Shown piece by piece: positions 1-64,000 of a stretch of DNA of 64,000 nt. Under the pieces are notes generated by a model. It ran no database searches. It was not told the origin of the DNA and saw only the letters and a list, made by a program, of their open reading frames with translations. This DNA is from Caulobacter sp. GTDB taxonomy: Bacteria > Pseudomonadota > Alphaproteobacteria > Caulobacterales > Caulobacteraceae. How positions within the stretch are numbered: position 1 is the stretch's first letter; the number at the start of each line of letters is the position of its first letter. Both the position numbers and the translations under genes were made by a program. Location of the stretch: contig JAUSMJ010000048.1 of NCBI GenBank assembly GCA_030645575.1, positions 1 to 64,000 of the forward strand, read 5' to 3'.

Positions 1-273
1 GGCGGCCTGGCCGTAGCAGAGCGCAGGTGAGCCGTTTCCAAGCTCTCCCCCCGCGAAGTGGGGGGAGGACCGCTTTCGAGCCCTAGCGAGAAAGCAGGAG
101 GCGGGCTCACAGGCGGTGGGGGTTTCGCGCCGTTCCCTTACACGCCGGCGTCCGCGGACGCGGCGCACGACCGCCGGTGGAAGTCCCGCCTCCTGGTTTG
201 TCGCTCACGCTCCAAACCTGTCCTCCGCCCCAAGGGCGGAGAGCAACGGCGCCGCGCCTCACCCCACAACGAA
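1..273. repeat. Intergenic palindrome cluster downstream of pnp
   Basis: No gene is supported here. Two short perfect palindromes are visible: an 8-bp arm pair at 45-52/60-67 (CTCCCCCC...GGGGGGAG) and another at 223-230/234-241 (CTCCGCCC...GGGCGGAG). A longer inverted pair joins about 93-104 (AGGAGGCGGG) with 184-195 (CCCGCCTCCT). This fits the REP/BIME-type intergenic palindromes seen elsewhere in the window. In the first plus-strand frame an open stretch ends at TGA 28-30 and could be the tail of a gene lying outside the window, but nine codons are too few to judge. Confidence 0.45.
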
Positions 274-301
274 AAAGGGCGGCCCTTGCGAGCCGCCCTT
301 T
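274..301 (-). terminator. Rho-independent terminator of the rpsO-pnp transcript
   Basis: Read on the minus strand this is a perfect 10-bp stem (AAAGGGCGGC / GCCGCCCTTT, 274-283 with 292-301) with an 8-nt loop, followed by a run of T residues. It lies 25 bases past the pnp stop codon, where an intrinsic terminator is expected. Confidence 0.85.
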
Positions 302-325
302 GACGTATCCCGGTTGCTCCGTCGC

Positions 326-2464
326 TTACGCGTCGGCGGCGGCTTCCTGCTTGGCCGACAGGTCTTCGCCGGTTTCCTGGTCGACGATCTTCATCGACAG
401 CTTGGTCTTGCCGCGATCATCGAAGCCGATGAGCTTCACCTTGACCATCTGGCCTTCGGTCAGCACGTCGGCCGGGCGCGAGACCCGTTCGTTGCTGATC
501 TGGCTGACGTGGACCAGGCCGTCCTTGGCGCCGAAGAAGTTCACGAAGGCGCCGAAGTCGACGACCTTGACGACCTTGCCGTTGTAGATGGCGCCCAGTT
601 CCGGCTCCGAAGCGATCGACTTGATCCATTCCTTGGCCGCGTCGATCTTGGCCTGGTCGGCGGCCGCGATCTTGATCGTGCCGTCTTCGCCGATGTCGAT
701 CTTGGCGCCGGTTTCGGCGGTGATCTCGCGGATCACCTTGCCGCCCGTGCCGATCACTTCGCGGATCTTGTCGACCGGGATCTTGATCGTCTCGATCTTC
801 GGGGCGAACTCGCCCAGCTCGGCGCGCGGCGCTTCCATGGCCTTGGCCATTTCGCCCAGGATGTGGTGACGGCCGGCTTTCGCCTGCTCGAGGGCCTGTT
901 TCATGATCGCTTCGGTGATGCCGGCGATCTTGATGTCCATCTGCAGGCTGGTGATGCCGTCCTCGGTGCCGGCGACCTTGAAGTCCATGTCGCCCAGGTG
1001 GTCTTCGTCACCCAGAATGTCCGACAGGACCGCGAAGCCGTCCTTCTCGAGGATCAGGCCCATGGCGATGCCGCTGACCGGCTTCTTCAGGGGCACGCCC
1101 GCGTCCATCAGCGCCAGCGAGGAGCCGCAGACCGTGGCCATCGAGGACGAGCCGTTGGACTCGGTGATCTCGGAGACCAGGCGGATGGTGTAGGGGAAGT
1201 CTTCCGCGCTCGGCAGCATCGGGCGGATCGCCCGCCAGGCCAGCTTGCCGTGGCCGACGTCGCGGCGGCTCGGCGCGCCCATGCGGCCCGTCTCCCCGAC
1301 CGAATAGGGCGGGAAGTTATAGTGCAGCATGAACTTCTCGTAATACTTGCCTTCCAGCGCGTCGATCAGCTGCTCGTCGTCGCCGGTGCCCAGGGTGGCC
1401 ACGACCAGGGCCTGGGTTTCGCCGCGCGTGAACAGGGCCGAGCCGTGGGCGCGGGGCAGGACGCCCACTTCGCCGACGATCTGGCGGACCTTGTCGACCG
1501 TGCGGCCGTCGATGCGGATGCCGGTGTCGAGAATGCCGCGACGGACCACGTCCGCTTCCAGCTCCTTGAACACCCCGGCCAGCTTGTTGACGTCGTAGCC
1601 GTCCGGATTGGCGTCGGACTTGCCCAGGGCGGTCATGGCCTTGCCCTTGGCCGCGCCGATGGCGTCCTGACGCAGGCCCTTCTTGACGATCTTGTAGCCG
1701 GCGGCGATGTCGGCCCCGACCAGATCCTTCATCTTCGCCTTCACCGCGTCGGTGTCTTCGGTTTCGAAGTCGAAGGGTTCCTTGGCCGCGTGTTCGGCCA
1801 GTTCGATGATCGCGTCGATCACCGGCTGCATGCCCTTGTGGGCGAAGGAGACGCCGCCCAGGACGACCTCTTCCGACAGCTCCTGGATTTCCGATTCAAC
1901 CATCATCACGGCGTCGGCGGTGCCGGCCACGACGAGGTCCATCCTGGTTTCCTTCATCTGGTCGAGCGTCGGGTTCAGGACGTACTCGCCATCGACGTAG
2001 CCCACGCGGGCGGCGGCGATCGGGCCCATGAACGGAGCGCCGGAGATGCACAGGGCGGCCGAGGCGCCGATCATGGCGATGATGTCCGGATCGTTCTCCA
2101 GGTCGTGGCTCAGCACGGTGGCGACGACCAGCACTTCATTCTTGAAGCCCTTGACGAACAGCGGGCGGATCGGACGGTCGATCAGGCGGCTGGTCAGGGT
2201 TTCTTTCTGCGACGGCGCGGTTTCGCGGCGCGGGAAGCTGCCGGGGATCTTGCCGGCGGCGTAGAATTTTTCCTGGTAGTTGACGGTCAGGGGGAAGAAG
2301 TCCTGGCCGGGCTTGGGGCTCTTGGCGAAGGTCACGGCGGCCAGAACGGTGGTGTCGCCATAGGTGACGACGACGGCGCCGTCGGCCTGGCGGGCGATGC
2401 GGCCGGTTTCGATGGTCAGCGGACGACCGCCCCATTCGATGGTCTTGCGTTTGATGTCGAACAT
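326..2464 (-). CDS. pnp: Polyribonucleotide nucleotidyltransferase (PNPase)
   Basis: Phosphorolytic 3'-to-5' exoribonuclease of the RNA degradosome; it can also add 3' tails. The 712-residue length is normal. Two RNase PH-like domains (about 12-142 and 325-460) flank a helical linker. The first carries the FPRRETAPS segment at about 77-85. A KH domain with the GxxG loop (VIGTGGK, about 570-576) and an S1 domain (about 623-692, with [11 protein letters not shown]) follow. It is the last gene of rbfA-truB-rpsO-pnp and is separated from rpsO by a 315-bp gap holding a long inverted repeat that may be processed by RNase III. Start ATG at 2462-2464. Confidence 0.98.
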
Positions 2465-2662
2465 TTGGGTGTGTGTCTTTCTCTAGGTCCCGCAGGCGTA
2501 TTCCTGGCGGGGGCGGACAGGTGTCGTTTCCGAAATCCTCTCCAGATGTCAAGCCCGGTGAGGATTTCGATTGAACCCTCGTCGTACGGTCTTTGAGACC
2601 CTTTGGGTCCCGCCACTGCGTTCCAGAGCCTGGAGGAACGGGGTGGGTAGGTTCTTTTCCAC

Positions 2663-2764
2663 CGCTCATCCCCGCGAAGGCGGGGACCCAGGTGTTTTGG
2701 TTTCTGTCCGCTCACCCAGACCTTCAGAAAAAAGCCTGGGTCCCCGCTTTCGCGGGGATGAGCG
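2663..2764. repeat. 30-bp inverted repeat between rpsO and pnp
   Basis: The arms 2663-2692 and 2735-2764 are reverse complements over 30 bases with a single mismatch. Each arm is itself palindromic around CCCCGCGAA / TTCGCGGGG. The loop is 42 nt. The repeat begins 15 bases after the rpsO stop, so an rpsO-pnp transcript would fold into a long double-stranded stem ahead of pnp. The rest of 2465-2779 holds no gene. Confidence 0.85.
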
Positions 2765-2779
2765 GAACAGGGGGTTGGC

Positions 2780-3049
2780 CTAGCGGCGCAGGCCCAGCTT
2801 TTCGATGATCGCGGTGTAGCGGCCTTCGTCGGACGTCTTCAGGTGGTCGAGGAGACCGCGACGCTGGGACACCAGCTTCAGCAGGCCACGACGGCTGTGG
2901 TTGTCCTTCTTGTGGGTCTTGAAGTGCTCGGTCAGGTTGGCGATCCGTTCGGACAGGATCGCGACCTGGACCTCGGCGCTTCCGGTGTCGCCTTCGGTGC
3001 GGCCATGTTCGGAAATGAGCGCGGCCTTGCGCTCCAGCGTAATCGACAT
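2780..3049 (-). CDS. rpsO: 30S ribosomal protein S15
   Basis: Primary 16S rRNA-binding protein of the small-subunit platform. The 89-residue product matches the usual size and shows family features: an N-terminal stretch ending in [17 protein letters not shown], then [19 protein letters not shown] and a C-terminal [15 protein letters not shown] segment. It lies 15 bp after truB and upstream of pnp, the order conserved across proteobacteria. In E. coli S15 represses its own translation through a pseudoknot in its leader. The leader here is very short (truB stop to ATG), so that control is not evident. Confidence 0.98.
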
Positions 3050-3064
3050 CGGTTAAGTCTCCGC

Positions 3065-3997
3065 TCAGGCTTGAATAAAGACCCGGACGGGATTGAGCCT
3101 TCCCGCGCGCATCTCGGCCAGGGCCACCAGTCTTGTCCCGTCCATGGCCGAAACGAGTCGCGAGCCGCCGGTGAGGCGGGCCTTGAGCGTCTCGACCTGT
3201 CTGGGAACCAGAACGATGGGTCGTCCCTGCGCCAGCCGGAAGGCGTCCTCCGCGGTCACGGCCAGCGCCGGGATGTCGTCCAGCGCGGTCTCGACCGGGA
3301 GCAGAACCTCCGGAAGCGCGGCCTTATGGCTCAAATTTTCCAGATTTTCCAGCGTTATCGCACGATCTTCCCCGAACGGTCCGACCCGCGTGCGGCGCAG
3401 CTGGCTGACGTGCGCGCAGGCGCCCAGCGCCTCGGCGAGATCGCGGACGATGGCGCGGACGTAGGTCCCCTTGCCGCACTCGACCTCGATCTCGATGTGG
3501 TCGGCGTCGGGGACGGCGCTGACCCGCGCCGAATGGATGGTCACCGCGCGGGGCTTGAGCTCCATCGCCGTGCCCGCGCGGGCCAGGTCGTAGGCGCGCT
3601 CGCCATCGACCTTGACCGCCGAATAGTCGGGCGGGATCTGCTGGATCTCGCCGACGAAGGCCGGCAGGGCGGCCTCGACCTGCTCGCGGGTCGGGCGCAC
3701 GTCGGACGTGGCCGTGGTCTCGCCCTCGCGGTCGAGGGTGGTGGTCGAGCGGCCCCATTCGACGGTGAAGCGATAGGCCTTGTCGGCGTCCATCATGAAC
3801 GGCACGGTCTTGGTCGCTTCGCCCAGCGCGATCGGCAACACGCCGGTGGCCAGCGGGTCCAGCGTGCCGGCGTGGCCGGCCTTCTGGGCCTTGAACAGCC
3901 AGCGCACCTTGCCCACCGCCTGGGTCGAGCCGAAGTCATAGGGCTTGTCGAGGCAGATCCAGCCGTTGACGATCTCGCCCTTCTTGCGGCGGGCCAT
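3065..3997 (-). CDS. truB: tRNA pseudouridine(55) synthase TruB
   Basis: Makes pseudouridine 55 in the T-loop of tRNAs. The 310-residue protein carries the TruB motif [19 protein letters not shown], with the catalytic aspartate at about residue 47, and the downstream segment [16 protein letters not shown]. The C-terminal part (about 230-310) corresponds to the PUA-like tail. It starts 2 bases after the rbfA stop codon and is followed at 15 bp by rpsO, so the three genes are almost certainly co-transcribed. Confidence 0.97.
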
Positions 3998-3999
3998 GC

Positions 4000-4446
4000 T
4001 CAGTCTTCCCCGGCGTCGTCGGGCTGGAGATCCTTCTGGACCAGCGGATTGTCGAACAGGCTGTCGATCCGCGCGGCGTGGGCGAAGCTGTCGTCGTGGA
4101 AGAACTTCAGGTCCGGGGTGAAGCGCATGTCGATGACCCGGCCCAGCCGCCCGCGCAGCAGCTTGGCCGCGCCGTTCAGCGCCTTGACCACGTCCTGGGT
4201 CGCCGCGCCGGTCACCCCGGCCCCGAGCGGCTCGACGAAACAGATGGCGTGCTTGAGGTCGCTGCTCATGCGCACCTCGGACACCGTCACCGAGACGTCG
4301 GCCAGCACCGGATCGGCCAGATGCTCCTCGCGCAGGATCTCGACCAGGGCGTGGCGGATCAGCTCGCCGGCGCGCAGCTGGCGCTGCGAGGGGCCCGACG
4401 GGGCGGCGTGACGGGATTTCCCGTGGCGGGGGGAGGCGCGTGACAT
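4000..4446 (-). CDS. rbfA: 30S ribosome-binding factor RbfA
   Basis: Single KH-like-domain assembly factor for late 16S rRNA maturation and cold adaptation. The 148-residue product has an Arg/Ser/Pro-rich basic N-terminus (about 1-22) and then the RbfA core: [34 protein letters not shown] and a C-terminal [20 protein letters not shown]. The genes usually found before rbfA (nusA, infB) are absent; a dienelactone-hydrolase-like gene lies upstream instead, so the operon is split as in some other alphaproteobacteria. Confidence 0.96.
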
Positions 4447-4504
4447 GGTCGGTATCCTGTCGCCGAGAGGGGATCGAACCCGGTGCGGCGGAAAGGGGCG
4501 GCTT

Positions 4505-5311
<807 letters not shown>

Positions 5312-5381
5312 CTGATCCCTCCCCTTCATGGGGAGGGATAGTCGGCGAAGCCGACAGGGTGGGGAAGTGGATAAAGGCCGT

Positions 5382-5479
5382 GCGTCCTTCGACACGCACC
5401 CTTCGGGCGCTGCTCAGGATGACGTGCGTTTGCGTACGTCATGGTGAGCAGCCGGCGCAGCCGGCGTGTCGAACCACGC
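5382..5479 (-). repeat. Dispersed ~95-bp palindromic element, copy 1
   Basis: An imperfect palindrome whose halves share the core TTCGACACGC...GCTGCTCA and centre on two ACGT-containing arms (GATGACGT / ACGTCAT). The same element recurs at 50250-50343 and 52930-53025, here in the opposite orientation. It lies between two minus-strand genes. Confidence 0.75.
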
Positions 5480-5483
5480 AGAG

Positions 5484-6050
5484 CTACGACCCCGGCCTGC
5501 CGTAGTCGGGGCGGAACACGCGGTCGGTGACGCCGTCGTTGATCGGGCCGGGCATGCGCCATTCGCCGCGGAAGGTGAAATCCATGGCCGCGCACAGCCT
5601 GGGCTCGCCCGTGACCGGGTCGTCGCCGAAGGCGTGGACGCGCAGGTCGCGGTGCGGGGCGATGGTCCCGATCGACAGCCAGCCGGCCTTCGAGCCGGGG
5701 CAGAAGGCCTGGATCATCACCTTGCCCTCGGCGGCCCCGGGATCGATCTCGTAGAGGGTCCCGTTCCCGGCGTCGGCGCCCATCAGGGTGTCGAGCTTGC
5801 GGTTGGTCGCCCCGTCGCTCGACGGGTGGGGCACGACGCCCACCGCCACGGCCGTGGCGCGCACGGCCAGCACCCGCGTGCGGAAGAAGGACTTGGTGAA
5901 GACGAAGGTCAGACCGGCCCCGGTCAGCCGCTTGGCCGCCGGCGAGGCCGAGTCATAGGACACCATCCGCTTCTGAGCGGCCCAGGCGGGCGCGGCGCCG
6001 GCGGACAGGACCAGAGCCGCCAGGGCGGCGGTGGCGAGGGGGCGGAACAT
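5484..6050 (-). CDS. Exported protein of unknown function
   Basis: A 188-residue protein that I do not recognise. It begins with a clear Sec signal peptide (hydrophobic LATAALAALVLSAGAAPAWA, cleavage near residue 25). The mature part has two cysteines (QAFCPGSK and RLCAAMDF) that could form a disulfide, and a Gly/Asp-rich middle. It is followed upstream, 9 bp away, by another exported protein gene (DUF2939-like), so the two probably share a transcript. No enzymatic motif was seen. Confidence 0.7.
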   Translation of the reverse strand: MFRPLATAALAALVLSAGAAPAWAAQKRMVSYDSASPAAKRLTGAGLTFVFTKSFFRTRVLAVRATAVAVGVVPHPSSDGATNRKLDTLMGADAGNGTLYEIDPGAAEGKVMIQAFCPGSKAGWLSIGTIAPHRDLRVHAFGDDPVTGEPRLCAAMDFTFRGEWRMPGPINDGVTDRVFRPDYGRPGS

Positions 6051-6059
6051 GGCGAGCCT

Positions 6060-6581
6060 TCAGGAAATCTTGCGCTTGCCGCGCAGGTCGGAGAGGTCGC
6101 CCTCGAAGCCGGACAGCTTCCAGGTCCCCCCGACATTGGTGAACACCAGCAGGCAGGGCCCGTTCTTCTTCTTCGTCGCGCAGACCCGGCCGTCGTCGAG
6201 GTATTTCAGCGATCCGCCGATCGCCAGCCGGTCGGGCAGCGGCTTGTCGGGCGTATAGCCATAGTAGCGGGCCGCGGCGCGGAACACCTCCGGCCGGATC
6301 AGGGCCTCGACCGCGACGTCGGCCAGGCTCGGCGCCAGCAGGGCGGCCACGGCGCGGGCCCCGTCGTCCATGTCGGCGCGGCTGGTCTCGCGCATCAGCC
6401 GGCCCTCGAGCGACTGCTTCAGCGCCTTGCGGTCGACGTAGCGGTCGAATGCGGCCCGGTCGTCGTCGCGAATGGCGACCAGCAGGCTGTGCACGTCCCC
6501 GGCCGCGTCGAACCGGCTGGCGGTGGCGCAGCCGGCCAGGGCAAGGGCGGCGAGCGCGAGGAGGGCGAACGTGCGGATCAT
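6060..6581 (-). CDS. DUF2939-like lipoprotein
   Basis: A 173-residue predicted lipoprotein. The signal peptide ends in the lipobox LALAGC (Cys at residue 18). The next segment, ASRFDAAGDVHSLLVAIRDDDRAAFDRYVDRKALKQSLEGRL, matches the layout of DUF2939 proteins, in which a short helix precedes a D-x-VDxxALxxSL region. The C-terminal half ends in FTNVGGTWKLSGFEGDL. Function unknown. Family assignment is from motif memory and is moderately sure; that it is an exported lipoprotein is well supported. Confidence 0.72.
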   Translation of the reverse strand: MIRTFALLALAALALAGCATASRFDAAGDVHSLLVAIRDDDRAAFDRYVDRKALKQSLEGRLMRETSRADMDDGARAVAALLAPSLADVAVEALIRPEVFRAAARYYGYTPDKPLPDRLAIGGSLKYLDDGRVCATKKKNGPCLLVFTNVGGTWKLSGFEGDLSDLRGKRKIS

Positions 6582-6603
6582 GGCGGTTTCCTTCGCCCCG
6601 ATC

Positions 6604-6720
6604 CTAGGCGGAAATGGGGCGGTCCGCGCCCGGCGTCAGCATCAGCCAGGCGACCAGCGCCACGGGCAGGCCGAACAGGAAGGCGTGCACCAGCAGGCTC
6701 TCGGCCAGCGCGGCGTCCAC
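6604..6720 (-). CDS. Possible 38-residue membrane peptide after bioB
   Basis: Directly after the bioB stop codon, in the same frame, an open stretch runs to TAG at 6604-6606. From the GTG at 6718-6720 it encodes a 38-residue peptide whose core (LLVHAFLFGLPVALVAWLML) looks like one transmembrane helix. No good ribosome-binding site is seen, so it may rely on coupling to bioB or may not be translated. It could also be what remains of a longer BioB tail after a new stop arose. Confidence 0.3.
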   Translation of the reverse strand: MDAALAESLLVHAFLFGLPVALVAWLMLTPGADRPISA

Positions 6721-6756
6721 GGGCGGCGCGGCATTGGCCGGGGCCGGCCCCGGCCC

Positions 6757-7773
6757 TCACGGCAGGGTCGGCGCCCGTTCCGTTTCGACCCCCATCGGCC
6801 GCATGCCCAGATCCTTCAGCAGCAGGCTGTCCTCGTCCTGCCCCGGCAGGGGCGTGGTCAGCAGCTTGCCGCCGATGAAGATCGAGTTGGCGCCGGCGAG
6901 GAAGCAGAGGGCCTGGGTCTCGCGGCTCATGGCGTCGCGGCCGGCCGACAGGCGGACCATGGATTTGGGGCAGACCAGCCGGGCCACCGCCACGGTGCGC
7001 ACGAACTCGATGCCGTCGATCTCGCCGTCGCGTTTGACCTGGTCGCCCAGCGGCGTGCCGGCGATCGGAACCAGGGCGTTGACCGGCAGGCTGTCCGGAT
7101 GCACCGGCAGCGTCGCCAGCTGGTGCAGGAAGCTGGCGCGGTCGATCCGGCTCTCGCCCATGCCGACGATGCCGCCGCAGCAGGTCGAGATGCCCGCGTC
7201 GCGCACGTGCTGAAGGGTGTCCAGCCGGTCGTCGTAGGTCCGCGTGGTGACGACCTGGTCGTAATACTCCGGCGAGGTGTCGAGGTTGTGGTTGTAGTAG
7301 TCGAGGCCGGCGTCTCTGAGGGCCACGGCCTGCTCGGCCTTGAGCATGCCCAATGTCACGCAGGTCTCCAGACCCAGCGCCTTCACCCCGGTGATCATCT
7401 CGGCCACGCGCGGCAGGTCACGGTCCTTCAGATCGCGCCAGGCGGCGCCCATGCAGAAGCGCTGCGCCCCGCCGTCCTGGGCGGCCTTCGCCGCCGTCAG
7501 CACGTCCTCAAGCGCCATCAGCTTCTCGGCCTTGAGGCCGGTGTTGAAGCTGGCCGACTGGCTGCAGTAGCCGCAATTCTCGGCGCAGCCGCCGGTCTTG
7601 ACCGACAGCAGCTGCGACAGCTGCAGTTCGGTCGGATCGAACCAGCGCCGGTGCACGCCGGCGGCCTGGAACACCAGCTCGGTGAACGGCAGGTCGAACA
7701 GCGCCTCGATCTCCCCGCGCGTCCAGTCGTGGCGCGGCAGGGCGGGATCGGCGAAACGGACGGGCGCGTTCAT
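6757..7773 (-). CDS. bioB: Biotin synthase
   Basis: Radical-SAM enzyme that inserts sulfur into dethiobiotin. The 338-residue protein carries the CxxxCxxC cluster motif as CAENCGYC (Cys 63, 67, 70) and typical BioB segments: [37 protein letters not shown], and the C-terminal [23 protein letters not shown]. The ATG at 7771-7773 is preceded by GGAG and fits the family start; an upstream in-frame start would run through the regulatory palindrome. It is divergent from ahcY across a 184-bp control region. No other bio genes are nearby. Confidence 0.96.
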
Positions 7774-7868
7774 GCGGGATATCTCCGGTCTGGCGACGCC
7801 TTCTAGCCAACCTCCCGCGCTCGCGCGACCCGGAATGAGCCGAAAGGAAAACGCCCCTCCCCGCGCAA

Positions 7869-7890
7869 CACATAAAGATATCTTTATGTG
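7869..7890. promoter_or_regulatory. Perfect 22-bp palindrome in the bioB-ahcY control region (SahR-like operator)
   Basis: The core CATAAAGATATCTTTATG plus two more matching bases on each side is a perfect palindrome, AT-rich in a GC-rich setting, and is framed by GCAACA (7865-7870) and TGTTGC (7893-7898). It lies just upstream of the probable ahcY promoter. Palindromes of this kind before S-adenosylhomocysteine hydrolase and methionine genes are known as sites for the ArsR-family repressor SahR. The match to that motif is from memory; the palindrome itself is certain. Confidence 0.7.
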
Positions 7891-7894
7891 ATTG

Positions 7895-7923
7895 TTGCGA
7901 CGGGAGCCGCGGGCCGCTATAGA
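7895..7923 (+). promoter_or_regulatory. Probable ahcY promoter
   Basis: TTGCGAC (7895-7901) and GCTATAGA (7916-7923) are separated by 14 bp, which resembles the Caulobacter housekeeping promoter form (TTGaC, N10-14, GCTANA). It is placed about 35 bp before the ahcY GTG and immediately after the palindrome at 7869-7890, so a bound regulator would touch the -35 region. Confidence 0.5.
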
Positions 7924-7957
7924 GCCGGGCTGACATCTATGGACAGGAGTCCCCCGC

Positions 7958-9349
7958 GTGACCGACAGCATCGTGCGCGACATCGCGCTGGCCGACTATG
8001 GCCGCAAGGAAATCGCCATCGCCGAGACCGAGATGCCCGGCCTGATGGCGCTGCGGCATGAGTTCGGCAAGGACCAGCCGCTGAAGGGCGCGCGCATCGC
8101 CGGCTCGCTGCACATGACCATCCAGACGGCCGTGCTGATCGAGACGCTGAAGGCGCTGGGCGCCGACGTGCGCTGGGCCAGCTGCAACATCTTCTCGACC
8201 CAGGACCACGCCGCGGCCGGCATCGCCGCCACCGGCACCCCGGTCTTCGCCATCAAGGGCGAGAGCCTCTACGAGTACTGGCAGTACACGCACAAGATTT
8301 TCGAATGGTCGGACGGCGGCTATCCGAACCTGATCCTCGACGACGGCGGCGACGCGACCCTGCTCTGCGTGCTGGGCCCCAAGGCCGAGAAGGACCCGAC
8401 CCTGCTCGACCACCCGACCAACGAGGAGGAAGAAGCCCTCTACGCGGTGATGAAGACCTATCTGGCCGAGAAGCCGGGCTTCTATTCGGCCATCGCCGCC
8501 TCGATCACCGGCGTCTCGGAAGAGACCACCACGGGCGTGCACCGCCTCTACCAGCTGGCCGCCAAGGGCGAGCTGCCGTTCCCGGCGATCAACGTCAACG
8601 ACAGCGTGACCAAGTCCAAGTTCGACAACCTCTATGGCTGCCGCGAGAGCCTGGTCGACGCCATCCGCCGCGGCACCGACGTGATGCTGTCGGGCAAGGT
8701 CGCGGTGGTCTGCGGTTACGGCGACGTGGGCAAGGGCTCGGCCGCTTCGCTGCGCCAGGGCGGCGCCCGGGTGAAGGTCACCGAGGTCGATCCGATCTGC
8801 GCCCTGCAGGCGGCGATGGAAGGCTATGAGGTTGTCACGCTGGATGACGCGGCGGGCGAGGCCGACATCTTCGTCACCGCCACCGGCAACAAGGATGTGA
8901 TCACCGTCGATCACATGCGCCGTATGCGGAACAACGCCATCGTCTGCAACATCGGCCACTTCGACAGCGAGATTCAGGTCGCGGGCCTGAAGAACTTCAA
9001 GTGGGACGAGATCAAGCCGCAGGTCCACCACATCGAATTCCCGGACGGCAAGAAGATCATCCTGCTGTCCGAAGGCCGGCTGGTGAACCTGGGCAACGCC
9101 ACTGGCCACCCCAGCTTCGTGATGTCGGCCTCGTTCACCAACCAGACCCTGGCCCAGATCGAACTGTGGACCAACCTCAAGGCCTACGAGAACCAAGTCT
9201 ACACCCTGCCCAAGCACCTGGATGAAAAGGTCGCCATGCTGCACCTGGGCAAGCTGGGCGCGAAGCTGACCGTGCTGCGCAAGGACCAGGCCGACTACAT
9301 CGGCGTGCCGGAAGCGGGCCCGTTCAAGCCGGATCATTACCGGTACTAG
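7958..9349 (+). CDS. ahcY: Adenosylhomocysteinase
   Basis: NAD-dependent enzyme that splits S-adenosylhomocysteine to adenosine and homocysteine, recycling the product of SAM methylations. The 463-residue length is that of the bacterial form with its internal insert. Typical stretches are present: [21 protein letters not shown], the NAD-binding [28 protein letters not shown] and the C-terminal FKPDHYRY. The GTG start is preceded by CAGGAGT. A perfect palindrome and a promoter-like pair lie upstream. Confidence 0.98.
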
Positions 9350-9392
9350 GCTGAGGTCTGCCGCCTACCCAACGACCGACCGAGCATCTTCT

Positions 9393-9542
9393 CCCTTCCT
9401 CCTCGATGGAGGAAGGGCCGGGGATGGAGGTGTGGCTACGGTGTTGGGGGAAGGGCGCCATTGGGCGCCGGCGCCATCAGCGCTTTTCGCCAAACTTCAG
9501 CGGCCACACCACCACCCAACCCTCCTCCATCGAGGAGGAGGG
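9393..9542. repeat. Paired palindromes after ahcY (REP-like)
   Basis: Two stem-loops: arms 9393-9402/9408-9417 (CCCTTCCTCC...GGAGGAAGGG) and arms 9520-9528/9534-9542 (CCCTCCTCC...GGAGGAGGG). The flanks of the two stems are also partly inverted copies (GGATGGAGGTGTGGC against GCCACACCACCACCC), so the unit looks like a BIME. The first stem could end the ahcY transcript, though it lacks a T tract. No gene is seen in 9350-9601. Confidence 0.6.
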
Positions 9543-9601
9543 CTTTCGCTGTTTTCGGCGCCGTCCGTTGGAAATCCTCGGCAATCCTGCTTAGGCAGGC
9601 G

Positions 9602-9748
9602 TCACGCGGGCCGCTCATCCCCCGGGGTCGGCGGCTCGTCGGCGGCGCTGATCCACTGATTGAGCGAAACGCCATCCTCGCGGGCCAGCCGCTGGGCGGC
9701 GGTCTTCACCGACGTCGGCAGTTTCAGCGGGCAGGAGGTCTTGCTCAT
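9602..9748 (-). CDS. Short ribbon-helix-helix (HicB-type) protein, probably C-terminally shortened
   Basis: A 48-residue product whose first 35 residues match the small RHH/HicB-like antitoxin pattern: beta strand SCPLKLP, then TSVKTAAQRLAREDGVSLNQWISAA. In full-length relatives that last motif continues as a helix (typically ending AEKIAAL); here it breaks into a Pro/Asp-rich tail (DEPPTPGDERPA). The ATG at 9746-9748 has AGGAGG-type spacing only weakly. No partner toxin gene is adjacent, so this is likely a remnant or an orphan regulator. Confidence 0.55.
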   Translation of the reverse strand: MSKTSCPLKLPTSVKTAAQRLAREDGVSLNQWISAADEPPTPGDERPA

Positions 9749-9777
9749 GGCCTCAGCTCCAACATGGCGGCGCGCGG

Positions 9778-11043
9778 TCAGGCGACGGTCAGCGGCCCAA
9801 GCGTGCGGCGGCTGGCGTCCGTCTCGATGCGGACCTCATAGTCGCCGGGGCGGAGGAAGAAGACGGCTGTGCTCGCTGTTGTCTTCACCAGATACTGGTC
9901 GGCGGGGATGGCCATGGGCGTCTGCTGTGCGTCCGCCGCCGGGATGGCCTGGATAAGGCTGCCCACGGGCGCGGGCTCTTTCATGGCGAAGGCCGCGCGG
10001 CGGCGACCCGCGGCGCTCGCCAGCCAGCCAGGGCGGCCTTCGATTTCGCTGGGGCGAGGATGGTAGACGGCGATATCGACCGCGCCCGGGAATCGGCCCG
10101 TCAAGGCCGCGCCGTCTGGCTGGAAAACCGCCAGGGGTCGGGTGGGAGCGAAGTGGGCGACCACCGCCTCGCCGTTGGCATCCGTGTCGGACCCGGCCAT
10201 GCCGCCGGACTGCTCGATGCACAGCGGATCGATCCCCGTCTTGGCCTTCAGCCGCGCCGCCATCCACGGCTGGCCGCCCAGCGGCGCCTTGGCCGCGTGG
10301 GCGTAGCCGCAATAGATCAGCAGGCGCGCGTTCGGGTCCTTGTCGAACACGGCGGCGATCAGATTGTTCGCCTGGGCCTCCTCACGGGCGGCGGTCCGCG
10401 CGGCGCCTTCGGCGTCCGGAGCGGCCCTTTGGTCGTCCCGCTGTTCGTAGGCGGCCAGTTTGAATCCGGACGACCGCGCCTCGCGAACAAAGTCGGCAAA
10501 CACCGGGTCCGAGAGATAGTAGCCAAGGTCCGCATCGATCGGTCCGCCCCCGTTTGCCCGCTCGTCGAATTGGCCGTCCGGGCTGTTGTCGAAGGCTTCC
10601 GCCGCCAGCCAGTCGAACCCCTCGGCCCGCAGCGCCCGCGCCACGTCGGCCGCGAACAGGCGGCAGGCCGAGACGTGGTGGGCTTCGTTCAAAATGACGA
10701 TGCGCCGCCCCTTTGAGGCGGCGACGATCGCCGCGAGCGCGTCGGTCGCTGTCGCGCCGGCGAGATCGACGGTGGCTGGACGTGGCGGCTGGCCCCCGCG
10801 CCAGGCCCGGAAGTTGGCGATCATCGCCGCGAAGGCGCCGGGTTCGTCGCCGACGAAAGCCAGCCACATGGCGAGCACCTGGCCGGCGGTCTTGATGTCC
10901 GCGGCCGCTTTCTCCCGAACGGACTGGAGCTGGGGAAGGTAGAGGAAGTCAGACTTCGCCGCGTCCGGCGCATCGGCGGCCCTGGAATTGGAGCCGGCCA
11001 TCGCCGCAAGCCCCGCGAGTATCGTTCCGCGCCTTGTAATCAT
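9778..11043 (-). CDS. Exported ChaN/erythromycin-esterase-superfamily-like protein
   Basis: A 421-residue protein with a signal peptide that starts MITRRGTILAGLAAMAG; the twin arginine suggests possible Tat export. The segment RRIVILNEAHHVSACRLFAADVARALRAEG followed by WLAAEAF resembles the metal/haem-binding core of the ChaN-EreA (TIKI-related) superfamily, in which E and H near 'NEAHH' are key. A second conserved-looking part, ARLLIYCGYAHAAK, fits the same fold. The C-terminus (about 340-420) looks like a separate beta domain. Start chosen at 11041-11043 for the GGAGG ahead of it. Function unknown. Confidence 0.65.
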   Translation of the reverse strand: MITRRGTILAGLAAMAGSNSRAADAPDAAKSDFLYLPQLQSVREKAAADIKTAGQVLAMWLAFVGDEPGAFAAMIANFRAWRGGQPPRPATVDLAGATATDALAAIVAASKGRRIVILNEAHHVSACRLFAADVARALRAEGFDWLAAEAFDNSPDGQFDERANGGGPIDADLGYYLSDPVFADFVREARSSGFKLAAYEQRDDQRAAPDAEGAARTAAREEAQANNLIAAVFDKDPNARLLIYCGYAHAAKAPLGGQPWMAARLKAKTGIDPLCIEQSGGMAGSDTDANGEAVVAHFAPTRPLAVFQPDGAALTGRFPGAVDIAVYHPRPSEIEGRPGWLASAAGRRRAAFAMKEPAPVGSLIQAIPAADAQQTPMAIPADQYLVKTTASTAVFFLRPGDYEVRIETDASRRTLGPLTVA

Positions 11044-11159
11044 GACGCGAGCCTCCGGCAGGCGAGGGCGCTTGTCAATCGCGGACGATTCTGATGCCAC
11101 AGGCCCGTATAGACGCCGCCCCCCTACCCAACCCGCGCCGCCTCCGCTAATCCCTCGCC

Positions 11160-12011
11160 ATGCCCATGGCGCTCATCATGTCGAGCCACGTCGCGGGGAG
11201 TCGTGTCGGCGGCTCCGCCCAGGCGCTGGCTCTGACCCAGTTCAAGATTGATCCGGTGGTCGTCCCCACCGTGCTCTACGGCCGCCACCCCGGCTGGGGC
11301 GCGCCCGGCGGGGCGCAGGTGCCGGTCGAGGCGTTCGAGGGCATGCTCGACGGGGTCGAGGCCAATGGCCTGTTCGGCATGACCGACCTGGTCCTGACCG
11401 GCTATTTCGCCAGCGTCGAGCAGGTGCGGGCCGCGGCCCGGGCGATCGACGCGGTCAAGGCCGCGCCGCGCGACGGCGCCTTCGCCCGCAAGCCGATGAT
11501 CGTCGTCGACCCGGTGATCGGCGATTCCGGCAAGGGCCTGTTCGTGCCGGCCGAGGTGGCCCGGGCGATCATCGACCACCTGATCCCCAAGGCCGACCTG
11601 GTGGCTCCCAACAGCTGGGAGCTGCAGCGGATCACCGGCGCCGACGCCCGCAGCCCGGAGGCCGCCGTCAAGGCCGCCCGGCTGATCGGCAAGGCCGTGC
11701 TGGTCTCCTCGGTCATTCGCGGCAACGAGATCGGCGTGGTCTACGCAGACAAGCGCGAGGCCTGGCTGGCGGCGCACCAGAAGGCCGGCGAGACCGTGCC
11801 CAGCGGCACGGGCGATCTGTTGACCGCCCTGTTCGCCGCCGCCCTGCTGGAGGGCCAGACGCCGTCCTACGGCCTGGCCCGCGCCGTCGGCGGCCTGGCG
11901 GAAACCATCGCCTCGGCCGGCATCTGGGCCTCGCCCGAACTGCCGATCGTCGCCATGGGCGCGCGCATCAAACAGGCCAGTCCCACCGTCCGTATCGAGA
12001 GGCTGGCGTGA
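11160..12011 (+). CDS. pdxY: Pyridoxal kinase
   Basis: Ribokinase-family kinase of the vitamin B6 salvage pathway. The 283-residue protein contains the expected pieces: an N-terminal SSHVAGSRVGGSAQALAL, VDPVIGDSGKGLFV, LVAPNSWELQRITG and the catalytic anion hole GTGDLLTALFAA with its conserved Asp. PdxY and the bifunctional PdxK/ThiD proteins are close; the residue pattern favours PdxY/PdxK over ThiD. It overlaps the following hydrolase gene by 4 bases (GTGA), which implies coupled translation. Confidence 0.88.
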   Translation: MPMALIMSSHVAGSRVGGSAQALALTQFKIDPVVVPTVLYGRHPGWGAPGGAQVPVEAFEGMLDGVEANGLFGMTDLVLTGYFASVEQVRAAARAIDAVKAAPRDGAFARKPMIVVDPVIGDSGKGLFVPAEVARAIIDHLIPKADLVAPNSWELQRITGADARSPEAAVKAARLIGKAVLVSSVIRGNEIGVVYADKREAWLAAHQKAGETVPSGTGDLLTALFAAALLEGQTPSYGLARAVGGLAETIASAGIWASPELPIVAMGARIKQASPTVRIERLA

Positions 12012-13135
12012 GCATCGACATCCACGGCCATTGCGAGCCCCGCTTCGCCGCCGTCCAGAACGCCTTCGCCGCCAATTTCGAGAGCGGCCACGAGCTGGGC
12101 GCGCGGTTCGCCCTGTCCGTGGACGGAGAGATCGTCGTCGATCTGTGGGCCGGCTGGGCCGATCGCAAACTGACCACGCCGTTCGACGACCGCACCCTGA
12201 CGCCCGTCTATTCGACGACCAAGGCCGTGGCCTCGACGATGATCGCCCGGCTGGTCGAACAGGGGCGCCTGCGCTGGGACCAGCCGGTCGCCGAGGTCTG
12301 GCCGGAGTTCGCGGCCGGGGGCAAGGGCGCGGTCACCGTCGAGCAGATGATCTCGCACCAGGCCGGCCTGCCCGGCTTCGTCGAGCCGATCGACCCGACC
12401 CTCTGGTACGATCCGCCCGTGATCGCCGCGATGCTGGCGGCCAGGGCGCCGATGTGGCCGGTCGGCTCGGCCAGCGGCTATCACGCCCTGACCATCGGCT
12501 ATCTGGTCGGTGAGCTGTTCCGCCGCGTCGATGGCCGCTCGCTGGGAACCGCCCTGCGCGAGGACATCGCCGGACCCGCCGGCCTGGACCTGTGGATCGG
12601 CCTGCCCGACAGCGAACACGGCCGCTGCGCCGACCTCAAGCCGCCCTCGGCCATGCCGGTGTTCGGCGAGGTCACCGACCCGAAGAGGGCCGCCTTCCTG
12701 TCGCCCTGGGCCGCGCCCAGCGGCCGGGGCTCGGCCGACTGGCGGCGGATCGAGATCCCCTCGGCCAACGGCCACGCCACGGCGCGGGCCCTGGCCCGGT
12801 TCATGGGCGCCCTGGCCACCGACGGCGAGATCGATGGCGTGCCTATCCTGTCGCCGGCCTCCGTGATCGAGGCCAGCCGCGAGCGCATCCGCGGCCAGGA
12901 CCTGGTCCTGCCGTTCGAGCTCAGCTGGGCCGCCGGCTTCATGCGCAACGTTCCGAACCACTTCTTCGGCCCTGGCGAGGCGACCATCGGCCACTCCGGC
13001 TGGGGCGGCAGCTGCGCCTTCGCCGACCCCGGGCATCGCGTGGCCGGCGCCTATGTGATGAACCGCCAGGACGTCCATCTGATCGGCGACCCGCGCTCCA
13101 CGCGCCTGATCGAGGCGGCCTACGCCAGCCTTTGA
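12008..13135 (+). CDS. Beta-lactamase-fold serine hydrolase (class C-like / family VIII esterase)
   Basis: A 375-residue protein of the penicillin-binding-protein/beta-lactamase fold. The S-x-x-K catalytic pair is STTK (Ser 69, Lys 72). ISHQAGLPGF and SGYHALTIGYLVGEL supply the later conserved elements, and GHSGWGGSCAFADP marks the C-terminal motif in the KTG position. No signal peptide is present, which suits cytoplasmic family VIII esterases (EstB type) better than a secreted lactamase. Its start overlaps pdxY by 4 bases. Confidence 0.85.
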   Translation: MSIDIHGHCEPRFAAVQNAFAANFESGHELGARFALSVDGEIVVDLWAGWADRKLTTPFDDRTLTPVYSTTKAVASTMIARLVEQGRLRWDQPVAEVWPEFAAGGKGAVTVEQMISHQAGLPGFVEPIDPTLWYDPPVIAAMLAARAPMWPVGSASGYHALTIGYLVGELFRRVDGRSLGTALREDIAGPAGLDLWIGLPDSEHGRCADLKPPSAMPVFGEVTDPKRAAFLSPWAAPSGRGSADWRRIEIPSANGHATARALARFMGALATDGEIDGVPILSPASVIEASRERIRGQDLVLPFELSWAAGFMRNVPNHFFGPGEATIGHSGWGGSCAFADPGHRVAGAYVMNRQDVHLIGDPRSTRLIEAAYASL

Positions 13136-13168
13136 GCGGGGACGCCCGCCGCCTTCGGTCTGCTGTCT

Positions 13169-13843
13169 CTATCCCCCCACGAACAGTTCCCGCGACGGAC
13201 ACAGGTCGCGCACCTGGCATTCGCCGCACTTCGGCTTGCGCGCCAGGCAGGTGTAGCGGCCGTGCAGGATCAGCCAGTGGTGCGCGCGGGTCAGGTACGG
13301 CGCCGGGACGATGGCCATCAGGTCGGCCTCGACCTTGTCCGGCGTCTTGCCGTCCGACAGCTTCAGCCGGTGCGAGACGCGGAACACATGGGTGTCCACG
13401 GCGATGGCCGGCTCGACGCCCAGCTCGTTGAGCACCACGCTGGCGGTCTTGCGCCCGACGCCGGGCAGGGCCTCCAGATCGGCGCGGTTCAGGGGTGTCT
13501 TGCCGCCGTGCTTTTCCAGGATGATCCGGGACAGGGCGATGACGTTCCTGGCCTTGTTGCGGAACAATCCGATGGAATTGACGTAGGGGATCAGCCCGGC
13601 CTCGCCGAGCGCCAGCATGGCTTCCGGCGTGCTGGCCGCCGGAAACAGCTTCGCGGTGGCCTTGTTGACCTGAACGTCGGTCGCCTGGGCCGACAGGGCG
13701 ACGGCGACCACCAGGGTGAAGGGGTCCTGGAAGGCCAGTTCCGTGCGCGGATCGTCCGACAGGGTGGCGAACCTGTCGAACAGTTCGCCGACGCGGACCT
13801 TCTCCCTGGGCGACAGGCGCTTCTTCGTGGCTGGCTTTTTCAT
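13169..13843 (-). CDS. nth: Endonuclease III
   Basis: Base-excision-repair DNA glycosylase/AP lyase for oxidised pyrimidines. The helix-hairpin-helix with its catalytic lysine reads LPGVGRKTASVVLNELG, and the catalytic aspartate is in AVDTHVFRV. The C-terminal iron-sulfur cluster is complete as CLARKPKCGECQVRDLC. From the ATG at 13841-13843 the protein has 224 residues, a normal length; an ATG seven codons upstream is also possible, and a longer in-frame extension is rejected. It is divergent from an Ada-like gene. Confidence 0.95.
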   Translation of the reverse strand: MKKPATKKRLSPREKVRVGELFDRFATLSDDPRTELAFQDPFTLVVAVALSAQATDVQVNKATAKLFPAASTPEAMLALGEAGLIPYVNSIGLFRNKARNVIALSRIILEKHGGKTPLNRADLEALPGVGRKTASVVLNELGVEPAIAVDTHVFRVSHRLKLSDGKTPDKVEADLMAIVPAPYLTRAHHWLILHGRYTCLARKPKCGECQVRDLCPSRELFVGG

Positions 13844-13971
13844 CGCCGGAAGGATGGGGCGCATCGCCCGGTTCGCCAAGGCGGGGCGGCGCGCTAAGCT
13901 GGCCGAACTATATTTTCGCGGGCCGCAAGAAGCGGGCGGATTTCGCGGTTCCCCCCGCCTACCTTCGGCGC

Positions 13972-14868
13972 ATGGCATACGACATGACCCCCACCCGCTC
14001 CGCCCCGGCGCCGGCTTCCGGCGTCATCGTGCAACTCGAAGAGCGCGCCCGCGACTATGATCGCATGGCCCGTGCGCTGGCCTGGCTGGCCGACCACTGG
14101 CGGGAGCATCCGTCGCTGGATGAGGCCGCCGACGCGGTCGGCCTGTCGCCGTTCCACTTCCAGCGCGTGTTCACCCGCTGGGCCGGGGTCAGCCCCAAGG
14201 CCTTCGTCGCCTCGATCGCCCATGCCGAGGCGCGAACGCTGCTGGAGGAGGGCGCCAGCGTGCTCGACGCGGCGCTCGACACGGGCCTGTCGGGCCCCTC
14301 GCGGCTGCATGACCTGTTCATCGCCCAGGAGGCCGTCACGCCGGGCGAGGCTCGCCGTCGCGGCGAGGGCCTGACCCTGCGCTGGGGCCTGGCGCCCACG
14401 CCGTTCGGCACGGGGCTGTTCGCGGTCGCGCCGCGTGGCCTGGCGGGCCTGGGCTTCGTGGACGAGGCCGGCGAAGGGGCCGCGTTCGCCGATATGCACC
14501 GTCGCTTCCCCGCCGCCGACTGGGTGCGCGACGACGAGACGGCGCGCGACATGGCGGTGAGGGCCTTTGGCGAGGGAGCGGGGCCCCTGCCGGTGGTGCT
14601 GATCGGCTCGCCGTTCCACATCCAGGTGTGGAAGGCGCTGCTGCGCATCCCGGCCGGGGCCACGGCCACCTATGGCGACGTCGCCCGCTGGGCCGGCAAG
14701 CCGAAGGCCTGCCAGGCCACCGGCGCGGCCATCGGCGCCAACCCCGTCAGCCTGCTGATCCCCTGCCACCGCGTGATCGCCCGCGACGGGCGGCTGAACG
14801 GCTACCACTGGGGGCTGGGCCGCAAGGCGGCGATGCTGGGGATGGAGGCGGTGGCCAGGGCGGGGTGA
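13972..14868 (+). CDS. Methylated-DNA-[protein]-cysteine S-methyltransferase with AraC-type domain
   Basis: Removes alkyl groups from O6-guanine in a suicide reaction. The 298-residue protein joins an AraC-like helix-turn-helix region (about 30-125, LDEAADAVGLSPFHFQRVFTRWAGVSPKAF) to a C-terminal methyltransferase domain with the active-site motif IPCHRV (Cys about 265) and the helix GATATYGDVARWAG. The Zn-binding Cys4 domain of full-length Ada, which senses methyl phosphotriesters, is missing. The gene may still be named ada in related genomes. It faces nth, a second repair gene, across 128 bp. Confidence 0.9.
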   Translation: MAYDMTPTRSAPAPASGVIVQLEERARDYDRMARALAWLADHWREHPSLDEAADAVGLSPFHFQRVFTRWAGVSPKAFVASIAHAEARTLLEEGASVLDAALDTGLSGPSRLHDLFIAQEAVTPGEARRRGEGLTLRWGLAPTPFGTGLFAVAPRGLAGLGFVDEAGEGAAFADMHRRFPAADWVRDDETARDMAVRAFGEGAGPLPVVLIGSPFHIQVWKALLRIPAGATATYGDVARWAGKPKACQATGAAIGANPVSLLIPCHRVIARDGRLNGYHWGLGRKAAMLGMEAVARAG

Positions 14869-14892
14869 TCCTCCGCCGGCCTGATGACAAAG

Positions 14893-15039
14893 GCCCCTGA
14901 AGACCTTGATGGAATTCTGCGCCCCGGTCGGGAGGCCTGGTCAAGGACGACCCCTTCGGGGTCGCCGCTACGCGGCCGCGAAGCGGTCCTTGAGCAGTCC
15001 GCCCGCCGGAGCAACACTGGCCATCAAGACATCAGGGGC
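14893..15039. repeat. Nested intergenic palindrome
   Basis: Outer arms GCCCCTGA (14893-14900) and TCAGGGGC (15032-15039) continue inwards as a partly matching inverted repeat. Inside lie CAAGGAC (14942-14948) with GTCCTTG (14986-14992) and a perfect 7-bp hairpin CGACCCC-TTC-GGGGTCG (14948-14964). It sits between two convergent genes and may end both transcripts, but no T tract is obvious. Confidence 0.5.
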
Positions 15040-15063
15040 GGTCCGCCTTCCCGATGGTTGGAG

Positions 15064-15933
15064 CTAGCTGGCGGCAGGCGGGGCCGCCGCCGCCCTCGGA
15101 ATCAGCAGCTCGTCGAACACGATCCGCCAGCCTTCCGGCCGCCGCTGCCAGACGCGCACGTAGTGGGCCTTCACCGGCGCGCCGTCCTTGTCCCAGCCCG
15201 CCGAGCCGTAGGTCCAGGCCATGTCGCCGGCGACCGAAACGCCGCCGCCCAGCGGGGCGAAGGCGATCTGTTTCGCGCGCCAGTCCAGTTCGGGACCGAA
15301 GGTCGCGCAGCCGGTCGCCGGCGCCATCGGCGAGGACTGGATCCGCCCGTCGCAGGCCAGCACCCTCAGATAGGCGGCCTTGCTGTCGGCCCTCGCCTCG
15401 ACGGCCAGCGCCGCTTCCGCCGCCTGGACCTTGCTGAACGCGCCTTCCGGATAGAGGCCCGGAACCTTCGGCATCGCCAGGAAGACGGGCGTCTCCCCGG
15501 GCCCGGGCGAGGCGGCGGGGTCGCTGCCCACGCCGCCGTCGAACACCCATTTCCAGCCGCCGTCGGCCTGTTTCTTCCAGACCGTGAAATAGTGGCCGCG
15601 CCGTTTGCCGCCGACGCTGTAGGGACCCGTGGTGAAGCCCAGATCGCCGGACGCGGCGATGCCGGCCCAGGTCGGCCACCATTCCAGCTTCGGCGCGTCG
15701 GGCGCATCGTCTGGCGAGGCCAGGAAGGTCTCGCGGGCGTTGACCGGGTCCGGCGTCATCAGGATGGCGTCCGGCGCCATGTGGGCGAGGAAGGATTTCT
15801 TGACGCCGAGCCGATAGCCGTCGGCGGCGAAGGCCCGTTCGGCCGCGACCACGGGGTCCGGCGTGACCGGCGCGACGGCGGCGGCGGCGGGCAGGGCCAT
15901 CGCGGCGGCGGCGAGGGCCAGGATCAGGCGCAT
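15064..15933 (-). CDS. Exported DUF4440/SnoaL-like protein
   Basis: A 289-residue protein with a signal peptide (MRLILALAAAAMALPAAAAVA). The mature part seems to hold two copies of a SnoaL/NTF2-like (DUF4440) domain. The first, about 25-150, contains VVAAERAFAADG, FLAHMAPDAILM and GDLGFTTGPYSV; the second, about 160-285, contains AEAALAVEARAD, GGVSVAGDMAWTYGS and HYVRVWQRRPEGWRIVFDELL. The paired 'G-D-x-x-x-T-x-G' strands are typical of this fold. No catalytic residues could be set. Start placed at the ATG directly before the signal peptide. Confidence 0.78.
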   Translation of the reverse strand: MRLILALAAAAMALPAAAAVAPVTPDPVVAAERAFAADGYRLGVKKSFLAHMAPDAILMTPDPVNARETFLASPDDAPDAPKLEWWPTWAGIAASGDLGFTTGPYSVGGKRRGHYFTVWKKQADGGWKWVFDGGVGSDPAASPGPGETPVFLAMPKVPGLYPEGAFSKVQAAEAALAVEARADSKAAYLRVLACDGRIQSSPMAPATGCATFGPELDWRAKQIAFAPLGGGVSVAGDMAWTYGSAGWDKDGAPVKAHYVRVWQRRPEGWRIVFDELLIPRAAAAPPAAS

Positions 15934-16036
15934 GTCGGTCTCCCGCAATTTCGTCGGCGAAGGCTACTCCCGAGACCGGTCCGCGCGGTATGAAATCGCG
16001 GTAAGACTTCACCGCCCAGGACGCCGGATCCCCAGG

Positions 16037-16774
16037 ATGAGCTTTTCGCAGGCCGAGGTCGAACGCTACGCCCGCCATCTGGTGCTGCGCGAGGTCGGCG
16101 GACCGGGGCAGCAGAGGCTGAAGGCCGCCAGCGTGCTGATGGTCGGGGCGGGCGGGCTCGGCGCGCCGGCGGCCCTCTATCTGGCGGCCGCCGGGGTCGG
16201 CCGGATCGGCCTTGTCGACCCGGACACGGTGGCCCTGTCCAATCTGCAGCGCCAGGTGCTCTACGCCACCACCGACGTCGGCCAGGCCAAGACGGCCGTG
16301 GCCGCCCGGCGACTGAGCGACCTCAATCCCGAGATCACGATCGAGACCCACCCGCTGGCCCTGACCGCCGGCAACGCCGCCGATCTGATCGCCGGCTACG
16401 ACCTGGTGCTGGACGGCACGGACGACTTCGCCACCCGTTTCGCCGTCTCCGACGCCTGCGTGGCGGCCGGCAAGACCCTGGTCAGCGGCGCGATCGCGCG
16501 CTGGACCGGTCAGGTCGGGGTGTTTGCCGGTCGCCCCTGCTACCGCTGCCTCGTTCCGGACATCCCGCCCGACGCGGAGACCTGCGCCGGCGTCGGGGTG
16601 GTCGGGGCGCTGGGCGGGGTGATCGGCTCGATGATGGCGCTGGAGGCGATCAAGCTCATCACCGGCGCGGGCCAGCCGCTGGCCGGCCGGCTGCTGATCT
16701 ACGACGCCCTGGCCGGCGAGACCCGCACGGTGCGGATTGGCGCCGACCCGGACTGCCCCGCCTGCGGCGCTTGA
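16037..16774 (+). CDS. moeB: HesA/MoeB/ThiF family adenylyltransferase
   Basis: E1-like enzyme that adenylates the C-terminal glycine of a small sulfur carrier (MoaD or ThiS). The 245-residue protein shows RYARHLVLREVGGPGQQRL, the ATP-binding VGAGGLGAPAALYLAAAG (about 36-53), VDPDTVALSNLQRQVL and the two halves of a zinc knot, CYRC and CPAC. There is no rhodanese domain. MoeB and ThiF are hard to separate on sequence; no thiamine or molybdopterin gene is nearby to decide. ATG 16037-16039 follows CCAGG. Confidence 0.85.
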   Translation: MSFSQAEVERYARHLVLREVGGPGQQRLKAASVLMVGAGGLGAPAALYLAAAGVGRIGLVDPDTVALSNLQRQVLYATTDVGQAKTAVAARRLSDLNPEITIETHPLALTAGNAADLIAGYDLVLDGTDDFATRFAVSDACVAAGKTLVSGAIARWTGQVGVFAGRPCYRCLVPDIPPDAETCAGVGVVGALGGVIGSMMALEAIKLITGAGQPLAGRLLIYDALAGETRTVRIGADPDCPACGA

Positions 16775-16826
16775 CGGCCGGCCCGGGAGCTTCGCCCCGC
16801 GGCCGTGGCGCGACGTGGCTGGACCG

Positions 16827-16908
16827 GGGGACATGTTCGCATTGCCCTTGCAATGCGTACGTGTCCCCGACCAGGAGCGCGTGGGAAACATGAAAAGTAC
16901 GTGTCCCT
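16827..16908 (-). repeat. REP palindromes (RAYT family), locus A
   Basis: On the minus strand: a full REP (16868 to 16827) reading GGGGACACGTAC, an inner stem with GCATTGC/GCAATGC, then GAACATGTCCCC. Upstream of it lies a variant beginning AGGGACACGTACTTTTCA (16908-16891). The arrangement of the two is copied in inverted order at 17669-17744. The dipeptidase reading frame is cut at the edge of this block. Confidence 0.85.
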
Positions 16909-16916
16909 GGTGGCTG

Positions 16917-17369
16917 CGCGACGCCTGCCGCGCGGAACTGGTCGATGGCGTCCAGATCGCCCTCCAGCATCTCGGCGGCTTCGAACGAATAGATGACGCC
17001 CAGCTTTCCGGTGGCCTTGGCCCGAGCGAAATCGGCGGCGGCGCCGATCTTCATATATACGTCCGGATTCAGGGCGATGGTCTTGTCGATGAGGGCGATG
17101 GACGCCGCCGTTTCGCCGCGTGACTCATTGCCCGATCCGCCGATGGTCAGTTTGGCCGCCGTCAGTCCGGACGCCCTGATGATGTCGCGCGTTTCCTGAT
17201 CCAGAGGCGTCTCCGGATCGATGGGCAGGATCAGGTTGCCGTTGATGACGATGGCGTCGCGATAAAGCCGCGAAGCCTCCGGGGTCGATGACCCGCGAGT
17301 CCCTCCGGCGCAGGCCGTCAGCGACGAAGCGGCGGCTGCGCCGATAAAGGCGCGACGCGTGGCGATCAT
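16917..17369 (-). pseudogene. Truncated membrane dipeptidase (peptidase M19), N-terminal 151 residues only
   Basis: From the ATG at 17367-17369 the frame encodes a lipoprotein-like signal (RRAFIGAAAASSLTACAGG) and then the start of a renal-dipeptidase-type protein: LYRDAIVINGNLILPIDPE, LTIGGSGNESRGETAASI and VIYSFEAAEMLEGDLDAIDQFRAAGVA. Intact relatives have about 400 residues. After residue 151 the frame runs straight into REP sequence and on antisense to moeB, ending at 16659. The metal-binding and C-terminal parts are absent, so the product is very likely dead. Confidence 0.85.
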
Positions 17370-17668
17370 GGGCAGGCGGGCTCCGGCGACGCGACAGGTG
17401 GACGGGAGCTCTTATCTCTGCCGTTCCCGTTTGCGTCCAATGAACTCTTGGACATGGTCTTTTCCGCGTTCGGTTTCATCCACGGCGGCGCACCTACGAT
17501 GCTCGACCCTGGGGGTCGCCAGACCACGATTTTGAACGCCAAGCCTGCCGTAGGACCGGACATCCGGAAAGTCCGAGTGGGTGGATTGCGGACATGCGCC
17601 ATGGCATGGGACGGGCCGCCGCAGGGACGGGACCAGGGACGGGACCAGGGACGGGGACAGACAGGGAC
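17370..17668. other. Gap with a GAC-rich short tandem repeat
   Basis: No gene is supported between the dipeptidase remnant and the REP block. At 17623-17658 a 12-bp unit (AGGGACGGGACC) occurs two full times and a third partial time, then runs into the GGGGACAC start of the REP, as if the repeat grew from REP ends. The remainder (17370-17620) shows nothing I recognise. Confidence 0.55.
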
Positions 17669-17744
17669 GGGGACACGTACTTTTCAGGTACATGAACAAC
17701 CGCTGGACGGGGACACGTACCGGCTGGCGCCGGAACATGTCCCC
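17669..17744 (+). repeat. REP palindromes (RAYT family), locus B
   Basis: A variant copy (GGGGACACGTACTTTTCA, from 17669) is followed at 17709-17744 by a full REP: GGGGACACGTACCGGC, loop, GCCGGAACATGTCCCC. The same variant-plus-full pair occurs inverted at 16827-16908. It lies 85 bp before the RAYT start codon. Confidence 0.88.
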
Positions 17745-17770
17745 GGGGGCACAGCCGCATGGGTTGCGGC

Positions 17771-17802
17771 TTGACGCAATGTGAACAAACAGCGAACATA
17801 TG
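17771..17802 (+). promoter_or_regulatory. Probable RAYT promoter with a LexA-box-like direct repeat
   Basis: TTGACG at 17771-17776 is a good -35 hexamer; GAACAT (17794-17799) or the overlapping CATATG could serve as -10. Between them GAAC (17783-17786) and GAAC (17794-17797) are spaced by exactly 7 bases. GAAC-N7-GAAC is the reverse-strand reading of GTTC-N7-GTTC, the LexA box known from alphaproteobacteria. LexA bound here would block the promoter. Confidence 0.5.
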
Positions 17803-17828
17803 TGCGGCTCAACAGGATGGAGGCCGCC

Positions 17829-18452
17829 ATGGGCAGGAAGGCCCGCATCGTCGCGCCGGGGGTTCCGCACCATGTGACCCAGCGCGGCAACCGGCGTCAG
17901 GCGACCTTCCTGCGCGCGGCGGACTATCTGTCCTACCTCCAGCTGGCCGGCGAGGCGTTCGCCGAGGCCGGGGTCCAGGTCTGGTGCTGGTGTCTGATGC
18001 CCAACCACGTGCATCTGATCGCCACCCCGCCGGACGAGGGCGCGCTGGCCAGGGCCGTCGGCCTGACCCATTTGCGCTACACCCGGCTGATCAACGGCCG
18101 CGAGCGCTGGACGGGCTACCTGTGGCAGGGCCGGTTCGCCTCGTTCCCGATGGACGAGGACTATCTGCGGCAGTGCGTGCGTTACGTCGGCCTGAACCCG
18201 GTTCGCGCCGGTCTTGTCGAGCGCGCGGTCGACTGGCCGTGGTCGAGCGTGCGGGCGCATCTTGGGCGGGGAACCGATCCGCTGCTGACGCCGGGGCCGG
18301 TGGCGACGCTGCTCGGCGACGGGGCGGACGGCTTCTTCGACGTCGATCTGGCCGAGGAGGCGCAACGCAAACTGCGCAGGGCGTGCCGCAGCGGCCGGCC
18401 GCTTGGCGCGGCGGACTGGGTCAAGGCGCTGGATCGGGCGCCGGGCAATTGA
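17829..18452 (+). CDS. REP-associated tyrosine transposase (RAYT, IS200/IS605-like Y1 family)
   Basis: A 207-residue HUH single-strand transposase. The HUH metal motif is NHVH (His 60, His 62) within WCWCLMPNHVHLIATPPDEG, and the conserved RAYT segment QCVRYVGLNPVRAGLVERAVDWPWSS follows, with the likely nucleophile Tyr at about 119. The N-terminus GVPHHVTQRGNRRQ is also typical. The ATG at 17829 has GGAGG before it; an earlier GTG would lie in the promoter. REP copies stand at its 5' side (17669-17744) and right after its stop (18454-18488), the hallmark of RAYT loci. The gene looks intact. Confidence 0.93.
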   Translation: MGRKARIVAPGVPHHVTQRGNRRQATFLRAADYLSYLQLAGEAFAEAGVQVWCWCLMPNHVHLIATPPDEGALARAVGLTHLRYTRLINGRERWTGYLWQGRFASFPMDEDYLRQCVRYVGLNPVRAGLVERAVDWPWSSVRAHLGRGTDPLLTPGPVATLLGDGADGFFDVDLAEEAQRKLRRACRSGRPLGAADWVKALDRAPGN

Positions 18453-18453
18453 C

Positions 18454-18488
18454 GGGGACACGTACCGGCTTCGCCGGAACATGTCCCC
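18454..18488 (+). repeat. REP palindrome (RAYT family), locus C
   Basis: GGGGACACGTACCGGC, loop TTC, GCCGGAACATGTCCCC. It starts one base after the RAYT stop codon and ends 7 bases before the stop of the convergent dehydrogenase gene, so it may also act as a shared terminator-like stem. Confidence 0.92.
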
Positions 18489-18494
18489 GGCGCC

Positions 18495-19481
18495 CTACAG
18501 CATCGCCGGGATAACCCGGTCAGGCGGCCTGTGCCCGTCCATGAAGGTCTTGATGTTGACGATGACCTTCTCGCCCATGTCAATGCGGCCCTCGACCGTG
18601 GCCGAGCCCATGTGCGGCAGCAGGACCACGTTGGGCAGCTTGAGCAGCTTGGGATTGATCGCCGGCTCGTGCTCGTAGACGTCCAGGCCGGCGCCGGCGA
18701 TCTCGCCGCGGGCCAGCATGTTGGCCAGGGCGCCCTCGTCGATGACCTCGCCGCGGGCGGTGTTGACGATCACGGCGGTCGGCTGCAGCAGCTTCAGCCG
18801 GCGGGCCGACAGCAGGTGGTAGGTGGCCGGGGTGTGCGGGCAGTTGATGGAGACGATGTCCATCCGCGCCAGCATCTGGTCCAGGCTCTCCCAGTAGGTC
18901 GCCTCCAGCTCCTCGGCCACGCGCGGGCTGACGGGTTTGCGGTTGTGATAGTGGATCGACAGGCCGAAGGCCTTGCCGCGTCGGGCCAGGGCCTGGCCGA
19001 TGCGGCCCATGCCGATGATGCCCAGCCGCTTGCCCCACAGGCGGCGGCCCAGCATCCAGGTCGGCGACCAGCCCTGGAAGCCGCCGGTCTGCACGACGTT
19101 GGCGCCTTCGACGATGCGCCGGGTCGAGGCCATGATCAGGCTCATGGTCAGGTCGGCCGTGTCCTCGGTCAGCACGCCCGGGGTGTTGGTGACGATGACG
19201 CCGCGCTGGTTGGCGGTGGTCACGTCGATGTTATCGACCCCGGCCCCGAAATTGGCGATCAGCTTCAGCCGGTCGCCGGCCCGCGACAGCAGGCGCGAGT
19301 CCAGCCGGTCGGTGATGGTCGGCACCAGAACGTCGCAGCGACTCATGGCCTCGACCAGCTCGTCGGGCGACATGGGGTGGTCATCGACATTGAGTTCGGT
19401 GTCGAAAAGCTCCCGCATCCGGGTTTCCACCGGATCGGGCAGCTTGCGCGTGACGATGACTTTCGGCTTCTTGGCGGCCAT
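18495..19481 (-). CDS. 2-hydroxyacid dehydrogenase (glyoxylate/hydroxypyruvate reductase type)
   Basis: NAD(P)-dependent D-2-hydroxyacid dehydrogenase, 328 residues from ATG 19479-19481 (MAAKKPKVIVTRKLPDPVE). The Rossmann motif is GIIGMGRIGQALARRGKAFG, and the catalytic triad appears in order: Arg in VNTARGEVIDEGAL, Glu in DVYEHEPAINP and His in VLLPHMGSAT. The sequence style fits GyaR-type glyoxylate reductases. A longer in-frame upstream extension has Pro/Arg-rich sequence and is rejected. It is divergent from the SH3 lipoprotein gene. Confidence 0.9.
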   Translation of the reverse strand: MAAKKPKVIVTRKLPDPVETRMRELFDTELNVDDHPMSPDELVEAMSRCDVLVPTITDRLDSRLLSRAGDRLKLIANFGAGVDNIDVTTANQRGVIVTNTPGVLTEDTADLTMSLIMASTRRIVEGANVVQTGGFQGWSPTWMLGRRLWGKRLGIIGMGRIGQALARRGKAFGLSIHYHNRKPVSPRVAEELEATYWESLDQMLARMDIVSINCPHTPATYHLLSARRLKLLQPTAVIVNTARGEVIDEGALANMLARGEIAGAGLDVYEHEPAINPKLLKLPNVVLLPHMGSATVEGRIDMGEKVIVNIKTFMDGHRPPDRVIPAML

Positions 19482-19590
19482 GGACGCTTTCGATAACGGC
19501 GTTGGCCCCTCGGGGGGTCGTCGCACCCTTAGCAAAGGCCCGGCGGGGGGCCAAGCGAAGCTGCGACTTCCGAGGGCCACAGATTGGTCA

Positions 19591-20103
19591 TTGCCGACAA
19601 AGTTGGCGGTCCTGGCGGCCGTTCTGGCCCTCGCCGGCTGCGGTGGGCGGGGCGCGCAGGTCTGCGACACGCCCTCGGGCCTGCCCGTGCCGCGCTTCGT
19701 CTCGCTGAAGTTCGGCGAGGTCTACGCCCGCAAGGGGCCGGGCGAGGATCACCGCATCCTGTGGGTCTGGCGCTCGAGGGGCATGCCGCTGGAGGTGGTC
19801 GCCGAGACCAGCGACTGGCGGCGCGTGCGCGGGCCGGACGGCGCGCTGGCCTGGGCCCACAAGCGCGGACTGGACGGCCGGCTGACGGTCATGCGCGTCA
19901 AGCCCGGACAGCTGCCCATGCGCGCCGCGCCGAAGGCCGACGCGCGGGTGGTCGCCTATCTGGCGCCCAGCGCCGTCGCCGCGCTCGACCAGAGCGAGGG
20001 CGGCTGGCGGCGGATCAAGGCCTCGGGCGAGGCCGGCTGGGTCCCGGCCGGCGAGGTCTGGGGCGCCGGCGCGCCCACACCCTGCCGTCCGCGCGAAGAT
20101 TGA
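19591..20103 (+). CDS. SH3-domain lipoprotein
   Basis: A 170-residue protein starting at TTG 19591 (MPTKLAVLAAVLALAGC), which gives a short signal peptide ending in the lipobox LALAGC. After it come two bacterial SH3-like repeats: FVSLKFGEVYARKGPGEDHRILW...DWRRVRGPDGALAWAHKRGL and MRVKPGQLPMRAAPKADARVVAYLAPSAVAALDQSEGGWRRIKASGEAGWVPAGEVWG. This is the layout of alphaproteobacterial SH3 proteins thought to bind cell wall. No ATG fits in frame, so the TTG start is inferred from the signal peptide. It precedes fabA by 68 bp. Confidence 0.82.
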   Translation: MPTKLAVLAAVLALAGCGGRGAQVCDTPSGLPVPRFVSLKFGEVYARKGPGEDHRILWVWRSRGMPLEVVAETSDWRRVRGPDGALAWAHKRGLDGRLTVMRVKPGQLPMRAAPKADARVVAYLAPSAVAALDQSEGGWRRIKASGEAGWVPAGEVWGAGAPTPCRPRED

Positions 20104-20171
20104 GGCGGCCAGCCCCCCGTGATAACCCCACGCCAGTCCAGCCGCCCGGCGCGGCGATTTACCGGTGACGC

Positions 20172-20696
20172 ATGACCAAGACGCCCCCGCCGCCGATGGC
20201 GCAGTCCAGCTACAGCTATGACGATCTGATCGCCTGCGGCCGTGACGAGACCTTCGGCCCCGGTAATGCGCAGCTGCCCATGCCGCCGATGCTGATGTTC
20301 GACCGCATCACCAGCATCACCGCCGACGGCGGCGCCCACGGCAAGGGCATGGTGGAAGCCGAGCTGGATATCCATCCGGACCTCTGGTTCTTCGCCTGTC
20401 ACTTCCACAATGACCCGGTGATGCCCGGCTGTCTCGGCCTGGACGCCATGTGGCAGCTGGTCGGCTTCTACCTGGGCTGGATCGGCGGCCCGGGCCGTGG
20501 CCGCGCCCTGGGCGTGGGCGAGGTGAAGTTCTCCGGCGAAGTGACGCCGGATGTGAAGAAGGTTGTCTACCGCGTCGAGCTCAAGCGGGTGATCAATCGC
20601 CGGCTCGTTATGGGCATAGGCGACGGGGTGCTCGAAGCCGACGGCAAGCCTATCTATGAGGCGAAGGACCTTCGCGTCGGTCTCTACGCGAAATAG
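20172..20696 (+). CDS. fabA: 3-hydroxydecanoyl-ACP dehydratase/isomerase
   Basis: Introduces the cis double bond of unsaturated fatty acids at the C10 stage. The 174-residue protein carries the hotdog-fold active site [25 protein letters not shown], with the catalytic His 77 and Asp 91 in the positions of E. coli His70/Asp84. It is followed by fabB, as is usual, and the pair commits carbon to the unsaturated branch. Confidence 0.97.
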
Positions 20697-20767
20697 CCGG
20701 GCGGAGAACCGGACCTGCACGGATCGGTCCCAACAGGACGGATCGGGGAAGAGCCTAAGGAGTCAAA

Positions 20768-21979
20768 ATGCGTCGCGTAGCCGTCACCGGCATCGGTATC
20801 GTGTCCTCGATCGGCGCCAACGCCAACGAGGTGGTCGCGTCCCTGCGGGAGGCGAAGTCGGGCGTGAAGTTCGCCCAGTCCTACGCGGACCTGGGCTTCC
20901 GCTGCCAGGTCGAGGCGGCGCCTGACTGCGACTGGCAGTCCATCGTCGATCGGCGGGCGGCCCGCTTCCTGGCCGAGGGCACGGGTTGGGCCCATGTGGC
21001 CATGGAGCAGGCGATCGCCGACTCGGGGCTGGAGGAAGGCGAGGTCTCCAACGACCGCACCGGCCTGATCGTCGGCGCCGGCGGCCCGTCCACCAAAGCC
21101 ATCGTCGAGGCCGCGGCGATCACGCGGGAGAAGGGCCCCAAGCGCATCGGTCCGTTCGCCGTGCCCAAGGCCATGAGCTCGGGCCCCTCGGCGACCCTGG
21201 CCACCTGGTTCAAGATTCGCGGGCTCAACTTCTCGATCAGCTCCGCCTGCGCCACCTCCACCCACTGCATCGGCACGGCCTACGAGCAGATCCTGATGGG
21301 CAAGCAGGACGTGGTCTTCGCCGGCGGGACCGAGGAGCTCGACTGGACCCTGTCGAACATGTTCGACGCCATGGGCGCCATGAGCAGCAACTTCAACGAC
21401 CGCCCCGCCGTGGCCAGCCGCGCCTATGACCTGAACCGCGACGGCTTCGTCATCGCTGGCGGCGCCGGCATCGTGGTGCTGGAAGAGATGGACCGGGCCA
21501 GGGCGCGCGGCGCGAAAATCTACGGCGAGATCGTCGGCTACGCGGCCAATTCGGACGGCTATGACATGGTCGCCCCGTCCGGCGAGGGCGCGGCCCGCTG
21601 CATGGCCCTGGCCATCGACGGCGCGGGCGGCCGGACCATCGACTATCTCAACCCGCATGGCACCTCCACGCCGGTCGGCGACCTGAAGGAGATGGAGGCG
21701 GTGCGGCAGGTGTTCGGCGGCAAGGCCCCGGCCATCTCCTCGACCAAGTCCCTGACTGGCCACAGCCTGGGCGCCGCCGGCGCGCAGGAGGCGATCTACA
21801 GCCTGCTGATGCTGAACAACGGCTTCCTCGCCGAGAGCGCCAACATCGAAACCCTCGACCCCGCCTTCGAGGACCTGCCGATCCTGCGCAAGCGCGAGGA
21901 CCGCCAGGTCGAGACGGTAATGTCCAACAGCTTCGGCTTCGGCGGCACCAACGGCTGCCTGGTGATGGCGCGAGTCTAG
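20768..21979 (+). CDS. fabB: 3-oxoacyl-ACP synthase I
   Basis: Condensing enzyme needed with FabA for unsaturated fatty acids. The 403-residue thiolase-fold protein has the Cys-His-His triad: Cys 161 in [12 protein letters not shown], His in [11 protein letters not shown] and His in [16 protein letters not shown]. The C-terminal [13 protein letters not shown] completes the family pattern. Start ATG has TAAGGAG nine bases upstream. Only 35 bp separate it from an unrelated DUF3800 gene that splits it from fabI. Confidence 0.97.
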
Positions 21980-22014
21980 GCAACCTCTGATTTGGGTGTA
22001 GCATCCTGAATCCC

Positions 22015-22746
22015 ATGGTGGAGTTCAGCGACTACATCGTCTTTGCGGACGAGAGCGGGGATCACGGATTGGAGGCCTTTTCAGCTTCCTTTCCGGTGTT
22101 CGTCCTCGCCTTCACTCTGGTGAACAAGGCCGCCTATGTAGGCTCCATCGTACCTTCGCTACAGCAACTCAAGCTGGACTTCTTCGGGCACGATCAGGTC
22201 GTCCTTCACGAGCGGGATATCAGGCGTCAGCAGCATCCGTTCGGCTTTCTGAGAACCGACGCGACGCTTCGTGACAGGTTTCTTGAGCGGTTGAACGAAA
22301 CAGTCGCCGCCGCTGAGTTCGAGCTCGTCTGTTCGGTGATTCACAAGGAGCGACTGAAGGCGAGGTATGCGACGCCCTGGAACCCCTATGAAATAGCTCT
22401 GCTGTTTTGCATGGAAAGGGTTCGGGAGCGCCTGCTCGCGCTGGGACAGAGGGGTCGCAAAGTCCACGTCATCTTCGAAAGCCGCGGCAAGGCGGAGGAC
22501 GCTTCCCTGGTTTCGGCGTTCCGTCGCCTGGCCACCACCCACTCTGGCTGGGGATTCAAGAAGGTGGATTTCTCAGTCTGTGAATGGGAACCGCTCATTG
22601 TACCCAAGAGCGTGAACTCTTCGGGTCTCCAACTGGCCGACCTGGCGGCTCGGCCCGTTGGCCTGCACAGCATGAGACCAAGCCAGTCCAATCGCGCGTT
22701 TGATGTCCTTCGCCCCAAACTGAAGGCTCTGAAGGCGTTCCCCTGA
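22015..22746 (+). CDS. DUF3800 family protein
   Basis: A 243-residue protein with the DUF3800 signature: an N-terminal strand YIVFADESGDHG, central ESRGKAEDASL and a C-terminal SSGLQLADLAARPVGLH. The conserved acidic residues (D-E-S-G-D, E of ESRG, D of QLADL) recall an RNase H-like nuclease fold, but no activity is established for the family. DUF3800 genes are common on mobile and defence islands. The codon use and base composition look less GC-rich than its fab neighbours, and it interrupts the fabA-fabB-fabI order, so it was probably acquired. Confidence 0.9.
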   Translation: MVEFSDYIVFADESGDHGLEAFSASFPVFVLAFTLVNKAAYVGSIVPSLQQLKLDFFGHDQVVLHERDIRRQQHPFGFLRTDATLRDRFLERLNETVAAAEFELVCSVIHKERLKARYATPWNPYEIALLFCMERVRERLLALGQRGRKVHVIFESRGKAEDASLVSAFRRLATTHSGWGFKKVDFSVCEWEPLIVPKSVNSSGLQLADLAARPVGLHSMRPSQSNRAFDVLRPKLKALKAFP

Positions 22747-22977
22747 AAGCAGAAGGGCCCCCGAGAAACCCCAGGAGCCCAACGCCGACCGAGAAAAGCC
22801 CAGTCCATTTAATTCAACGATACTCCGAGGGCCGAATTCGTCAAGAAAATTCTCGTTTTGTTCCATTGACTCGCGGGGCGTTTGGAGTCCGCGAGGTCCG
22901 GCTCGCCCGCATCAGAAGCCTTGCGTCGTCTGGCTTCGGCGGTCAAAACCAGCCGGAAACAACGCGAGGCGCGCCAC
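22747..22977. other. AT-richer gap before fabI
   Basis: This 231-bp stretch between DUF3800 and fabI is markedly richer in A/T than its surroundings around 22800-22865. A small inverted repeat CTCGCGG (22870-22876) / CCGCGAG (22889-22895) follows TTGACT. No gene is seen. It probably carries the 3' edge of the inserted DNA and a promoter for fabI. Confidence 0.4.
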
Positions 22978-23796
22978 ATGGCCGACGACTACAGCTTCCC
23001 CAAGGGCGACCTGATGAAGGGCAAGAAGGCCCTGATCACCGGGGTGGCGAACCACAATTCGATCGCCTGGGGCATCGCCTCGCAGCTGGCGGCCCAGGGC
23101 GCGGAGCTGGCCTTCGCCTACATGCCGGACATGGAAAAGCGCGTCCGGCCGCTGGGCGAGAGCATCGGGGTCAAGACCTTCGTGCCGATGGAGGTCACCG
23201 ATGACGCCTCGATGGACGCCGCCTTCGCCCAGATTGAAAAGGAAATGGGCGCGCTCGACGCCTTCCTCCATTCGATCGCCTTCGCCAACAAGGATGAACT
23301 GAAGGGCTCGTTTGTCGAGAACACCACCCGCGAGGGCTTCCTGCGGGCGATGAACATCTCGGCCTTCAGCTTCGTCGACTGCGCCAAACGCGCGTCGGCG
23401 CTGATGCCGAATGGCGGGTCGATGGTCACCATGACCTATCTCGGCGCCGAGCGGGTCATCCCCAATTACAACACCATGGGCGTGGCCAAGGCCGCGCTGG
23501 AGGCCGCGACCCGCTATATCGCCCGCGACCTGGGGCCCAGGGGCATCCGGGCCAACGCCATCTCGGCCGGGGCCATGCGCACCCTGTCGCTGGCCGGCAT
23601 CTCGGGCGGCCGGGGCATGATCAGCCAGGGCCGCGCCTTCAGCGCCCTGAAGGAGGACACCTCGATGGAGGGGGTCGCCGGGGCGGCGCTGTGGCTGCTG
23701 TCGGATCTGGGCCGTTCGACCACGGGCGAGGTGGTCCACGTCGACGCGGGCTTCCACATGATCGGCCTGCCGGACGGCGAGCCCGCCGAGGGCTGA
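22978..23796 (+). CDS. fabI: Enoyl-ACP reductase (NADH)
   Basis: Last step of each fatty-acid elongation cycle and the target of triclosan-type inhibitors. The 272-residue SDR protein begins MADDYSFPKGDLMKGKKALITGVANHNSIAWG and holds the FabI Tyr-Tyr-Lys set: Tyr 154, Tyr 164 and Lys 171 in TYLGAERVIPNYNTMGVAKAALEA. The ATG at 22978 is chosen because the upstream in-frame stretch is not FabI-like. In many alphaproteobacteria it directly follows fabB; here DUF3800 intervenes. Confidence 0.96.
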   Translation: MADDYSFPKGDLMKGKKALITGVANHNSIAWGIASQLAAQGAELAFAYMPDMEKRVRPLGESIGVKTFVPMEVTDDASMDAAFAQIEKEMGALDAFLHSIAFANKDELKGSFVENTTREGFLRAMNISAFSFVDCAKRASALMPNGGSMVTMTYLGAERVIPNYNTMGVAKAALEAATRYIARDLGPRGIRANAISAGAMRTLSLAGISGGRGMISQGRAFSALKEDTSMEGVAGAALWLLSDLGRSTTGEVVHVDAGFHMIGLPDGEPAEG

Positions 23797-23815
23797 GCTC
23801 CGCCGGCCCGGCGAC

Positions 23816-24421
23816 TCAGGGGGCGTAGGCCCGCATGAAGACCCGCACCGCTTCGGTGGCGATCGCCTCGACTTCGTCCTCGGCCAGGTCGGGGGCGATG
23901 TTGAGCAGCGCCTTGGTCTGGCGGTGGCCCAGCACCATGCCGCCGAAGAACTCCGCCGCCTGCAGCGGATGGTCGATACGCAGCCGTCCAGCCAGGGTCT
24001 CGACTTCCAGGAACCGGGCCAGCTGGGCGCGTGAATGTTTGGGCCCGGCCTCGAACACCTCGCGGGCGAGCTCGGGCATCTCGCCAGAGCCCTGGATCGT
24101 CACCCGCATCAGGGCGTAGCTGCGATTGTTGACCACCGACAACAGGGTCCTGGCATAGGCCGTGAGGGTTTCTTCCGGCCGATCCTCGGCCCCGGCCTCG
24201 CGCAGGGGCGCGGTAATGCTGTTGACGCGCCGCTCGACCAGGGCCCGGACCAGTTCGGCCTTGCAGCCATAGTGGTTGTAGACCGTCTGTTTCGAGACCC
24301 TGGCCCGGCGGGCGATCTCCTCCATCGGCGCGGACAGGCCCCGTTCGCCCAGCACCTCGGAGGCGGCGTCGAGGATGGCTTCGCTCTTGGCGACGTCGAT
24401 CTGTCCGACGAGACGGGGCAT
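23816..24421 (-). CDS. TetR family transcriptional regulator
   Basis: A 201-residue repressor. The N-terminal helix-turn-helix reads ILDAASEVLGERGLSAPMEEIARRARVSKQTVYNHYGCKAELVRALVERR, typical of TetR/AcrR; the rest is the effector-binding domain (TetR_C style, AEFFGGMVLGHRQTK). It begins 1 bp after emrB, so it is the third gene of an emrA-emrB-tetR unit and likely represses it. A candidate operator is the palindrome at 27258-27273 before emrA. Confidence 0.93.
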   Translation of the reverse strand: MPRLVGQIDVAKSEAILDAASEVLGERGLSAPMEEIARRARVSKQTVYNHYGCKAELVRALVERRVNSITAPLREAGAEDRPEETLTAYARTLLSVVNNRSYALMRVTIQGSGEMPELAREVFEAGPKHSRAQLARFLEVETLAGRLRIDHPLQAAEFFGGMVLGHRQTKALLNIAPDLAEDEVEAIATEAVRVFMRAYAP

Positions 24422-24422
24422 G

Positions 24423-26048
24423 TCAGTGGCCTCCGCCGGCGCCGGGCGCCGGTTGTGGGGTCCTCGCGGGACTGGCGAACATGGCCAGCACGGCCGCCGC
24501 CGCCAGCCCGACGGCCAGCATGGCGAAGGCGTCGCCGAAGGCCATCACCGCCGCGTCCCGATGCAGCAGCATGCTGAAGGCCTTGCGCCCGGCGCCCTCG
24601 GGGTCGGCGACGCCCAGCTGCGCCATCCGGGCGGTCAGGCCGGCGATCATCGCCTGGCTCTGGGCGCTGGCGCTGCTGACGGCGGTGGACAGGTCCATGA
24701 AATGGCGGGCGGTCTGCTGGGTCAGGGCCGTGGACAGGAAGGCCAGGCCCAGGGCGCCGCCAACGTTGCGGGTCAGGTTCACCAGGGCCGAGGCGTCCTT
24801 CATCATCGAGATCGGGATGGTGCTGACGGTCATCTGCTGGCTGGCGATCATGGCGATCATCACCCCCGCGGCGCGGATGGCCTGCAGCAGGGCGAACTCC
24901 GCGAACCCCCAGTTGGCGGTCACCGCGTGGCCCAGGCCGGTCCCGTAGGCGGCGAGGCCGAAGCCGACCACCATGCCGATCCGCGGGTCGAACTTGCGCA
25001 CGATGCCGCCGGCGATGGGGCCGGTCAGGAACATGGTCAGGCCGGAGATCAGCATGGTCGTGCCGGTCTCGGCCGCCGAGTAACGACGGATCTGGGCCAG
25101 GAACAGCGGCAGCACGAAGGTGCCGCCATAGAGGCTCATGCCCGAGACCAGGGTCATGATGATGCCGAGCGTGAAGTTGCGGTCCCTGAACGGCTTCAGC
25201 GACACGATGGGCTGGTAATAGGTCAGCTGTCGCCAGATGAAGGCGCTGAAGGTCACCACGCCCAGCACGGTCAGCCACAGGATGGCGTCGTCCTGGAACC
25301 AGCTGTTCTCGGAGCCCTCCTCGATCACGTACTGGATGCTCAGCAGGCCGATCGCCATCGCCGCCAGCCCCCACCAGTCGACGCCCCTGGCCAGCCGCGG
25401 GTCGCCCTTGTCGAAGTCGGCGTAGCGCCAGACCAGGAACAGGGCCAGCAGGCCCGGCGGCACATTGACGAAGAACAGCCAGCGCCAGCTGGTCAGCTCG
25501 GTCAGATGGCCGCCCAGGGTCGGTCCCACGGTCGGCGCCAGGGTCACGATCAGGCCGACGACGACATTGGCGGTCACGCGGCGCTCGGGCGGAAAGACGG
25601 TGAAGGCGGTCGAGAACACGGCCGGGATCATCGCCCCGCCGGCCAGCCCCTGAATGGCCCGCATGACGATCATCGCCTCGATGCTGCTCGTCAGGCCGGT
25701 GCCGATGCTGCTGACGATGAAGGCGATGCAGGCGCCCATGAAGAACTTCTGCGTCCCCCACATCCGGCTCAGATAGGCCGTGAGCGGCATGATCACGACC
25801 TCGGCCAGCAGGTAGACGGTCTGGACCCAGCTCATCTCGTCGGTGCTGGCGCCCACGCCGGCCTGGATCTGCCCAAGTGAGGCGGCCACGACCTGGATGT
25901 CGAGAATGGCCATGAACTGGCCGATGATCATCCCGCCGAAGCCGAGGAAGACCATGTACCAGGGCATGACGGAGCCGTCCGCCTTGACCAGGCCGCTGAC
26001 CGGCTGGACGGCTTTGACGCCGGTCATCGGCAGGGCCGCGTCGGTCAT
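24423..26048 (-). CDS. emrB: DHA2-family MFS multidrug efflux pump (EmrB-like)
   Basis: A 541-residue inner-membrane transporter with 14 predicted helices. It shows the family motifs: FMAILDIQVVAASLGQIQAGVGASTDEMSWVQTVYLLAE near the N-terminus, LSRMWGTQKFFM, the antiporter motif in GLAGGAMIPAVFSTAF, and APTVGPTLGGHLTELTSWRWLFFVNVPPG. It works with EmrA (next gene upstream, 12 bp away) and an outer-membrane channel not found in the window. The tetR gene follows at once. Confidence 0.94.
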   Translation of the reverse strand: MTDAALPMTGVKAVQPVSGLVKADGSVMPWYMVFLGFGGMIIGQFMAILDIQVVAASLGQIQAGVGASTDEMSWVQTVYLLAEVVIMPLTAYLSRMWGTQKFFMGACIAFIVSSIGTGLTSSIEAMIVMRAIQGLAGGAMIPAVFSTAFTVFPPERRVTANVVVGLIVTLAPTVGPTLGGHLTELTSWRWLFFVNVPPGLLALFLVWRYADFDKGDPRLARGVDWWGLAAMAIGLLSIQYVIEEGSENSWFQDDAILWLTVLGVVTFSAFIWRQLTYYQPIVSLKPFRDRNFTLGIIMTLVSGMSLYGGTFVLPLFLAQIRRYSAAETGTTMLISGLTMFLTGPIAGGIVRKFDPRIGMVVGFGLAAYGTGLGHAVTANWGFAEFALLQAIRAAGVMIAMIASQQMTVSTIPISMMKDASALVNLTRNVGGALGLAFLSTALTQQTARHFMDLSTAVSSASAQSQAMIAGLTARMAQLGVADPEGAGRKAFSMLLHRDAAVMAFGDAFAMLAVGLAAAAVLAMFASPARTPQPAPGAGGGH

Positions 26049-26060
26049 GGCGCGGCGCGC

Positions 26061-27167
26061 CTAGTGGGACTCGCCGCGGCGCGCCAGCTGGGCGCTCCCG
26101 GCGGCGGACTCGGCGAACGACAGGCCGCTCCTGTCGCGCACATCGACCTTCACGCTGACCGACAGGCCGGGCCTCAGTCCGCCGCCGAACCGCGCGTCGC
26201 GGTCGATGACGATGCGCACGGGAACGCGCTGGGTGACCTTGGTGAAGTTGCCCACGGCGTTCTCGACCGGGATCAGCGCGAACTCCTGGCCGGTGGCCGG
26301 GGCGAAGCTCTGGACACGGCCGGTGATCGTCTCGTCCCCGAAGGCGTCGGCGTGCACCTGGACCCGCTGGCCAATGCGCAGGCGGGCCATCTGGGTTTCC
26401 TTGAAGTTGGCGACGATGAAGGTCTGGCCCAACGGGACCACGCTCATCAGGGCCATGCCGGGCTGCACCAGCTGGCCGGGCCGCACCGACCGGGCGCCGA
26501 CGACGCCGGCGGCCGGGGCGCGGATGATGGTCCGCTCCAGATCCAGCCGGGCCTGCTCGACGGCGGCGCGCGCGGCGGCGACCTGGGCGACCGTCTGGGC
26601 CCGGGCGGAGCCCAGCGATTCGGCCGCGCGCCGCTCGGCCTCGAGCGCGGCCTGGGCCTGGGCCACGGAGGCGGCCGACTGGGCCGTTCCGGCGCGGACG
26701 GTGGACAGTTTCTGGTCCGAGACCCAGCCCTTGGCGGCCAGGTCGTCGTACCGTCGAAGGTCGGCCTCCATCCGGCCCGCCTCGGCCTTGGCGCTGGCCA
26801 CGCCGGCCGCGCGCTGGGCGATCATCGCCTGTTCCAGCGCGGCCCTGTCATCGACGGCGCTGACGGCGGCCTCGAGGGCCGCGGCGTTGGCCACGGCCTG
26901 ATCGAGCCTGGCCTGGAAGGTGGTCGGGTCGATGCGGGCCACCACCTGGCCGGCCTCGACATGCTGGTTGTCGTTGACCAGCACCTCGACGACATAGCCC
27001 GCCACCTGCGGGCTGACCTGGACGGTGTCGGCCTGCACGAAGGCGTTGTCGGTCTTTTCAAAGGCCTGTTTGTCGGCCCACCAGAAGCCGGCGCCGGTCA
27101 GGATCGCCAGCCCGGCGACGGCCGCGACGATGGCCGGAATCAGATTGTTCCTGGAAATGGACGGCAC
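26061..27167 (-). CDS. emrA: EmrA-like membrane fusion protein
   Basis: HlyD/EmrA-type periplasmic adaptor, 368 residues from GTG 27165-27167. One N-terminal helix (LIPAIVAAVAGLAILTGAGFWWA) is followed by a biotinyl-lipoyl half-motif (VQVSPQVAGYVVEVLVNDNQHVEAGQVVARID), a long Ala-rich coiled coil (about 80-190), the second half-motif (IIRAPAAGVVGARSVRPGQLVQPG) and a beta-barrel (FIVANFKETQMARLRIGQRVQVHADAFG). A GTG 36 codons upstream was rejected because it lies inside the palindrome thought to be the operator; AGGGG precedes the chosen start. Confidence 0.9.
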   Translation of the reverse strand: MPSISRNNLIPAIVAAVAGLAILTGAGFWWADKQAFEKTDNAFVQADTVQVSPQVAGYVVEVLVNDNQHVEAGQVVARIDPTTFQARLDQAVANAAALEAAVSAVDDRAALEQAMIAQRAAGVASAKAEAGRMEADLRRYDDLAAKGWVSDQKLSTVRAGTAQSAASVAQAQAALEAERRAAESLGSARAQTVAQVAAARAAVEQARLDLERTIIRAPAAGVVGARSVRPGQLVQPGMALMSVVPLGQTFIVANFKETQMARLRIGQRVQVHADAFGDETITGRVQSFAPATGQEFALIPVENAVGNFTKVTQRVPVRIVIDRDARFGGGLRPGLSVSVKVDVRDRSGLSFAESAAGSAQLARRGESH

Positions 27168-27257
27168 CGGCTGCCCCTGAACGCGCGTGTGGAAGTTCGG
27201 ACTTTGCCGCCCTGACTGTTGCCGATAGCCCCGCTGGTCCGGACCGGCAAGCGTTAA

Positions 27258-27273
27258 ATGGACGCTCGCGTCC
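27258..27273. promoter_or_regulatory. Palindrome before emrA, candidate TetR operator
   Basis: TGGACGC-TC-GCGTCCA: perfect 7-bp arms with a 2-bp spacer, in a locally A/T-richer stretch between the divergent emrA and the plus-strand gene at 27332. Size and form fit a TetR-family site, and a tetR gene ends the emrAB unit. Which side it controls, or both, cannot be told. Confidence 0.5.
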
Positions 27274-27331
27274 ACAATTCAGACGCCGGCCGCGCTTTCG
27301 CCGGCGCGCGTGTCGCTGTAACCTTGCCCCG

Positions 27332-27796
27332 ATGACCGACGTGACCACCACGCCACCGGCCCTTCGCTGGGTCGCCCTGTTCCTGGCCGCCTGCGCGGTG
27401 CTGGGCCTGTTCCTCGGTTTCCGCGACCAGATCCGCAAGAATCCGCCGGGCTGGTACACGGGCGCGGAACAGGTCGCGACGCCGCTGCCGCAGACCGGCG
27501 ACAGCGCGCGGGAGGCCGTGGCCTTCGAACCCTCGGCCGCCAGCCCCGCGCCCGCCGCCGCCCCGGTCGAGAAGGCCGCCGAGGCGAAGACGACGACGCC
27601 CGCCGAGACGGCGACCGAGACCATCACGACCCCGGCGTCGAAGATCGCCCCGCCGGTCCCGACGCCGGCCCCGGCGCCGAAGCTCAAGGCCGCCGCGCCC
27701 GCGCCCAGGGCCTCGCCGTCGGCCGATCCGGTCGGCGACATCCTCGAAGGTCAGAAGCGGACGGAAGACCCCGACGCCGCGCCGGTGCCGTACTGA
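27332..27796 (+). CDS. Single-pass membrane protein with Ala/Pro-rich tail
   Basis: A 154-residue protein that I do not recognise. One hydrophobic helix (WVALFLAACAVLGLFLGF, about 12-29) follows a short N-terminus and is followed by RDQIRKNPPGWYTGAEQ. The rest, about 60-150, is a low-complexity Ala/Pro/Thr/Lys stretch that would span the periplasm. It ends PVPY, two bases before the UbiH-family start codon, so the two are co-transcribed. A role linked to the hydroxylase is possible but unproven. Confidence 0.65.
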   Translation: MTDVTTTPPALRWVALFLAACAVLGLFLGFRDQIRKNPPGWYTGAEQVATPLPQTGDSAREAVAFEPSAASPAPAAAPVEKAAEAKTTTPAETATETITTPASKIAPPVPTPAPAPKLKAAAPAPRASPSADPVGDILEGQKRTEDPDAAPVPY

Positions 27797-27798
27797 TC

Positions 27799-29049
27799 AT
27801 GCAAACGTTTGACGCCGATGTAATCATCGCCGGAGCCGGCATGGCCGGGGCCACCCTGGCCCTGGCGCTGAAGAGCGGCGGGCTTGAGCCGCTGCTGATC
27901 GATCCCATGCCGTTCGACACCCAGCTGGAGCCGGCCTTCGACGGCCGCTCCTGCGCGATCGCCTTTTCCTGTTTTCGCCAGTGGCGCGCGCTTGGCCTGG
28001 CCCCGCTGCTCGAACCCTACGCCCAGCGGATGGACGAGATCCTCGTCACCGACGGCCGCAGTCCGGGCGCGGCCACGCCGGGCCAGACCCCGTTCTTCCT
28101 GCATTTCGACGCGGCCGAGATCGCCGACCGGGTGGCCGGCGAGCCGCTTGGCTACATGCTGGAGAACCGTCGCACGCGCGCGGCCCTGGCCGAGGGGGTC
28201 CGGAAGGCCGGCATCACGGTGCTGGCGCCCGAGCGCGTCGTCTCGGTCGAGGTCGGGCCTGGCCGGGCGGCGGTGTCGCTGGCCAGCGGCCGGGTGCTGA
28301 CCGCGCCGCTCGTCGTCGGCGCCGAGGGGCGCGGCTCGATCGTGCGCAAGGCGGCGGGCATCGAGGCGATCGGCTGGGACTATCCCCAGACCGGCGTGGT
28401 CTGCACCGTCAAGCTGGAGCACGGCCACGGCGGCGTGGCCCACGAGTATTTCCTGCCCGGCGGCCCGTTCGCCATCCTGCCGCTGACCGAGGACCGGGCC
28501 AGCCTGGTCTGGACCGAGAAACGCAGCCGGGCCGAGGCGCTCAAGGCGGCCAGCCCGGAGGCCTTCAACGCCCATCTGGTGCGTCGCTTCGGCGATTTCC
28601 TGGGCGGGATCGAGGTGATGGGGCCGGTGTTCACCTACCCCCTGTCGATCGCCATCGCCGAGAAGCTGTGCGCGCCGCGCATCGCCCTGCTCGGCGACGC
28701 CGCCCACGGGGTCCACCCGATCGCCGGCCAGGGCCTCAACCTGGGCCTCAAGGGCGCGGCGGCCCTGGCCGAGGTGCTGGTCGAGGCCCAGCGCCTGGGC
28801 GAGGACATCGGCGCCGTGGCCGTGCTGGAGCGCTACGCCGCCTGGCGGCGGTTCGACACCAACACCCTGGCGGCCGGCATGGATCTGTTCGTCTGGCTGT
28901 TCTCCAACGACAACCCGCTGATCCGGCTGGCGCGCGGCGCCGGCATGGCGGCGGTCAACCGCATCGGCCCGGCGCGGCGGTTCTTCATGCACGAGGCCGG
29001 CGGCGCGGTGGGCGATCTGCCGCGCCTGCTGCGAGGCGAGGCGCTCTGA
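27799..29049 (+). CDS. UbiH/UbiF/VisC/COQ6 family FAD-dependent hydroxylase
   Basis: Class A flavin monooxygenase, 416 residues, most likely acting in ubiquinone ring hydroxylation. Motifs: the N-terminal dinucleotide fold DVIIAGAGMAGATLALALKSGG, an Asp/Gly stretch around VVGAEGRGSIVRKAAGI and the second FAD motif IALLGDAAHGVHPIAGQGLNLGLKGAAAL, which is diagnostic of this family. In alphaproteobacteria related enzymes (UbiL, UbiM and others) hydroxylate different ring positions, so the exact one is left open. Confidence 0.9.
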   Translation: MQTFDADVIIAGAGMAGATLALALKSGGLEPLLIDPMPFDTQLEPAFDGRSCAIAFSCFRQWRALGLAPLLEPYAQRMDEILVTDGRSPGAATPGQTPFFLHFDAAEIADRVAGEPLGYMLENRRTRAALAEGVRKAGITVLAPERVVSVEVGPGRAAVSLASGRVLTAPLVVGAEGRGSIVRKAAGIEAIGWDYPQTGVVCTVKLEHGHGGVAHEYFLPGGPFAILPLTEDRASLVWTEKRSRAEALKAASPEAFNAHLVRRFGDFLGGIEVMGPVFTYPLSIAIAEKLCAPRIALLGDAAHGVHPIAGQGLNLGLKGAAALAEVLVEAQRLGEDIGAVAVLERYAAWRRFDTNTLAAGMDLFVWLFSNDNPLIRLARGAGMAAVNRIGPARRFFMHEAGGAVGDLPRLLRGEAL

Positions 29050-29077
29050 AACCGGCCTTCTCCCGTGGGGAAAGGGC

Positions 29078-29278
29078 TCAGGACCCCAGGTCCCGCGCCT
29101 CCTCGGGCAGCATGATCGGCACGCCGTCGCGGATCGGGTAGGCCAGCTTGGCCGCCTTGCTGACCAGTTCGCCCTTCGCCCGGTCGTAGGTCAGGGGCGT
29201 GCGGGTCAGGGGGCAGACGAGGATCTCCAGCAGGCGCGGATCGACGTCGGTGACGGGGGGGCTGACGGGGTCGTTCAT
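29078..29278 (-). CDS. Trm112-family small protein
   Basis: A 66-residue protein from ATG 29276-29278. The sequence [47 protein letters not shown] is the Trm112/YcaR pattern, a small zinc-ribbon-like fold; only one of the usual cysteines (ILVCP) is kept, as is common in proteobacterial members. In eukaryotes Trm112 activates methyltransferases. Here it follows the LON-domain gene by 10 bp in a frequent alphaproteobacterial trio with CnoX. An upstream ATG overlapping the LON gene is less likely. Confidence 0.88.
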
Positions 29279-29288
29279 GGCGCTGCTT

Positions 29289-29942
29289 CTACTGCATCGA
29301 CCGGGGTTCGTCATCGCCGCCGGCGGAATCGATTTCCAGCAGGGCGATCAGGGCCTGCGCCCGGTCGGCGATGGTCACCGCCTCGAGCAGGGCCTGTTTC
29401 TCCGCGGGGGCGAACGGCAGGCCCATGGCCAGGCTGTTGACCAGGGCGTCGGCCGGGGCCTGGCCGGCGGTGTCCCAGTCGATGCCCAGGCCGCGCCGGT
29501 CGAGGTAGCGGCCGAGCGCCTTGAGGAACCGCGGGCGGTCGATGACGGGCGGCCGCTCGTGCTGGCGCAGGTCGTCCTCGAAGGCCGCGAACCGGGCCCG
29601 GACCTGGCGATAGGGCGAGCCGACCGGCAGCTCCTCGCCCAGTTCGAAGCGGCAGACCCCGGTCAGGGTGATCATGTAGCGGCCGTCGGGAGTCTCGGCG
29701 AAACTGGTGATCTTGCCCACGCAGCCGATCGGGGCCAGGGCCGGCCGCTCGGGATCGCCGCCGCGCGTCTGGACCATGCCGATCAGCCGGTCGCCGGCCA
29801 TGGCGTCGTCGATCATGTTCAGATAGCGCGGCTCGAAGATGTTCAGCGGCAGCTGGCCGCCCGGCAGCAGCGTCGCCCCGTCCAGCGGAAACACGGGAAC
29901 GGCCTGGGGCAGATCGACCGCCTTGCGATATCCCGTGACCAT
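29289..29942 (-). CDS. LON substrate-binding-domain protein
   Basis: A 217-residue stand-alone LON N-terminal domain. Diagnostic stretches are [73 protein letters not shown] and a helical C-terminus (about 120-210). There is no ATPase or protease part. Function is unknown; the fold binds unfolded protein in Lon itself. It starts 9 bp after the CnoX-like gene, whose product is a chaperone-thioredoxin, so a shared role in protein quality control is plausible. Confidence 0.92.
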
Positions 29943-29951
29943 GGCGCGCTC

Positions 29952-30866
29952 CTAGCTGAACAGAATGGCCGACAATCGCCGCCGGCCCTGTTTGGCGACC
30001 TCCGAATTGAAGCCCGCGGCTTCGAACACCGTCAGCAGCTGCTTGCGGGCGGCCTGGTCATTCCAGTCCTGGTCGCGGGCGATGATCGTCAGCAGCGCGT
30101 CCGCCGCCTCGTCCAGACGGCCCTGTCCGGCCAGGGCGCCGGCCAGGTCGAAACGGGCCTGATGGTCGTCGGGATCGGCGGCCAGCGCCGCCTCGAACGG
30201 GGCGGTCTCGCCGGCCGCGCCCTCGGCGAGGGCGAGCGCCGCGCGGGCCGCGTCGAGGTCGGCGTCCTTGGCCCCGTCGGGCGCCATGGCGACCACCTCG
30301 GCCGCGCGCTCATAGTCGCCGCCGGCGATATAGCAGCGGGCCAGGCCGCCGATGGCCGCGACATTGGCCGGATCCATTCGCAGCACGGTGGCGTAGCCCT
30401 GGGCCGCGCCGCCCATGTCGCCCAGCGCCATCGACTCACGGGCCTGGGCCAACGCCTCGTCGATCTCCGAGGCCGGCGGCGGGCCGACCAGCTTCTCGAC
30501 AAAGGCCTTCACCTGGCTGTCGGGCAGGGCGCCCATGAAGCCATCGACCGGCTGGCCGTTCACGAAGGCGTAGACCGTGGGGATCGACTTGACCTGCAGC
30601 TGGCCGGCGTAGGCCGGGTTCCTGTCGACATCGATCTTGACCAGCTTCACCGCGCCGTTCATCGCCGTGACGGCCTTTTCCAGCGCCGGGGTCAGCTGGC
30701 GGCAGGGGCCGCACCAGGTGGCCCAGAACTCGACGATCACCGGCGTGGTCTTCGACGCCTCGATGACGTCGGCCATGAAGCCGGCGTCCGAGCCCTCCTT
30801 GATGATGTCGCCGGCCGCCGCCGCGTTGTTGGCCTTGGGGGCCAGGCCCTCTCCGATCAGGGTCAT
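29952..30866 (-). CDS. Thioredoxin-TPR protein (CnoX/YbbN-like co-chaperone)
   Basis: A 304-residue protein from ATG 30864-30866. Residues about 25-125 form a thioredoxin domain with an intact WCGPC motif in VEFWATWCGPCRQLTPALEKAV and the cis-Pro in QLQVKSIPTVYAF. The C-terminal half is helical TPR-like (AEVVAMAPDGAKDADLDAARAALAL, then a YbbN-type end VFEAAGFNSEVAKQGRRRLSAILF). CnoX protects chaperonin clients from oxidation; E. coli CnoX lacks the second Cys, while alphaproteobacterial ones often keep it, as here. Confidence 0.9.
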   Translation of the reverse strand: MTLIGEGLAPKANNAAAAGDIIKEGSDAGFMADVIEASKTTPVIVEFWATWCGPCRQLTPALEKAVTAMNGAVKLVKIDVDRNPAYAGQLQVKSIPTVYAFVNGQPVDGFMGALPDSQVKAFVEKLVGPPPASEIDEALAQARESMALGDMGGAAQGYATVLRMDPANVAAIGGLARCYIAGGDYERAAEVVAMAPDGAKDADLDAARAALALAEGAAGETAPFEAALAADPDDHQARFDLAGALAGQGRLDEAADALLTIIARDQDWNDQAARKQLLTVFEAAGFNSEVAKQGRRRLSAILFS

Positions 30867-30980
30867 GTCTTCCGTCCCATGTGCGGGGCGCCGCCCCGCG
30901 TTCAAACGCTTGTCCGCCAAGATGGTCGCAGCGGGTTCGTGGTTCAATCGCGCAATCCGTTCCGGGCGCCCCTGCCACTC

Positions 30981-31090
30981 GTCATGGCCCGGCTTGTCCG
31001 GGCCACCCATGCGTGGAGAGCCAGCCGATCACCCGCGCGGTCCCGCGACGCGCGGTGTCCATGGGTGGCCCGAACAAGTCGGGCCATGAC
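30981..31090. repeat. BIME: inverted pair of GTCATGGCCCG-type repeats
   Basis: Arms at 30981-31011 (GTCATGGCCCGGCTTG..., ending GGGCCACCCATG) and 31060-31090 are reverse complements apart from a few bases. A second copy of this unit lies at 54911-55033. It sits between the CnoX-like and YbaK-like genes. No coding is seen in 30867-31104. Confidence 0.8.
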
Positions 31091-31104
31091 GGCGGAGGAG
31101 GACA

Positions 31105-31614
31105 TCACCCCTCAACCACCCGCATCGCCGCGAAATCGACGATCAGCGGTTCGACCCCCACGGCCGCCAGGAACCGGCGCAAGCCGTCTTGCGACACGGC
31201 CGTGGTCGCGGTGTTGGTCAGGGGGTGGAAATTGACCGGGTCGGCCCGCGCCAGGGCCGCGTCGAGCACGAACCGCACGCGGTGATCGCCGTCGTTGATC
31301 AGGCCGAAGGCGGTCACCGAGCCGGGCGTCACGCCCAGCGTCTCCTCCATCAGCGCCGCGTTGCCGAACGACAGCCGCGCCGAGCCGATCACGTGATGCA
31401 GGGTCTTGAGGTCGATCACCGTCTCGCCCAGCGCCGAGATCAGCCACAGCTGGCCCTTCGCGTCCTTGAGGAACAGGTTCTTGCTGTGGCCGCCAGGCAG
31501 GGCGGCCTTGATCTCGTCCCCCTCGCCGACCCGGAACACGGCCGGATGGTCGAGCGTCGCATGGGCGATGCCGTGGGCGTCGAGGAGGGCGAAAAGGTCG
31601 GCTCTGGTCTTCAT
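31105..31614 (-). CDS. YbaK/ProX-type aminoacyl-tRNA deacylase domain protein
   Basis: A 169-residue stand-alone editing domain. It shows [29 protein letters not shown], the conserved [16 protein letters not shown] (with the Lys used in catalysis by this family) and [21 protein letters not shown]. The pattern is nearest to ProX/PrdX proteins, which clear Ala-tRNA(Pro). An ATG four codons upstream is an alternative start. It is divergent from the DUF6065 gene. Confidence 0.9.
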
Positions 31615-31701
31615 GCCCTCCCGCATACTCAAACCAAGGCGCTTGCGGAACCGCTTCCCGCGCGCGACAGGATCGGGCGAGGACCAACCGGAGAGGCCGC
31701 C

Positions 31702-32445
31702 ATGCTTCTGGAGTGCTACCCGACCAGCCAGCGCCCGCCCGATATCGTGCCGGGCCGGCCGCAGCGGGCCTGGATGGACGCCTTCGCCGAGCGTCACCCC
31801 TATCGCTGCCTGCCGCTGTCGATGGCCAACAGCTCGGGCTGGGAGATCCTCTGTCCGGTGGGTTTCACCATCGAATGGACCGGCGGGGCGCACCAGGACT
31901 GCATCACCTTCACGCCCGACCACGGCCATCCGGACTTCCACGATTTCGCCAAGAGCCACTTCTCGCGCGGCATCGTCACCTTCCATCCGGGCTATCTGTT
32001 CCGCACCCCGCCCGGCTGGTCGATGTGGGTCGGCGGCCCGCCCAACCACGTCAAGGACGGCATCCAGCCGCTGGTCGGCCTGGTCGAGACCGACTGGCTG
32101 CCGTTCCCGTTCACGATGAACTGGATGTTCACCCGGCCCGGCCGCGTGCGCTTCGAGAAGGGCGAGCCCTTCTGCTTCATCACGCTCGTGCAGGACAAAA
32201 CCCTGGCCCAGGTCCAGCCGGTGACCCGCTCGCTGGCATCCAACGACGACCTGCGGGCCCAGTACGACGCCTGGTATCGCCAGCGCGAGGAGTTCAACCG
32301 CCGCCTGATGAAACAGGACCCGGACACCGTGCGCGAGGCCTGGCAGCGCTACTATTTCAAGGGCGAGCTGCCCGAACAGACCGGCCCGGCCCCCAAGGAC
32401 CACGTCAACAAGCGCCGGCTGAAGGCTCCCCGCCTCGGGGTCTGA
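31702..32445 (+). CDS. DUF6065 family protein
   Basis: A 247-residue protein that fits DUF6065 by its look: [96 protein letters not shown] and a charged helical tail. It is Trp/Pro/His rich, without signal peptide. Relatives occur next to methyltransferase or hydroxylase genes, but no function is known to me. The ATG at 31702 is preceded by GGAGAGG. Confidence 0.75.
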
Positions 32446-32537
32446 ATTCAGGCGGCGGAGGCGCTTGCAAAGGGTTTGGCCCTCTGCCATAAGCCGCTCT
32501 CGATTTTCGGGACGCCCTCCAAAAGCGTCCCTGGAGC

Positions 32538-32612
32538 GCGGGCGTAGCTCAGTGGTAGAGCACAACCTTGCCAAGGTTGGGGTCGAGAGTTCGAATCTCT
32601 TCGCCCGCTCCA
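32538..32612 (+). tRNA. tRNA-Gly(GCC)
   Basis: A complete cloverleaf of 75 nt with the CCA encoded. The acceptor stem GCGGGCG (32538-32544) pairs with CGCCCGC (32602-32608). The D-arm is GCTCAGTGGTAGAGC, the anticodon stem-loop reads CAACCTTGCCAAGGTTG with anticodon GCC, and the T-loop is GTTCGAATC. Discriminator base T at 32609. Confidence 0.97.
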
Positions 32613-32637
32613 AAATTCCGCAAATGATCTGAACAAC

Positions 32638-32657
32638 ACGGCCCCGCAAGGGGCCGT
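32638..32657 (+). terminator. Stem-loop after tRNA-Gly
   Basis: ACGGCCCC-GCAA-GGGGCCGT, a perfect 8-bp stem with a GNRA-like tetraloop, followed by CGTCGTTTGCG. The T tract is poor, but placement 25 bp after the tRNA suits a terminator. Confidence 0.6.
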
Positions 32658-32903
32658 CGTCGTTTGCGCGCGCCGGCGCCCTGCTCGCACCACCCCCGAA
32701 GGTGTCGAAGGTTTCGCGCCGGGGGCCGGGGTTTGAATAGTACAAACAGACATTTTGGCCGGCGGTTGTGCAAGAAAACGCAGCATTTAAATCCACAGTT
32801 CGATGCACATAAGTCGTTCAAAATATCCATACGCCATCTGAAATCCTGTAGGCGCGGAACTTTCCTAACCCTGATTTGTTATCGGGTTAGGGAGCGAACT
32901 TGA
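32658..32903 (+). promoter_or_regulatory. AT-rich leader of the pilus operon
   Basis: About 245 bp without a gene. From 32735 the base composition is far more A/T-rich than anywhere nearby. Just before the first pilin start, CTAACCC (32865-32871) and GGGTTAG (32884-32890) form a 7-bp hairpin with a 12-nt loop; its 3' arm overlaps the ribosome-binding site AGGGAG (32889-32894). This could limit translation of the first gene. No certain promoter hexamers were set. Confidence 0.55.
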
Positions 32904-33506
32904 ATGAGTCCTCGCAGGGCATTCTTGGTAACGGCGATCGCTCTGCTGAGCGGCCTGAGCGCGGGACACGCGGGGGCCCAGGACACGGCTGTCTACGACG
33001 GCAGCCCGAGCCGCATCGACCTGCCGGTCGACATCACGGCTTCGGTCGCCGCCGTCTGCGGCTTCGCCGTTGGCGCGGAGCCAAGCGGGAGTTATGACGG
33101 CGCTGATCTGAAGGCCGGGTTCAGCTACGACTTTCCGTTCACCCTGAACTGCAGCACGCCGCTGAGGGTGGCGATCGTATCCGACAACGGCGGCATGCTC
33201 GCGCCGGTGGCGGCGCCAACCGGCTATTCCAGGCTGGCGCCCTACGAGGTGGCGCTGCATCTGGTCGGCGACAGCCTGTCGGCGGACGGATCCTGCTCCG
33301 CCGCGTCCCTGGCGGCCGGCGCCGTCCCGGCCTGCGCCTTTATCGGGCCGGCCTCGGCCAGTCAGGGCCTGCGGCTCGGGGGGCCCTCCCATGCGCCGGG
33401 CTCCTACCTCCGCGTCAGCGCCCCGGCCTACGCCGGAAGCGCGGCCCTCGTCGCCTCGACCGCCTATGTGGACCGGCTGACGATTACCCTCGCGGCATCG
33501 CTGTGA
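32904..33506 (+). CDS. SCPU-domain pilin subunit 1
   Basis: A 200-residue exported subunit of an archaic (sigma-type, Csu-like) chaperone-usher pilus. Signal peptide about 1-25 (AFLVTAIALLSGLSAGHAGAQ). The mature protein follows the spore-coat-U (SCPU) pattern: VDITASVAAVCGFAVG early, NCSTPLRVAIVSDNGG, and an end beta strand AYVDRLTITLAASL of the kind donated between subunits. Four cysteines may form two disulfides. First gene of the five-gene operon. Confidence 0.88.
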   Translation: MSPRRAFLVTAIALLSGLSAGHAGAQDTAVYDGSPSRIDLPVDITASVAAVCGFAVGAEPSGSYDGADLKAGFSYDFPFTLNCSTPLRVAIVSDNGGMLAPVAAPTGYSRLAPYEVALHLVGDSLSADGSCSAASLAAGAVPACAFIGPASASQGLRLGGPSHAPGSYLRVSAPAYAGSAALVASTAYVDRLTITLAASL

Positions 33507-33542
33507 GCGGCCCGCTTCGATAAAAAAGAGAGAGAAACGCCC

Positions 33543-34136
33543 GTGAAAAACATTGCGATGGCGGCGAGCATCGCCGCGATCCTGAGCGCCGCCGCGGCCC
33601 TTCCCGCGACGGCCCAGACCGTCACCGGCCAGGTCACCGTGAACGGTTTCGTGGCCGCCCGCTGTTGGGCCAGCCTCGAAGGCGACACAACCTTCAGCGG
33701 CATCATCTCACTGGGCGAACTGACCCAGACCAACGGCACGCTCTCGTCGAGCCTGACGGCTTCGAACGCCGCCTCGCCTGCTGGAATGGTCGCCTTTCTC
33801 GTGGGTTGCTCGGGATCGGGCTCGACGGTGACGCTCAGCGCCACCCGCCTGTCAAACCCGGTGGAGCCGGCCCTTCCGACCTGGTCGAACGACATCGATT
33901 ACACCGCCCAGATCAATATCGCCATGGCCGCCGGCGGCTTCCAGACCGTCAACTACACGACGGCGGCCACCCCGCCCGCGGCGACGGTGAGCGCCATCAG
34001 CGGTGTCTACGCGAACGCCAACAACAACTTCGAGGTCAAGGTCTTCGGTCTGACCGCCGAGAATGGCGCCTCCAGCTTCCTGGTTCCCGGCAGCTACCAG
34101 GGCATCATCTCGATTTCGGTCGCCCCGACCTCCTGA
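33543..34136 (+). CDS. SCPU-domain pilin subunit 2
   Basis: A 197-residue exported subunit. Signal peptide MKNIAMAASIAAILSAAAALPATA, then VTVNGFVAARCWASLEGDTTFSG, which has the cysteine and hydrophobic layout of SCPU pilins, and a second Cys in FLVGCSGSG. It ends in SYQGIISISVAPTS, a typical final strand. It differs from the first subunit over most of its length, so the two likely have different places in the fibre. AGAGAGAAA lies before the start. Confidence 0.85.
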   Translation: MKNIAMAASIAAILSAAAALPATAQTVTGQVTVNGFVAARCWASLEGDTTFSGIISLGELTQTNGTLSSSLTASNAASPAGMVAFLVGCSGSGSTVTLSATRLSNPVEPALPTWSNDIDYTAQINIAMAAGGFQTVNYTTAATPPAATVSAISGVYANANNNFEVKVFGLTAENGASSFLVPGSYQGIISISVAPTS

Positions 34137-34158
34137 CCCTCTCATACCGGAGACAACC

Positions 34159-34941
34159 GTGCGCAAGCTCAATCGGATCGGCCTGATCGCAGCTTTCTCT
34201 GCGCTTGGCGCGCTCGCCCTGCCGGCCGTCGAGGCGGACGCCATGACCGTCCAGCCCGTGGTGATCGACCTGCAGACCGCCGGCCGCGGAATGACCCAGG
34301 TGGTGACCGTCCAGAACACCTCGACGGTCCCGTTGCCCGTTGAACTGACGGTCGACCAACTCGCCTTCGGGCCCGAGGGCATGACCGTCACCGGCAAGGA
34401 CCCGGGCGACCTGCTGGTCTTTCCAAGGGAGGCCCTGATCCGGCCCGGCCGCACCCAAGCCTTCCGCGTTCAGTATGTCGGCGATCCCGCCCTGGCCAGC
34501 AGCAAACACTACTACATGACCGTGGGGCAGTTGCCGGTCGAGATGCCGGGTGCGAACCGGGGCATCCAGGTACTGTACAATTTCCAGATTCTGGTCAGCG
34601 TCGGCCCCCGGGGCGTCAAGCCCGACCTGAAGGTCGTCTCCGCCGAGGTGGGCAGGAACGAGGCCGGATGCCCGACGCCGGTCATCACCCTGCGCAACGA
34701 CTCGGCGGCTTACGGCTATCTGTCTCGCGGCAAGCTGCTGATCGTGGCACGCGACGCGTCCGGGCGCGAAGTCTATCGCCGGACCATCCCGGGACCGGAA
34801 ATCCAGCAGACCATCGGCTACGGCCTGGTCACGTCCGGCCAGACCCGCCGCCTGGTCCTGCCTCTGACGCTGCCCCCGGAGACGCTGCCCACGGAGGGAG
34901 GCGCCGTTGAAGGCCGTTTTACGCCGGATCGCCGGCCCTGA
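34159..34941 (+). CDS. Periplasmic pilus chaperone (PapD-like)
   Basis: A 260-residue chaperone that caps pilin subunits by donating a strand. Start at GTG 34159 with GGAG before it; signal peptide IGLIAAFSALGALALPAVEADA. The two immunoglobulin-like domains show MTVQPVVIDLQTAGRGMTQVVTVQNTSTVPLPVELTVDQL (domain 1), LIRPGRTQAFRVQYVG, HYYMTVGQLPVEMP and a C-terminal domain from about 130. It overlaps the usher gene by 35 bases, in another frame, implying tight coupling. Confidence 0.9.
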   Translation: MRKLNRIGLIAAFSALGALALPAVEADAMTVQPVVIDLQTAGRGMTQVVTVQNTSTVPLPVELTVDQLAFGPEGMTVTGKDPGDLLVFPREALIRPGRTQAFRVQYVGDPALASSKHYYMTVGQLPVEMPGANRGIQVLYNFQILVSVGPRGVKPDLKVVSAEVGRNEAGCPTPVITLRNDSAAYGYLSRGKLLIVARDASGREVYRRTIPGPEIQQTIGYGLVTSGQTRRLVLPLTLPPETLPTEGGAVEGRFTPDRRP

Positions 34942-37426
34942 CCGGCGGTCCCGCGCCTGGATAGGGCTGCTCGCCTGCTGCGCCGCGGTCGGACTGGCTT
35001 CGACCGCCGCGGCGCAGCCGGCGCCGGGACCTGGCCAACGCTGGGAGGTGACGGAGCGGATCAACGTCACCGGCCGGACGGTCGTCCTGACGATCCCGGT
35101 GAAGGACGGAAACGTCTATCTGGGCGATATCGCCCTCACCATTCTCAGCGACGACCGGATCGAATTTCCGGCCCCGCGCATGATCGACCTGCTCGCCGGG
35201 ACGCTGAGCCCCGCGGCGCGGGGAAACCTGATTCACGCGATTGCCGGCCGGCTGTCCGTTTCTCCCGGCGACCTCTCGGCCGCGGGCCTGGCTCTGCGAT
35301 ACGATGCCGCCGCCGTCGAGCTCGTCGTCACGATGCCGGTGAACCTGCGCGCCGTGCGCGCCCTGCAGGTCTCGCCGGTGGATGGCGCGCGGCTCGGCCT
35401 GTTTGACCGACCGGCCGGGTTCAGCGGTTACCTCACGGCCCGGGGATCGGTCGACTATGTCGAACAGGGGGCCGACCCTGGCCTGGCCAATCCGGTCGTC
35501 TTCCTGGACGGCGCGGCCCGCGCCGGGGGCGTGGTGCTGGAGACCCAGGCGGTCTGGCAACCTGGATCATCGGGCCGCGCCAGTGTCCAGCGCCAGGGCA
35601 CGCGCCTGGTCTACGACCAGCCCGACCGGGCATTGCGCTGGACCCTGGGCGACCTGAAAACTCTGGTCCGGGGGTTCCAGTCGGCGCCCGACATCGCCGG
35701 CATCTCCATCATTCGTTCCTATGGCGTGTTGCGGCCGCAAATGTTGTCGCGACCCACGGGGCGACAAGGGTTCAGGCTGGAGCGGCCATCGACGGTCGAG
35801 GTTGTGGTCAACGGCCAGCCAGTGCGCCGCATGCGCCTCGATCGAGGCGCCTACAGCCTCAGAGACTTTCCGTTCACCCAGGGCTCCAACGATGTGCGGT
35901 TGATTATCCAGGACGACACGGGCCGCTCCGAGACCGTCCGGTTCGATATCTTCTTCGACCAGTCCCAGCTCGCCCCGGGCCTGGCCGAGTTCGCCCTTTA
36001 TGCCGGCGTCAAGACCTCGCTCGGGGCCGCCGGTCCCGAATACTCACGCGACTGGGCGGTCAGCGGATACTATCGCCGCGGCATGAGCGAGCGCCTAACC
36101 GTCGGCGTCAATGCCCAGGCCGATCGACGCTCGCGACTGGCCGGGGCCGAGGCGGTGTATGCCATGCCGGCGGGGGTGGTGGCCGCCAGCCTGGCCGGGT
36201 CTGACATCGGCGGGCGCCGCGGCGGGGCCGCTCTGGTGACCTTTCAGCGCCTGATCCGGACGAGCCAGGACGGGTCGGACACGCTTCAGCTCAGCGGTGA
36301 GGCCTGGACCCGGGATTTCGCCCGGCCATCGCTCGCCGGCGGCGAGAACCCGTTCAAATACCGGCTGGGCGCGGGCTACGGTCACGCCTTCGGAGACCGG
36401 TTCTTCGCCGGACTGGATCTACGCTTCGCCAAGGCCCGCGCCGGCCAACGAGACGTCTCGAGCGCCCGGGTCAGTGGTGGCTGGCAGATAACGCCGCGGG
36501 TCAGCATGACCGGCGACGTGATGGTCGAAGACGAGCCAGGCGGCAAACGCAATGTGGCCCTGCTCCTGTCGTTGACCGCGAGGCTGGAAGACAATTCGAG
36601 CGCCCGCGCCAGCTATGACAGCCGCTACGAATCCGGGCGGCTGTCGTACCAGACCCAGCGCGGCGAGGGTGTTGGCGCTTACCACGTTTCGGTTGACGTC
36701 GAACAGTCGGCGCGGGGATCGACACTTAACGGCTCGTCGAACTATACCGCCAACCGGGTTGATCTGGGGTTGAGCCATTACACCAGCTTCGAGGGCTCGT
36801 CCGGGGATATGTCCAGGTCACGGACCTCGCTGAGGGCCGCATCGGCGATCGCCTTCGCCGACGGCGCCATTTCCATCGGGCGTCCGATCTTCGACAGCTT
36901 CGCCATCGTCACCCGGCACCCCAGTCTGGGGGAGGCCGAGGTTTTCCTGGAACCGACGCCACGGGGATATGCCGTCGGCACCGGCCGCCTGGGCACGGCG
37001 ATCTGGCCCAACCTCATGTCCTACGCCGAGCGTACGATCACCATCGACGCGCCGGGCGCGGACAGCTGGACAGACCTTGGCGACGGCGGCTTCCGCGTCC
37101 TGCCGCCCTACCGCGCCGGCTACCGGCTCATGGTCGGCTCCGACTATTCGATCACGGTGTTCGGGCGGCTGTTTGATGGCGATGGAGCGCCCGTGTCACT
37201 CCTTGCGGGTCGCGCCATCGAGATGGCTCGGCCGGAGCGCGAGCCCGTACAGCTGTTCACCAATCGCGAGGGCAAGTTCGGCGTGCCCGGCCTGAAACCC
37301 GGCCATTGGCGGATCGAGATGCCGACTTATCCGGCGACCGTCTACGACATCGACATTCCAGCTTCGGTCGTCGGCATATTCCAGGCCGGCGATCTTCGGC
37401 CCGAACCCGGAGAGCATGGCCTATGA
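34907..37426 (+). CDS. Outer-membrane usher protein
   Basis: An 839-residue usher that recruits chaperone-subunit complexes and threads the pilus through the outer membrane. Signal peptide AWIGLLACCAAVGLASTAAAQ. It starts at TTG 34907, preceded by GGAGGGAGG. Typical usher parts: an N-terminal periplasmic domain (about 40-170), the barrel with ASRDWAVSGYYRRGMSERLTVGVNAQADR and VALLLSLTARLEDNSSARASYDSRYE, and C-terminal domains including DSWTDLGDGGFRVLPPYRAGYRLMVG and NREGKFGVPGLKPGHW. The last codons overlap the next ATG. Confidence 0.93.
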   Translation: MKAVLRRIAGPDRRSRAWIGLLACCAAVGLASTAAAQPAPGPGQRWEVTERINVTGRTVVLTIPVKDGNVYLGDIALTILSDDRIEFPAPRMIDLLAGTLSPAARGNLIHAIAGRLSVSPGDLSAAGLALRYDAAAVELVVTMPVNLRAVRALQVSPVDGARLGLFDRPAGFSGYLTARGSVDYVEQGADPGLANPVVFLDGAARAGGVVLETQAVWQPGSSGRASVQRQGTRLVYDQPDRALRWTLGDLKTLVRGFQSAPDIAGISIIRSYGVLRPQMLSRPTGRQGFRLERPSTVEVVVNGQPVRRMRLDRGAYSLRDFPFTQGSNDVRLIIQDDTGRSETVRFDIFFDQSQLAPGLAEFALYAGVKTSLGAAGPEYSRDWAVSGYYRRGMSERLTVGVNAQADRRSRLAGAEAVYAMPAGVVAASLAGSDIGGRRGGAALVTFQRLIRTSQDGSDTLQLSGEAWTRDFARPSLAGGENPFKYRLGAGYGHAFGDRFFAGLDLRFAKARAGQRDVSSARVSGGWQITPRVSMTGDVMVEDEPGGKRNVALLLSLTARLEDNSSARASYDSRYESGRLSYQTQRGEGVGAYHVSVDVEQSARGSTLNGSSNYTANRVDLGLSHYTSFEGSSGDMSRSRTSLRAASAIAFADGAISIGRPIFDSFAIVTRHPSLGEAEVFLEPTPRGYAVGTGRLGTAIWPNLMSYAERTITIDAPGADSWTDLGDGGFRVLPPYRAGYRLMVGSDYSITVFGRLFDGDGAPVSLLAGRAIEMARPEREPVQLFTNREGKFGVPGLKPGHWRIEMPTYPATVYDIDIPASVVGIFQAGDLRPEPGEHGL

Positions 37427-38418
37427 CCGCACGATTCAAACAGGTCGCCGTCGCGCTGCTGATCCTGGCCGGCGCCCTCCTGACGCCCTCGACGGCGAGC
37501 GCGACGGGGAACTTCTGCAGCGTCTCCGGCGCGACCCAGGTCTCGGTCGGCAACTACAATCCCTTCGTGGGCGGAGGTCTCAACCAGGTTCCCGTCACAC
37601 TCGAACTGCAGCGCTACTTCGCCTCGAGTAGCAAGAGGACCCAGAAGGTCAATTTCTATCTGGTCCGGGCATCGAGCGGCATGACGGGCCTGGAAGTGAG
37701 CTATCAGGGCGCCAGCGTGCTCTACACGCCCCCCGCGGCCCCTGTTCTTTCGACCTCGAATCCACGCTCCGGGACCGTGGACTACAATTTCGGCAATGCC
37801 AAACAGCCGAACACGGTCCAGATCTCCCTGGTCGTCACCTTGCCGCCCGGCCTGGATCTGCCGGCCGGCGAGCCGATCGTGTTCGACATGGTCTATGTCT
37901 GCACGGGTGTTGGCGGCCTGAATTCGGTCAGCACGCCCACGACGCTGGCGGACGCCGTCACCCTGAACGTCAATGTGCTGAGCGCGCTCCAGGCGAGCTA
38001 CGCGGGGCCGCCGCTGAACTTCGGCGAGATCGGCGCGATATCCGACGCCGAGGCGCCGACCCACGTCGTGGAAGGCGACATCCGGGTGGCGAGCTCGGGC
38101 CCCTACACCGTTTCCATGACGGCGGCCAACGGCTACCGCATGACCTATCCGGGCGGAAACCCGGCCGTGGCGGCTCAACGGATCGGGTACTCCATCGGCT
38201 TCCTGGGCCAGACGCTCAGCAACGCCGATCCGTCGATGGCCCTGGTGATCTGCAAAAGGGCGGGGGTCGGGGGGGAGTTGCTGCCGATCACCGCGACGCT
38301 TCAGGACGGCGGCGGCGGCAAAGCGCCCTCTCCGGTCTACAAGGACGTGTTGACCGTCACCATCACGCCCGCGGTCTATTGGTACGAACTCTCTGGCGTG
38401 GATTGCTCGGGCCTGTGA
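37423..38418 (+). CDS. SCPU-domain tip subunit/adhesin of the pilus
   Basis: A 331-residue exported protein with two SCPU-like halves, as in CsuE-type tip adhesins. Signal peptide VAVALLILAGALLTPSTASA, then NFCSVSGATQVSVGNYNPF in domain 1 and, after about residue 190, LQASYAGPPLNFGEIGAISDAEAPTHVVEGDIRVASSGPYTVSMTAANGYRM in domain 2. The start ATG overlaps the usher stop (ATGA). Being last and longest, it is the likely tip protein. A RAYT-family REP follows 33 bases after its stop. Confidence 0.87.
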   Translation: MTARFKQVAVALLILAGALLTPSTASATGNFCSVSGATQVSVGNYNPFVGGGLNQVPVTLELQRYFASSSKRTQKVNFYLVRASSGMTGLEVSYQGASVLYTPPAAPVLSTSNPRSGTVDYNFGNAKQPNTVQISLVVTLPPGLDLPAGEPIVFDMVYVCTGVGGLNSVSTPTTLADAVTLNVNVLSALQASYAGPPLNFGEIGAISDAEAPTHVVEGDIRVASSGPYTVSMTAANGYRMTYPGGNPAVAAQRIGYSIGFLGQTLSNADPSMALVICKRAGVGGELLPITATLQDGGGGKAPSPVYKDVLTVTITPAVYWYELSGVDCSGL

Positions 38419-38451
38419 CGCTGACGGGCGGCCTCCCGTCTCTCGCTGGTC

Positions 38452-38493
38452 GGGGAACACGTACGGATTGCCGCGCAATCCGAACATGTCCCC
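38452..38493 (+). repeat. REP palindrome (RAYT family), locus D
   Basis: GGGGAACACGTACGGATTG, short loop, CAATCCGAACATGTCCCC. The outer bases are those of the REPs around the RAYT gene at 17829, with a different inner stem (GGATTG/CAATCC). It stands between the pilus operon and the MHYT gene. Confidence 0.85.
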
Positions 38494-38601
38494 TGGCGCG
38501 CCCCGCCGCATGGCGTCGCACCCGTGCCGGATTGAAACGCTTTTTTTGTAACTCGCACCGATACTCATGCCGGCTGTATCCTCAGAATGGGGAGTGGGGG
38601 C

Positions 38602-41037
38602 GTGTTCAAAGTCATCTCGTGTCTCGTTAACGAGCACGACTACAAGATGGTGATCGTCGCGGGGGTGGTTTGCCTCTGCGCGTCGCTGACCGCCTTCCGG
38701 CTCTATTCCCGGATGAACGGCGCGCGAGGTCTGGTGCGCGGCGCCTGGCTGTTGCTGACCGCGCTGGTCGCCGGCTCGGGGGTCTGGGCCACCCACTTCC
38801 TCGCCATGCTGGCCTACGACCCCGGGTTCAAGACCGGCTATTCGCCGACCGGCACGATGCTGTCGCTGATGATCGCGGTGCTGTTCATGGCCGCCGGCTT
38901 CTTCGCCGCCACCGCCAACCGCGACATCGGCAACAAGCTGGCCGGCGGCCTGCTGATCGGCCTGGGCATCGGCGCCATGCATTTCACCGGCATGTCCTCG
39001 TTCGTCACCCAGGGGACGATCGTCTGGGAGGCGGCGATCATCGGCGCGGCCGTGGTGCTGGGCGTGATCGGCTCGACCCTGGCCCTGATCGCCGCCGACA
39101 ACGCCCGTGGCTTCCCGCGCCAGATCCTCGCCGGCGTTATCCTGACGCTGGCGGTCTGCGCGCTGCACTTCACCGCCATGGGCGCGATCACCATCGTGCC
39201 GGACGCCACCGTGGTGGTGCCCGACCAGCTGTTCTCCGGCGGGGTCATGACCCTGGCCGTGGCCACCATCACCGGCCTGATCATCCTGGGCGGCCTGGGC
39301 GCGGTGCTCATCGAGTCGGCCACCAGCCAGTCGGCCCTGGGCCGCATCCGCACCCTGGCCAACGCCGCCTATGAAGGCATCGTGGTGATCCAGAACGGGG
39401 TCATCAAGGACGCCAACGCCGCCTTCTGCGACCTGGCCGGGGCTAGGCTGGAGGCGCTGCTCGGCACGCCCTTCAGCCTGGACCTGCTGGCGTTCGACGA
39501 CGACCTGGGGGTGTGCACCGACGCCGAGCGCCGCGAGGGCCGGATGCGCCCGCTGAACGGCGGCGAGGCCGTGCCCGTCGAGGTGTTCGCCCGCGTCATG
39601 GACGACGGCGCCCGGGCCGAGACTCGCGGCCTGACCGTGCTGGCCATCCGCGACCTGCGCGAGCGCCGCTCGGCCGAGGAGAAGATCCGCTATCTGGCCG
39701 AGCACGACGGCCTGACCGGCCTGCCCAATCGCAACGCCCTGAAGGCCCGGCTGGCGGCCGCGCTCGACCGGGTCGAGGCCTCGGGCGAAACGCTGGCCCT
39801 GGTCTGCGTCGATCTCGACCACTTCAAGGAAGCCAACGACCTGCACGGCCATGTCGCCGGCGACGCGGTGCTGGTCGAGGCCGCCCGGCGGCTGCAGAAC
39901 AGCGTGTCGGCGCCGTCCTTCGCCGCGCGGCTCGGCGGCGACGAGTTCGTCGTCGTCCAGATCACCGACCAGGACCAGCCGACCGCCGCCGCCGAGCTGG
40001 CCGGCCAACTGCTGGAGGCGCTCAAGGAAGGCATGACCTTCGAGGGCCAGGACCTGGCCATGGCCGCCAGCCTGGGCGTGTCGCTCTATCCCGACGATGG
40101 CCGCACGGGCGAGGCCCTGCTGGCCAACGCCGACATGGCCCTCTACCGCGCCAAGGAGAACGGCCGCGGGGCCTATCGCTTCTTCAAGCGCGAGATGGAC
40201 GAGACTATCCGCGAGCGGCGCAACCTGGCCCGCGAGCTGCGCCAGGCGATCATCGACGAGGACCTGGTGGTCCACTACCAGCCGCAGGCCCGGGCCAGCG
40301 ACGGCGAGATCCTCGGCTTCGAGGCCCTGGTCCGCTGGCGCCACCCGGTGCGCGGCATGATCCCGCCGCTGGACTTCATTCCGCTGGCCGAGGAGACCGG
40401 TCTGATCCTGCCGCTCGGCGAGTGGGTGCTGCGCAAGTCCTGCGTCGAGGCCGCCGCCTGGGACAAGCCGCTGAGCATCGCGGTCAACCTGTCGCCGCTG
40501 CAGCTGAACCAGCCCAACCTCGCCCAGCTGGTCCACGAGATCCTCATCGAGACCGGGCTGTCGCCGATGCGGCTGGAGCTGGAGGTCACCGAGAGCGCGC
40601 TGTTCAAGGACTACCAGCGGGCGCTGGACAACCTGCGCCGGCTCAAGGCCCTGGGCGTGCGGATCGCCATGGACGACTTCGGCACCGGCTTCTCCTCGCT
40701 GTCGACGCTGCAGTCCTTCCCGTTCGACAAGATCAAGGTCGACAAGAGCTTCGTCGAGAACATCCACCGCGACGCGCGCGCCACGGTGATCGTCAAGGCC
40801 GTGCTTGGCCTGGGCCGCAGCCTGGACATCCCGGTCGTGGCCGAGGGGGTCGAGACCGACGAGCAGCTGCAGTTCCTGCGCGGCGAGGACTGCGCCGAGG
40901 TGCAGGGCTACGCCATTGGCCGCCCAGCCCCGGCCGATACGCTCGGCGCCTGGACCAACGCCCTGCCGGCCGGGCTGATCACCGCGACCCTGGCCGACGC
41001 CCCAACCCGCGCCCGCCGGCGCAGCAAGGCGGCCTAG
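38602..41037 (+). CDS. MHYT-PAS-GGDEF-EAL cyclic-di-GMP protein
   Basis: An 811-residue membrane protein from GTG 38602 (MFKVISCLVNEHDYKMV, the usual N-terminus of MHYT sensors). Seven helices carry the three repeats (ATHFLAMLAYD, MHFTGMSS, LHFTAMGA) that may bind metal and sense gas. A PAS-like stretch (about 245-355) precedes a GGDEF domain with intact RLGGDEFVVV, then an EAL domain with GFEALVRWRHP, IAMDDFGTGFSSL and DKIKVDKSFV. Both enzymatic motifs look active; no RxxD inhibitory site stands before GGDEF. Being next to a pilus operon, it could tune attachment. Confidence 0.94.
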   Translation: MFKVISCLVNEHDYKMVIVAGVVCLCASLTAFRLYSRMNGARGLVRGAWLLLTALVAGSGVWATHFLAMLAYDPGFKTGYSPTGTMLSLMIAVLFMAAGFFAATANRDIGNKLAGGLLIGLGIGAMHFTGMSSFVTQGTIVWEAAIIGAAVVLGVIGSTLALIAADNARGFPRQILAGVILTLAVCALHFTAMGAITIVPDATVVVPDQLFSGGVMTLAVATITGLIILGGLGAVLIESATSQSALGRIRTLANAAYEGIVVIQNGVIKDANAAFCDLAGARLEALLGTPFSLDLLAFDDDLGVCTDAERREGRMRPLNGGEAVPVEVFARVMDDGARAETRGLTVLAIRDLRERRSAEEKIRYLAEHDGLTGLPNRNALKARLAAALDRVEASGETLALVCVDLDHFKEANDLHGHVAGDAVLVEAARRLQNSVSAPSFAARLGGDEFVVVQITDQDQPTAAAELAGQLLEALKEGMTFEGQDLAMAASLGVSLYPDDGRTGEALLANADMALYRAKENGRGAYRFFKREMDETIRERRNLARELRQAIIDEDLVVHYQPQARASDGEILGFEALVRWRHPVRGMIPPLDFIPLAEETGLILPLGEWVLRKSCVEAAAWDKPLSIAVNLSPLQLNQPNLAQLVHEILIETGLSPMRLELEVTESALFKDYQRALDNLRRLKALGVRIAMDDFGTGFSSLSTLQSFPFDKIKVDKSFVENIHRDARATVIVKAVLGLGRSLDIPVVAEGVETDEQLQFLRGEDCAEVQGYAIGRPAPADTLGAWTNALPAGLITATLADAPTRARRRSKAA

Positions 41038-41075
41038 CGCCACGCAACCCGGAGTTGGCCGGGACGGCTAACTAT

Positions 41076-41090
41076 GTTCTACTCTTGTTC
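41076..41090 (+). promoter_or_regulatory. LexA-box-like direct repeat before rhuM
   Basis: GTTC (41076-41079) and GTTC (41087-41090) are spaced by exactly 7 bases, the alphaproteobacterial SOS box. The second half is also the left arm of an inverted repeat, CTTGTTC (41084-41090) with GAACAAG (41110-41116), whose right arm overlaps the ribosome-binding region. The start codon follows at 41122. Confidence 0.5.
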
Positions 41091-41121
41091 ACGCCGCTCT
41101 CCGGCGAAGGAACAAGATCGG

Positions 41122-42171
41122 ATGTCCGCCATCGACCCTTCGGGCGACGAACCCGTTCATCTCCGCGAGGATGCGGACACGGGCGACCGGTTGCTGATCT
41201 ACGCGACCGGCAAGGGGCTCCATATTGAACTGCGGTATGTCGGCGACGCCCTGTGGATGACCCAGGCGCAGATGGCGGAACTGTTCGGCCGGGACGTCTC
41301 GGTGATCTCTCGCCATATCGCCAATGTGCTCGAGGAGGGTGAGCTTGGCGAGGAAGGCAATTTGCAGTTTGTGCAAATTGCTCGCTCCACCAAACCAGTG
41401 GCGATCTACGGCCTCGATATGATCATCTCGGTCGGCTACCGGGTCAGTTCCGCCCAGGCCACGCTGTTCCGGAAATGGGCCACTGGCGTCCTCGTCAGGT
41501 TTGCGACGAAGGGCTTTGTTGTCGATGCCGACCGTTTGAAGGACGGAGGCGATCAGGACCGGATCGCCGAACTTCGCGAGACGATTCGCGATATCCGTTC
41601 CGCCGAGGCCAACGTCTACGCGGAACTCAGACGCATCTGCGCGATGTGTCAGGACTATGATCCGCGATCAGACGACGCGCGCGAGTTTTATCGCCAGACG
41701 CAGGCCAAGCTCTTCTATGCGGTGGTGAACCACACCCCGTCAGAGCTTCTGATGGAGCGCGTGGACGCTTCTGCTCCCAACATGGGATTGCAGGCCTGGG
41801 CCAAGGACGGGATCCGGCAGCAGGACGCGGTCGTGGCGAAGAACTACCTCGCGCCGGCCGAACTCAGGGAGCTGAACAGGCTCACGACGATCCTGTTGGA
41901 CATTTTCGAAGACCAGCTCGAGGTCGGGCGGCTCACGACGATGGCGCGGGCGTCGAAACTGCTGGAACAACAGCTTCAGGGCCTTGGTCGCCTGGTCTTG
42001 CGGGGCGGAGGTCAGGTGGCGCACCAGGCCGCCGAAGCCAGGGCGAAGTCCGAGTACAGGCGCTTTGACGAACTTCGTCGGGCCCTGCGCAAAGCCCGCG
42101 CCGACGAAGAGATCGCGGCCCTGAAGCAAAGCGAAAAAGACCTTCCCAAGAGCCGCGGGAAGAAAACCTAA
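41122..42171 (+). CDS. rhuM: RhuM-family protein (Fic/DinB-unrelated, 'virulence protein RhuM')
   Basis: A 349-residue member of the RhuM family. The N-terminal half has a helix-turn-helix-like stretch, [33 protein letters not shown], then the family segment [29 protein letters not shown]. The middle shows [31 protein letters not shown] and [26 protein letters not shown]. The tail is charged and Lys-rich. Function is unsettled; the gene was named on a Salmonella pathogenicity island and is often found on mobile DNA. ATG 41122 was preferred over 41074 because the latter would start inside the putative operator. Confidence 0.9.
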
Positions 42172-43706
42172 CCCCGCCGCAAGCTTCCCAGCACGCCGCG
42201 CAGCAGTTCGCGGCCGACCTGGCTGGCGATCGAGCGGACCAGGGTCTTGCCGAAGGCTTCGCCCATGCTCTGGCGGTTCGAGGCGCGGGCGCGCGGGGCG
42301 GGGCGGCTGTCGTAGCGATCGCGCCGGGCCCGCTCGCGTTCCCAGTCCTTTTCCTCGGCGGCGCGGCGCCTGTCCGCCTCGGCCATGGCGGCGGCGTCCT
42401 CGGCCTGGCGGGCGGCCAGACCCGCGCGGGCCTTCAGACTCTCGAAGGCCGACTCGCGATCCAGCGCCGTGTCGTAGAGCCCGCGCACGGGGCTGGCCGC
42501 GAGGGCCGCCTGGCGCTCGGCCTGGGTCGCGGGGCCCAGCCGCGAGGCCGGCGGCCGGATCATCGTGCGGGCCGTCACCGTCGGCGCGCCGCGCTCGTCC
42601 AGCACCGACACCAACGCCTCGCCCACGCCCAGATCCTGGATCGCCGCGGCGGTGTCGAAGGCCGGGTTGACGCGGAACGAGGCCGCCGCCGCCCGCAGAC
42701 CCTTCTGCTCGGCCGGGGTATAGGCGCGCAGGGCGTGCTGGAAGCGATTGCCCAGCTGCGCCAGCACGGTCTCGGGAATGTCGGCCGGGTTCTGGGTGAC
42801 GAAAAACACCCCCACGCCCTTGGAGCGGATCAGCCGCACCACCTGCTCGACCTTTTCCAGCAGGGCCCTGGGCGCGTCGCGGAACAGCAGATGAGCCTCG
42901 TCGAAGAAGAACACCAGGCGCGGCTTCTCCGGATCGCCGATCTCCGGCAGGTCCTCGAACAGTTCCGACAGCAGCCACAGCAGGAAGGTGGCGTAGAGGC
43001 GCGGGCTCTGGATCAGCCGGTCGGCGGCCAGGATGCTGACCACGCCCCGGCCCGAGCCATCGACCCGCATCAGGTCCGACAGGGCCAGCGCCGGCTCGCC
43101 GAACAGGTTGGCCCCGCCCTGGGTCTCCAGCACCAGCAGCCCGCGCTGGATCGTGCCGACCGTGGCCGCCGAGACGTTGCCGTATTCGGCGTCGATGCTC
43201 TTCTCGTTCTCGGCGACATATTTCAGCGCCGCCTGCAGGTCCTTGAGGTCGAGCAGCAGCAGGCCCTCGGCGTCGGCCACCTTGAAGACGATGTTGAGCA
43301 CGCCTTCCTGCACATCGTTGAGCTCGAGCATCCGGGCCAGCAGCAGCGGACCCATCTCCGAGACCGTGGTCCGCACCGGATGTCCCTGCTCCCCGAACAG
43401 GTCCCAGAACACCGTCGGCGGGGCCGCTGGCGTCAGGGTCAGGTTCATGCCCTGGGCCCGGGACAGCAGCTTCTCGTTCGGCGCGCCCGGCTGGCAGATG
43501 CCCGACAGGTCGCCCTTCACGTCGGCCGCGAACACCGGCACGCCGGCGTCGGACAGGGCCTGGGCGAGGATCTGCAGGGTCACGGTCTTGCCGGTCCCGG
43601 TGGCGCCGGCGACCATGCCGTGGCGGTTGGCACGGTCCAGCCGCAGGGTCTCGGGCTTGTCGGAGAAGCCGACGAAAAGCGTTCCGGGATCGCTGGCGCC
43701 GTCCAT
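42168..43706 (-). CDS. HerA-like ATPase, DUF853 family
   Basis: A 512-residue P-loop ATPase of the HerA/FtsK group. Walker A is GATGTGKT (about 34-41), Walker B is [13 protein letters not shown], and the sensor-like segment is [46 protein letters not shown] long Arg/Glu/Ala-rich region (about 410-480) follows, then a conserved C-terminal [29 protein letters not shown]. Proteins of this type are widespread and poorly understood. Its stop overlaps the rhuM stop tail to tail by 4 bases. Confidence 0.92.
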
Positions 43707-43825
43707 TGTTCGTCTCCTCGCGCGTGACGATTCAGGCTACAGGGCTGGCCCCCGCTTCGCCAAGCGGCGCATTGACGGGCGGCGACGCTGACCCGAGACT
43801 CCGCCCTGGAATTGGGAGACAGCGC

Positions 43826-44998
43826 ATGGCCCGGACGCCCGCGAACAAGGCCGCCACCCCGCCCGCGCCCGCGGCGCCGGCCCATCCCGTCGCCACGCCC
43901 GTGCGGCCGGAGGGCATCGGCCGCAACGCCCTGGTCATCCTGGCCGTGATCGCCTCCGCCGCCGCCCTGTACTGGATGCGCGACATCCTCACCCCGCTGG
44001 CCCTGGCCATGTTCCTGGCGATCATGATCGACAGTTTCGCGCGCCGGCTGGAGCATCACTGGCCGCGGTTGCCCGACAGCGTCTCGCTGCTGGTGGCGAT
44101 CGTCCTGTCGCTGCTGATCTTCGGCGTGACGCTGGTCGTGGTGGCCGACCGGGCGGGCGGGTTCATCGGCCAGCTGGTCGGCTACGGGCCCAAGATAGAC
44201 GACCTGATCGCCCGGCTCGCCGCCATGGTGGGATTCCAGACGCCCCCTCCGTTGACCCAGATGGTCGATGATCTGAACCCGGCGAAATATGTCGGCCAGG
44301 TCGCCCAGGGCCTGCAGGGCGTCGTCTCCGACGCCGTCTTCGTGCTGATCTACCTGGGCTTCATCATCGCCTCGCGGCGCGGCTTCAAGCGCAAGATCGT
44401 GGCCCTGTTTCCGCACAACCAGGAACGCACCGACGCGCTGGAGATCTTCAACCGGATCCGGTTCGGGGTGGAGCGCTACCTCTGGGTCCAGACGATCACG
44501 GGCCTGATGATCGGCGGCGGATCCTGGCTGGCGATGACCGCCGTGGGCCTCGACAACGCCCTGTTCTGGGCCTTCCTGATCTTTCTGGCGTCCTACATCC
44601 CGATCATCGGCGGCTTCATCGGCATCGTCTTTCCCGCGCTGTTCGGCCTGGTCCAGTTCGAGACCCTCTGGCAGGGGTTCGTGCTGCTGGGCGTGCTGTA
44701 CGCAATCCAGTTCGTCGTCGGCAACATCGTCACCCCGCGCATGCAGGGCGACAGCCTGAACATCGACCCGGTGGTGGTCCTGCTGGCGCTGGCGCTGTGG
44801 GGCGCGCTCTGGGGCCTGCCGGGTATGTTCCTGTCCACGCCGCTGGCGGTGATGGCGATGATCATCTTGGCCGAGTTCGAGGGGTCGCGCTGGGTCGCCA
44901 TCCTGATGTCGGAGAACGGCGACCCCCAGGGGATCGACGAGGGCGGCCGTCACCGCCGCGGGAGCGGGCGTTTCGGCAAGGCCGACGGCGCCTCTTGA
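43826..44998 (+). CDS. AI-2E family transporter (PerM-like)
   Basis: A 390-residue inner-membrane protein with about eight helices. It starts MARTPANKAATPPAPAAP, a disordered N-terminus, after GGGAG. Helices begin at ALVILAVIASAAALYWM, and family stretches include LTPLALAMFLAIMIDSFARRLE, GVERYLWVQTITGLMIGGGSW, FLIFLASYIPIIGGFIGIVFPALFGLVQF and GNIVTPRMQGDSLNIDPVVVLLALALWGALWGLPGMFLSTPLAVM. Despite the family name, members include Na+/H+ antiporters and exporters of unknown cargo. Divergent from the HerA-like gene. Confidence 0.92.
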   Translation: MARTPANKAATPPAPAAPAHPVATPVRPEGIGRNALVILAVIASAAALYWMRDILTPLALAMFLAIMIDSFARRLEHHWPRLPDSVSLLVAIVLSLLIFGVTLVVVADRAGGFIGQLVGYGPKIDDLIARLAAMVGFQTPPPLTQMVDDLNPAKYVGQVAQGLQGVVSDAVFVLIYLGFIIASRRGFKRKIVALFPHNQERTDALEIFNRIRFGVERYLWVQTITGLMIGGGSWLAMTAVGLDNALFWAFLIFLASYIPIIGGFIGIVFPALFGLVQFETLWQGFVLLGVLYAIQFVVGNIVTPRMQGDSLNIDPVVVLLALALWGALWGLPGMFLSTPLAVMAMIILAEFEGSRWVAILMSENGDPQGIDEGGRHRRGSGRFGKADGAS

Positions 44999-45398
44999 AA
45001 CGCCGGGAACGACTCCTATCTGTTGATTGTCCGGTCGCATCCCCCCCGCCGCCGGACCGGTCCGCGCCCTTCCTCCCCCCGAAAGCGGCGCCCCGAGCAG
45101 TGGTTATCCCGCCCCTCCCCCCGGCGAGGATGACGAAAAGCGCCGCCGGATCCCCTCCGGCGGCGTATTCGTTTCCGGAGGGCTTCGACGGCCCACGAAA
45201 AGTTCTTGCTCGCGAAGGCGCGTGGCGGTTGATCGGCGCCCCAAGCGGTCTAGGCTGATCGCGATCCTGATCGAAACTTTCCGCGCGATCAGGCTAAAAG
45301 GGCCTTCCAAGTCACATCCCTTGAACGCGTCCTGATCGCCTGACCCCTCGCGGTCGGCCCCGGGGCGTCTCGAAGGGACAATCCTACGGGGATACTCG
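44999..45398. promoter_or_regulatory. 400-bp control region before gdhZ
   Basis: No gene is seen. A strong hairpin at 45141-45165 ends upstream transcription. Nearer gdhZ lie several GATC-rich inverted sequences, the best being CCTGATCG (45266-45273) with CGATCAGG (45286-45293), preceded by CTGATCGCGATC (45255-45266). These could be a regulator's site. No promoter hexamers could be fixed. Confidence 0.45.
45141..45165 (+). terminator. Terminator-like hairpin after the AI-2E gene
   Basis: CGCCGCCGGA-TCCCC-TCCGGCGGCG: a perfect 10-bp stem with a 5-nt loop, followed by TATTCGTTTCC. On the other strand it is followed by CTTTTCG, so it could work both ways. Confidence 0.7.
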
Positions 45399-48300
45399 AT
45401 GAAGGGCGCAAGCCTTCACCCGGCCGCGCCGGGGTTTGATTCCGACAGTCTCGCCGCCGCCTTCGCCAGGGCGCTGGGCCACAAGTCCGGGACGCCCGGC
45501 GGCGCCGAGGCGGCGTTCATCGCCCAGATCCACCGGGACCTGTCCGTCGAGGAACTGCCGGACGCGAGCATCGACGACCTGGGCGCCGCCTTCGCCGAGC
45601 TGTGGCGGTTCGGCGAGGCGCTGGAGGGCGAGAGCCCGACGATCCGCCTGCGCCGCTGGACCACCGCCGGCGGCGGCGATCTCGGCCGCGACCTGCTCGA
45701 GATCGTCCAGCCCGACCGACCGTTCCTGGTCGATTCCATCATGGGCGAGATCGTCGAGGCCGGCTTCCCCGTCCGGGCCATGTTCCACCCGCTGATCGAA
45801 CGGGGCGGGCGGCGGCTGTCGGTCATCCAGATCCATCTCGACCCGGTCGGCGAGGACCGCGCCGAGGCCCTGGTCGAGGGCGTGACGGCGGCGCTGACCG
45901 ACGTGCAGATGGCGGTCGCCGACTTCGCCGCCATGCAGGCGTTGATGCGCGACACCATCGGCGAACTGTCGGGGGCGCCGGCCCCGGTGTCGGCCGAGGC
46001 GCGGGCGGAGGATCTGGCCTTCCTCGACTGGCTGGAGCGCGACAGCTTCGTGTTCCTCGGGGCCCGGGTCTACGACTATCCGCGGACCGACGCGGGCGAT
46101 TACGCCGCCGAGGAGCCCGTCTATCGCCCGGAAGACAGCCTGGGCGTCCTGCGCGACCAGGAGCGCCGCGTGCTTCGCCGCACCAGCGAGCCGGCCATCC
46201 TGTCCAAGCAGCTGCGCCGCTATCTGGAGACCGACTCGCCGCTGATCGTGGCCAAGTCGAACCTGCGCTCGCGCGTCCACCGCCGCGCCTACATGGACTA
46301 CGTCGGGGTCAAGCGGTACGGCGCGGACGGCAAGCCGTCGGGCGAGGTCCGGTTCGTCGGCCTGTTCACCGCCGAGGCCTATGACGCCCCGGCCAGGGAC
46401 GTGCCGCTGATCCGGCGCAAGGTCGCCAACGTGCTCGCCCGGGCCGGGGTCTCGGCCGGCGGCCACAATGACAAGCGCCTGCGCAACATTCTCGAGACCT
46501 GGCCGCGCGACGAGCTGTTCCAGACGCCGGAGGACGAACTGCTGGTGCTGGCGCTTGGCGTGCTGCACCTGTTCGACCGGCCGCGCGTGCGGCTGTTCGC
46601 CCGCCGCGACCCGTTCGCCCGGTTCATCTCGGTGCTGCTGTTCGTGCCGCGCGAGCGCTATGATTCCGGCGTGCGCGAAAAGGCTGGCCGGATCCTGGCC
46701 GAGGCCTTCCAGGGCCGCATCTCGGCCTATTATCCCAGCTTCTCGGACGCGCCGCTGGCGCGGGTGCACTTCATCCTGGGCGTCGATCCGGGCCGGCACG
46801 TCGATCCTGACCTGACCATGGTCGAGGCCGACATCGCCGAGGCGGCCCGCACCTGGAGCGACCGCTTCGAGGCGGCCGTCCGCGCCGCCCCGCCGCCGGC
46901 CGGCGTGGCCGCCACCCTGGCGCGCTGGTCCGGCGGGTTCAGCAGCGGTTATCGCGAATTCTATCCGGCCGAGGAGGCGCTGACCGACCTGGCCGAAATC
47001 GAGGCCATGGGCGGCGAGGATTTCCGCACCCGCGCGTTCCGCGTGGTCGGCGACACGGCCACCCGCTTCCGCTTCAAGGTCTATCGCAGGGGCGGGGCCG
47101 CCCCCCTGGCGGACGTCATGCCGATCCTCGAGCACATGGGCCTCAAGGCCCTGATCGAGGACGCCTTCGAACTGTCGCCCCTGACCGCCGCCGGCGAGCG
47201 CGAAGCGGTCTGGGTGCACGAATTCCTGCTCGAGGACCAGCAGGGCGAGCACCTGGTGTTCACCGATGTGCAGGACGCCTTCGAGGCGGCCTTCACCGCC
47301 GTCTGGACGGGCCGCACCGAGAGCGACGGCTTCAACCGGCTGGTGCTTGAGCTGGGCGTGTCCTGGCGCGAGGCGGCGCTGATCCGGGCGCTGGCGCGTT
47401 ATCGCCAGCAGTCGGGCCTCGACCCCAGCCAGCTGGTGCAGGAACAGGCCCTGTCGGAACATCCGGGCGTGGCGCGGCTGATCCTCGACCTGTTCCGCAT
47501 CAAGTTCGACCCGGCCATCGGCGCCGATATGAAGGGCCGCGAGACCCAGGCCGCGACCGTGATGGAGGAGGTCACCGCCGCGTTGCAGGCGGTCGATAGC
47601 CTCGACCACGACCGGGTTCTGCGCCGTCTGGCCCTGCTGGTCGGCGCGACCAAGCGGACCAACTTCTACCAGACCGCCGAGGGCGGCGGTCCCAAGCCCT
47701 ACATCAGCTTCAAGATCGCCAGCCGCGAGCTGGAGGACCTGCCGGCGCCCAAACCGTTCCGCGAGATCTTCGTCTGGGCCCCGCACGTCGAGGGCGTGCA
47801 TCTGCGCTTCGGGCCCGTGGCCCGCGGCGGCCTGCGCTGGTCCGACCGCCGCGACGACTTCCGCACCGAGGTGCTGGGTCTGGTCAAGGCGCAGCAGGTC
47901 AAGAACGCGGTCATCGTGCCCGTCGGCTCCAAGGGCGGCTTCTATCCCAAGCACCTGCCGCGCGGCGGAACGCCGGACGCGATCCGGGCCGAGGGCATCC
48001 GGGCCTACCGGACCTTCCTGTTCGGCCTGCTCGACATCACCGACAATATCGACGCCGACAACAATGTGGTGCGGCCGCCGGCCGTGATCGCCCACGAGGG
48101 TGACGATCCCTATCTGGTCGTGGCGGCCGACAAGGGCACGGCGACCTTCTCCGACATCGCCAACGGCGTGGCCGAGTCCTACGGCTTCTGGCTCGGCGAC
48201 GCGTTCGCCTCGGGCGGCTCGGCCGGCTACGATCACAAGGTCATGGGCATCACCGCCCGCGGGGCCTGGGAAGCGGTCAAGCGCCACTTCCGCGAGGCCG

Positions 48301-50246
48301 GCAAGGACATCCAGACCACCGACTTCACCGTCGTCGGCGTCGGCGACATGTCAGGCGACGTGTTCGGCAACGGCATGCTGCTGAGCCGCCACATCCGGCT
48401 GATCGCGGCCTTCGACCACCGGCACATCTTCATCGATCCCAACCCCGACGCGGCGACCTCCTGGCCCGAGCGCAAGCGGATGTTCGAGCTGCCGCGCTCG
48501 TCGTGGGAGGACTACGACAAAAGCCTCATTTCGGCCGGCGGCGGGGTCTTTTCCCGCGCCCTCAAGTCGATCCCGCTGTCGCCGGAAATCCGCGCGGCGC
48601 TGGACATCAAGGCCGAGACCGTCTCGCCGGCCGAGCTGATGACCGCGATCCTCAAAGCCAGGGCCGGGCTGCTCTATCTGGGCGGCATCGGCACCTATGT
48701 GAAGGCGCGTGGCGAAAGCAACGCCGAGGCGGGCGACAAGACCAACGACGCGATCCGCGTCAACGCCGGCGATCTGCGGGTCAAGGTGGTCGGCGAGGGC
48801 GCCAACCTGGGCCTGACCCAGGCGGGCCGCATCGAGTTCGCGCGGGCGGGCGGGCGGATCAACACCGACGCCATCGACAACTCCGCCGGGGTCGACAGCT
48901 CCGACCACGAGGTCAACATCAAGATCCTCACGGGCATGGTCGAGCGCGGCGGCAAGCTGGACCGCCCGGCGCGGGACAAACTGCTGGCCTCGATGACCGA
49001 CGAGGTCGGCCATCATGTGCTGGCGCACAACTACGACCAGACCCTGGCCCTGTCCCTGCTCGAACAGGACGCCGTCGCGGAAATCGAGAACCACGCCCGG
49101 TTCATGGCCGAACTGGAGTCAGCCGGCCGCCTGGACCGCAAGGTCGAGGGCCTGCCCGACGCGGCCCAGATGCTCGAGCTGGGCGCCGCCCGCAAGGGCC
49201 TGACCCGGCCGGAACTGGCCGTGCTGCTGGCCTACGGCAAGCTCGACCTGTTCGACGAGATCGTCGCCTCCAAGGCGCCGGACGATCCGGCGTTCGAGGC
49301 CACGATGGAGGCCTATTTCCCCCGGCCCCTGGCGAAGTACGCGGACGAGATGGCGCGCCATCGGCTGCGGCGCGAGATCATCGCCACGGTGATCGACAAC
49401 GAGCTGATCAACATCTGCGGTCCGACCTTCCCCGCGCGCCTGCGGGCGGCGGCCGGCTGCGACACCGGCGCCCTGGTCACCGGCTTCGAGGCGGCCCGAC
49501 GCATCCTGAATTTCCAGGACAGCTGGGACGCGGTGGCCGCGCTCGACGGCAAGGCGCCGGCGGAGGGCCAGCTGGCCCTGTTCCGCGCCCTGGCCCACAT
49601 CATCCGCAGTCAGACCTTCTGGCTGGCCCGCCGCGCCGGACCGGGCGGGGTCAACGCCCTGACCGAACGCTACGGCCCGTCGATGACCGAGCTGCGCGGC
49701 CTGACCCCGGGCATCCTCTCGCCGTTCGAGCAGAAGGCGGTCGCCCGGCGGGCGGCGCTGTTCGTCAAGGACGGCGCGCCGGAAGCGCTGGCGGCCAGCA
49801 TCGCCGCCATCCAGCCCCTGACCACGGCGGCGGAGCTGGTCGATCTGGCGAACGCCCTGGGCTGGCCGGTGGCCGGCACGGCGCGGCTGTATCACCAGGT
49901 CGGCGCGGCGTTCAGCTTCGACCGGCTGCGGGCGGCGGCGGGCGAGCGGCGCGGCGGCGACCACTTCGAACGGATGGCCGTCCGTCGTCTGATCGAGGAC
50001 ATGCTGGCCGAACAGGCCCAGGTCGCGCGCGCGGTGATGACCTTCGCCGGCAGCCCGGATTCGGCCATCGACAACGACGCGGCCAAGGCCACGGTGGCGT
50101 CCTGGGCCCAGATGCACTCCGGGCCTGGACGGGTCGTGCGCCGCACGATCGAGGAGATCGAACAGGCCGGCGGCGGCTGGACCTTCGCCAAGCTGACCAT
50201 CGCCAACGCGGCGCTGCGCGAACTGGTGGCGGTGGCCGGGAAGTAG
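45399..50246 (+). CDS. gdhZ: NAD-dependent glutamate dehydrogenase, large (180-kDa) type
   Basis: Converts glutamate to 2-oxoglutarate and ammonia. The 1615-residue length matches the large GDH class known in Caulobacter and other alphaproteobacteria. The first ~700 residues are regulatory (ACT-like and helical). The catalytic part begins near residue 780 with FREIFVWAPHVEGVHLRFGPVARGGLRWSDRRDDFRTEVLGLVKAQQVKNAVIVPVGSKGGF (key lysines in the last segment), and GVGDMSGDVFGNGMLLSRHIRLIAAFDHRHIFIDPNPD lies in the NAD-binding region. In C. crescentus GdhZ also dampens cell division through FtsZ; whether that holds here is inference. ATG follows GGGGATACTCG. Confidence 0.97.
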   Translation: MKGASLHPAAPGFDSDSLAAAFARALGHKSGTPGGAEAAFIAQIHRDLSVEELPDASIDDLGAAFAELWRFGEALEGESPTIRLRRWTTAGGGDLGRDLLEIVQPDRPFLVDSIMGEIVEAGFPVRAMFHPLIERGGRRLSVIQIHLDPVGEDRAEALVEGVTAALTDVQMAVADFAAMQALMRDTIGELSGAPAPVSAEARAEDLAFLDWLERDSFVFLGARVYDYPRTDAGDYAAEEPVYRPEDSLGVLRDQERRVLRRTSEPAILSKQLRRYLETDSPLIVAKSNLRSRVHRRAYMDYVGVKRYGADGKPSGEVRFVGLFTAEAYDAPARDVPLIRRKVANVLARAGVSAGGHNDKRLRNILETWPRDELFQTPEDELLVLALGVLHLFDRPRVRLFARRDPFARFISVLLFVPRERYDSGVREKAGRILAEAFQGRISAYYPSFSDAPLARVHFILGVDPGRHVDPDLTMVEADIAEAARTWSDRFEAAVRAAPPPAGVAATLARWSGGFSSGYREFYPAEEALTDLAEIEAMGGEDFRTRAFRVVGDTATRFRFKVYRRGGAAPLADVMPILEHMGLKALIEDAFELSPLTAAGEREAVWVHEFLLEDQQGEHLVFTDVQDAFEAAFTAVWTGRTESDGFNRLVLELGVSWREAALIRALARYRQQSGLDPSQLVQEQALSEHPGVARLILDLFRIKFDPAIGADMKGRETQAATVMEEVTAALQAVDSLDHDRVLRRLALLVGATKRTNFYQTAEGGGPKPYISFKIASRELEDLPAPKPFREIFVWAPHVEGVHLRFGPVARGGLRWSDRRDDFRTEVLGLVKAQQVKNAVIVPVGSKGGFYPKHLPRGGTPDAIRAEGIRAYRTFLFGLLDITDNIDADNNVVRPPAVIAHEGDDPYLVVAADKGTATFSDIANGVAESYGFWLGDAFASGGSAGYDHKVMGITARGAWEAVKRHFREAGKDIQTTDFTVVGVGDMSGDVFGNGMLLSRHIRLIAAFDHRHIFIDPNPDAATSWPERKRMFELPRSSWEDYDKSLISAGGGVFSRALKSIPLSPEIRAALDIKAETVSPAELMTAILKARAGLLYLGGIGTYVKARGESNAEAGDKTNDAIRVNAGDLRVKVVGEGANLGLTQAGRIEFARAGGRINTDAIDNSAGVDSSDHEVNIKILTGMVERGGKLDRPARDKLLASMTDEVGHHVLAHNYDQTLALSLLEQDAVAEIENHARFMAELESAGRLDRKVEGLPDAAQMLELGAARKGLTRPELAVLLAYGKLDLFDEIVASKAPDDPAFEATMEAYFPRPLAKYADEMARHRLRREIIATVIDNELINICGPTFPARLRAAAGCDTGALVTGFEAARRILNFQDSWDAVAALDGKAPAEGQLALFRALAHIIRSQTFWLARRAGPGGVNALTERYGPSMTELRGLTPGILSPFEQKAVARRAALFVKDGAPEALAASIAAIQPLTTAAELVDLANALGWPVAGTARLYHQVGAAFSFDRLRAAAGERRGGDHFERMAVRRLIEDMLAEQAQVARAVMTFAGSPDSAIDNDAAKATVASWAQMHSGPGRVVRRTIEEIEQAGGGWTFAKLTIANAALRELVAVAGK

Positions 50247-50249
50247 GTT

Positions 50250-50343
50250 GCGTGGTTCGACACGCGCCTGCGGCGCTGCTCACCATGACGTGCAATGAGC
50301 TACGTCATCCTGAGCAGCCGCGTAGCGGCGTGTCGAAGGACGC
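50250..50343 (+). repeat. Dispersed ~95-bp palindromic element, copy 2
   Basis: GCGTGGTTCGACACGCGCC...GCTGCTCACCATGACGT on the left and ACGTCATCCTGAGCAGC...GGCGTGTCGAAGGACGC on the right are imperfect inverted halves. It begins 3 bases after the gdhZ stop and ends 6 bases before the stop of the convergent hydrolase gene, so it fills the whole gap. Confidence 0.8.
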
Positions 50344-50349
50344 AATCTG

Positions 50350-51117
50350 CTAGGTGAACGCCGCCCGCAACGCCTGCACATAATACCCCTCCGCCGTCGT
50401 CCGCAGATCGGCCCGATAGCGGGTGCGGGGGTCGTTGGCGTCGTCGTCGTCGAAGGCGTGGGTGGCGTCCGGGAAGGTCAGGACATCGACCGACAGGCCA
50501 TCGGCCTTGAGCCGGCTCAAGGCCTTCATCGGCCCGTTTGTCCCGACCACCGCATCCTTGCCGCCCAGCACGGCGAACACCTTTGGCCTCTGCCCCTGCC
50601 AGCCCCGCGCCGAGGTCAGGGACGGGAAGCTGGCGTAGGGATAGACCAGAAAGGCGGCCTTGACGGCCCCGAGCAACGCCGGGTCGGCGTCGGCCAGACC
50701 GGTCATCCGGGCCGCGCCGTCGCCCTGGGCGAAGGCGTCCATGATGGTCCAGCCGCCGTGGCTCCAGCCGGCGGCGACCACGCGGCCGGCGTCGGCCCAG
50801 GACTGGCTCTTCAGCCAGTGTAGCATGGCGTAGAGGTCGCCGGCCCGTTGCGCCCCACGCAGGACCGTCCCGGTACAGACGAACAGGCTGCCGTCCAGCC
50901 GCGACATGCCGCGCGGCGTGAAGCTGTCGATAATGACCACCGCCACCCCGGCCTTCGCCGCCGCCTCGGCGTAGCTGTTCTGGAACGGCTGCGATCCCGC
51001 GCAGCCGTGCAGCTGCAGCGCCACCGGGAAGGGCCCGGGCCCGGCGGGCTTGATCACCCGCGCGCCGCGCGCCAGCAGCTCGGCGCGTTCCGCCAGGGTC
51101 GAGGGTCGGGACAACAT
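50350..51117 (-). CDS. Dienelactone-hydrolase-like alpha/beta hydrolase
   Basis: A 255-residue cytoplasmic hydrolase. Nucleophile elbow GWSHGG (VVAAGWSHGGWTIMDAFA), acid in AVLGGKDAVVGTNGP, and His in FPDATHAFDDDDA give a full Ser-Asp-His triad. The oxyanion part is QLHGCAGSQPFQNSYAEAAAKAGVAVVIID. It differs clearly from the hydrolase at 4505, which uses Cys. Transcription appears controlled by an operator lying within its promoter, and the mRNA may begin at or within one base of the ATG. The substrate is unknown. Confidence 0.88.
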   Translation of the reverse strand: MLSRPSTLAERAELLARGARVIKPAGPGPFPVALQLHGCAGSQPFQNSYAEAAAKAGVAVVIIDSFTPRGMSRLDGSLFVCTGTVLRGAQRAGDLYAMLHWLKSQSWADAGRVVAAGWSHGGWTIMDAFAQGDGAARMTGLADADPALLGAVKAAFLVYPYASFPSLTSARGWQGQRPKVFAVLGGKDAVVGTNGPMKALSRLKADGLSVDVLTFPDATHAFDDDDANDPRTRYRADLRTTAEGYYVQALRAAFT

Positions 51118-51124
51118 GAGGGCG

Positions 51125-51152
51125 AGTATGTGAGCAAATGCTCACATGTCAA
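51125..51152 (-). promoter_or_regulatory. Promoter with embedded operator before the hydrolase
   Basis: Read on the minus strand: TTGACA (51152-51147), a 16-bp spacer and CATACT (51130-51125). The spacer is filled by the palindrome TGTGAGCA-TT-TGCTCACA (51146-51129), extended by one matching base on each side. A repressor, probably TetR-type from the site form, would block RNA polymerase. The expected start of transcription falls at about 51118, next to the ATG at 51117, so the mRNA may be leaderless. Confidence 0.75.
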
Positions 51153-51216
51153 GCGGTGTGCTGCTCAGTTCCAATGGGCCATGACGCGGAAGTGGGAATG
51201 AACCTGGATGGCGCCG

Positions 51217-52800
51217 CTAGTGCCTGAACACCCGGACACCCGTAAACGCCATGGCCACGCCGCGCTCGTCGGCGGCGGCGATGACCTCGGCGTCGCGGAT
51301 CGAGCCGCCGGGCTGGATCACCGCCGTGGCGCCGGCCTCGGCCGCCTGGATCAGGCCGTCGGCGAAGGGGAAGAAGGCCTCGGACGCGCAGGCGCTGCCC
51401 GTCAGGTCCAGGCCGAAGTCGCCGGCGCGCATGGCGGCGATACGGGCGCTGTCCTTGCGGTTCATCTGGCCCGCGCCGACGCCCAGCGTCTGGCCGCCGC
51501 GCGCGAACACCACGGCGTTGGACTTCACATGTTTGGCGATGGTGAAGGCGAACAGCATGTCGGCGACCTCGGCCGGCGTGGGCGCGCGCCTGGTGACGAT
51601 CTTCAGGTCGCCGGGCAGGACCAGCGAGGCGTCGCGGCTCTGGACGAGGAAGCCGCCGGCGACCGAGCGGAACACCTCGCCCGGCGCGCGGGGGTCGGGC
51701 AGGGCGCCGGTGACCAGCAGGCGCAGGTTCTTCTTCGATTCGAACACGGCGATGGCGTCATCGTCGGCTTCCGGGGCGATGACCACCTCGGTGAAGACTT
51801 CGACGATGGCCTCGGCGGCCTTGCGGTCGAGCCGGCGGTTGACGGCCACGATGCCGCCGAAGGCGCTGACCGGGTCGCATTCCAGCGCGCGCTGATAGGC
51901 GCCCAGCAGGTCGCCGCCCGTGGCCACGCCGCAGGGGTTGGCGTGCTTGACGATGACGCAGGCCGGCTCGGCGAACTCGGCCACCAGCTCGAAGGCCGCG
52001 TCGGTGTCGGCGATGTTGTTGTAGCTGAGATCCTTGCCCTGCAGCTGGCGGGCGCCCGCCACGCCGGGCCGCGCCGGGCCGCTGGCGTAGAAGGCCGCCG
52101 ACTGGTGCGGGTTCTCGCCATAGCGCATGGTCTGGATCAGGGTCCCGGCGATGGCCTTGCGGGCCGGGGCCGTGTCGCCCAGCTGGCCGGCGAACCAGGC
52201 GGAGATGGCCGCGTCATAGGCCGCAGTGCGGGCATAGGCGCGGGCGGCCAGCCGCTTGCGCAGCTCCAGCGTCGTGGTCCCGCCGTCCTTCAGCTGCAGC
52301 AGCACCTCGCCCATGTCGGCCGGATCGGTGCAGACGGCGACATAGCCGTGGTTCTTGGCCGCCGAGCGGATCATCGCCGGGCCGCCGATGTCGATGTTCT
52401 CGACGCAGGTCGCGAAGTCGCCGCCGGCCGCCACGGTGGCCTCGAACGGATAGAGGTTCACGTACAGCAGGTCGATGCCGCCGATGCCGTGGTCGCTCAT
52501 GGCCTTCGCGTGATCGGCCGCGTCACGCACGCCCAGCAGCCCGCCGTGGACCACGGGGTGCAGCGTCTTGACCCGCCCGTCCATCATTTCCGGGAAGCCG
52601 GTCAGGTCCGACACGTCCTTCACCGGCAGGCCGGCCGCCGCGATGGCCGCCCGGGTGCCGCCGGTGGAGACCAGCTCGACGCCCAGATCGACAAGGGCGC
52701 GGGCGGCGTCGATCAGCCCGGTCTTGTCCGAGACGGACAGCAGGGCGCGGCGAACGGGGGTCTCGTCGGGGCTGGCGGGATAGTCGGGGGCGGCGGGCAT
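51217..52800 (-). CDS. purH: Bifunctional AICAR transformylase/IMP cyclohydrolase
   Basis: Last two steps of purine synthesis, from AICAR to IMP. The 527-residue protein has an N-terminal MGS-like cyclohydrolase domain ([54 protein letters not shown]) and a C-terminal transformylase domain with the catalytic Lys-His in [25 protein letters not shown] and [24 protein letters not shown] riboswitch lies in its leader. It is elsewhere often next to the heparinase-like and rpe genes, which here sit 9-11 kb upstream in the same direction. Confidence 0.98.
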
Positions 52801-52821
52801 GCGGGTCTCCGGGTTGGAAAA

Positions 52822-52895
52822 ACTCGCCCAGGCGCGCGGCTATGAGGTCCGCGCTCCCCGGTGGTGATCCACCCATGCGCCAGTCACACGAACGA
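52822..52895 (-). ncRNA. ZTP (pfl-motif) riboswitch in the purH leader
   Basis: Read on the minus strand, the leader holds GTGACTGGCG (52887-52878), a GTGG...CCAC hairpin, CCACCGGGGAGCG (52864-52852), a stem with GCGCGGAC, and CGCGCCTGGGCG (52836-52825). These are the strongly conserved blocks of the pfl RNA, which binds ZTP/ZMP, the AICAR intermediates, and is found before purH. After it come GAGTTTTTCC and then the GGAG of the start site at 52800. The T run right after the pseudoknot strand suggests control by termination. Identification is from remembered consensus. Confidence 0.88.
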
Positions 52896-52929
52896 GGCGG
52901 AAAATACGAGGCGGGGGCGGGGAGTCAAT

Positions 52930-53025
52930 GCGTGGTTCGAGACGCGACCCGCGGTCGCTGCTCACCATGACGTGCACTGTGCTACGTCATCCCGAGCAGC
53001 CGCGAAGCGGCGTGTCGAAGGACGC
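52930..53025 (+). repeat. Dispersed ~95-bp palindromic element, copy 3
   Basis: Nearly the same as 50250-50343: GCGTGGTTCGAGACGC...CGCTGCTCACCATGACGT and ACGTCATCCCGAGCAGC...GCGTGTCGAAGGACGC. It lies in the divergent gap between purH and the acyl-CoA ligase, beyond the riboswitch. Confidence 0.8.
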
Positions 53026-53085
53026 AGGATCATCCCTCCGCCGCCCGGGTTGAACCTCGCCCACCGGCGCCCGATAACCGCGCCC

Positions 53086-54876
53086 ATGGACGGAAACACC
53101 CAACTCTCCACCGCGCCCTTTCGCGACGCCCGCTACGCGCCGCGCCGGCTTGATGTTGAACGTCGGGAGGACGGGTCGCTGGTGCTGGCCAATCCGACGC
53201 CGGTCGAAACGACCTTCACCACCACGCTGGACGCGCTGGTCCACTGGGGCGGGGCCGCCCCCGATCGGGTCTGGCTGGCCGAGCGGGCCGGCGAGGGCTG
53301 GCGGACCGTCACCTATGCCGCCGCCCTGCGGCAGGTCTCGGCCCTGGCCGGCGGCCTGGCGGGGCTGGGGCTCAAGCGCGGCGACTGCCTGCTGATCCTC
53401 GCGCGCAACACGGTCGATCACGCGCTGATCTGCTACGCCGCCATGAGCCTGGGCGTGGCCGTGGCGCCGGTGTCGCCGCAGTACGGCCTGGCCGGGGCCG
53501 ACCTGTCGCGGCTGGCCTATGCCTGCGGCGTGCTGAGCCCGGACGCCGTCTATGCCGACGACGCGGCGGCGTTCGCCGGGGCGCTGGACGCTGACTTCCT
53601 CAAGGGCCTGCCCGTGGTGGCCAGCGTCAACGCGCGGCCGGGCGACATCGCCTTCGCCAGCCTGCTGAGCTCGCCGCCGACGGCCTTCGTGGCGTGGCCG
53701 GACGACACGGCCAAGCTGCTGCTGACCTCCGGCTCGACGGGCCGGCCCAAGGGGGTCATCGGCCTGCACCGCAACATCGCCACCAACGCCGCCCAGATCA
53801 CCGCCTGTTTCGACGACCCCGACCCGCCGGTGGTGGTCAACGCCGCGCCCTGGAGCCACAGCCTGGGGGCCAACGCCATCCTGCACATGGTGCTGCACCG
53901 GGGCGGGACGCTGTACATCGACGCCGGCCAGCCAACGCCCGCCCGGTTCGCCGAGACGGTGCGCAATCTGAACGAGGTCTCGCCGACCTATCACAACATG
54001 GTCCCGGCCGGCTGGGCCCTGCTGGCCAGCGCGCTGGAGACGGACGAGGCCCTGGCGCGGACCTTCTTCAAGCGGGTGCGGGTGCTGCAGTACGGCGGCG
54101 CCGCGATGGCCCAGAGCATCCTCGACCGGGTGCAGGCCGTGGCCATCAAGACCATCGGCGAGCGGGTCAGCTTCGCCACCGGCTACGGCTCGACCGAGAC
54201 CGGCCCGACCGCCTGCAACATCCACTGGCTGAACGCCCGCTCGGGCATGATCGGCCTGCCGGTGCCGGGCACGGCGGTCAAGCTGGTCCCGGCCGGCGAG
54301 AAGTTCGAGATCCGCGTGAAGGGGCCGCAGGTCTCGCCCGGCTATCTGGGCGAGCCCGAACTGTCGGCGGCGGCCTTCGACGAGGAGGGCTTCTATCGCC
54401 TGGGCGACGCGGCGCGGGCCATCGATCCGGCGGATCCGGAAGCGGGTCTGATGTTCGACGGGCGGCTGGTGGAGAATTTCAAACTGGCCAGCGGCACGTT
54501 CGTCGCGGCCGGCGCCCTGCGCGTGACGGCCGTCTCGGCCATCGGCGGGGCGGTCAGCGACGCGGTGGTCTGCGGCGAGGGGCAGGAGGGCGTGGGCCTG
54601 ATGCTGTTCCTCGACCCGGGCTTCAACGCCCGCCATCCGGACCCGGCCGAGGTGCGGGCGGTGATCCGCGCCGGGCTGGAAAAGATGAACGCGGCGGCGA
54701 AGGGTGGCGGCGGCAGGATCTGGCGGGCGTTGATTTTGGAGGGCGCCCCGGACGCCGCCAGCGGCGAGCTGACCGACAAGGGCTACATCAACCAGGCCCT
54801 GGCGCGGGATCGCCGGCCGACGGAGCTGGCGCGGCTGTTCGCGACGACGCCGGATGACGGGGTGATGGTGTTCTAG
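53086..54876 (+). CDS. AMP-dependent acyl-CoA ligase (feruloyl-CoA synthase-like)
   Basis: A 596-residue adenylate-forming enzyme. The P-loop is LLLTSGSTGRPKGVIGLHRN, the adenylate-binding motif is ATGYGSTETGP, and FYRLGDAARAIDPADPEAGLMFDGRLVENFKLASGTFVAAG includes the hinge. The unusual FDGRLVENFKLASGTFV segment, in place of the common GRxKD...GENI form, and the N-terminal FRDARYAPRRLDVERREDGSLVLANPTP are features of feruloyl-CoA synthases. So an aromatic acid is a likely substrate, by inference. ATG at 53086 chosen at the family-like N-terminus. Confidence 0.87.
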   Translation: MDGNTQLSTAPFRDARYAPRRLDVERREDGSLVLANPTPVETTFTTTLDALVHWGGAAPDRVWLAERAGEGWRTVTYAAALRQVSALAGGLAGLGLKRGDCLLILARNTVDHALICYAAMSLGVAVAPVSPQYGLAGADLSRLAYACGVLSPDAVYADDAAAFAGALDADFLKGLPVVASVNARPGDIAFASLLSSPPTAFVAWPDDTAKLLLTSGSTGRPKGVIGLHRNIATNAAQITACFDDPDPPVVVNAAPWSHSLGANAILHMVLHRGGTLYIDAGQPTPARFAETVRNLNEVSPTYHNMVPAGWALLASALETDEALARTFFKRVRVLQYGGAAMAQSILDRVQAVAIKTIGERVSFATGYGSTETGPTACNIHWLNARSGMIGLPVPGTAVKLVPAGEKFEIRVKGPQVSPGYLGEPELSAAAFDEEGFYRLGDAARAIDPADPEAGLMFDGRLVENFKLASGTFVAAGALRVTAVSAIGGAVSDAVVCGEGQEGVGLMLFLDPGFNARHPDPAEVRAVIRAGLEKMNAAAKGGGGRIWRALILEGAPDAASGELTDKGYINQALARDRRPTELARLFATTPDDGVMVF

Positions 54877-54910
54877 GGAGGGCTGCTACACAGCCGCTTT
54901 CACTTGATCC

Positions 54911-55033
54911 GTCATGGCCCGACTTGTTCGGGCCAACCATGCGTGGTGAGTCAACAGGACTGACCCGGACGAGCCCGCTCCCACCAAGCCAGGTGCGGTG
55001 TTCATGGGTGGCCCGAACAAGTCGGGCCATGAC
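54911..55033. repeat. BIME: second copy of the GTCATGGCCCG repeat pair
   Basis: Arms 54911-54941 (GTCATGGCCCGACTTG..., ending CCATGCG) and 55013-55033 (ending GGGCCATGAC) face each other as at 30981-31090, but enclose a different, longer middle. It lies between two convergent genes. Confidence 0.78.
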
Positions 55034-55052
55034 GGGATTTGTAGGATCAGGA

Positions 55053-55736
55053 TCAGCACTTGTCGGAGACACGTACCGGCTGCGCCGGAACATGTCCCCT
55101 TGCCGCCCCGACCACCCCCACGCAGATCAGCAGCTGGCCGAGATAGTAGGGGACCCAGACCGCCAGGCCGGTGAGGAAGGTGTCCGGCAGCGGGCCCATC
55201 TTGGCGAAGATCACCAGGTCGCTGACCAGGAACATCAGCGCGCCGATCCCGACCGTGAAGCGCGGGAAGCGGCTGGTCCAGGCGGTCGCCGCCATCAGCG
55301 ACAGGCCGAGCGTGTAGAAGGCCACGCCCGGCGCGGCGGCCCGGTCGGCCGGCAGCATGAAGGCGATGAACACCGTCGCGGGGACCAGCAGCAGCGCGAG
55401 CGCCAGCTGGCTGCGACCCAGGGCGGGGCGGCGATTTGTCAGGTACAGCCCGATCGCGACGGCATGGCCGATCAGGAAGGCCACGGCGCCGACGATGAAC
55501 TGGACGCCCAGCAGCACGTCGCCCAGGACGCCCAGGGTCATCACCGCCGTCAGCAGCCAGCCGTCGCGATTCCGCGCCTTGAGCGCCGCATGGACCGCCA
55601 GCAGGCCGACGCCCGAGCCCTTCCAGGCCAGTTCCAGCGGCGCGGGCAGACCCATCCGCCAGGCGGCGATGTAGCTGACGCCGCCGAGGATCGAGCCGAT
55701 CAGCACCCAGCGGGCCGCCGTGTCGCGTGTTGTCAT
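55053..55736 (-). CDS. YhhN/TMEM86-family membrane protein (lysoplasmalogenase-like)
   Basis: A 227-residue inner-membrane protein with about eight helices: WVLIGSILGGVSYIAAWRMGL, AWKGSGVGLLAVHAALKARNRDGWLLTAVMTLGVLGDVLLG, AVAFLIGHAVAIGLYLTN and VGIGALMFLVSDLVIFAKMG. The conserved Lys-Gly, L-G-D and S-D motifs are those of the YhhN family, whose animal members are lysoplasmalogenases. The last 13 codons, after VGAARG, come from a RAYT-family REP (55064-55099) that also led to the present stop codon. Confidence 0.85.
   Translation of the reverse strand: MTTRDTAARWVLIGSILGGVSYIAAWRMGLPAPLELAWKGSGVGLLAVHAALKARNRDGWLLTAVMTLGVLGDVLLGVQFIVGAVAFLIGHAVAIGLYLTNRRPALGRSQLALALLLVPATVFIAFMLPADRAAAPGVAFYTLGLSLMAATAWTSRFPRFTVGIGALMFLVSDLVIFAKMGPLPDTFLTGLAVWVPYYLGQLLICVGVVGAARGHVPAQPVRVSDKC
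55064..55099 (+). repeat. REP palindrome (RAYT family), locus E
   Basis: CGGAGACACGTACCGGC, loop, GCCGGAACATGTCCCC: one base (A for G) differs from the full REP. It overlaps the 3' end of the YhhN-family gene. Confidence 0.88.
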
Positions 55737-55884
55737 GAGTGTTCCCCCGCCCCGCCCCTGAATGCCCGGTTTGTCGCGGCGAAAAAAGCCCCGACCAGCG
55801 CGCGGGGCGGATAGACTGGTCTGGATCAATCCGGGGGCCGGCGCTGGGCGCTAACCTGACCGGGAAAACGCCAGGGAGGGCGGC

Positions 55885-57276
55885 ATGGACGAGCTGATCG
55901 CGGATCTGCGGGCCGCGCTCGCGCCGGGCGGGGTGCTGACGGGCGCGCAGGTCGCCGAACGGCCGCGCGGGCCCTGGACCCGGCTGGGCGAGCCGCTGGC
56001 GATCCTGCGGCCGGTTTCGACCCGGGAGGTCTCGACGATCCTCAAGCTGGCCAGCGCGGCGGGCGCGTCGGTGACGCCCTGGGGCGGCTGTACGGGCCTG
56101 GTCGATGGCTGCCTGGCCGACGGGACCCTGGCCCTGTCGCTGGAGCGGATGGCGGCCATCGAGGAGATCGATCCGGTGGCCGGAACCATGACCGTCCAGG
56201 CCGGCTGTATCCTGCAGACCGCCTGCGAGGCGGCCGAGGCGGCGGGGCTGTTCCTGCCGCTGGACCTGGGCGCCCGGGGTTCGGCGACCATCGGCGGCAA
56301 TATCTCGACCAACGCCGGCGGCAACCGCGTCCTGCGCTACGGCATGACCCGCGACATGGTGCTGGGTCTCGAGGTCGTGCTGGCCGACGGCACGGTGATC
56401 CCGGCCCTGCGGTCGTTGATGAAGAACAACACCGGCTACGACCTGCGCCAGCTGTTCATCGGCTCGGAGGGCACGCTGGGCGTGGTCACCCGCGCGGTGC
56501 TGCGGCTGCGGCCCGCGCCCGTCAGCCAGGACACGGCCTTCGTCGGCGTCGGCTCGTTCGACGGGGTGGCCCGCCTGCTGCGCCGGCTGGAGCGGCGGCT
56601 GGGCGGGGCGATGTCGGCGTTCGAGGTGATGTGGGCCGACTTCCACGATCTGGTGACCAGTCCCCCGGCGCGGGGCCGGGCGCCGCTTGAGGGGCGCCAC
56701 CCGTTCTACGTCCTGATCGAGAGCCTGGGCGGCGACCAGGCGGCCGACGCGGCGCGCTTCGAAGCGGCCCTGACCGAGGCCCTGGAGGACGGCGACATCG
56801 ACGACGCGGCGATCGCGAGGTCCGGCGCCGAGCGGGCGGCCATGTGGGCCCTGCGCGACGATGTCGGCCAGACCGGCCGCGAGGGGCCGATCATCGCTTT
56901 CGACGTCAGCCTGCCGATCGCGGCGATGGAGGTCTATGTCGATCAGGTCCGCGCCGCCTACGCCGGCCGCTGGCCCGAGCTCGGCCGGCCGTGGGTGTTT
57001 GGCCATCTGGGCGACGGCAACCTGCATATCCTCGCGCGCATCCCGTCCGGCGCGGGCCTGGCCGAGCGCCATGTGATCGAGGCGATGGTCTATGAGCCGC
57101 TACAGGCGATCGGCGGGTCGATCTCGGCCGAGCACGGCATCGGCCTGGCCAAGCGCGACTGGCTGCCGCTGTCGCGGTCGCCGGAAGAGATCGCCCTGAT
57201 GGCCCGGCTCAAGCACGCCCTCGATCCGGCCGGCGTGCTGAATCCGGGAAAAATCCTCGCCCCGCCAGCGCGCTGA
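55885..57276 (+). CDS. FAD-linked 2-hydroxyacid dehydrogenase (GlcD/D2HGDH type)
   Basis: A 463-residue VAO-fold flavoprotein. The FAD-binding domain has RPVSTREVSTILKLASAAGASVTPWGGCTGLVDG and LGARGSATIGGNISTNAGGNRVLRYGMTRDMVLGLEVVLADG, and the C-terminal cap has GHLGDGNLHILARIP and ISAEHGIGLAKRDWLP, with the His-Gly-Asp-Gly-Asn metal/substrate residues. These are the marks of D-2-hydroxyglutarate, glycolate and D-lactate dehydrogenases. It is followed at 65 bp by a ThDP enzyme that could use the 2-oxoacid formed. GGGAGGGCGGC precedes the ATG. Confidence 0.9.
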   Translation: MDELIADLRAALAPGGVLTGAQVAERPRGPWTRLGEPLAILRPVSTREVSTILKLASAAGASVTPWGGCTGLVDGCLADGTLALSLERMAAIEEIDPVAGTMTVQAGCILQTACEAAEAAGLFLPLDLGARGSATIGGNISTNAGGNRVLRYGMTRDMVLGLEVVLADGTVIPALRSLMKNNTGYDLRQLFIGSEGTLGVVTRAVLRLRPAPVSQDTAFVGVGSFDGVARLLRRLERRLGGAMSAFEVMWADFHDLVTSPPARGRAPLEGRHPFYVLIESLGGDQAADAARFEAALTEALEDGDIDDAAIARSGAERAAMWALRDDVGQTGREGPIIAFDVSLPIAAMEVYVDQVRAAYAGRWPELGRPWVFGHLGDGNLHILARIPSGAGLAERHVIEAMVYEPLQAIGGSISAEHGIGLAKRDWLPLSRSPEEIALMARLKHALDPAGVLNPGKILAPPAR

Positions 57277-57341
57277 GCGACAGCGCCGTTGGCGCGGCGC
57301 CCGAAATGTTGGATGGGAGACCATCCCGACAGGAGAAGACC

Positions 57342-58880
57342 ATGAACGGCGCCGACGCCCTGATCACCACCCTCGCCGACAACGGCGTGACCGCCTGTTT
57401 CGCCAATCCGGGCACCAGCGAGATGCAGTTCGTCTCGGCGCTGGATCGCGAGCCGCGCATGCGCTCGGTGCTGTGCCTGTTCGAGGGCGTGGCGACCGGC
57501 GCCGCCGACGGCTACGGCCGGATGGCCGGCAAGCCGGCCTGCACCCTGCTGCATCTGGGCGCCGGCTACGCCAACGGCGGGGCCAACCTGCACAACGCCC
57601 GCCGGGCCGGCACGCCGCTGGTCAACGTGATCGGCGACCACGCCACCTATCACCGCCAGTACGACGCGCCGCTGAACTCCGACATCGCCGGCTGGGCCGC
57701 GCCCAACAGCCTGTGGGTCAAGTCGGCCGAGAGCGCCGATACGGTCGGGCCGCTGGCGGCCGAGGCGGTGCGGGCCAGCTTTGGCGCGCCGGGCGGCTGC
57801 GCCAGCCTGATCCTGCCGGCCGACAGCGCCTGGACCGAGACGGCCGTGACGGGACCTGTCCTGACGCCCGCGCCGCGCGTTCAGGTGACCGCCGACGCGG
57901 CCGCGGCCATCGCCGCGCGCATCAAGGCCGCGAAAAAGCCGGTGATCCTGATGGGCGGCTCGACCTGCCGTGACACGGGCGTGCGCCAGGCCGGTCGGAT
58001 CGCGGCGACCGGCGTGCGGGTGCTGACCGACACCTTCGTCGCCCGGCTGGCCCGCGGCGCGGGCCGCTTCGCGCCGGACAAGATGATGTATTTCGGCGAG
58101 ATGGCCCTGGCCGACCTTGAGGGCGTCGATCTGATGGTGCTGGTCGAGACCACCGAGCCGGTGGCCTTCTTCGCCTATCCGGACCGGCCCAGCCTGTTGA
58201 CGCCGGAAGGCTGCGCGACGGTCAGCCTGTGCGGCCGCGAGGCCGACGGCGTCGGCGCGCTGCAGGCCCTGGCCGACGCCCTGGGCGCGCCCGAGGCGGC
58301 CCCGGTCGAGGCGCTGGAGCTGCCGGCCATGCCGATCGGCGCCCAGAACCCCTACACCCTCGGCGCCTCGATCGCCCGCCACATGCCCGACAACGCCATC
58401 GTCAGCGACGACGCGGTGACCGCCGGCCTGCCGATCTTCCAGTCGACCAAGACCGCGCGGCCGCACGACTGGCTGATGCTGACGGGCGGGGCCATCGGTC
58501 AGGGCATCCCGCTGGCCATCGGCGCGGCCGTCGCCTGTCCCGACCGCAAGGTGCTGAGCCTGAACGGCGACGGCGCGGCCATGTACACGGTGCAGGGCCT
58601 GTGGACGATCGCCCGCGAGCAGCTGGACGTCTGCGTGGTGGTGTTCGCCAACCACGCCTACCGCATCCTCAATATCGAGATGGGCCGCACCGGCGCCGGC
58701 AATCCGGGGCCGGCCGCGAAGAAGCTGCTCGACCTGGGCGACCCGCGCATCGACTGGGTCAGCCTCGCCGGCGGCCTGGGCCTGCCGGCCGAGCGCTGCT
58801 CGACGGTGGAGGAATTCGACGCGGCATTCGAGCGGGCGATGAACCAGACCGGCCCGAGGTTCATCGAGGCGGCGCTGTAG
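57342..58880 (+). CDS. Thiamine-diphosphate enzyme (acetolactate synthase/benzoylformate decarboxylase-like)
   Basis: A 512-residue member of the POX/AHAS family from ATG 57342, with GGAG before it. The N-terminal catalytic Glu region is FANPGTSEMQFVSAL...LFEGVATGAADGYGRMAG, and the ThDP-binding motif is LSLNGDGAAMYTVQGLWTIAREQLDVCVVVFANHAYRILN. It lacks a regulatory subunit gene and belongs to the 'acetolactate synthase large subunit'-named group whose real substrates are mostly unknown; a 2-oxoacid decarboxylase role beside the FAD enzyme is inference. Confidence 0.88.
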   Translation: MNGADALITTLADNGVTACFANPGTSEMQFVSALDREPRMRSVLCLFEGVATGAADGYGRMAGKPACTLLHLGAGYANGGANLHNARRAGTPLVNVIGDHATYHRQYDAPLNSDIAGWAAPNSLWVKSAESADTVGPLAAEAVRASFGAPGGCASLILPADSAWTETAVTGPVLTPAPRVQVTADAAAAIAARIKAAKKPVILMGGSTCRDTGVRQAGRIAATGVRVLTDTFVARLARGAGRFAPDKMMYFGEMALADLEGVDLMVLVETTEPVAFFAYPDRPSLLTPEGCATVSLCGREADGVGALQALADALGAPEAAPVEALELPAMPIGAQNPYTLGASIARHMPDNAIVSDDAVTAGLPIFQSTKTARPHDWLMLTGGAIGQGIPLAIGAAVACPDRKVLSLNGDGAAMYTVQGLWTIAREQLDVCVVVFANHAYRILNIEMGRTGAGNPGPAAKKLLDLGDPRIDWVSLAGGLGLPAERCSTVEEFDAAFERAMNQTGPRFIEAAL

Positions 58881-58892
58881 CTTCCTCCTCAC

Positions 58893-59006
58893 CGTCATCC
58901 TGGGCCTTGTGCCCAGGACCCCTCTGGACGCGCTCCAAACCCGTCAAGCTGGAGCACCGCACCTGCGGCTGCACGAGGGGTCCTCGCCACAAGGGCGAGG
59001 ATGACG
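58893..59006. repeat. BIME: inverted CGTCATCCT repeat pair
   Basis: CGTCATCCTGGGCCTTG... (58893-58925) and its inverted partner ending AGGATGACG (58975-59006) enclose a 49-bp middle. A different family from the other BIMEs in the window, with the same organisation. It lies before a shared terminator. Confidence 0.7.
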
Positions 59007-59037
59007 AGTTTTTTGGAACCGAGCGACCAACGAAAAA

Positions 59038-59063
59038 GGCCCGCCGGAGCGATCCGGCGGGCC
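59038..59063. terminator. Bidirectional terminator between convergent genes
   Basis: GGCCCGCCGGA-GCGA-TCCGGCGGGCC: a perfect 11-bp stem with a tetraloop. On the plus strand TCTTCGTTTC follows; on the minus strand a TTTTTCG run follows. It stands between the ThDP enzyme gene and the Cys-rich protein gene. Confidence 0.85.
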
Positions 59064-59088
59064 TCTTCGTTTCAGTCGGGACCGGCGA

Positions 59089-60432
59089 TCAGCCGCTGGT
59101 CTTGTTGGTCGGCAGCTTGCAGCCGCCGCCGACGCCCGAGGCCTGACGGCAGCTCAGGACTTCCTTGGGCGTGTCGGAGTTGGCCGCGTAGTTCAGCACC
59201 CAGCCCGGCAGGCCGTCGGCGCAGGCCACTTCGACGAAGCCGTCGCCCGTGGCGGTCTTGCCGATGATGCGAGCGTCGGACACCACGCAGGAGCCCTTGC
59301 CCAGCGCCTTCAGGTCATTGCTGATCTTGACCACCGAAGCGGCCTTGGGCGTGAACGAGCAGCCATAGCCCTGCAGTTCGGCGACGATGCAGTTGTAGAC
59401 CTTGCCGGCGCCGTCGGCGTCGAACACGGCCACGCCGCCGTCGGGGCGGTCGGAACATTTCAGTTCGACCACTTCCTGGCGCGCGACGCGCACCGGGAAC
59501 AGCGCGTACTTCTCGACCTGGCAGGGGAAGCCGGCCTTGGTCGCCAGGCGGGTGTAGAGGCCCGCCTGCTCGGTCTTGGCCTCACGGGCGTCGGTCAGCG
59601 TGCATTCGGCGCCGCCGGGGGCGTTGGCGCAGTCGATGGCGCGGGCCAGCGAGCCGTTGGCGGCGCGCTCGAGCACGTAGCCCTTGCCGTCCTGGCAGGC
59701 GACCTCGAAGTACATCGAGCCGCTCAACGCCGACAGGATGAAGCGCTTGTCCTTGACGGTGCAGTTCTTGCCCGAGGCGGCGGCGAGCGTATCGACCATC
59801 GCCAGCTGGGTCTCGCGGCTGGTCAGCTGACAGGCGAGGTTGCTGCCTTCCTCGTAGGCCAGGCAGGTGTTGGCCTTGACCTCCTTGTTGGCGTCGGCCG
59901 GGAAGGAGGCGACCACCACATAGCCGTAGCCGCCCTGGCAGGAGACCTCGAAGAAGGTGTTCTTGGAGCTGGCGCCGATCGAGCGCGCCTTGTCGATGGC
60001 GCAGGTGATGCCGGACTTGGCGACGAACGGGGCCAACGCCTGGACCGGGTCGGCGTTGCCGGGCAGCTTGCAGGCCAGCTGGCCGGGCTTGCCGTCAGGG
60101 CCGGGCTTCGCCGTTTCCAGGCACGGATAGAAGGCGGGCGGGGTGGTCGCGTCCTTGGTGGCGATCAGCACGCCGCCGAGGCCGGGATTGCAGGCGACCT
60201 CGTAGAAGCCCTGTTTGGTCTTCGCGTCAGCGCCGATCCAGCGAGCGTCGGAGAGCGTGCAGCTGAGGCCGGCGGCCGTGACCAGGGCCGGGGCCTCGGC
60301 CATGCCTTTTTCGCGCGACTTCGCATCGACGCCGCCCTCGGCGGCGGGCTTCTTGGCCGCCGACACCGTGGTGGCGGGCGCCATCACCAGCAGCCCCAGA
60401 GCGGCCGCGAGGCCGATCCCGAATATCCTCAT
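59089..60432 (-). CDS. Exported protein with five four-cysteine repeats
   Basis: A 447-residue protein of no family known to me. Signal peptide about 1-25 (FGIGLAAALGLLVMAPATTVSA). The mature part has exactly 20 cysteines in five quartets: 58/81/104/121, 144/165/190/201, 224/246/268/277, 304/326/348/358 and 382/404/428/438. Each module of about 80 residues reads roughly C-x-(V/L)-x-D-x-R-(20-23 apart)-(F/Y)-x-E-V-x-C, then G-Y/W-V-L, a third Cys about 22-25 on, and a closing C-x-L. Disulfide-bonded beta modules in the periplasm or at the surface are likely. It ends opposite a shared terminator. Confidence 0.85.
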   Translation of the reverse strand: MRIFGIGLAAALGLLVMAPATTVSAAKKPAAEGGVDAKSREKGMAEAPALVTAAGLSCTLSDARWIGADAKTKQGFYEVACNPGLGGVLIATKDATTPPAFYPCLETAKPGPDGKPGQLACKLPGNADPVQALAPFVAKSGITCAIDKARSIGASSKNTFFEVSCQGGYGYVVVASFPADANKEVKANTCLAYEEGSNLACQLTSRETQLAMVDTLAAASGKNCTVKDKRFILSALSGSMYFEVACQDGKGYVLERAANGSLARAIDCANAPGGAECTLTDAREAKTEQAGLYTRLATKAGFPCQVEKYALFPVRVARQEVVELKCSDRPDGGVAVFDADGAGKVYNCIVAELQGYGCSFTPKAASVVKISNDLKALGKGSCVVSDARIIGKTATGDGFVEVACADGLPGWVLNYAANSDTPKEVLSCRQASGVGGGCKLPTNKTSG

Positions 60433-60569
60433 TGTCCGTACTCCTGGCAGGTTCCTCGCGCGGACTTAAACGCGCGCTTTTTTCAGGGGTCAAGATCACG
60501 CAACCCGTCGGCGGAATTGCGGCGCGCGGCTGAACCGCCGATGATGGCGGCGTTCATCGGGAGTGCAGG

Positions 60570-61643
60570 GTGTTGCGGGACGGAATCGAAGAGACGGCGG
60601 CCGAGGTCCGGCGGCCGAAACTGGACTACCCCTTCGAGTCAGGCCCGACTCCGGGAACCGGCGAGGCGGTGGATGTGGCGCCGGGGGTCAAGTGGCTGCG
60701 CATGCCGCTGGGCGGGGCGCTGCAGTTCATCAACGTCTGGGCCATCGAGGACGGCGAGGGCTGGTGCGTGGTCGATACCGGCATGCAGACCCGCGACACG
60801 TCCCAGGCCTGGCGCGCGGCGTTCAAGGACGCCCTGGGCGGACGGCCGATCACCCGGGTGATCGTCACCCACCTGCACCCCGACCACATCGGCCTGGCCG
60901 GCTGGATGACGCGCAAGTTCCAGTGCCGGCTGTGGATGACCCGGCTGGAATACCTGCAATGCCGCATGCTGGTGGCCGACACCGGTCGCGAGGCGCCCGA
61001 GGACGGCATGCGCTTCTACAAGGCCGCCGGCTGGGACGAGGACGCGCTGGAAAACTACCGCGCCCGCTTCGGCGGCTTCGGCAAGGCCATCTACCAGCTG
61101 CCGGACAGCTATCGGCGGCTGAACGACGGCGAGGAATTCGACATCGGCGGCCGGACCTGGCGGATCGTCACCGGCAGCGGCCATTCGCCGGACCACGCCT
61201 GCCTCTACTGTCCCGAGCTGAAGGTGCTGATCTCGGGCGACCAGGTGCTGCCGCGCATCTCCTCGAACGTGTCGGTCTTTCCGACCGAGCCGGACGCCGA
61301 TCCGCTGAGCGACTGGATGACCAGCTGCGCCAAGGTCAAGGCGGCCGTGCCGGACGAGGTGCTGGTGCTGCCGGCGCACAACGATCCGTTCCACGGCCTG
61401 CACGCGCGGCTCGACCACCTGATCGCCGGCCACGAGCGGTCGCTGGGCCGGCTGGAGAAGGCGCTGGCCGAGCCCAGGCGGGCCATCGACGTGTTCGGCT
61501 CGCTGTTCGCCCGGCCGATCGGCCCCGAACTGGTCGGCATGGCCACCGGCGAGAGCCTGGCCCACATCAACTGCCTGATCGAACGCGGCAAGGCGGTGGC
61601 GGAGGCCGACGAAGACGGCGTGATCTGGTACCGGGCGGCGTAG
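60570..61643 (+). CDS. Metallo-beta-lactamase-fold hydrolase
   Basis: A 357-residue MBL protein. The metal motif is VIVTHLHPDHIGLAGWMTRKF; further ligands lie in GSGHSPDHACLYCPELKVLISGDQVLPRI (His and Asp) and in VLPAHNDPFHGLHARLDHLI (His). The helical C-terminus, about 270-355, with an extra region marks the glyoxalase-II-like/'MBL fold metallo-hydrolase' group with a DUF4336-style or winged-helix end. No partner gene suggests a substrate. The GTG at 60570 is the chosen start (GGGAGTGCAG before it); the TTG just after it is possible. Confidence 0.87.
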   Translation: MLRDGIEETAAEVRRPKLDYPFESGPTPGTGEAVDVAPGVKWLRMPLGGALQFINVWAIEDGEGWCVVDTGMQTRDTSQAWRAAFKDALGGRPITRVIVTHLHPDHIGLAGWMTRKFQCRLWMTRLEYLQCRMLVADTGREAPEDGMRFYKAAGWDEDALENYRARFGGFGKAIYQLPDSYRRLNDGEEFDIGGRTWRIVTGSGHSPDHACLYCPELKVLISGDQVLPRISSNVSVFPTEPDADPLSDWMTSCAKVKAAVPDEVLVLPAHNDPFHGLHARLDHLIAGHERSLGRLEKALAEPRRAIDVFGSLFARPIGPELVGMATGESLAHINCLIERGKAVAEADEDGVIWYRAA

Positions 61644-61690
61644 GCCTTGTCGGGGACGCTCCCCGCGAGGGGGACGTCCGCGGGCGGTTG

Positions 61691-63400
61691 TCACCCCTCC
61701 GCGCGCGACAGTTTCCACCGCACGCGGCCGCCCTTATCGTCGCTGGCCTGGCCGCGCAGGACGACCTGGACCGTGCGGCGCTGGACGCCGCCCTCGATGT
61801 GCAGCGACGGCTCGACCGAGACCTCGATGGCGTCATTGCGCAGCCACCAGCCCTGGTCGGACGGTCCCTTGAGCAGCACGCTCTTGCGGTCGCGGGCCAG
61901 GGAGGCGCGGGCGTCGGGGTGCAGGTGGAAGCGCACCGTGAAGGGGATGTAGCGGCGCGGTCCCGTCTGCGCCTTCGCCAGCTTCGGGCTGAAGCTGTCC
62001 TCGCCGCGCAGTTCCTCCAGCGCGCGGTCGAGATACAGCTTGCGCTCGTGGACCAGGCCGAACCGCCTGACCCAGCCGTCGTGCGAAACTTCCAGCCAGG
62101 CGGCGGCCTCGGCGTCGTGGCGCTTGACCTCGACCTTGCGCGGGGCGCCGATCAGGCGCGGGCCCAGGGCCGCGGCGGCGAAACCGCGCAGGGGCTGGCC
62201 CGCCGACATGTCGGCCAGGTTGGCCGTGGACGAGGCGTCGGTCAGCCGCAAGGCGTGCGAGGCGCCGGAATCGGCGGTCCAGGCGCAGCCGACGATCAAC
62301 CGGTCGCCGCCGCAGACCAGCTCCAGCGCCGCCGACTGGGCGCAGGCCGTGGTGCTCCAGCGGCCCTGGGCGGGCGGGCCCGCATCGACCATCACCGCGA
62401 GGGCGGCCGACTCCAGCCGCTCGTAGCCGCCGTGCGGCGCGCGCCGGCGCGCGGGCGGCTCGCCGTCCTCGTGGGCCAGGGCGGCGGCGATGCGCCGGGC
62501 GCCGACGGCCTCCCCGCCCTGGAAGTCGGCCAGCCGGCCGTCGGGCAGCTGGAAGAAGCGGGTCGCGGCGCTGAGCCGGTCGATGGCCCGCGGCAGGTCG
62601 TCGGGCCCGGCCTGGCCGCGCTGATGCAGGGCGTCGTCGAGGGTCAGCAGGTCGAACAGCAGTTCGAGCCCGGCCTGGGGCGAGCGGCTGGCGTGGACCC
62701 CCTCGTGCGACACCACCAGCGGCAGGTCGCGCTTCAACCGGGCCACGGCGAGATCGATCAGCCGGTCGCCGGCCTCGCCGCCCAGCGCGCAGCCGGCCAC
62801 GCCCGCCGCGACCGCCCGCTCCAGCGCCCGTTCCGGCGCCTGGCCGATGCCGGCCAGATGCCGGGCCTGACGCGCCAGATCGTCGAGCAACAACGCGCGC
62901 TCGGCGTCGGAGGCCCCGGCCGTCAGCCGCCGCGCCGCGCAGGCCAGGTTGAACACCCGCCGCTCGATCACGTCCGGGCCCCAGGAAAAGCCGTTCCAGC
63001 GCCCGAACAGCCGCCGCCAGTCGGCCGCCAGCCTCAGGCCCAGCCGGGCGCCAGCGTCGCCCGTCGCCAGCAGGTCGCCCATCCAGCCCATGCGATGCAG
63101 GGCCACGGCGGAGGGGCGGTTGGCGCTGGGCCGGTCGAACGGATCGCCCTGGGCCCCGACGACCATCTCGATCCCGGCCAGGTCGAAGATGCCAGCCAGG
63201 ATGCGGCGGCCGTTTTCCGGTTCGACGGGCCGCGGGTCGCGCGGGTTGGCGGCCATGCCGTCGGGCCTTGGCCGGGCCAGGGTCAGGCGGTGCAGCGGCG
63301 TGCCGAACCATTCCCGCTCCGCCAGCCGGCGCAGGCTTTCGCCGGCGGCCTGGAGGGCGAGCGCGGTGGACGAGGCGGAGGGCAGGCGGGGCGCGTCCAT
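61691..63400 (-). CDS. Heparinase II/III-family protein
   Basis: A 569-residue polysaccharide-lyase-like protein. The N-terminal alpha part (about 1-330) has GWMGDLLATGDAGARLGLRLAADW, FSWGPDVIERRVFNLACAARRL and LVVSHEGVHASRSPQAGLELLFDLLTLDDAL; the C-terminal beta domain (about 340-560) has GGYERLESAALAVMVDAGPP, the typical His/Tyr entry region. In alphaproteobacteria this gene stands between rpe and purH and has no known substrate. It lies 10 bp after rpe here. No signal peptide is seen. Confidence 0.85.
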   Translation of the reverse strand: MDAPRLPSASSTALALQAAGESLRRLAEREWFGTPLHRLTLARPRPDGMAANPRDPRPVEPENGRRILAGIFDLAGIEMVVGAQGDPFDRPSANRPSAVALHRMGWMGDLLATGDAGARLGLRLAADWRRLFGRWNGFSWGPDVIERRVFNLACAARRLTAGASDAERALLLDDLARQARHLAGIGQAPERALERAVAAGVAGCALGGEAGDRLIDLAVARLKRDLPLVVSHEGVHASRSPQAGLELLFDLLTLDDALHQRGQAGPDDLPRAIDRLSAATRFFQLPDGRLADFQGGEAVGARRIAAALAHEDGEPPARRRAPHGGYERLESAALAVMVDAGPPAQGRWSTTACAQSAALELVCGGDRLIVGCAWTADSGASHALRLTDASSTANLADMSAGQPLRGFAAAALGPRLIGAPRKVEVKRHDAEAAAWLEVSHDGWVRRFGLVHERKLYLDRALEELRGEDSFSPKLAKAQTGPRRYIPFTVRFHLHPDARASLARDRKSVLLKGPSDQGWWLRNDAIEVSVEPSLHIEGGVQRRTVQVVLRGQASDDKGGRVRWKLSRAEG

Positions 63401-63410
63401 CCCGCCGGGC

Positions 63411-64000
63411 TCAGCCGCCCTTCAGGGCGCGGATGTTGCCGGCGTAGGCGTCCGGGCCGCCCTTGAACACCGCCGAGCCGGCGACCAGGGCCGTGGCCCC
63501 GGCGGCGACACATCGCGGCGCGGTCGCCGGCGTGACACCGCCATCAACTTCCAGGTCGATGGCGTGGCCCGAGGCGTCGATCATCTTCCGCAGCCGCTCG
63601 ATCTTCTTCAGCTGGGCGTCGATGAAGCTCTGGCCGCCGAAGCCCGGGTTGACGGTCATGACCAGCAGCAGGTCGATGTCCTCGAGAACCCATTCGACGG
63701 CCTCGACCGGGGTCGAGGGATTGAACACCACCCCGGCCTTGCAGCCGAGCTCGCGGATCCGCTTCAGCGACCGGCCCAGGTGGGGCCCCGCTTCCGGATG
63801 GATGCTGAGGATGTTGGCCCCCGCCGCCGCGAAGGCCTCCAGATAGGGGTCGGCCGGGCTGATCATCAGATGCACATCGAACGGGATCGAGACGTGCGGC
63901 CGCAGGGCCTTCACCACATCGGGCCCGAGGGTGATGTTGGGCACGAAATGGCCGTCCATCACGTCCACATGCAGCCAGTCGGCGCCGGCCGCTTCGACGG
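63411..64000 (-). CDS. rpe: Ribulose-phosphate 3-epimerase (5' end beyond the window)
   Basis: TIM-barrel enzyme of the pentose phosphate and Calvin cycles. The visible part, about 196 codons, runs through the right edge of the window. It has GADWLHVDVMDGHFVPNITLGPDVV, PFDVHLMISPAD, LLLVMTVNPGFGGQSFIDAQLKKIERLR and IDLEVDGGVTPATAP, which include the two metal-binding His/Asp pairs. The frame continues upstream without a start. It is the first of an rpe-heparinase-like pair. Confidence 0.96.
   Translation of the reverse strand, partial: VEAAGADWLHVDVMDGHFVPNITLGPDVVKALRPHVSIPFDVHLMISPADPYLEAFAAAGANILSIHPEAGPHLGRSLKRIRELGCKAGVVFNPSTPVEAVEWVLEDIDLLLVMTVNPGFGGQSFIDAQLKKIERLRKMIDASGHAIDLEVDGGVTPATAPRCVAAGATALVAGSAVFKGGPDAYAGNIRALKGG

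Follow-up and report, generated by a model that had tools for sequence, protein, structure and literature searches.

TIRYT elements, also termed TIRtrons, consist of a Y1 transposase bordered by repeats with the consensus GGGGWSAS, and some of these TIR families, for example that of ORF 1152 of S. maltophilia, are partly or wholly self-complementary and are repeated in the genome (Di Nocera et al. 2013, PMC3733652). In the accessible text of that paper, the word Caulobacter is unmatched, and the one mention of C. crescentus concerns other (CGTC) repeats, which are not linked with transposases. Subclass 2.1 of the TnpA_Y1 transposases has been tentatively equated with the TIRYTs; its members have an additional C-terminal domain with similarity to HTH domains, and the available portions of the source report no REP-like sequences near them (PMC6006769). 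For the TnpA_REP enzyme of E. coli it matters that a bulge in the hairpin is unpaired, and the upper stem can be exchanged, according to the accessible parts of PMC8266576. How REPs originate, and whether their populations need the transposase, are questions that the clade considered here addresses, as it offers TIR-bearing, hairpin-bearing and enzyme-less relatives together in a genus with good genetics.

Here we analyse a 64,000-nucleotide stretch of Caulobacter DNA (the window), together with the genome from which it comes and its relatives; G, C and L numbers are our handles for genomes, contigs and loci. The observation is real: among TIRYT-like elements, this locus represents a variant that forms REPs, with an activity that is predicted from sequence. 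No description of this system was met in the literature on Caulobacter REPs, TIRYTs/TIRtrons and REPINs/RAYTs, as far as that literature is openly accessible.

A Y1 transposase bordered by hairpins of one family

An initial sequence-only reading of the window had proposed an intact RAYT transposase bordered on both sides by REPs of one family. This was borne out: the transposase gene lies between the class A hairpins that begin at 17709 and 18454 (Table 1). The encoded protein matches the Pfam Y1_Tnp family with 37.1 bits, against a cut-off of 23, and contains the motifs NHVH and YVGLNP, the latter providing the Y...NP signature of the Y1/HUH domain. PDB entry 4er8 (TnpA_REP) matches it with an E value of 2e-8. 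The score against the NCBIfam model NF047646 (REP_Tyr_transpos) is 76.6 bits, below the cut-off of 80 that is exceeded by the relatives L147 (82.8 bits) and L030 (82.2 bits), and a domain scan of nine proteins gave no match to an HTH C-terminal domain at an E value of 0.1. Because an HTH is not detectable and the score falls just under the REP_Tyr_transpos cut-off, we call the enzyme TIRYT-like and not a proven member of subclass 2.1. It looks nearer to the TIRYT enzymes than to the classical GTAG RAYTs.

Table 1. Position, strand and character of the features of the window
Feature	Coordinates	Strand	Remarks
ThiF-family gene	15863..16774	+	Flank; boundary of inserted stretch
Class A hairpin	16827..16868	-	Covariance model; long inner stem GCATTGC/GCAATGC, reversed
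Half-site AGGGACACGTACTTTTCATGTTTCC	16884..16908	-	Inverted relative to half-site at 17669; only first arm well kept
Truncated membrane dipeptidase gene (Peptidase_M19)	16911..17369	-	Pfam PF01244, 35.7 bits; between the two half-sites
Half-site GGGGACACGTACTTTTCAGGTACATGAAC	17669..17697	+	Plain-TIR layout; only first arm well kept
Class A hairpin	17709..17744	+	Covariance model; upstream of transposase, inner stem CGGC/GCCG
Y1/HUH single-strand transposase gene (TIRYT-like RAYT)	17829..18452	+	207 aa; ORF 17829-18449, stop 18450-18452
Class A hairpin	18454..18488	+	Covariance model; one base after transposase stop codon
D-2-hydroxyacid dehydrogenase ORF	18495..19670	-	True start probably near 19480; boundary of inserted stretch
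Class A hairpin	38452..38493	+	Covariance model; long inner stem GGATTGC/GCAATCC, one inserted A in foot
Class A hairpin	55065..55099	+	Covariance model; one G to A change, overlaps 3' end of opposite-strand ORF

Where the same reading had counted six loci in 64 kb, we find five full copies and two half-sites, one on each strand. The more distant copies that it had placed at 38452-38493 and 55064-55099 are both present, the second starting one base later. When a covariance model was scored at every position of the window, the five hairpins gave E values of 2e-13 to 1e-10; the next five rows repeated these sites as read on the opposite strand, and among unrelated rows the best E value was 0.39. 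As all five belong to the training set of the model, these scores show separation from background and not discovery. The half-site at 17669 and the hairpin at 17709 make up a 76-nt unit, which recurs with 91-92% likeness on contigs C5 and C74 and in genome G166.

Repeats of other kinds lie close by. Just upstream of the half-site at 17669, positions 17622-17660 hold three tandem copies of the 12-bp unit CAGGGACGGGAC, the third imperfect, and at 54900-55045 inverted copies of TGGCCCGACTTGTTCGGGCCA adjoin the hairpin at 55065. The ORF at 55053-55829 (- strand), YhhN-like as judged by eye, ends inside that hairpin, and roughly its final dozen codons consist of hairpin sequence.

Fold and covariation of the class A hairpins

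Folded as single strands, the three copies of the window whose foot is intact have seven base pairs in the foot, followed by a C.A mismatch at position 8, two base pairs, an A.A mismatch at position 11 and the inner stem; each of the remaining two has one extra flaw in the foot. On the complementary strand the C.A mismatch becomes a G.T wobble, which is paired in the computed folds and would give the two strands different shapes.

Covariation was examined in 12 copies from three genomes (eight from the window's own genome, G000, three from G047 and one from G043). Across this set 98.4% of the stem cells are paired, and changes on both sides of a pair occur in 25 cells, compared with a mean of 8.2 after shuffling (0 of 500 shuffles as high); all of them fall in the inner stem. 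The proposal that the outer arms are kept while the inner stem covaries thus holds, with the proviso that most copies were found through exact outer arms, a search that favours intact arms and partly builds in their invariance. The further idea that the enzyme reads only the outer half would fit the covariation, and the fixed mismatches appear at least as good a candidate for recognition.

The hairpins have no GTAG (GTRG) foot. The bases preceding the foot are GTC, GAC or ATC in nine class A copies of the own genome, GCA at C60:5860 and AAC at C74:30565. A classical GTAG RAYT was therefore rejected. The conserved stem foot, GGGGACAC, fits the GGGGWSAS flanking-repeat consensus, and we suggest that the TIRYT branch may owe its 'no REPs' label to searches for GTAG-footed hairpins.

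Four hairpin classes in the genome

The survey was extended to the whole 3.2-Mb Caulobacter genome, in 83 contigs. The exact class A pattern was found seven times and its reversed control not at all, and the general pattern GGGGACAS..TGTCCCC gave 66+57 rows (123) against 1+1 (2) for its reversed control, a fully symmetrical palindrome being counted on both strands. The enrichment beyond the window that the sequence-only reading had asked for is thus present. These counts bear directly on the simplest alternative, that the hairpins are chance palindromes in GC-rich DNA. Short half-motifs with two mismatches are indeed common by chance, with a mean of 4.9 per shuffled window, but the window itself holds 12 such degenerate half-motifs, a number reached in 0 of 100 shuffles, and the control counts (123 against 2; class A, 7 against 0) refute the idea, to which we attach a negligible probability.

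A catalogue of at least 145 copies was drawn from 100 of the 123 general-pattern rows, 100 of the 102 rows of a class B search and the 150 candidates scored out of 2283; classes were assigned by eye, and one reverse-strand duplicate row and the symmetrical C63 palindrome were dropped. It comprises four related classes, with at least 14 copies of class A, at least 100 of class B (28 nt; GGGGACACGCACTGAAGTGCATGTCCCC and near variants), at least 16 of class C (32 nt) and at least 14 of class D (29-30 nt), and one other copy. Class B is the largest family; class A makes up a small share and consists mostly of single copies. Hairpins that lie close together, whatever their class, are arranged reverse-then-forward in 50 of 51 pairs, which is the REPIN layout of two inverted REPs forming a unit. 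Among the catalogued copies, 74 of 100 in class B, 14 of 16 in class C and 11 of 14 in class D belong to doublets, against only 2 of 14 in class A. The inner stem and loop are identical in three class A copies that lie on different contigs. In several class B copies the outermost G-C pair is replaced by A-T on both sides (AGGG...CCCT), a compensated change with a repeated asymmetry within doublets.

Matching hairpins on the two sides of a transposase

The genome contains three Y1 genes: that of the window, on contig C51, one on C43 whose product is 70% identical to the window protein, and one on C4 (53%). A whole-element insertion sequence of the IS200/IS605 kind was rejected, since near-identical mobile copies are absent and the three genes are divergent. 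The C43 enzyme is bordered on both sides by class B hairpins, and its sister in another Caulobacter bin (69% identical, tree fork supported at 93/85) has a class B hairpin too. The C4 transposase (L016, with which L084 was grouped) has a different type of palindrome on both sides, for example GGGACAAGCTGTCCCTTGGGACTGCTTGTC; a palindrome similar to this one lies at C21:34043 and another in G111. The Caulobacter genome thus holds three related enzymes of this kind, at least two of which adjoin their own family of intergenic hairpins.

A scan of 106 loci found 11 distinct ones with a hairpin on each side. When the arms that agree best between the two sides are compared, all seven bases after GGGGAC are identical in each of the 11. 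When sides were shuffled between loci and compared by the same rule, the mean number of differences was 3.1, and none of 20,000 shuffles was as low.

Of the original description of a full REP-RAYT pair in a Caulobacter-like genome, the matching hairpins on both sides, the genome-wide enrichment and the assignment to Caulobacter stand. Two parts are altered: the enzyme is nearer to the TIRYTs than to a classical RAYT, and the hairpin family of the window (class A, at least 14 copies) is minor compared with the class B family (at least 100) of a second transposase.

Plain TIRs and hairpins among relatives

Inspection of the flanks of related transposase genes revealed a matched inverted repeat with a GG[GT]GAC or GGGAC core at 64 of 107 loci; as a control, 316 draws that combined flanks of different loci gave an equally strong inverted repeat, whatever its kind, in 26 cases. 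GGGGWSA occurs on both sides at 42 of 101 loci, and L185, with a short flank, was left out of the flank-repeat counts. The commonest layout, at 48 of 107 loci, is a plain TIR: the core is present and neither scan shows a hairpin. A typical plain TIR is AATTCCGGGGACACCATACTTAATT, placed some 50-100 bp from each gene end, as in the TIRYT layout.

On the tree of the enzymes, from which L025 (73 residues) was left out, hairpins are present in 20 of 105 rows; this distribution needs 13 changes, at least eight of them forced by well-supported branches, and shows clustering, since none of 500 shuffles gave so low a number. The label depends on the threshold, with L145, L148, L177, L216 and L031 labelled in one scan that is not the one used for the tree: a looser label, the union of both scans, gives 25 rows and 16 changes, and a label restricted to hairpins on both sides gives 12 rows and nine changes.

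Two intermediate forms occur: inverted TIR pairs of 64-77 nt, end to end, in G091, G047, G176 and G166, and 42-nt hairpins with C.A at position 8 in alphaproteobacterial bins (L173 and L177, Rhodospirillales; L181, Magnetovibrio). They fit a TIR pair that may have collapsed into a hairpin, and a similar central deletion has been suggested for double-foot REPs in the available text of PMC6006769.

Hairpin populations with and without an enzyme

We compared 149 genomes of the family, one per species, of which 30 have a homologue of the enzyme at an E value of 1e-10. The exact class A pattern is present in three of the 149 (G000, G047 and G043), all with a homologue. A homologue is found in seven of the ten genomes with at least four general-pattern rows (p 5e-4 against 30 of 149 overall) and in six of the eight with at least ten (p 9e-4), thresholds chosen after the counts were seen and p values that ignore kinship. 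In G022 the four rows come from two symmetrical sites next to the enzyme of that genome and so add nothing to the genome-wide link.

No Y1_Tnp match was obtained in G116 (60+61 hairpin rows), G111 (10+11) or G030 (4+1). These three genomes speak against strict pairing. The sequence-only reading had named, as a finding that would count against it, REP copies equally common in close relatives without any RAYT gene; the three genomes bear this out in part, while seven of ten REP-rich genomes do have a homologue. The rows of G116, a member of the same genus, are nearly perfect palindromes of the GGGGACAGGCGCATGCGCCTGTCCCC type and constitute an orphan REP population. In G111, two of 16 class B rows are exact, compared with 62 of 102 in the own genome (p 3e-4; 100 of the 102 rows are listed, and two of the 16 are one site read on both strands). 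Class B in G111 thus looks decayed, as would be expected if copies decay after loss of the enzyme.

The gene context of 57 copies in fetched stretches was assessed with a crude gene caller: 46 are intergenic, nine lie at a gene edge and two are inside genes. Those with called neighbours lie between convergent genes in 37 of 51 cases, the two members of a doublet being counted separately; among the gene junctions of the window the corresponding figure is 11 of 44. Such a setting would suit hairpins that serve as bidirectional terminators or mRNA-end stabilisers, held by selection at convergent gene ends, with the transposases as incidental users or captives; the stability of the stems and the persistence of a large population in G116, where Y1_Tnp has no match, point the same way. 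Nevertheless, in the listed copies no T run is seen by inspection in the eight bases after the hairpins, and the letter identity of 62 of the 102 class B rows, loops included, is not something that termination needs. Nor would termination account for the agreement between an enzyme's two sides (11 of 11) or for the single orientation of 50 of the 51 doublets. We therefore consider selection for such a function improbable as the explanation of the hairpins.

History of the locus

The stretch 16827-18488 occupies the place between the ThiF-family gene and the dehydrogenase gene. These two genes are adjacent in G116 and G082, and in G166, G167, G155, G186 and G111 they are separated by a gene that, judged by eye, resembles an alpha/beta hydrolase. 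In G166, whose assembly is 89% complete, the dehydrogenase is 99% identical, and a class A hairpin stands at the place of that at 18454 with no transposase there. This implies that at this site the hairpin predates the enzyme, whose locus arrived recently or is the product of a rearrangement. Searches by tblastn with the enzyme and with the M19 fragment gave no match in seven dehydrogenase-side stretches (G166, G167, G155, G186, G185, G111 and G169, the last not reaching the ThiF gene); L269 was too short for the neighbourhood comparison.

The M19 fragment keeps its start codon and sits between the inverted TIR-like half-sites at 16884-16908 and 17669-17697, as if it were a passenger. A DNA search, in which 14 of 215 candidates were scored, returned no second M19-like row for the own genome.

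DNA searches for class A covered 23 chosen genomes, with 14 candidates scored in each. G185 has at least 14 class A-like rows, all of hairpin size, and no close DNA match to the enzyme among the candidates scored. G166 has class A copies and a diverged transposase with a different hairpin, again with no close DNA match to the enzyme among its 14; with so few candidates scored per genome, absence of the enzyme from G185 and G166 is a weak result. In G169 a 66-residue remnant of a related enzyme is followed by two class A copies. From its presence in these three genomes, class A looks like an old family of the clade, one whose enzyme is intact in the window.

The same observations raise the alternative that class A is a dead family, on which the window enzyme no longer acts or never acted, and that the enzyme came to lie beside one hairpin by recombination. 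The G166 hairpin without an enzyme, the copies in G185, G166 and G169, the enzyme remnant upstream of the G169 copies and the mostly single state of class A (2 of 14 in doublets, among at least 14 catalogued) are what such a history would leave. It has to contend, however, with an intact enzyme that has class A hairpins on both sides and with the identity of inner stem and loop in three copies on different contigs. We judge it rather unlikely, though a good deal more plausible than selection for termination.

Proposed mechanism

The reading that we prefer, and think probably correct, places the locus among the TIR-associated Y1 transposases, as a TIRYT-like variant of about subclass 2.1/group 1 that forms REPs and would work as follows. 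Much as E. coli TnpA_REP does, the enzyme would bind one of the two strands, folded as a hairpin, by way of the GGGGACAC foot and of the C.A (and A.A) mismatch, which is fixed. This mode of recognition is proposed by analogy with TnpA_REP, for which it matters that the bulge is unpaired and the upper stem can be swapped; the earlier 'outer half only' comes close to it. The change from C.A to a G.T wobble on the complement would let the mismatch mark the correct strand, and the inner stem would be a structural arm that needs only to pair. The enzyme is predicted to cut and join single-stranded hairpin units, so that doublets would spread slowly into the gaps between genes. The hairpin itself may have originated through the collapse of an inverted pair of TIRs into a single short palindrome. 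Class A would then be an old, mostly single and near-relict family in this genome, and class B with the C43 enzyme a recently active population.

A broader proposal, which we hold to be evenly balanced, is that REPINs have had a second origin: inverted TIRs of the TIR branch would have collapsed repeatedly into mismatched hairpins recognised at the stem foot and not by a GTAG tetranucleotide, and in Caulobacter several REPIN populations would coexist, each with its own enzyme and decaying once that enzyme is lost.

Comparison with known systems

The comparisons that follow refer to the accessible text of the papers cited. The Caulobacter repeats known as CIR, of about 110 bp and bearing GANTC (PMC2229807), differ from the hairpins described here. 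REPINs (PMC8049555) are alike in their paired, inverted hairpins, single copies being read as remnants; the present elements have a different foot and belong to a different branch of enzymes. The REP/RAYT systems of TnpA_REP subclasses 2.2 and 2.5 (Corneloup et al. 2021, PMC8266576) share the HUH enzyme, the mismatched hairpins, the inverted doublets, and an upper stem and loop that are free to change, as they are here. They differ in that the GTAG foot is replaced here by conserved bases forming the stem foot GGGGACAC, and the enzyme is closer to its TIRYT relatives. With the TnpA_Y1 enzymes of subclass 2.1 (PMC6006769) the window protein has in common the NHVH, Y..LNP and SS signatures; unlike them, it was found with REPs on both sides, and an HTH was not found in it. 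The likeness to the TIRYTs/TIRtrons (PMC3733652) lies in a Y1 transposase with GGGGWSAS repeats, represented here by GGGGACAC. What sets the Caulobacter elements apart from these is their compact hairpins of 28-42 nt with a fixed C.A mismatch, in four classes and arranged as REPIN doublets.
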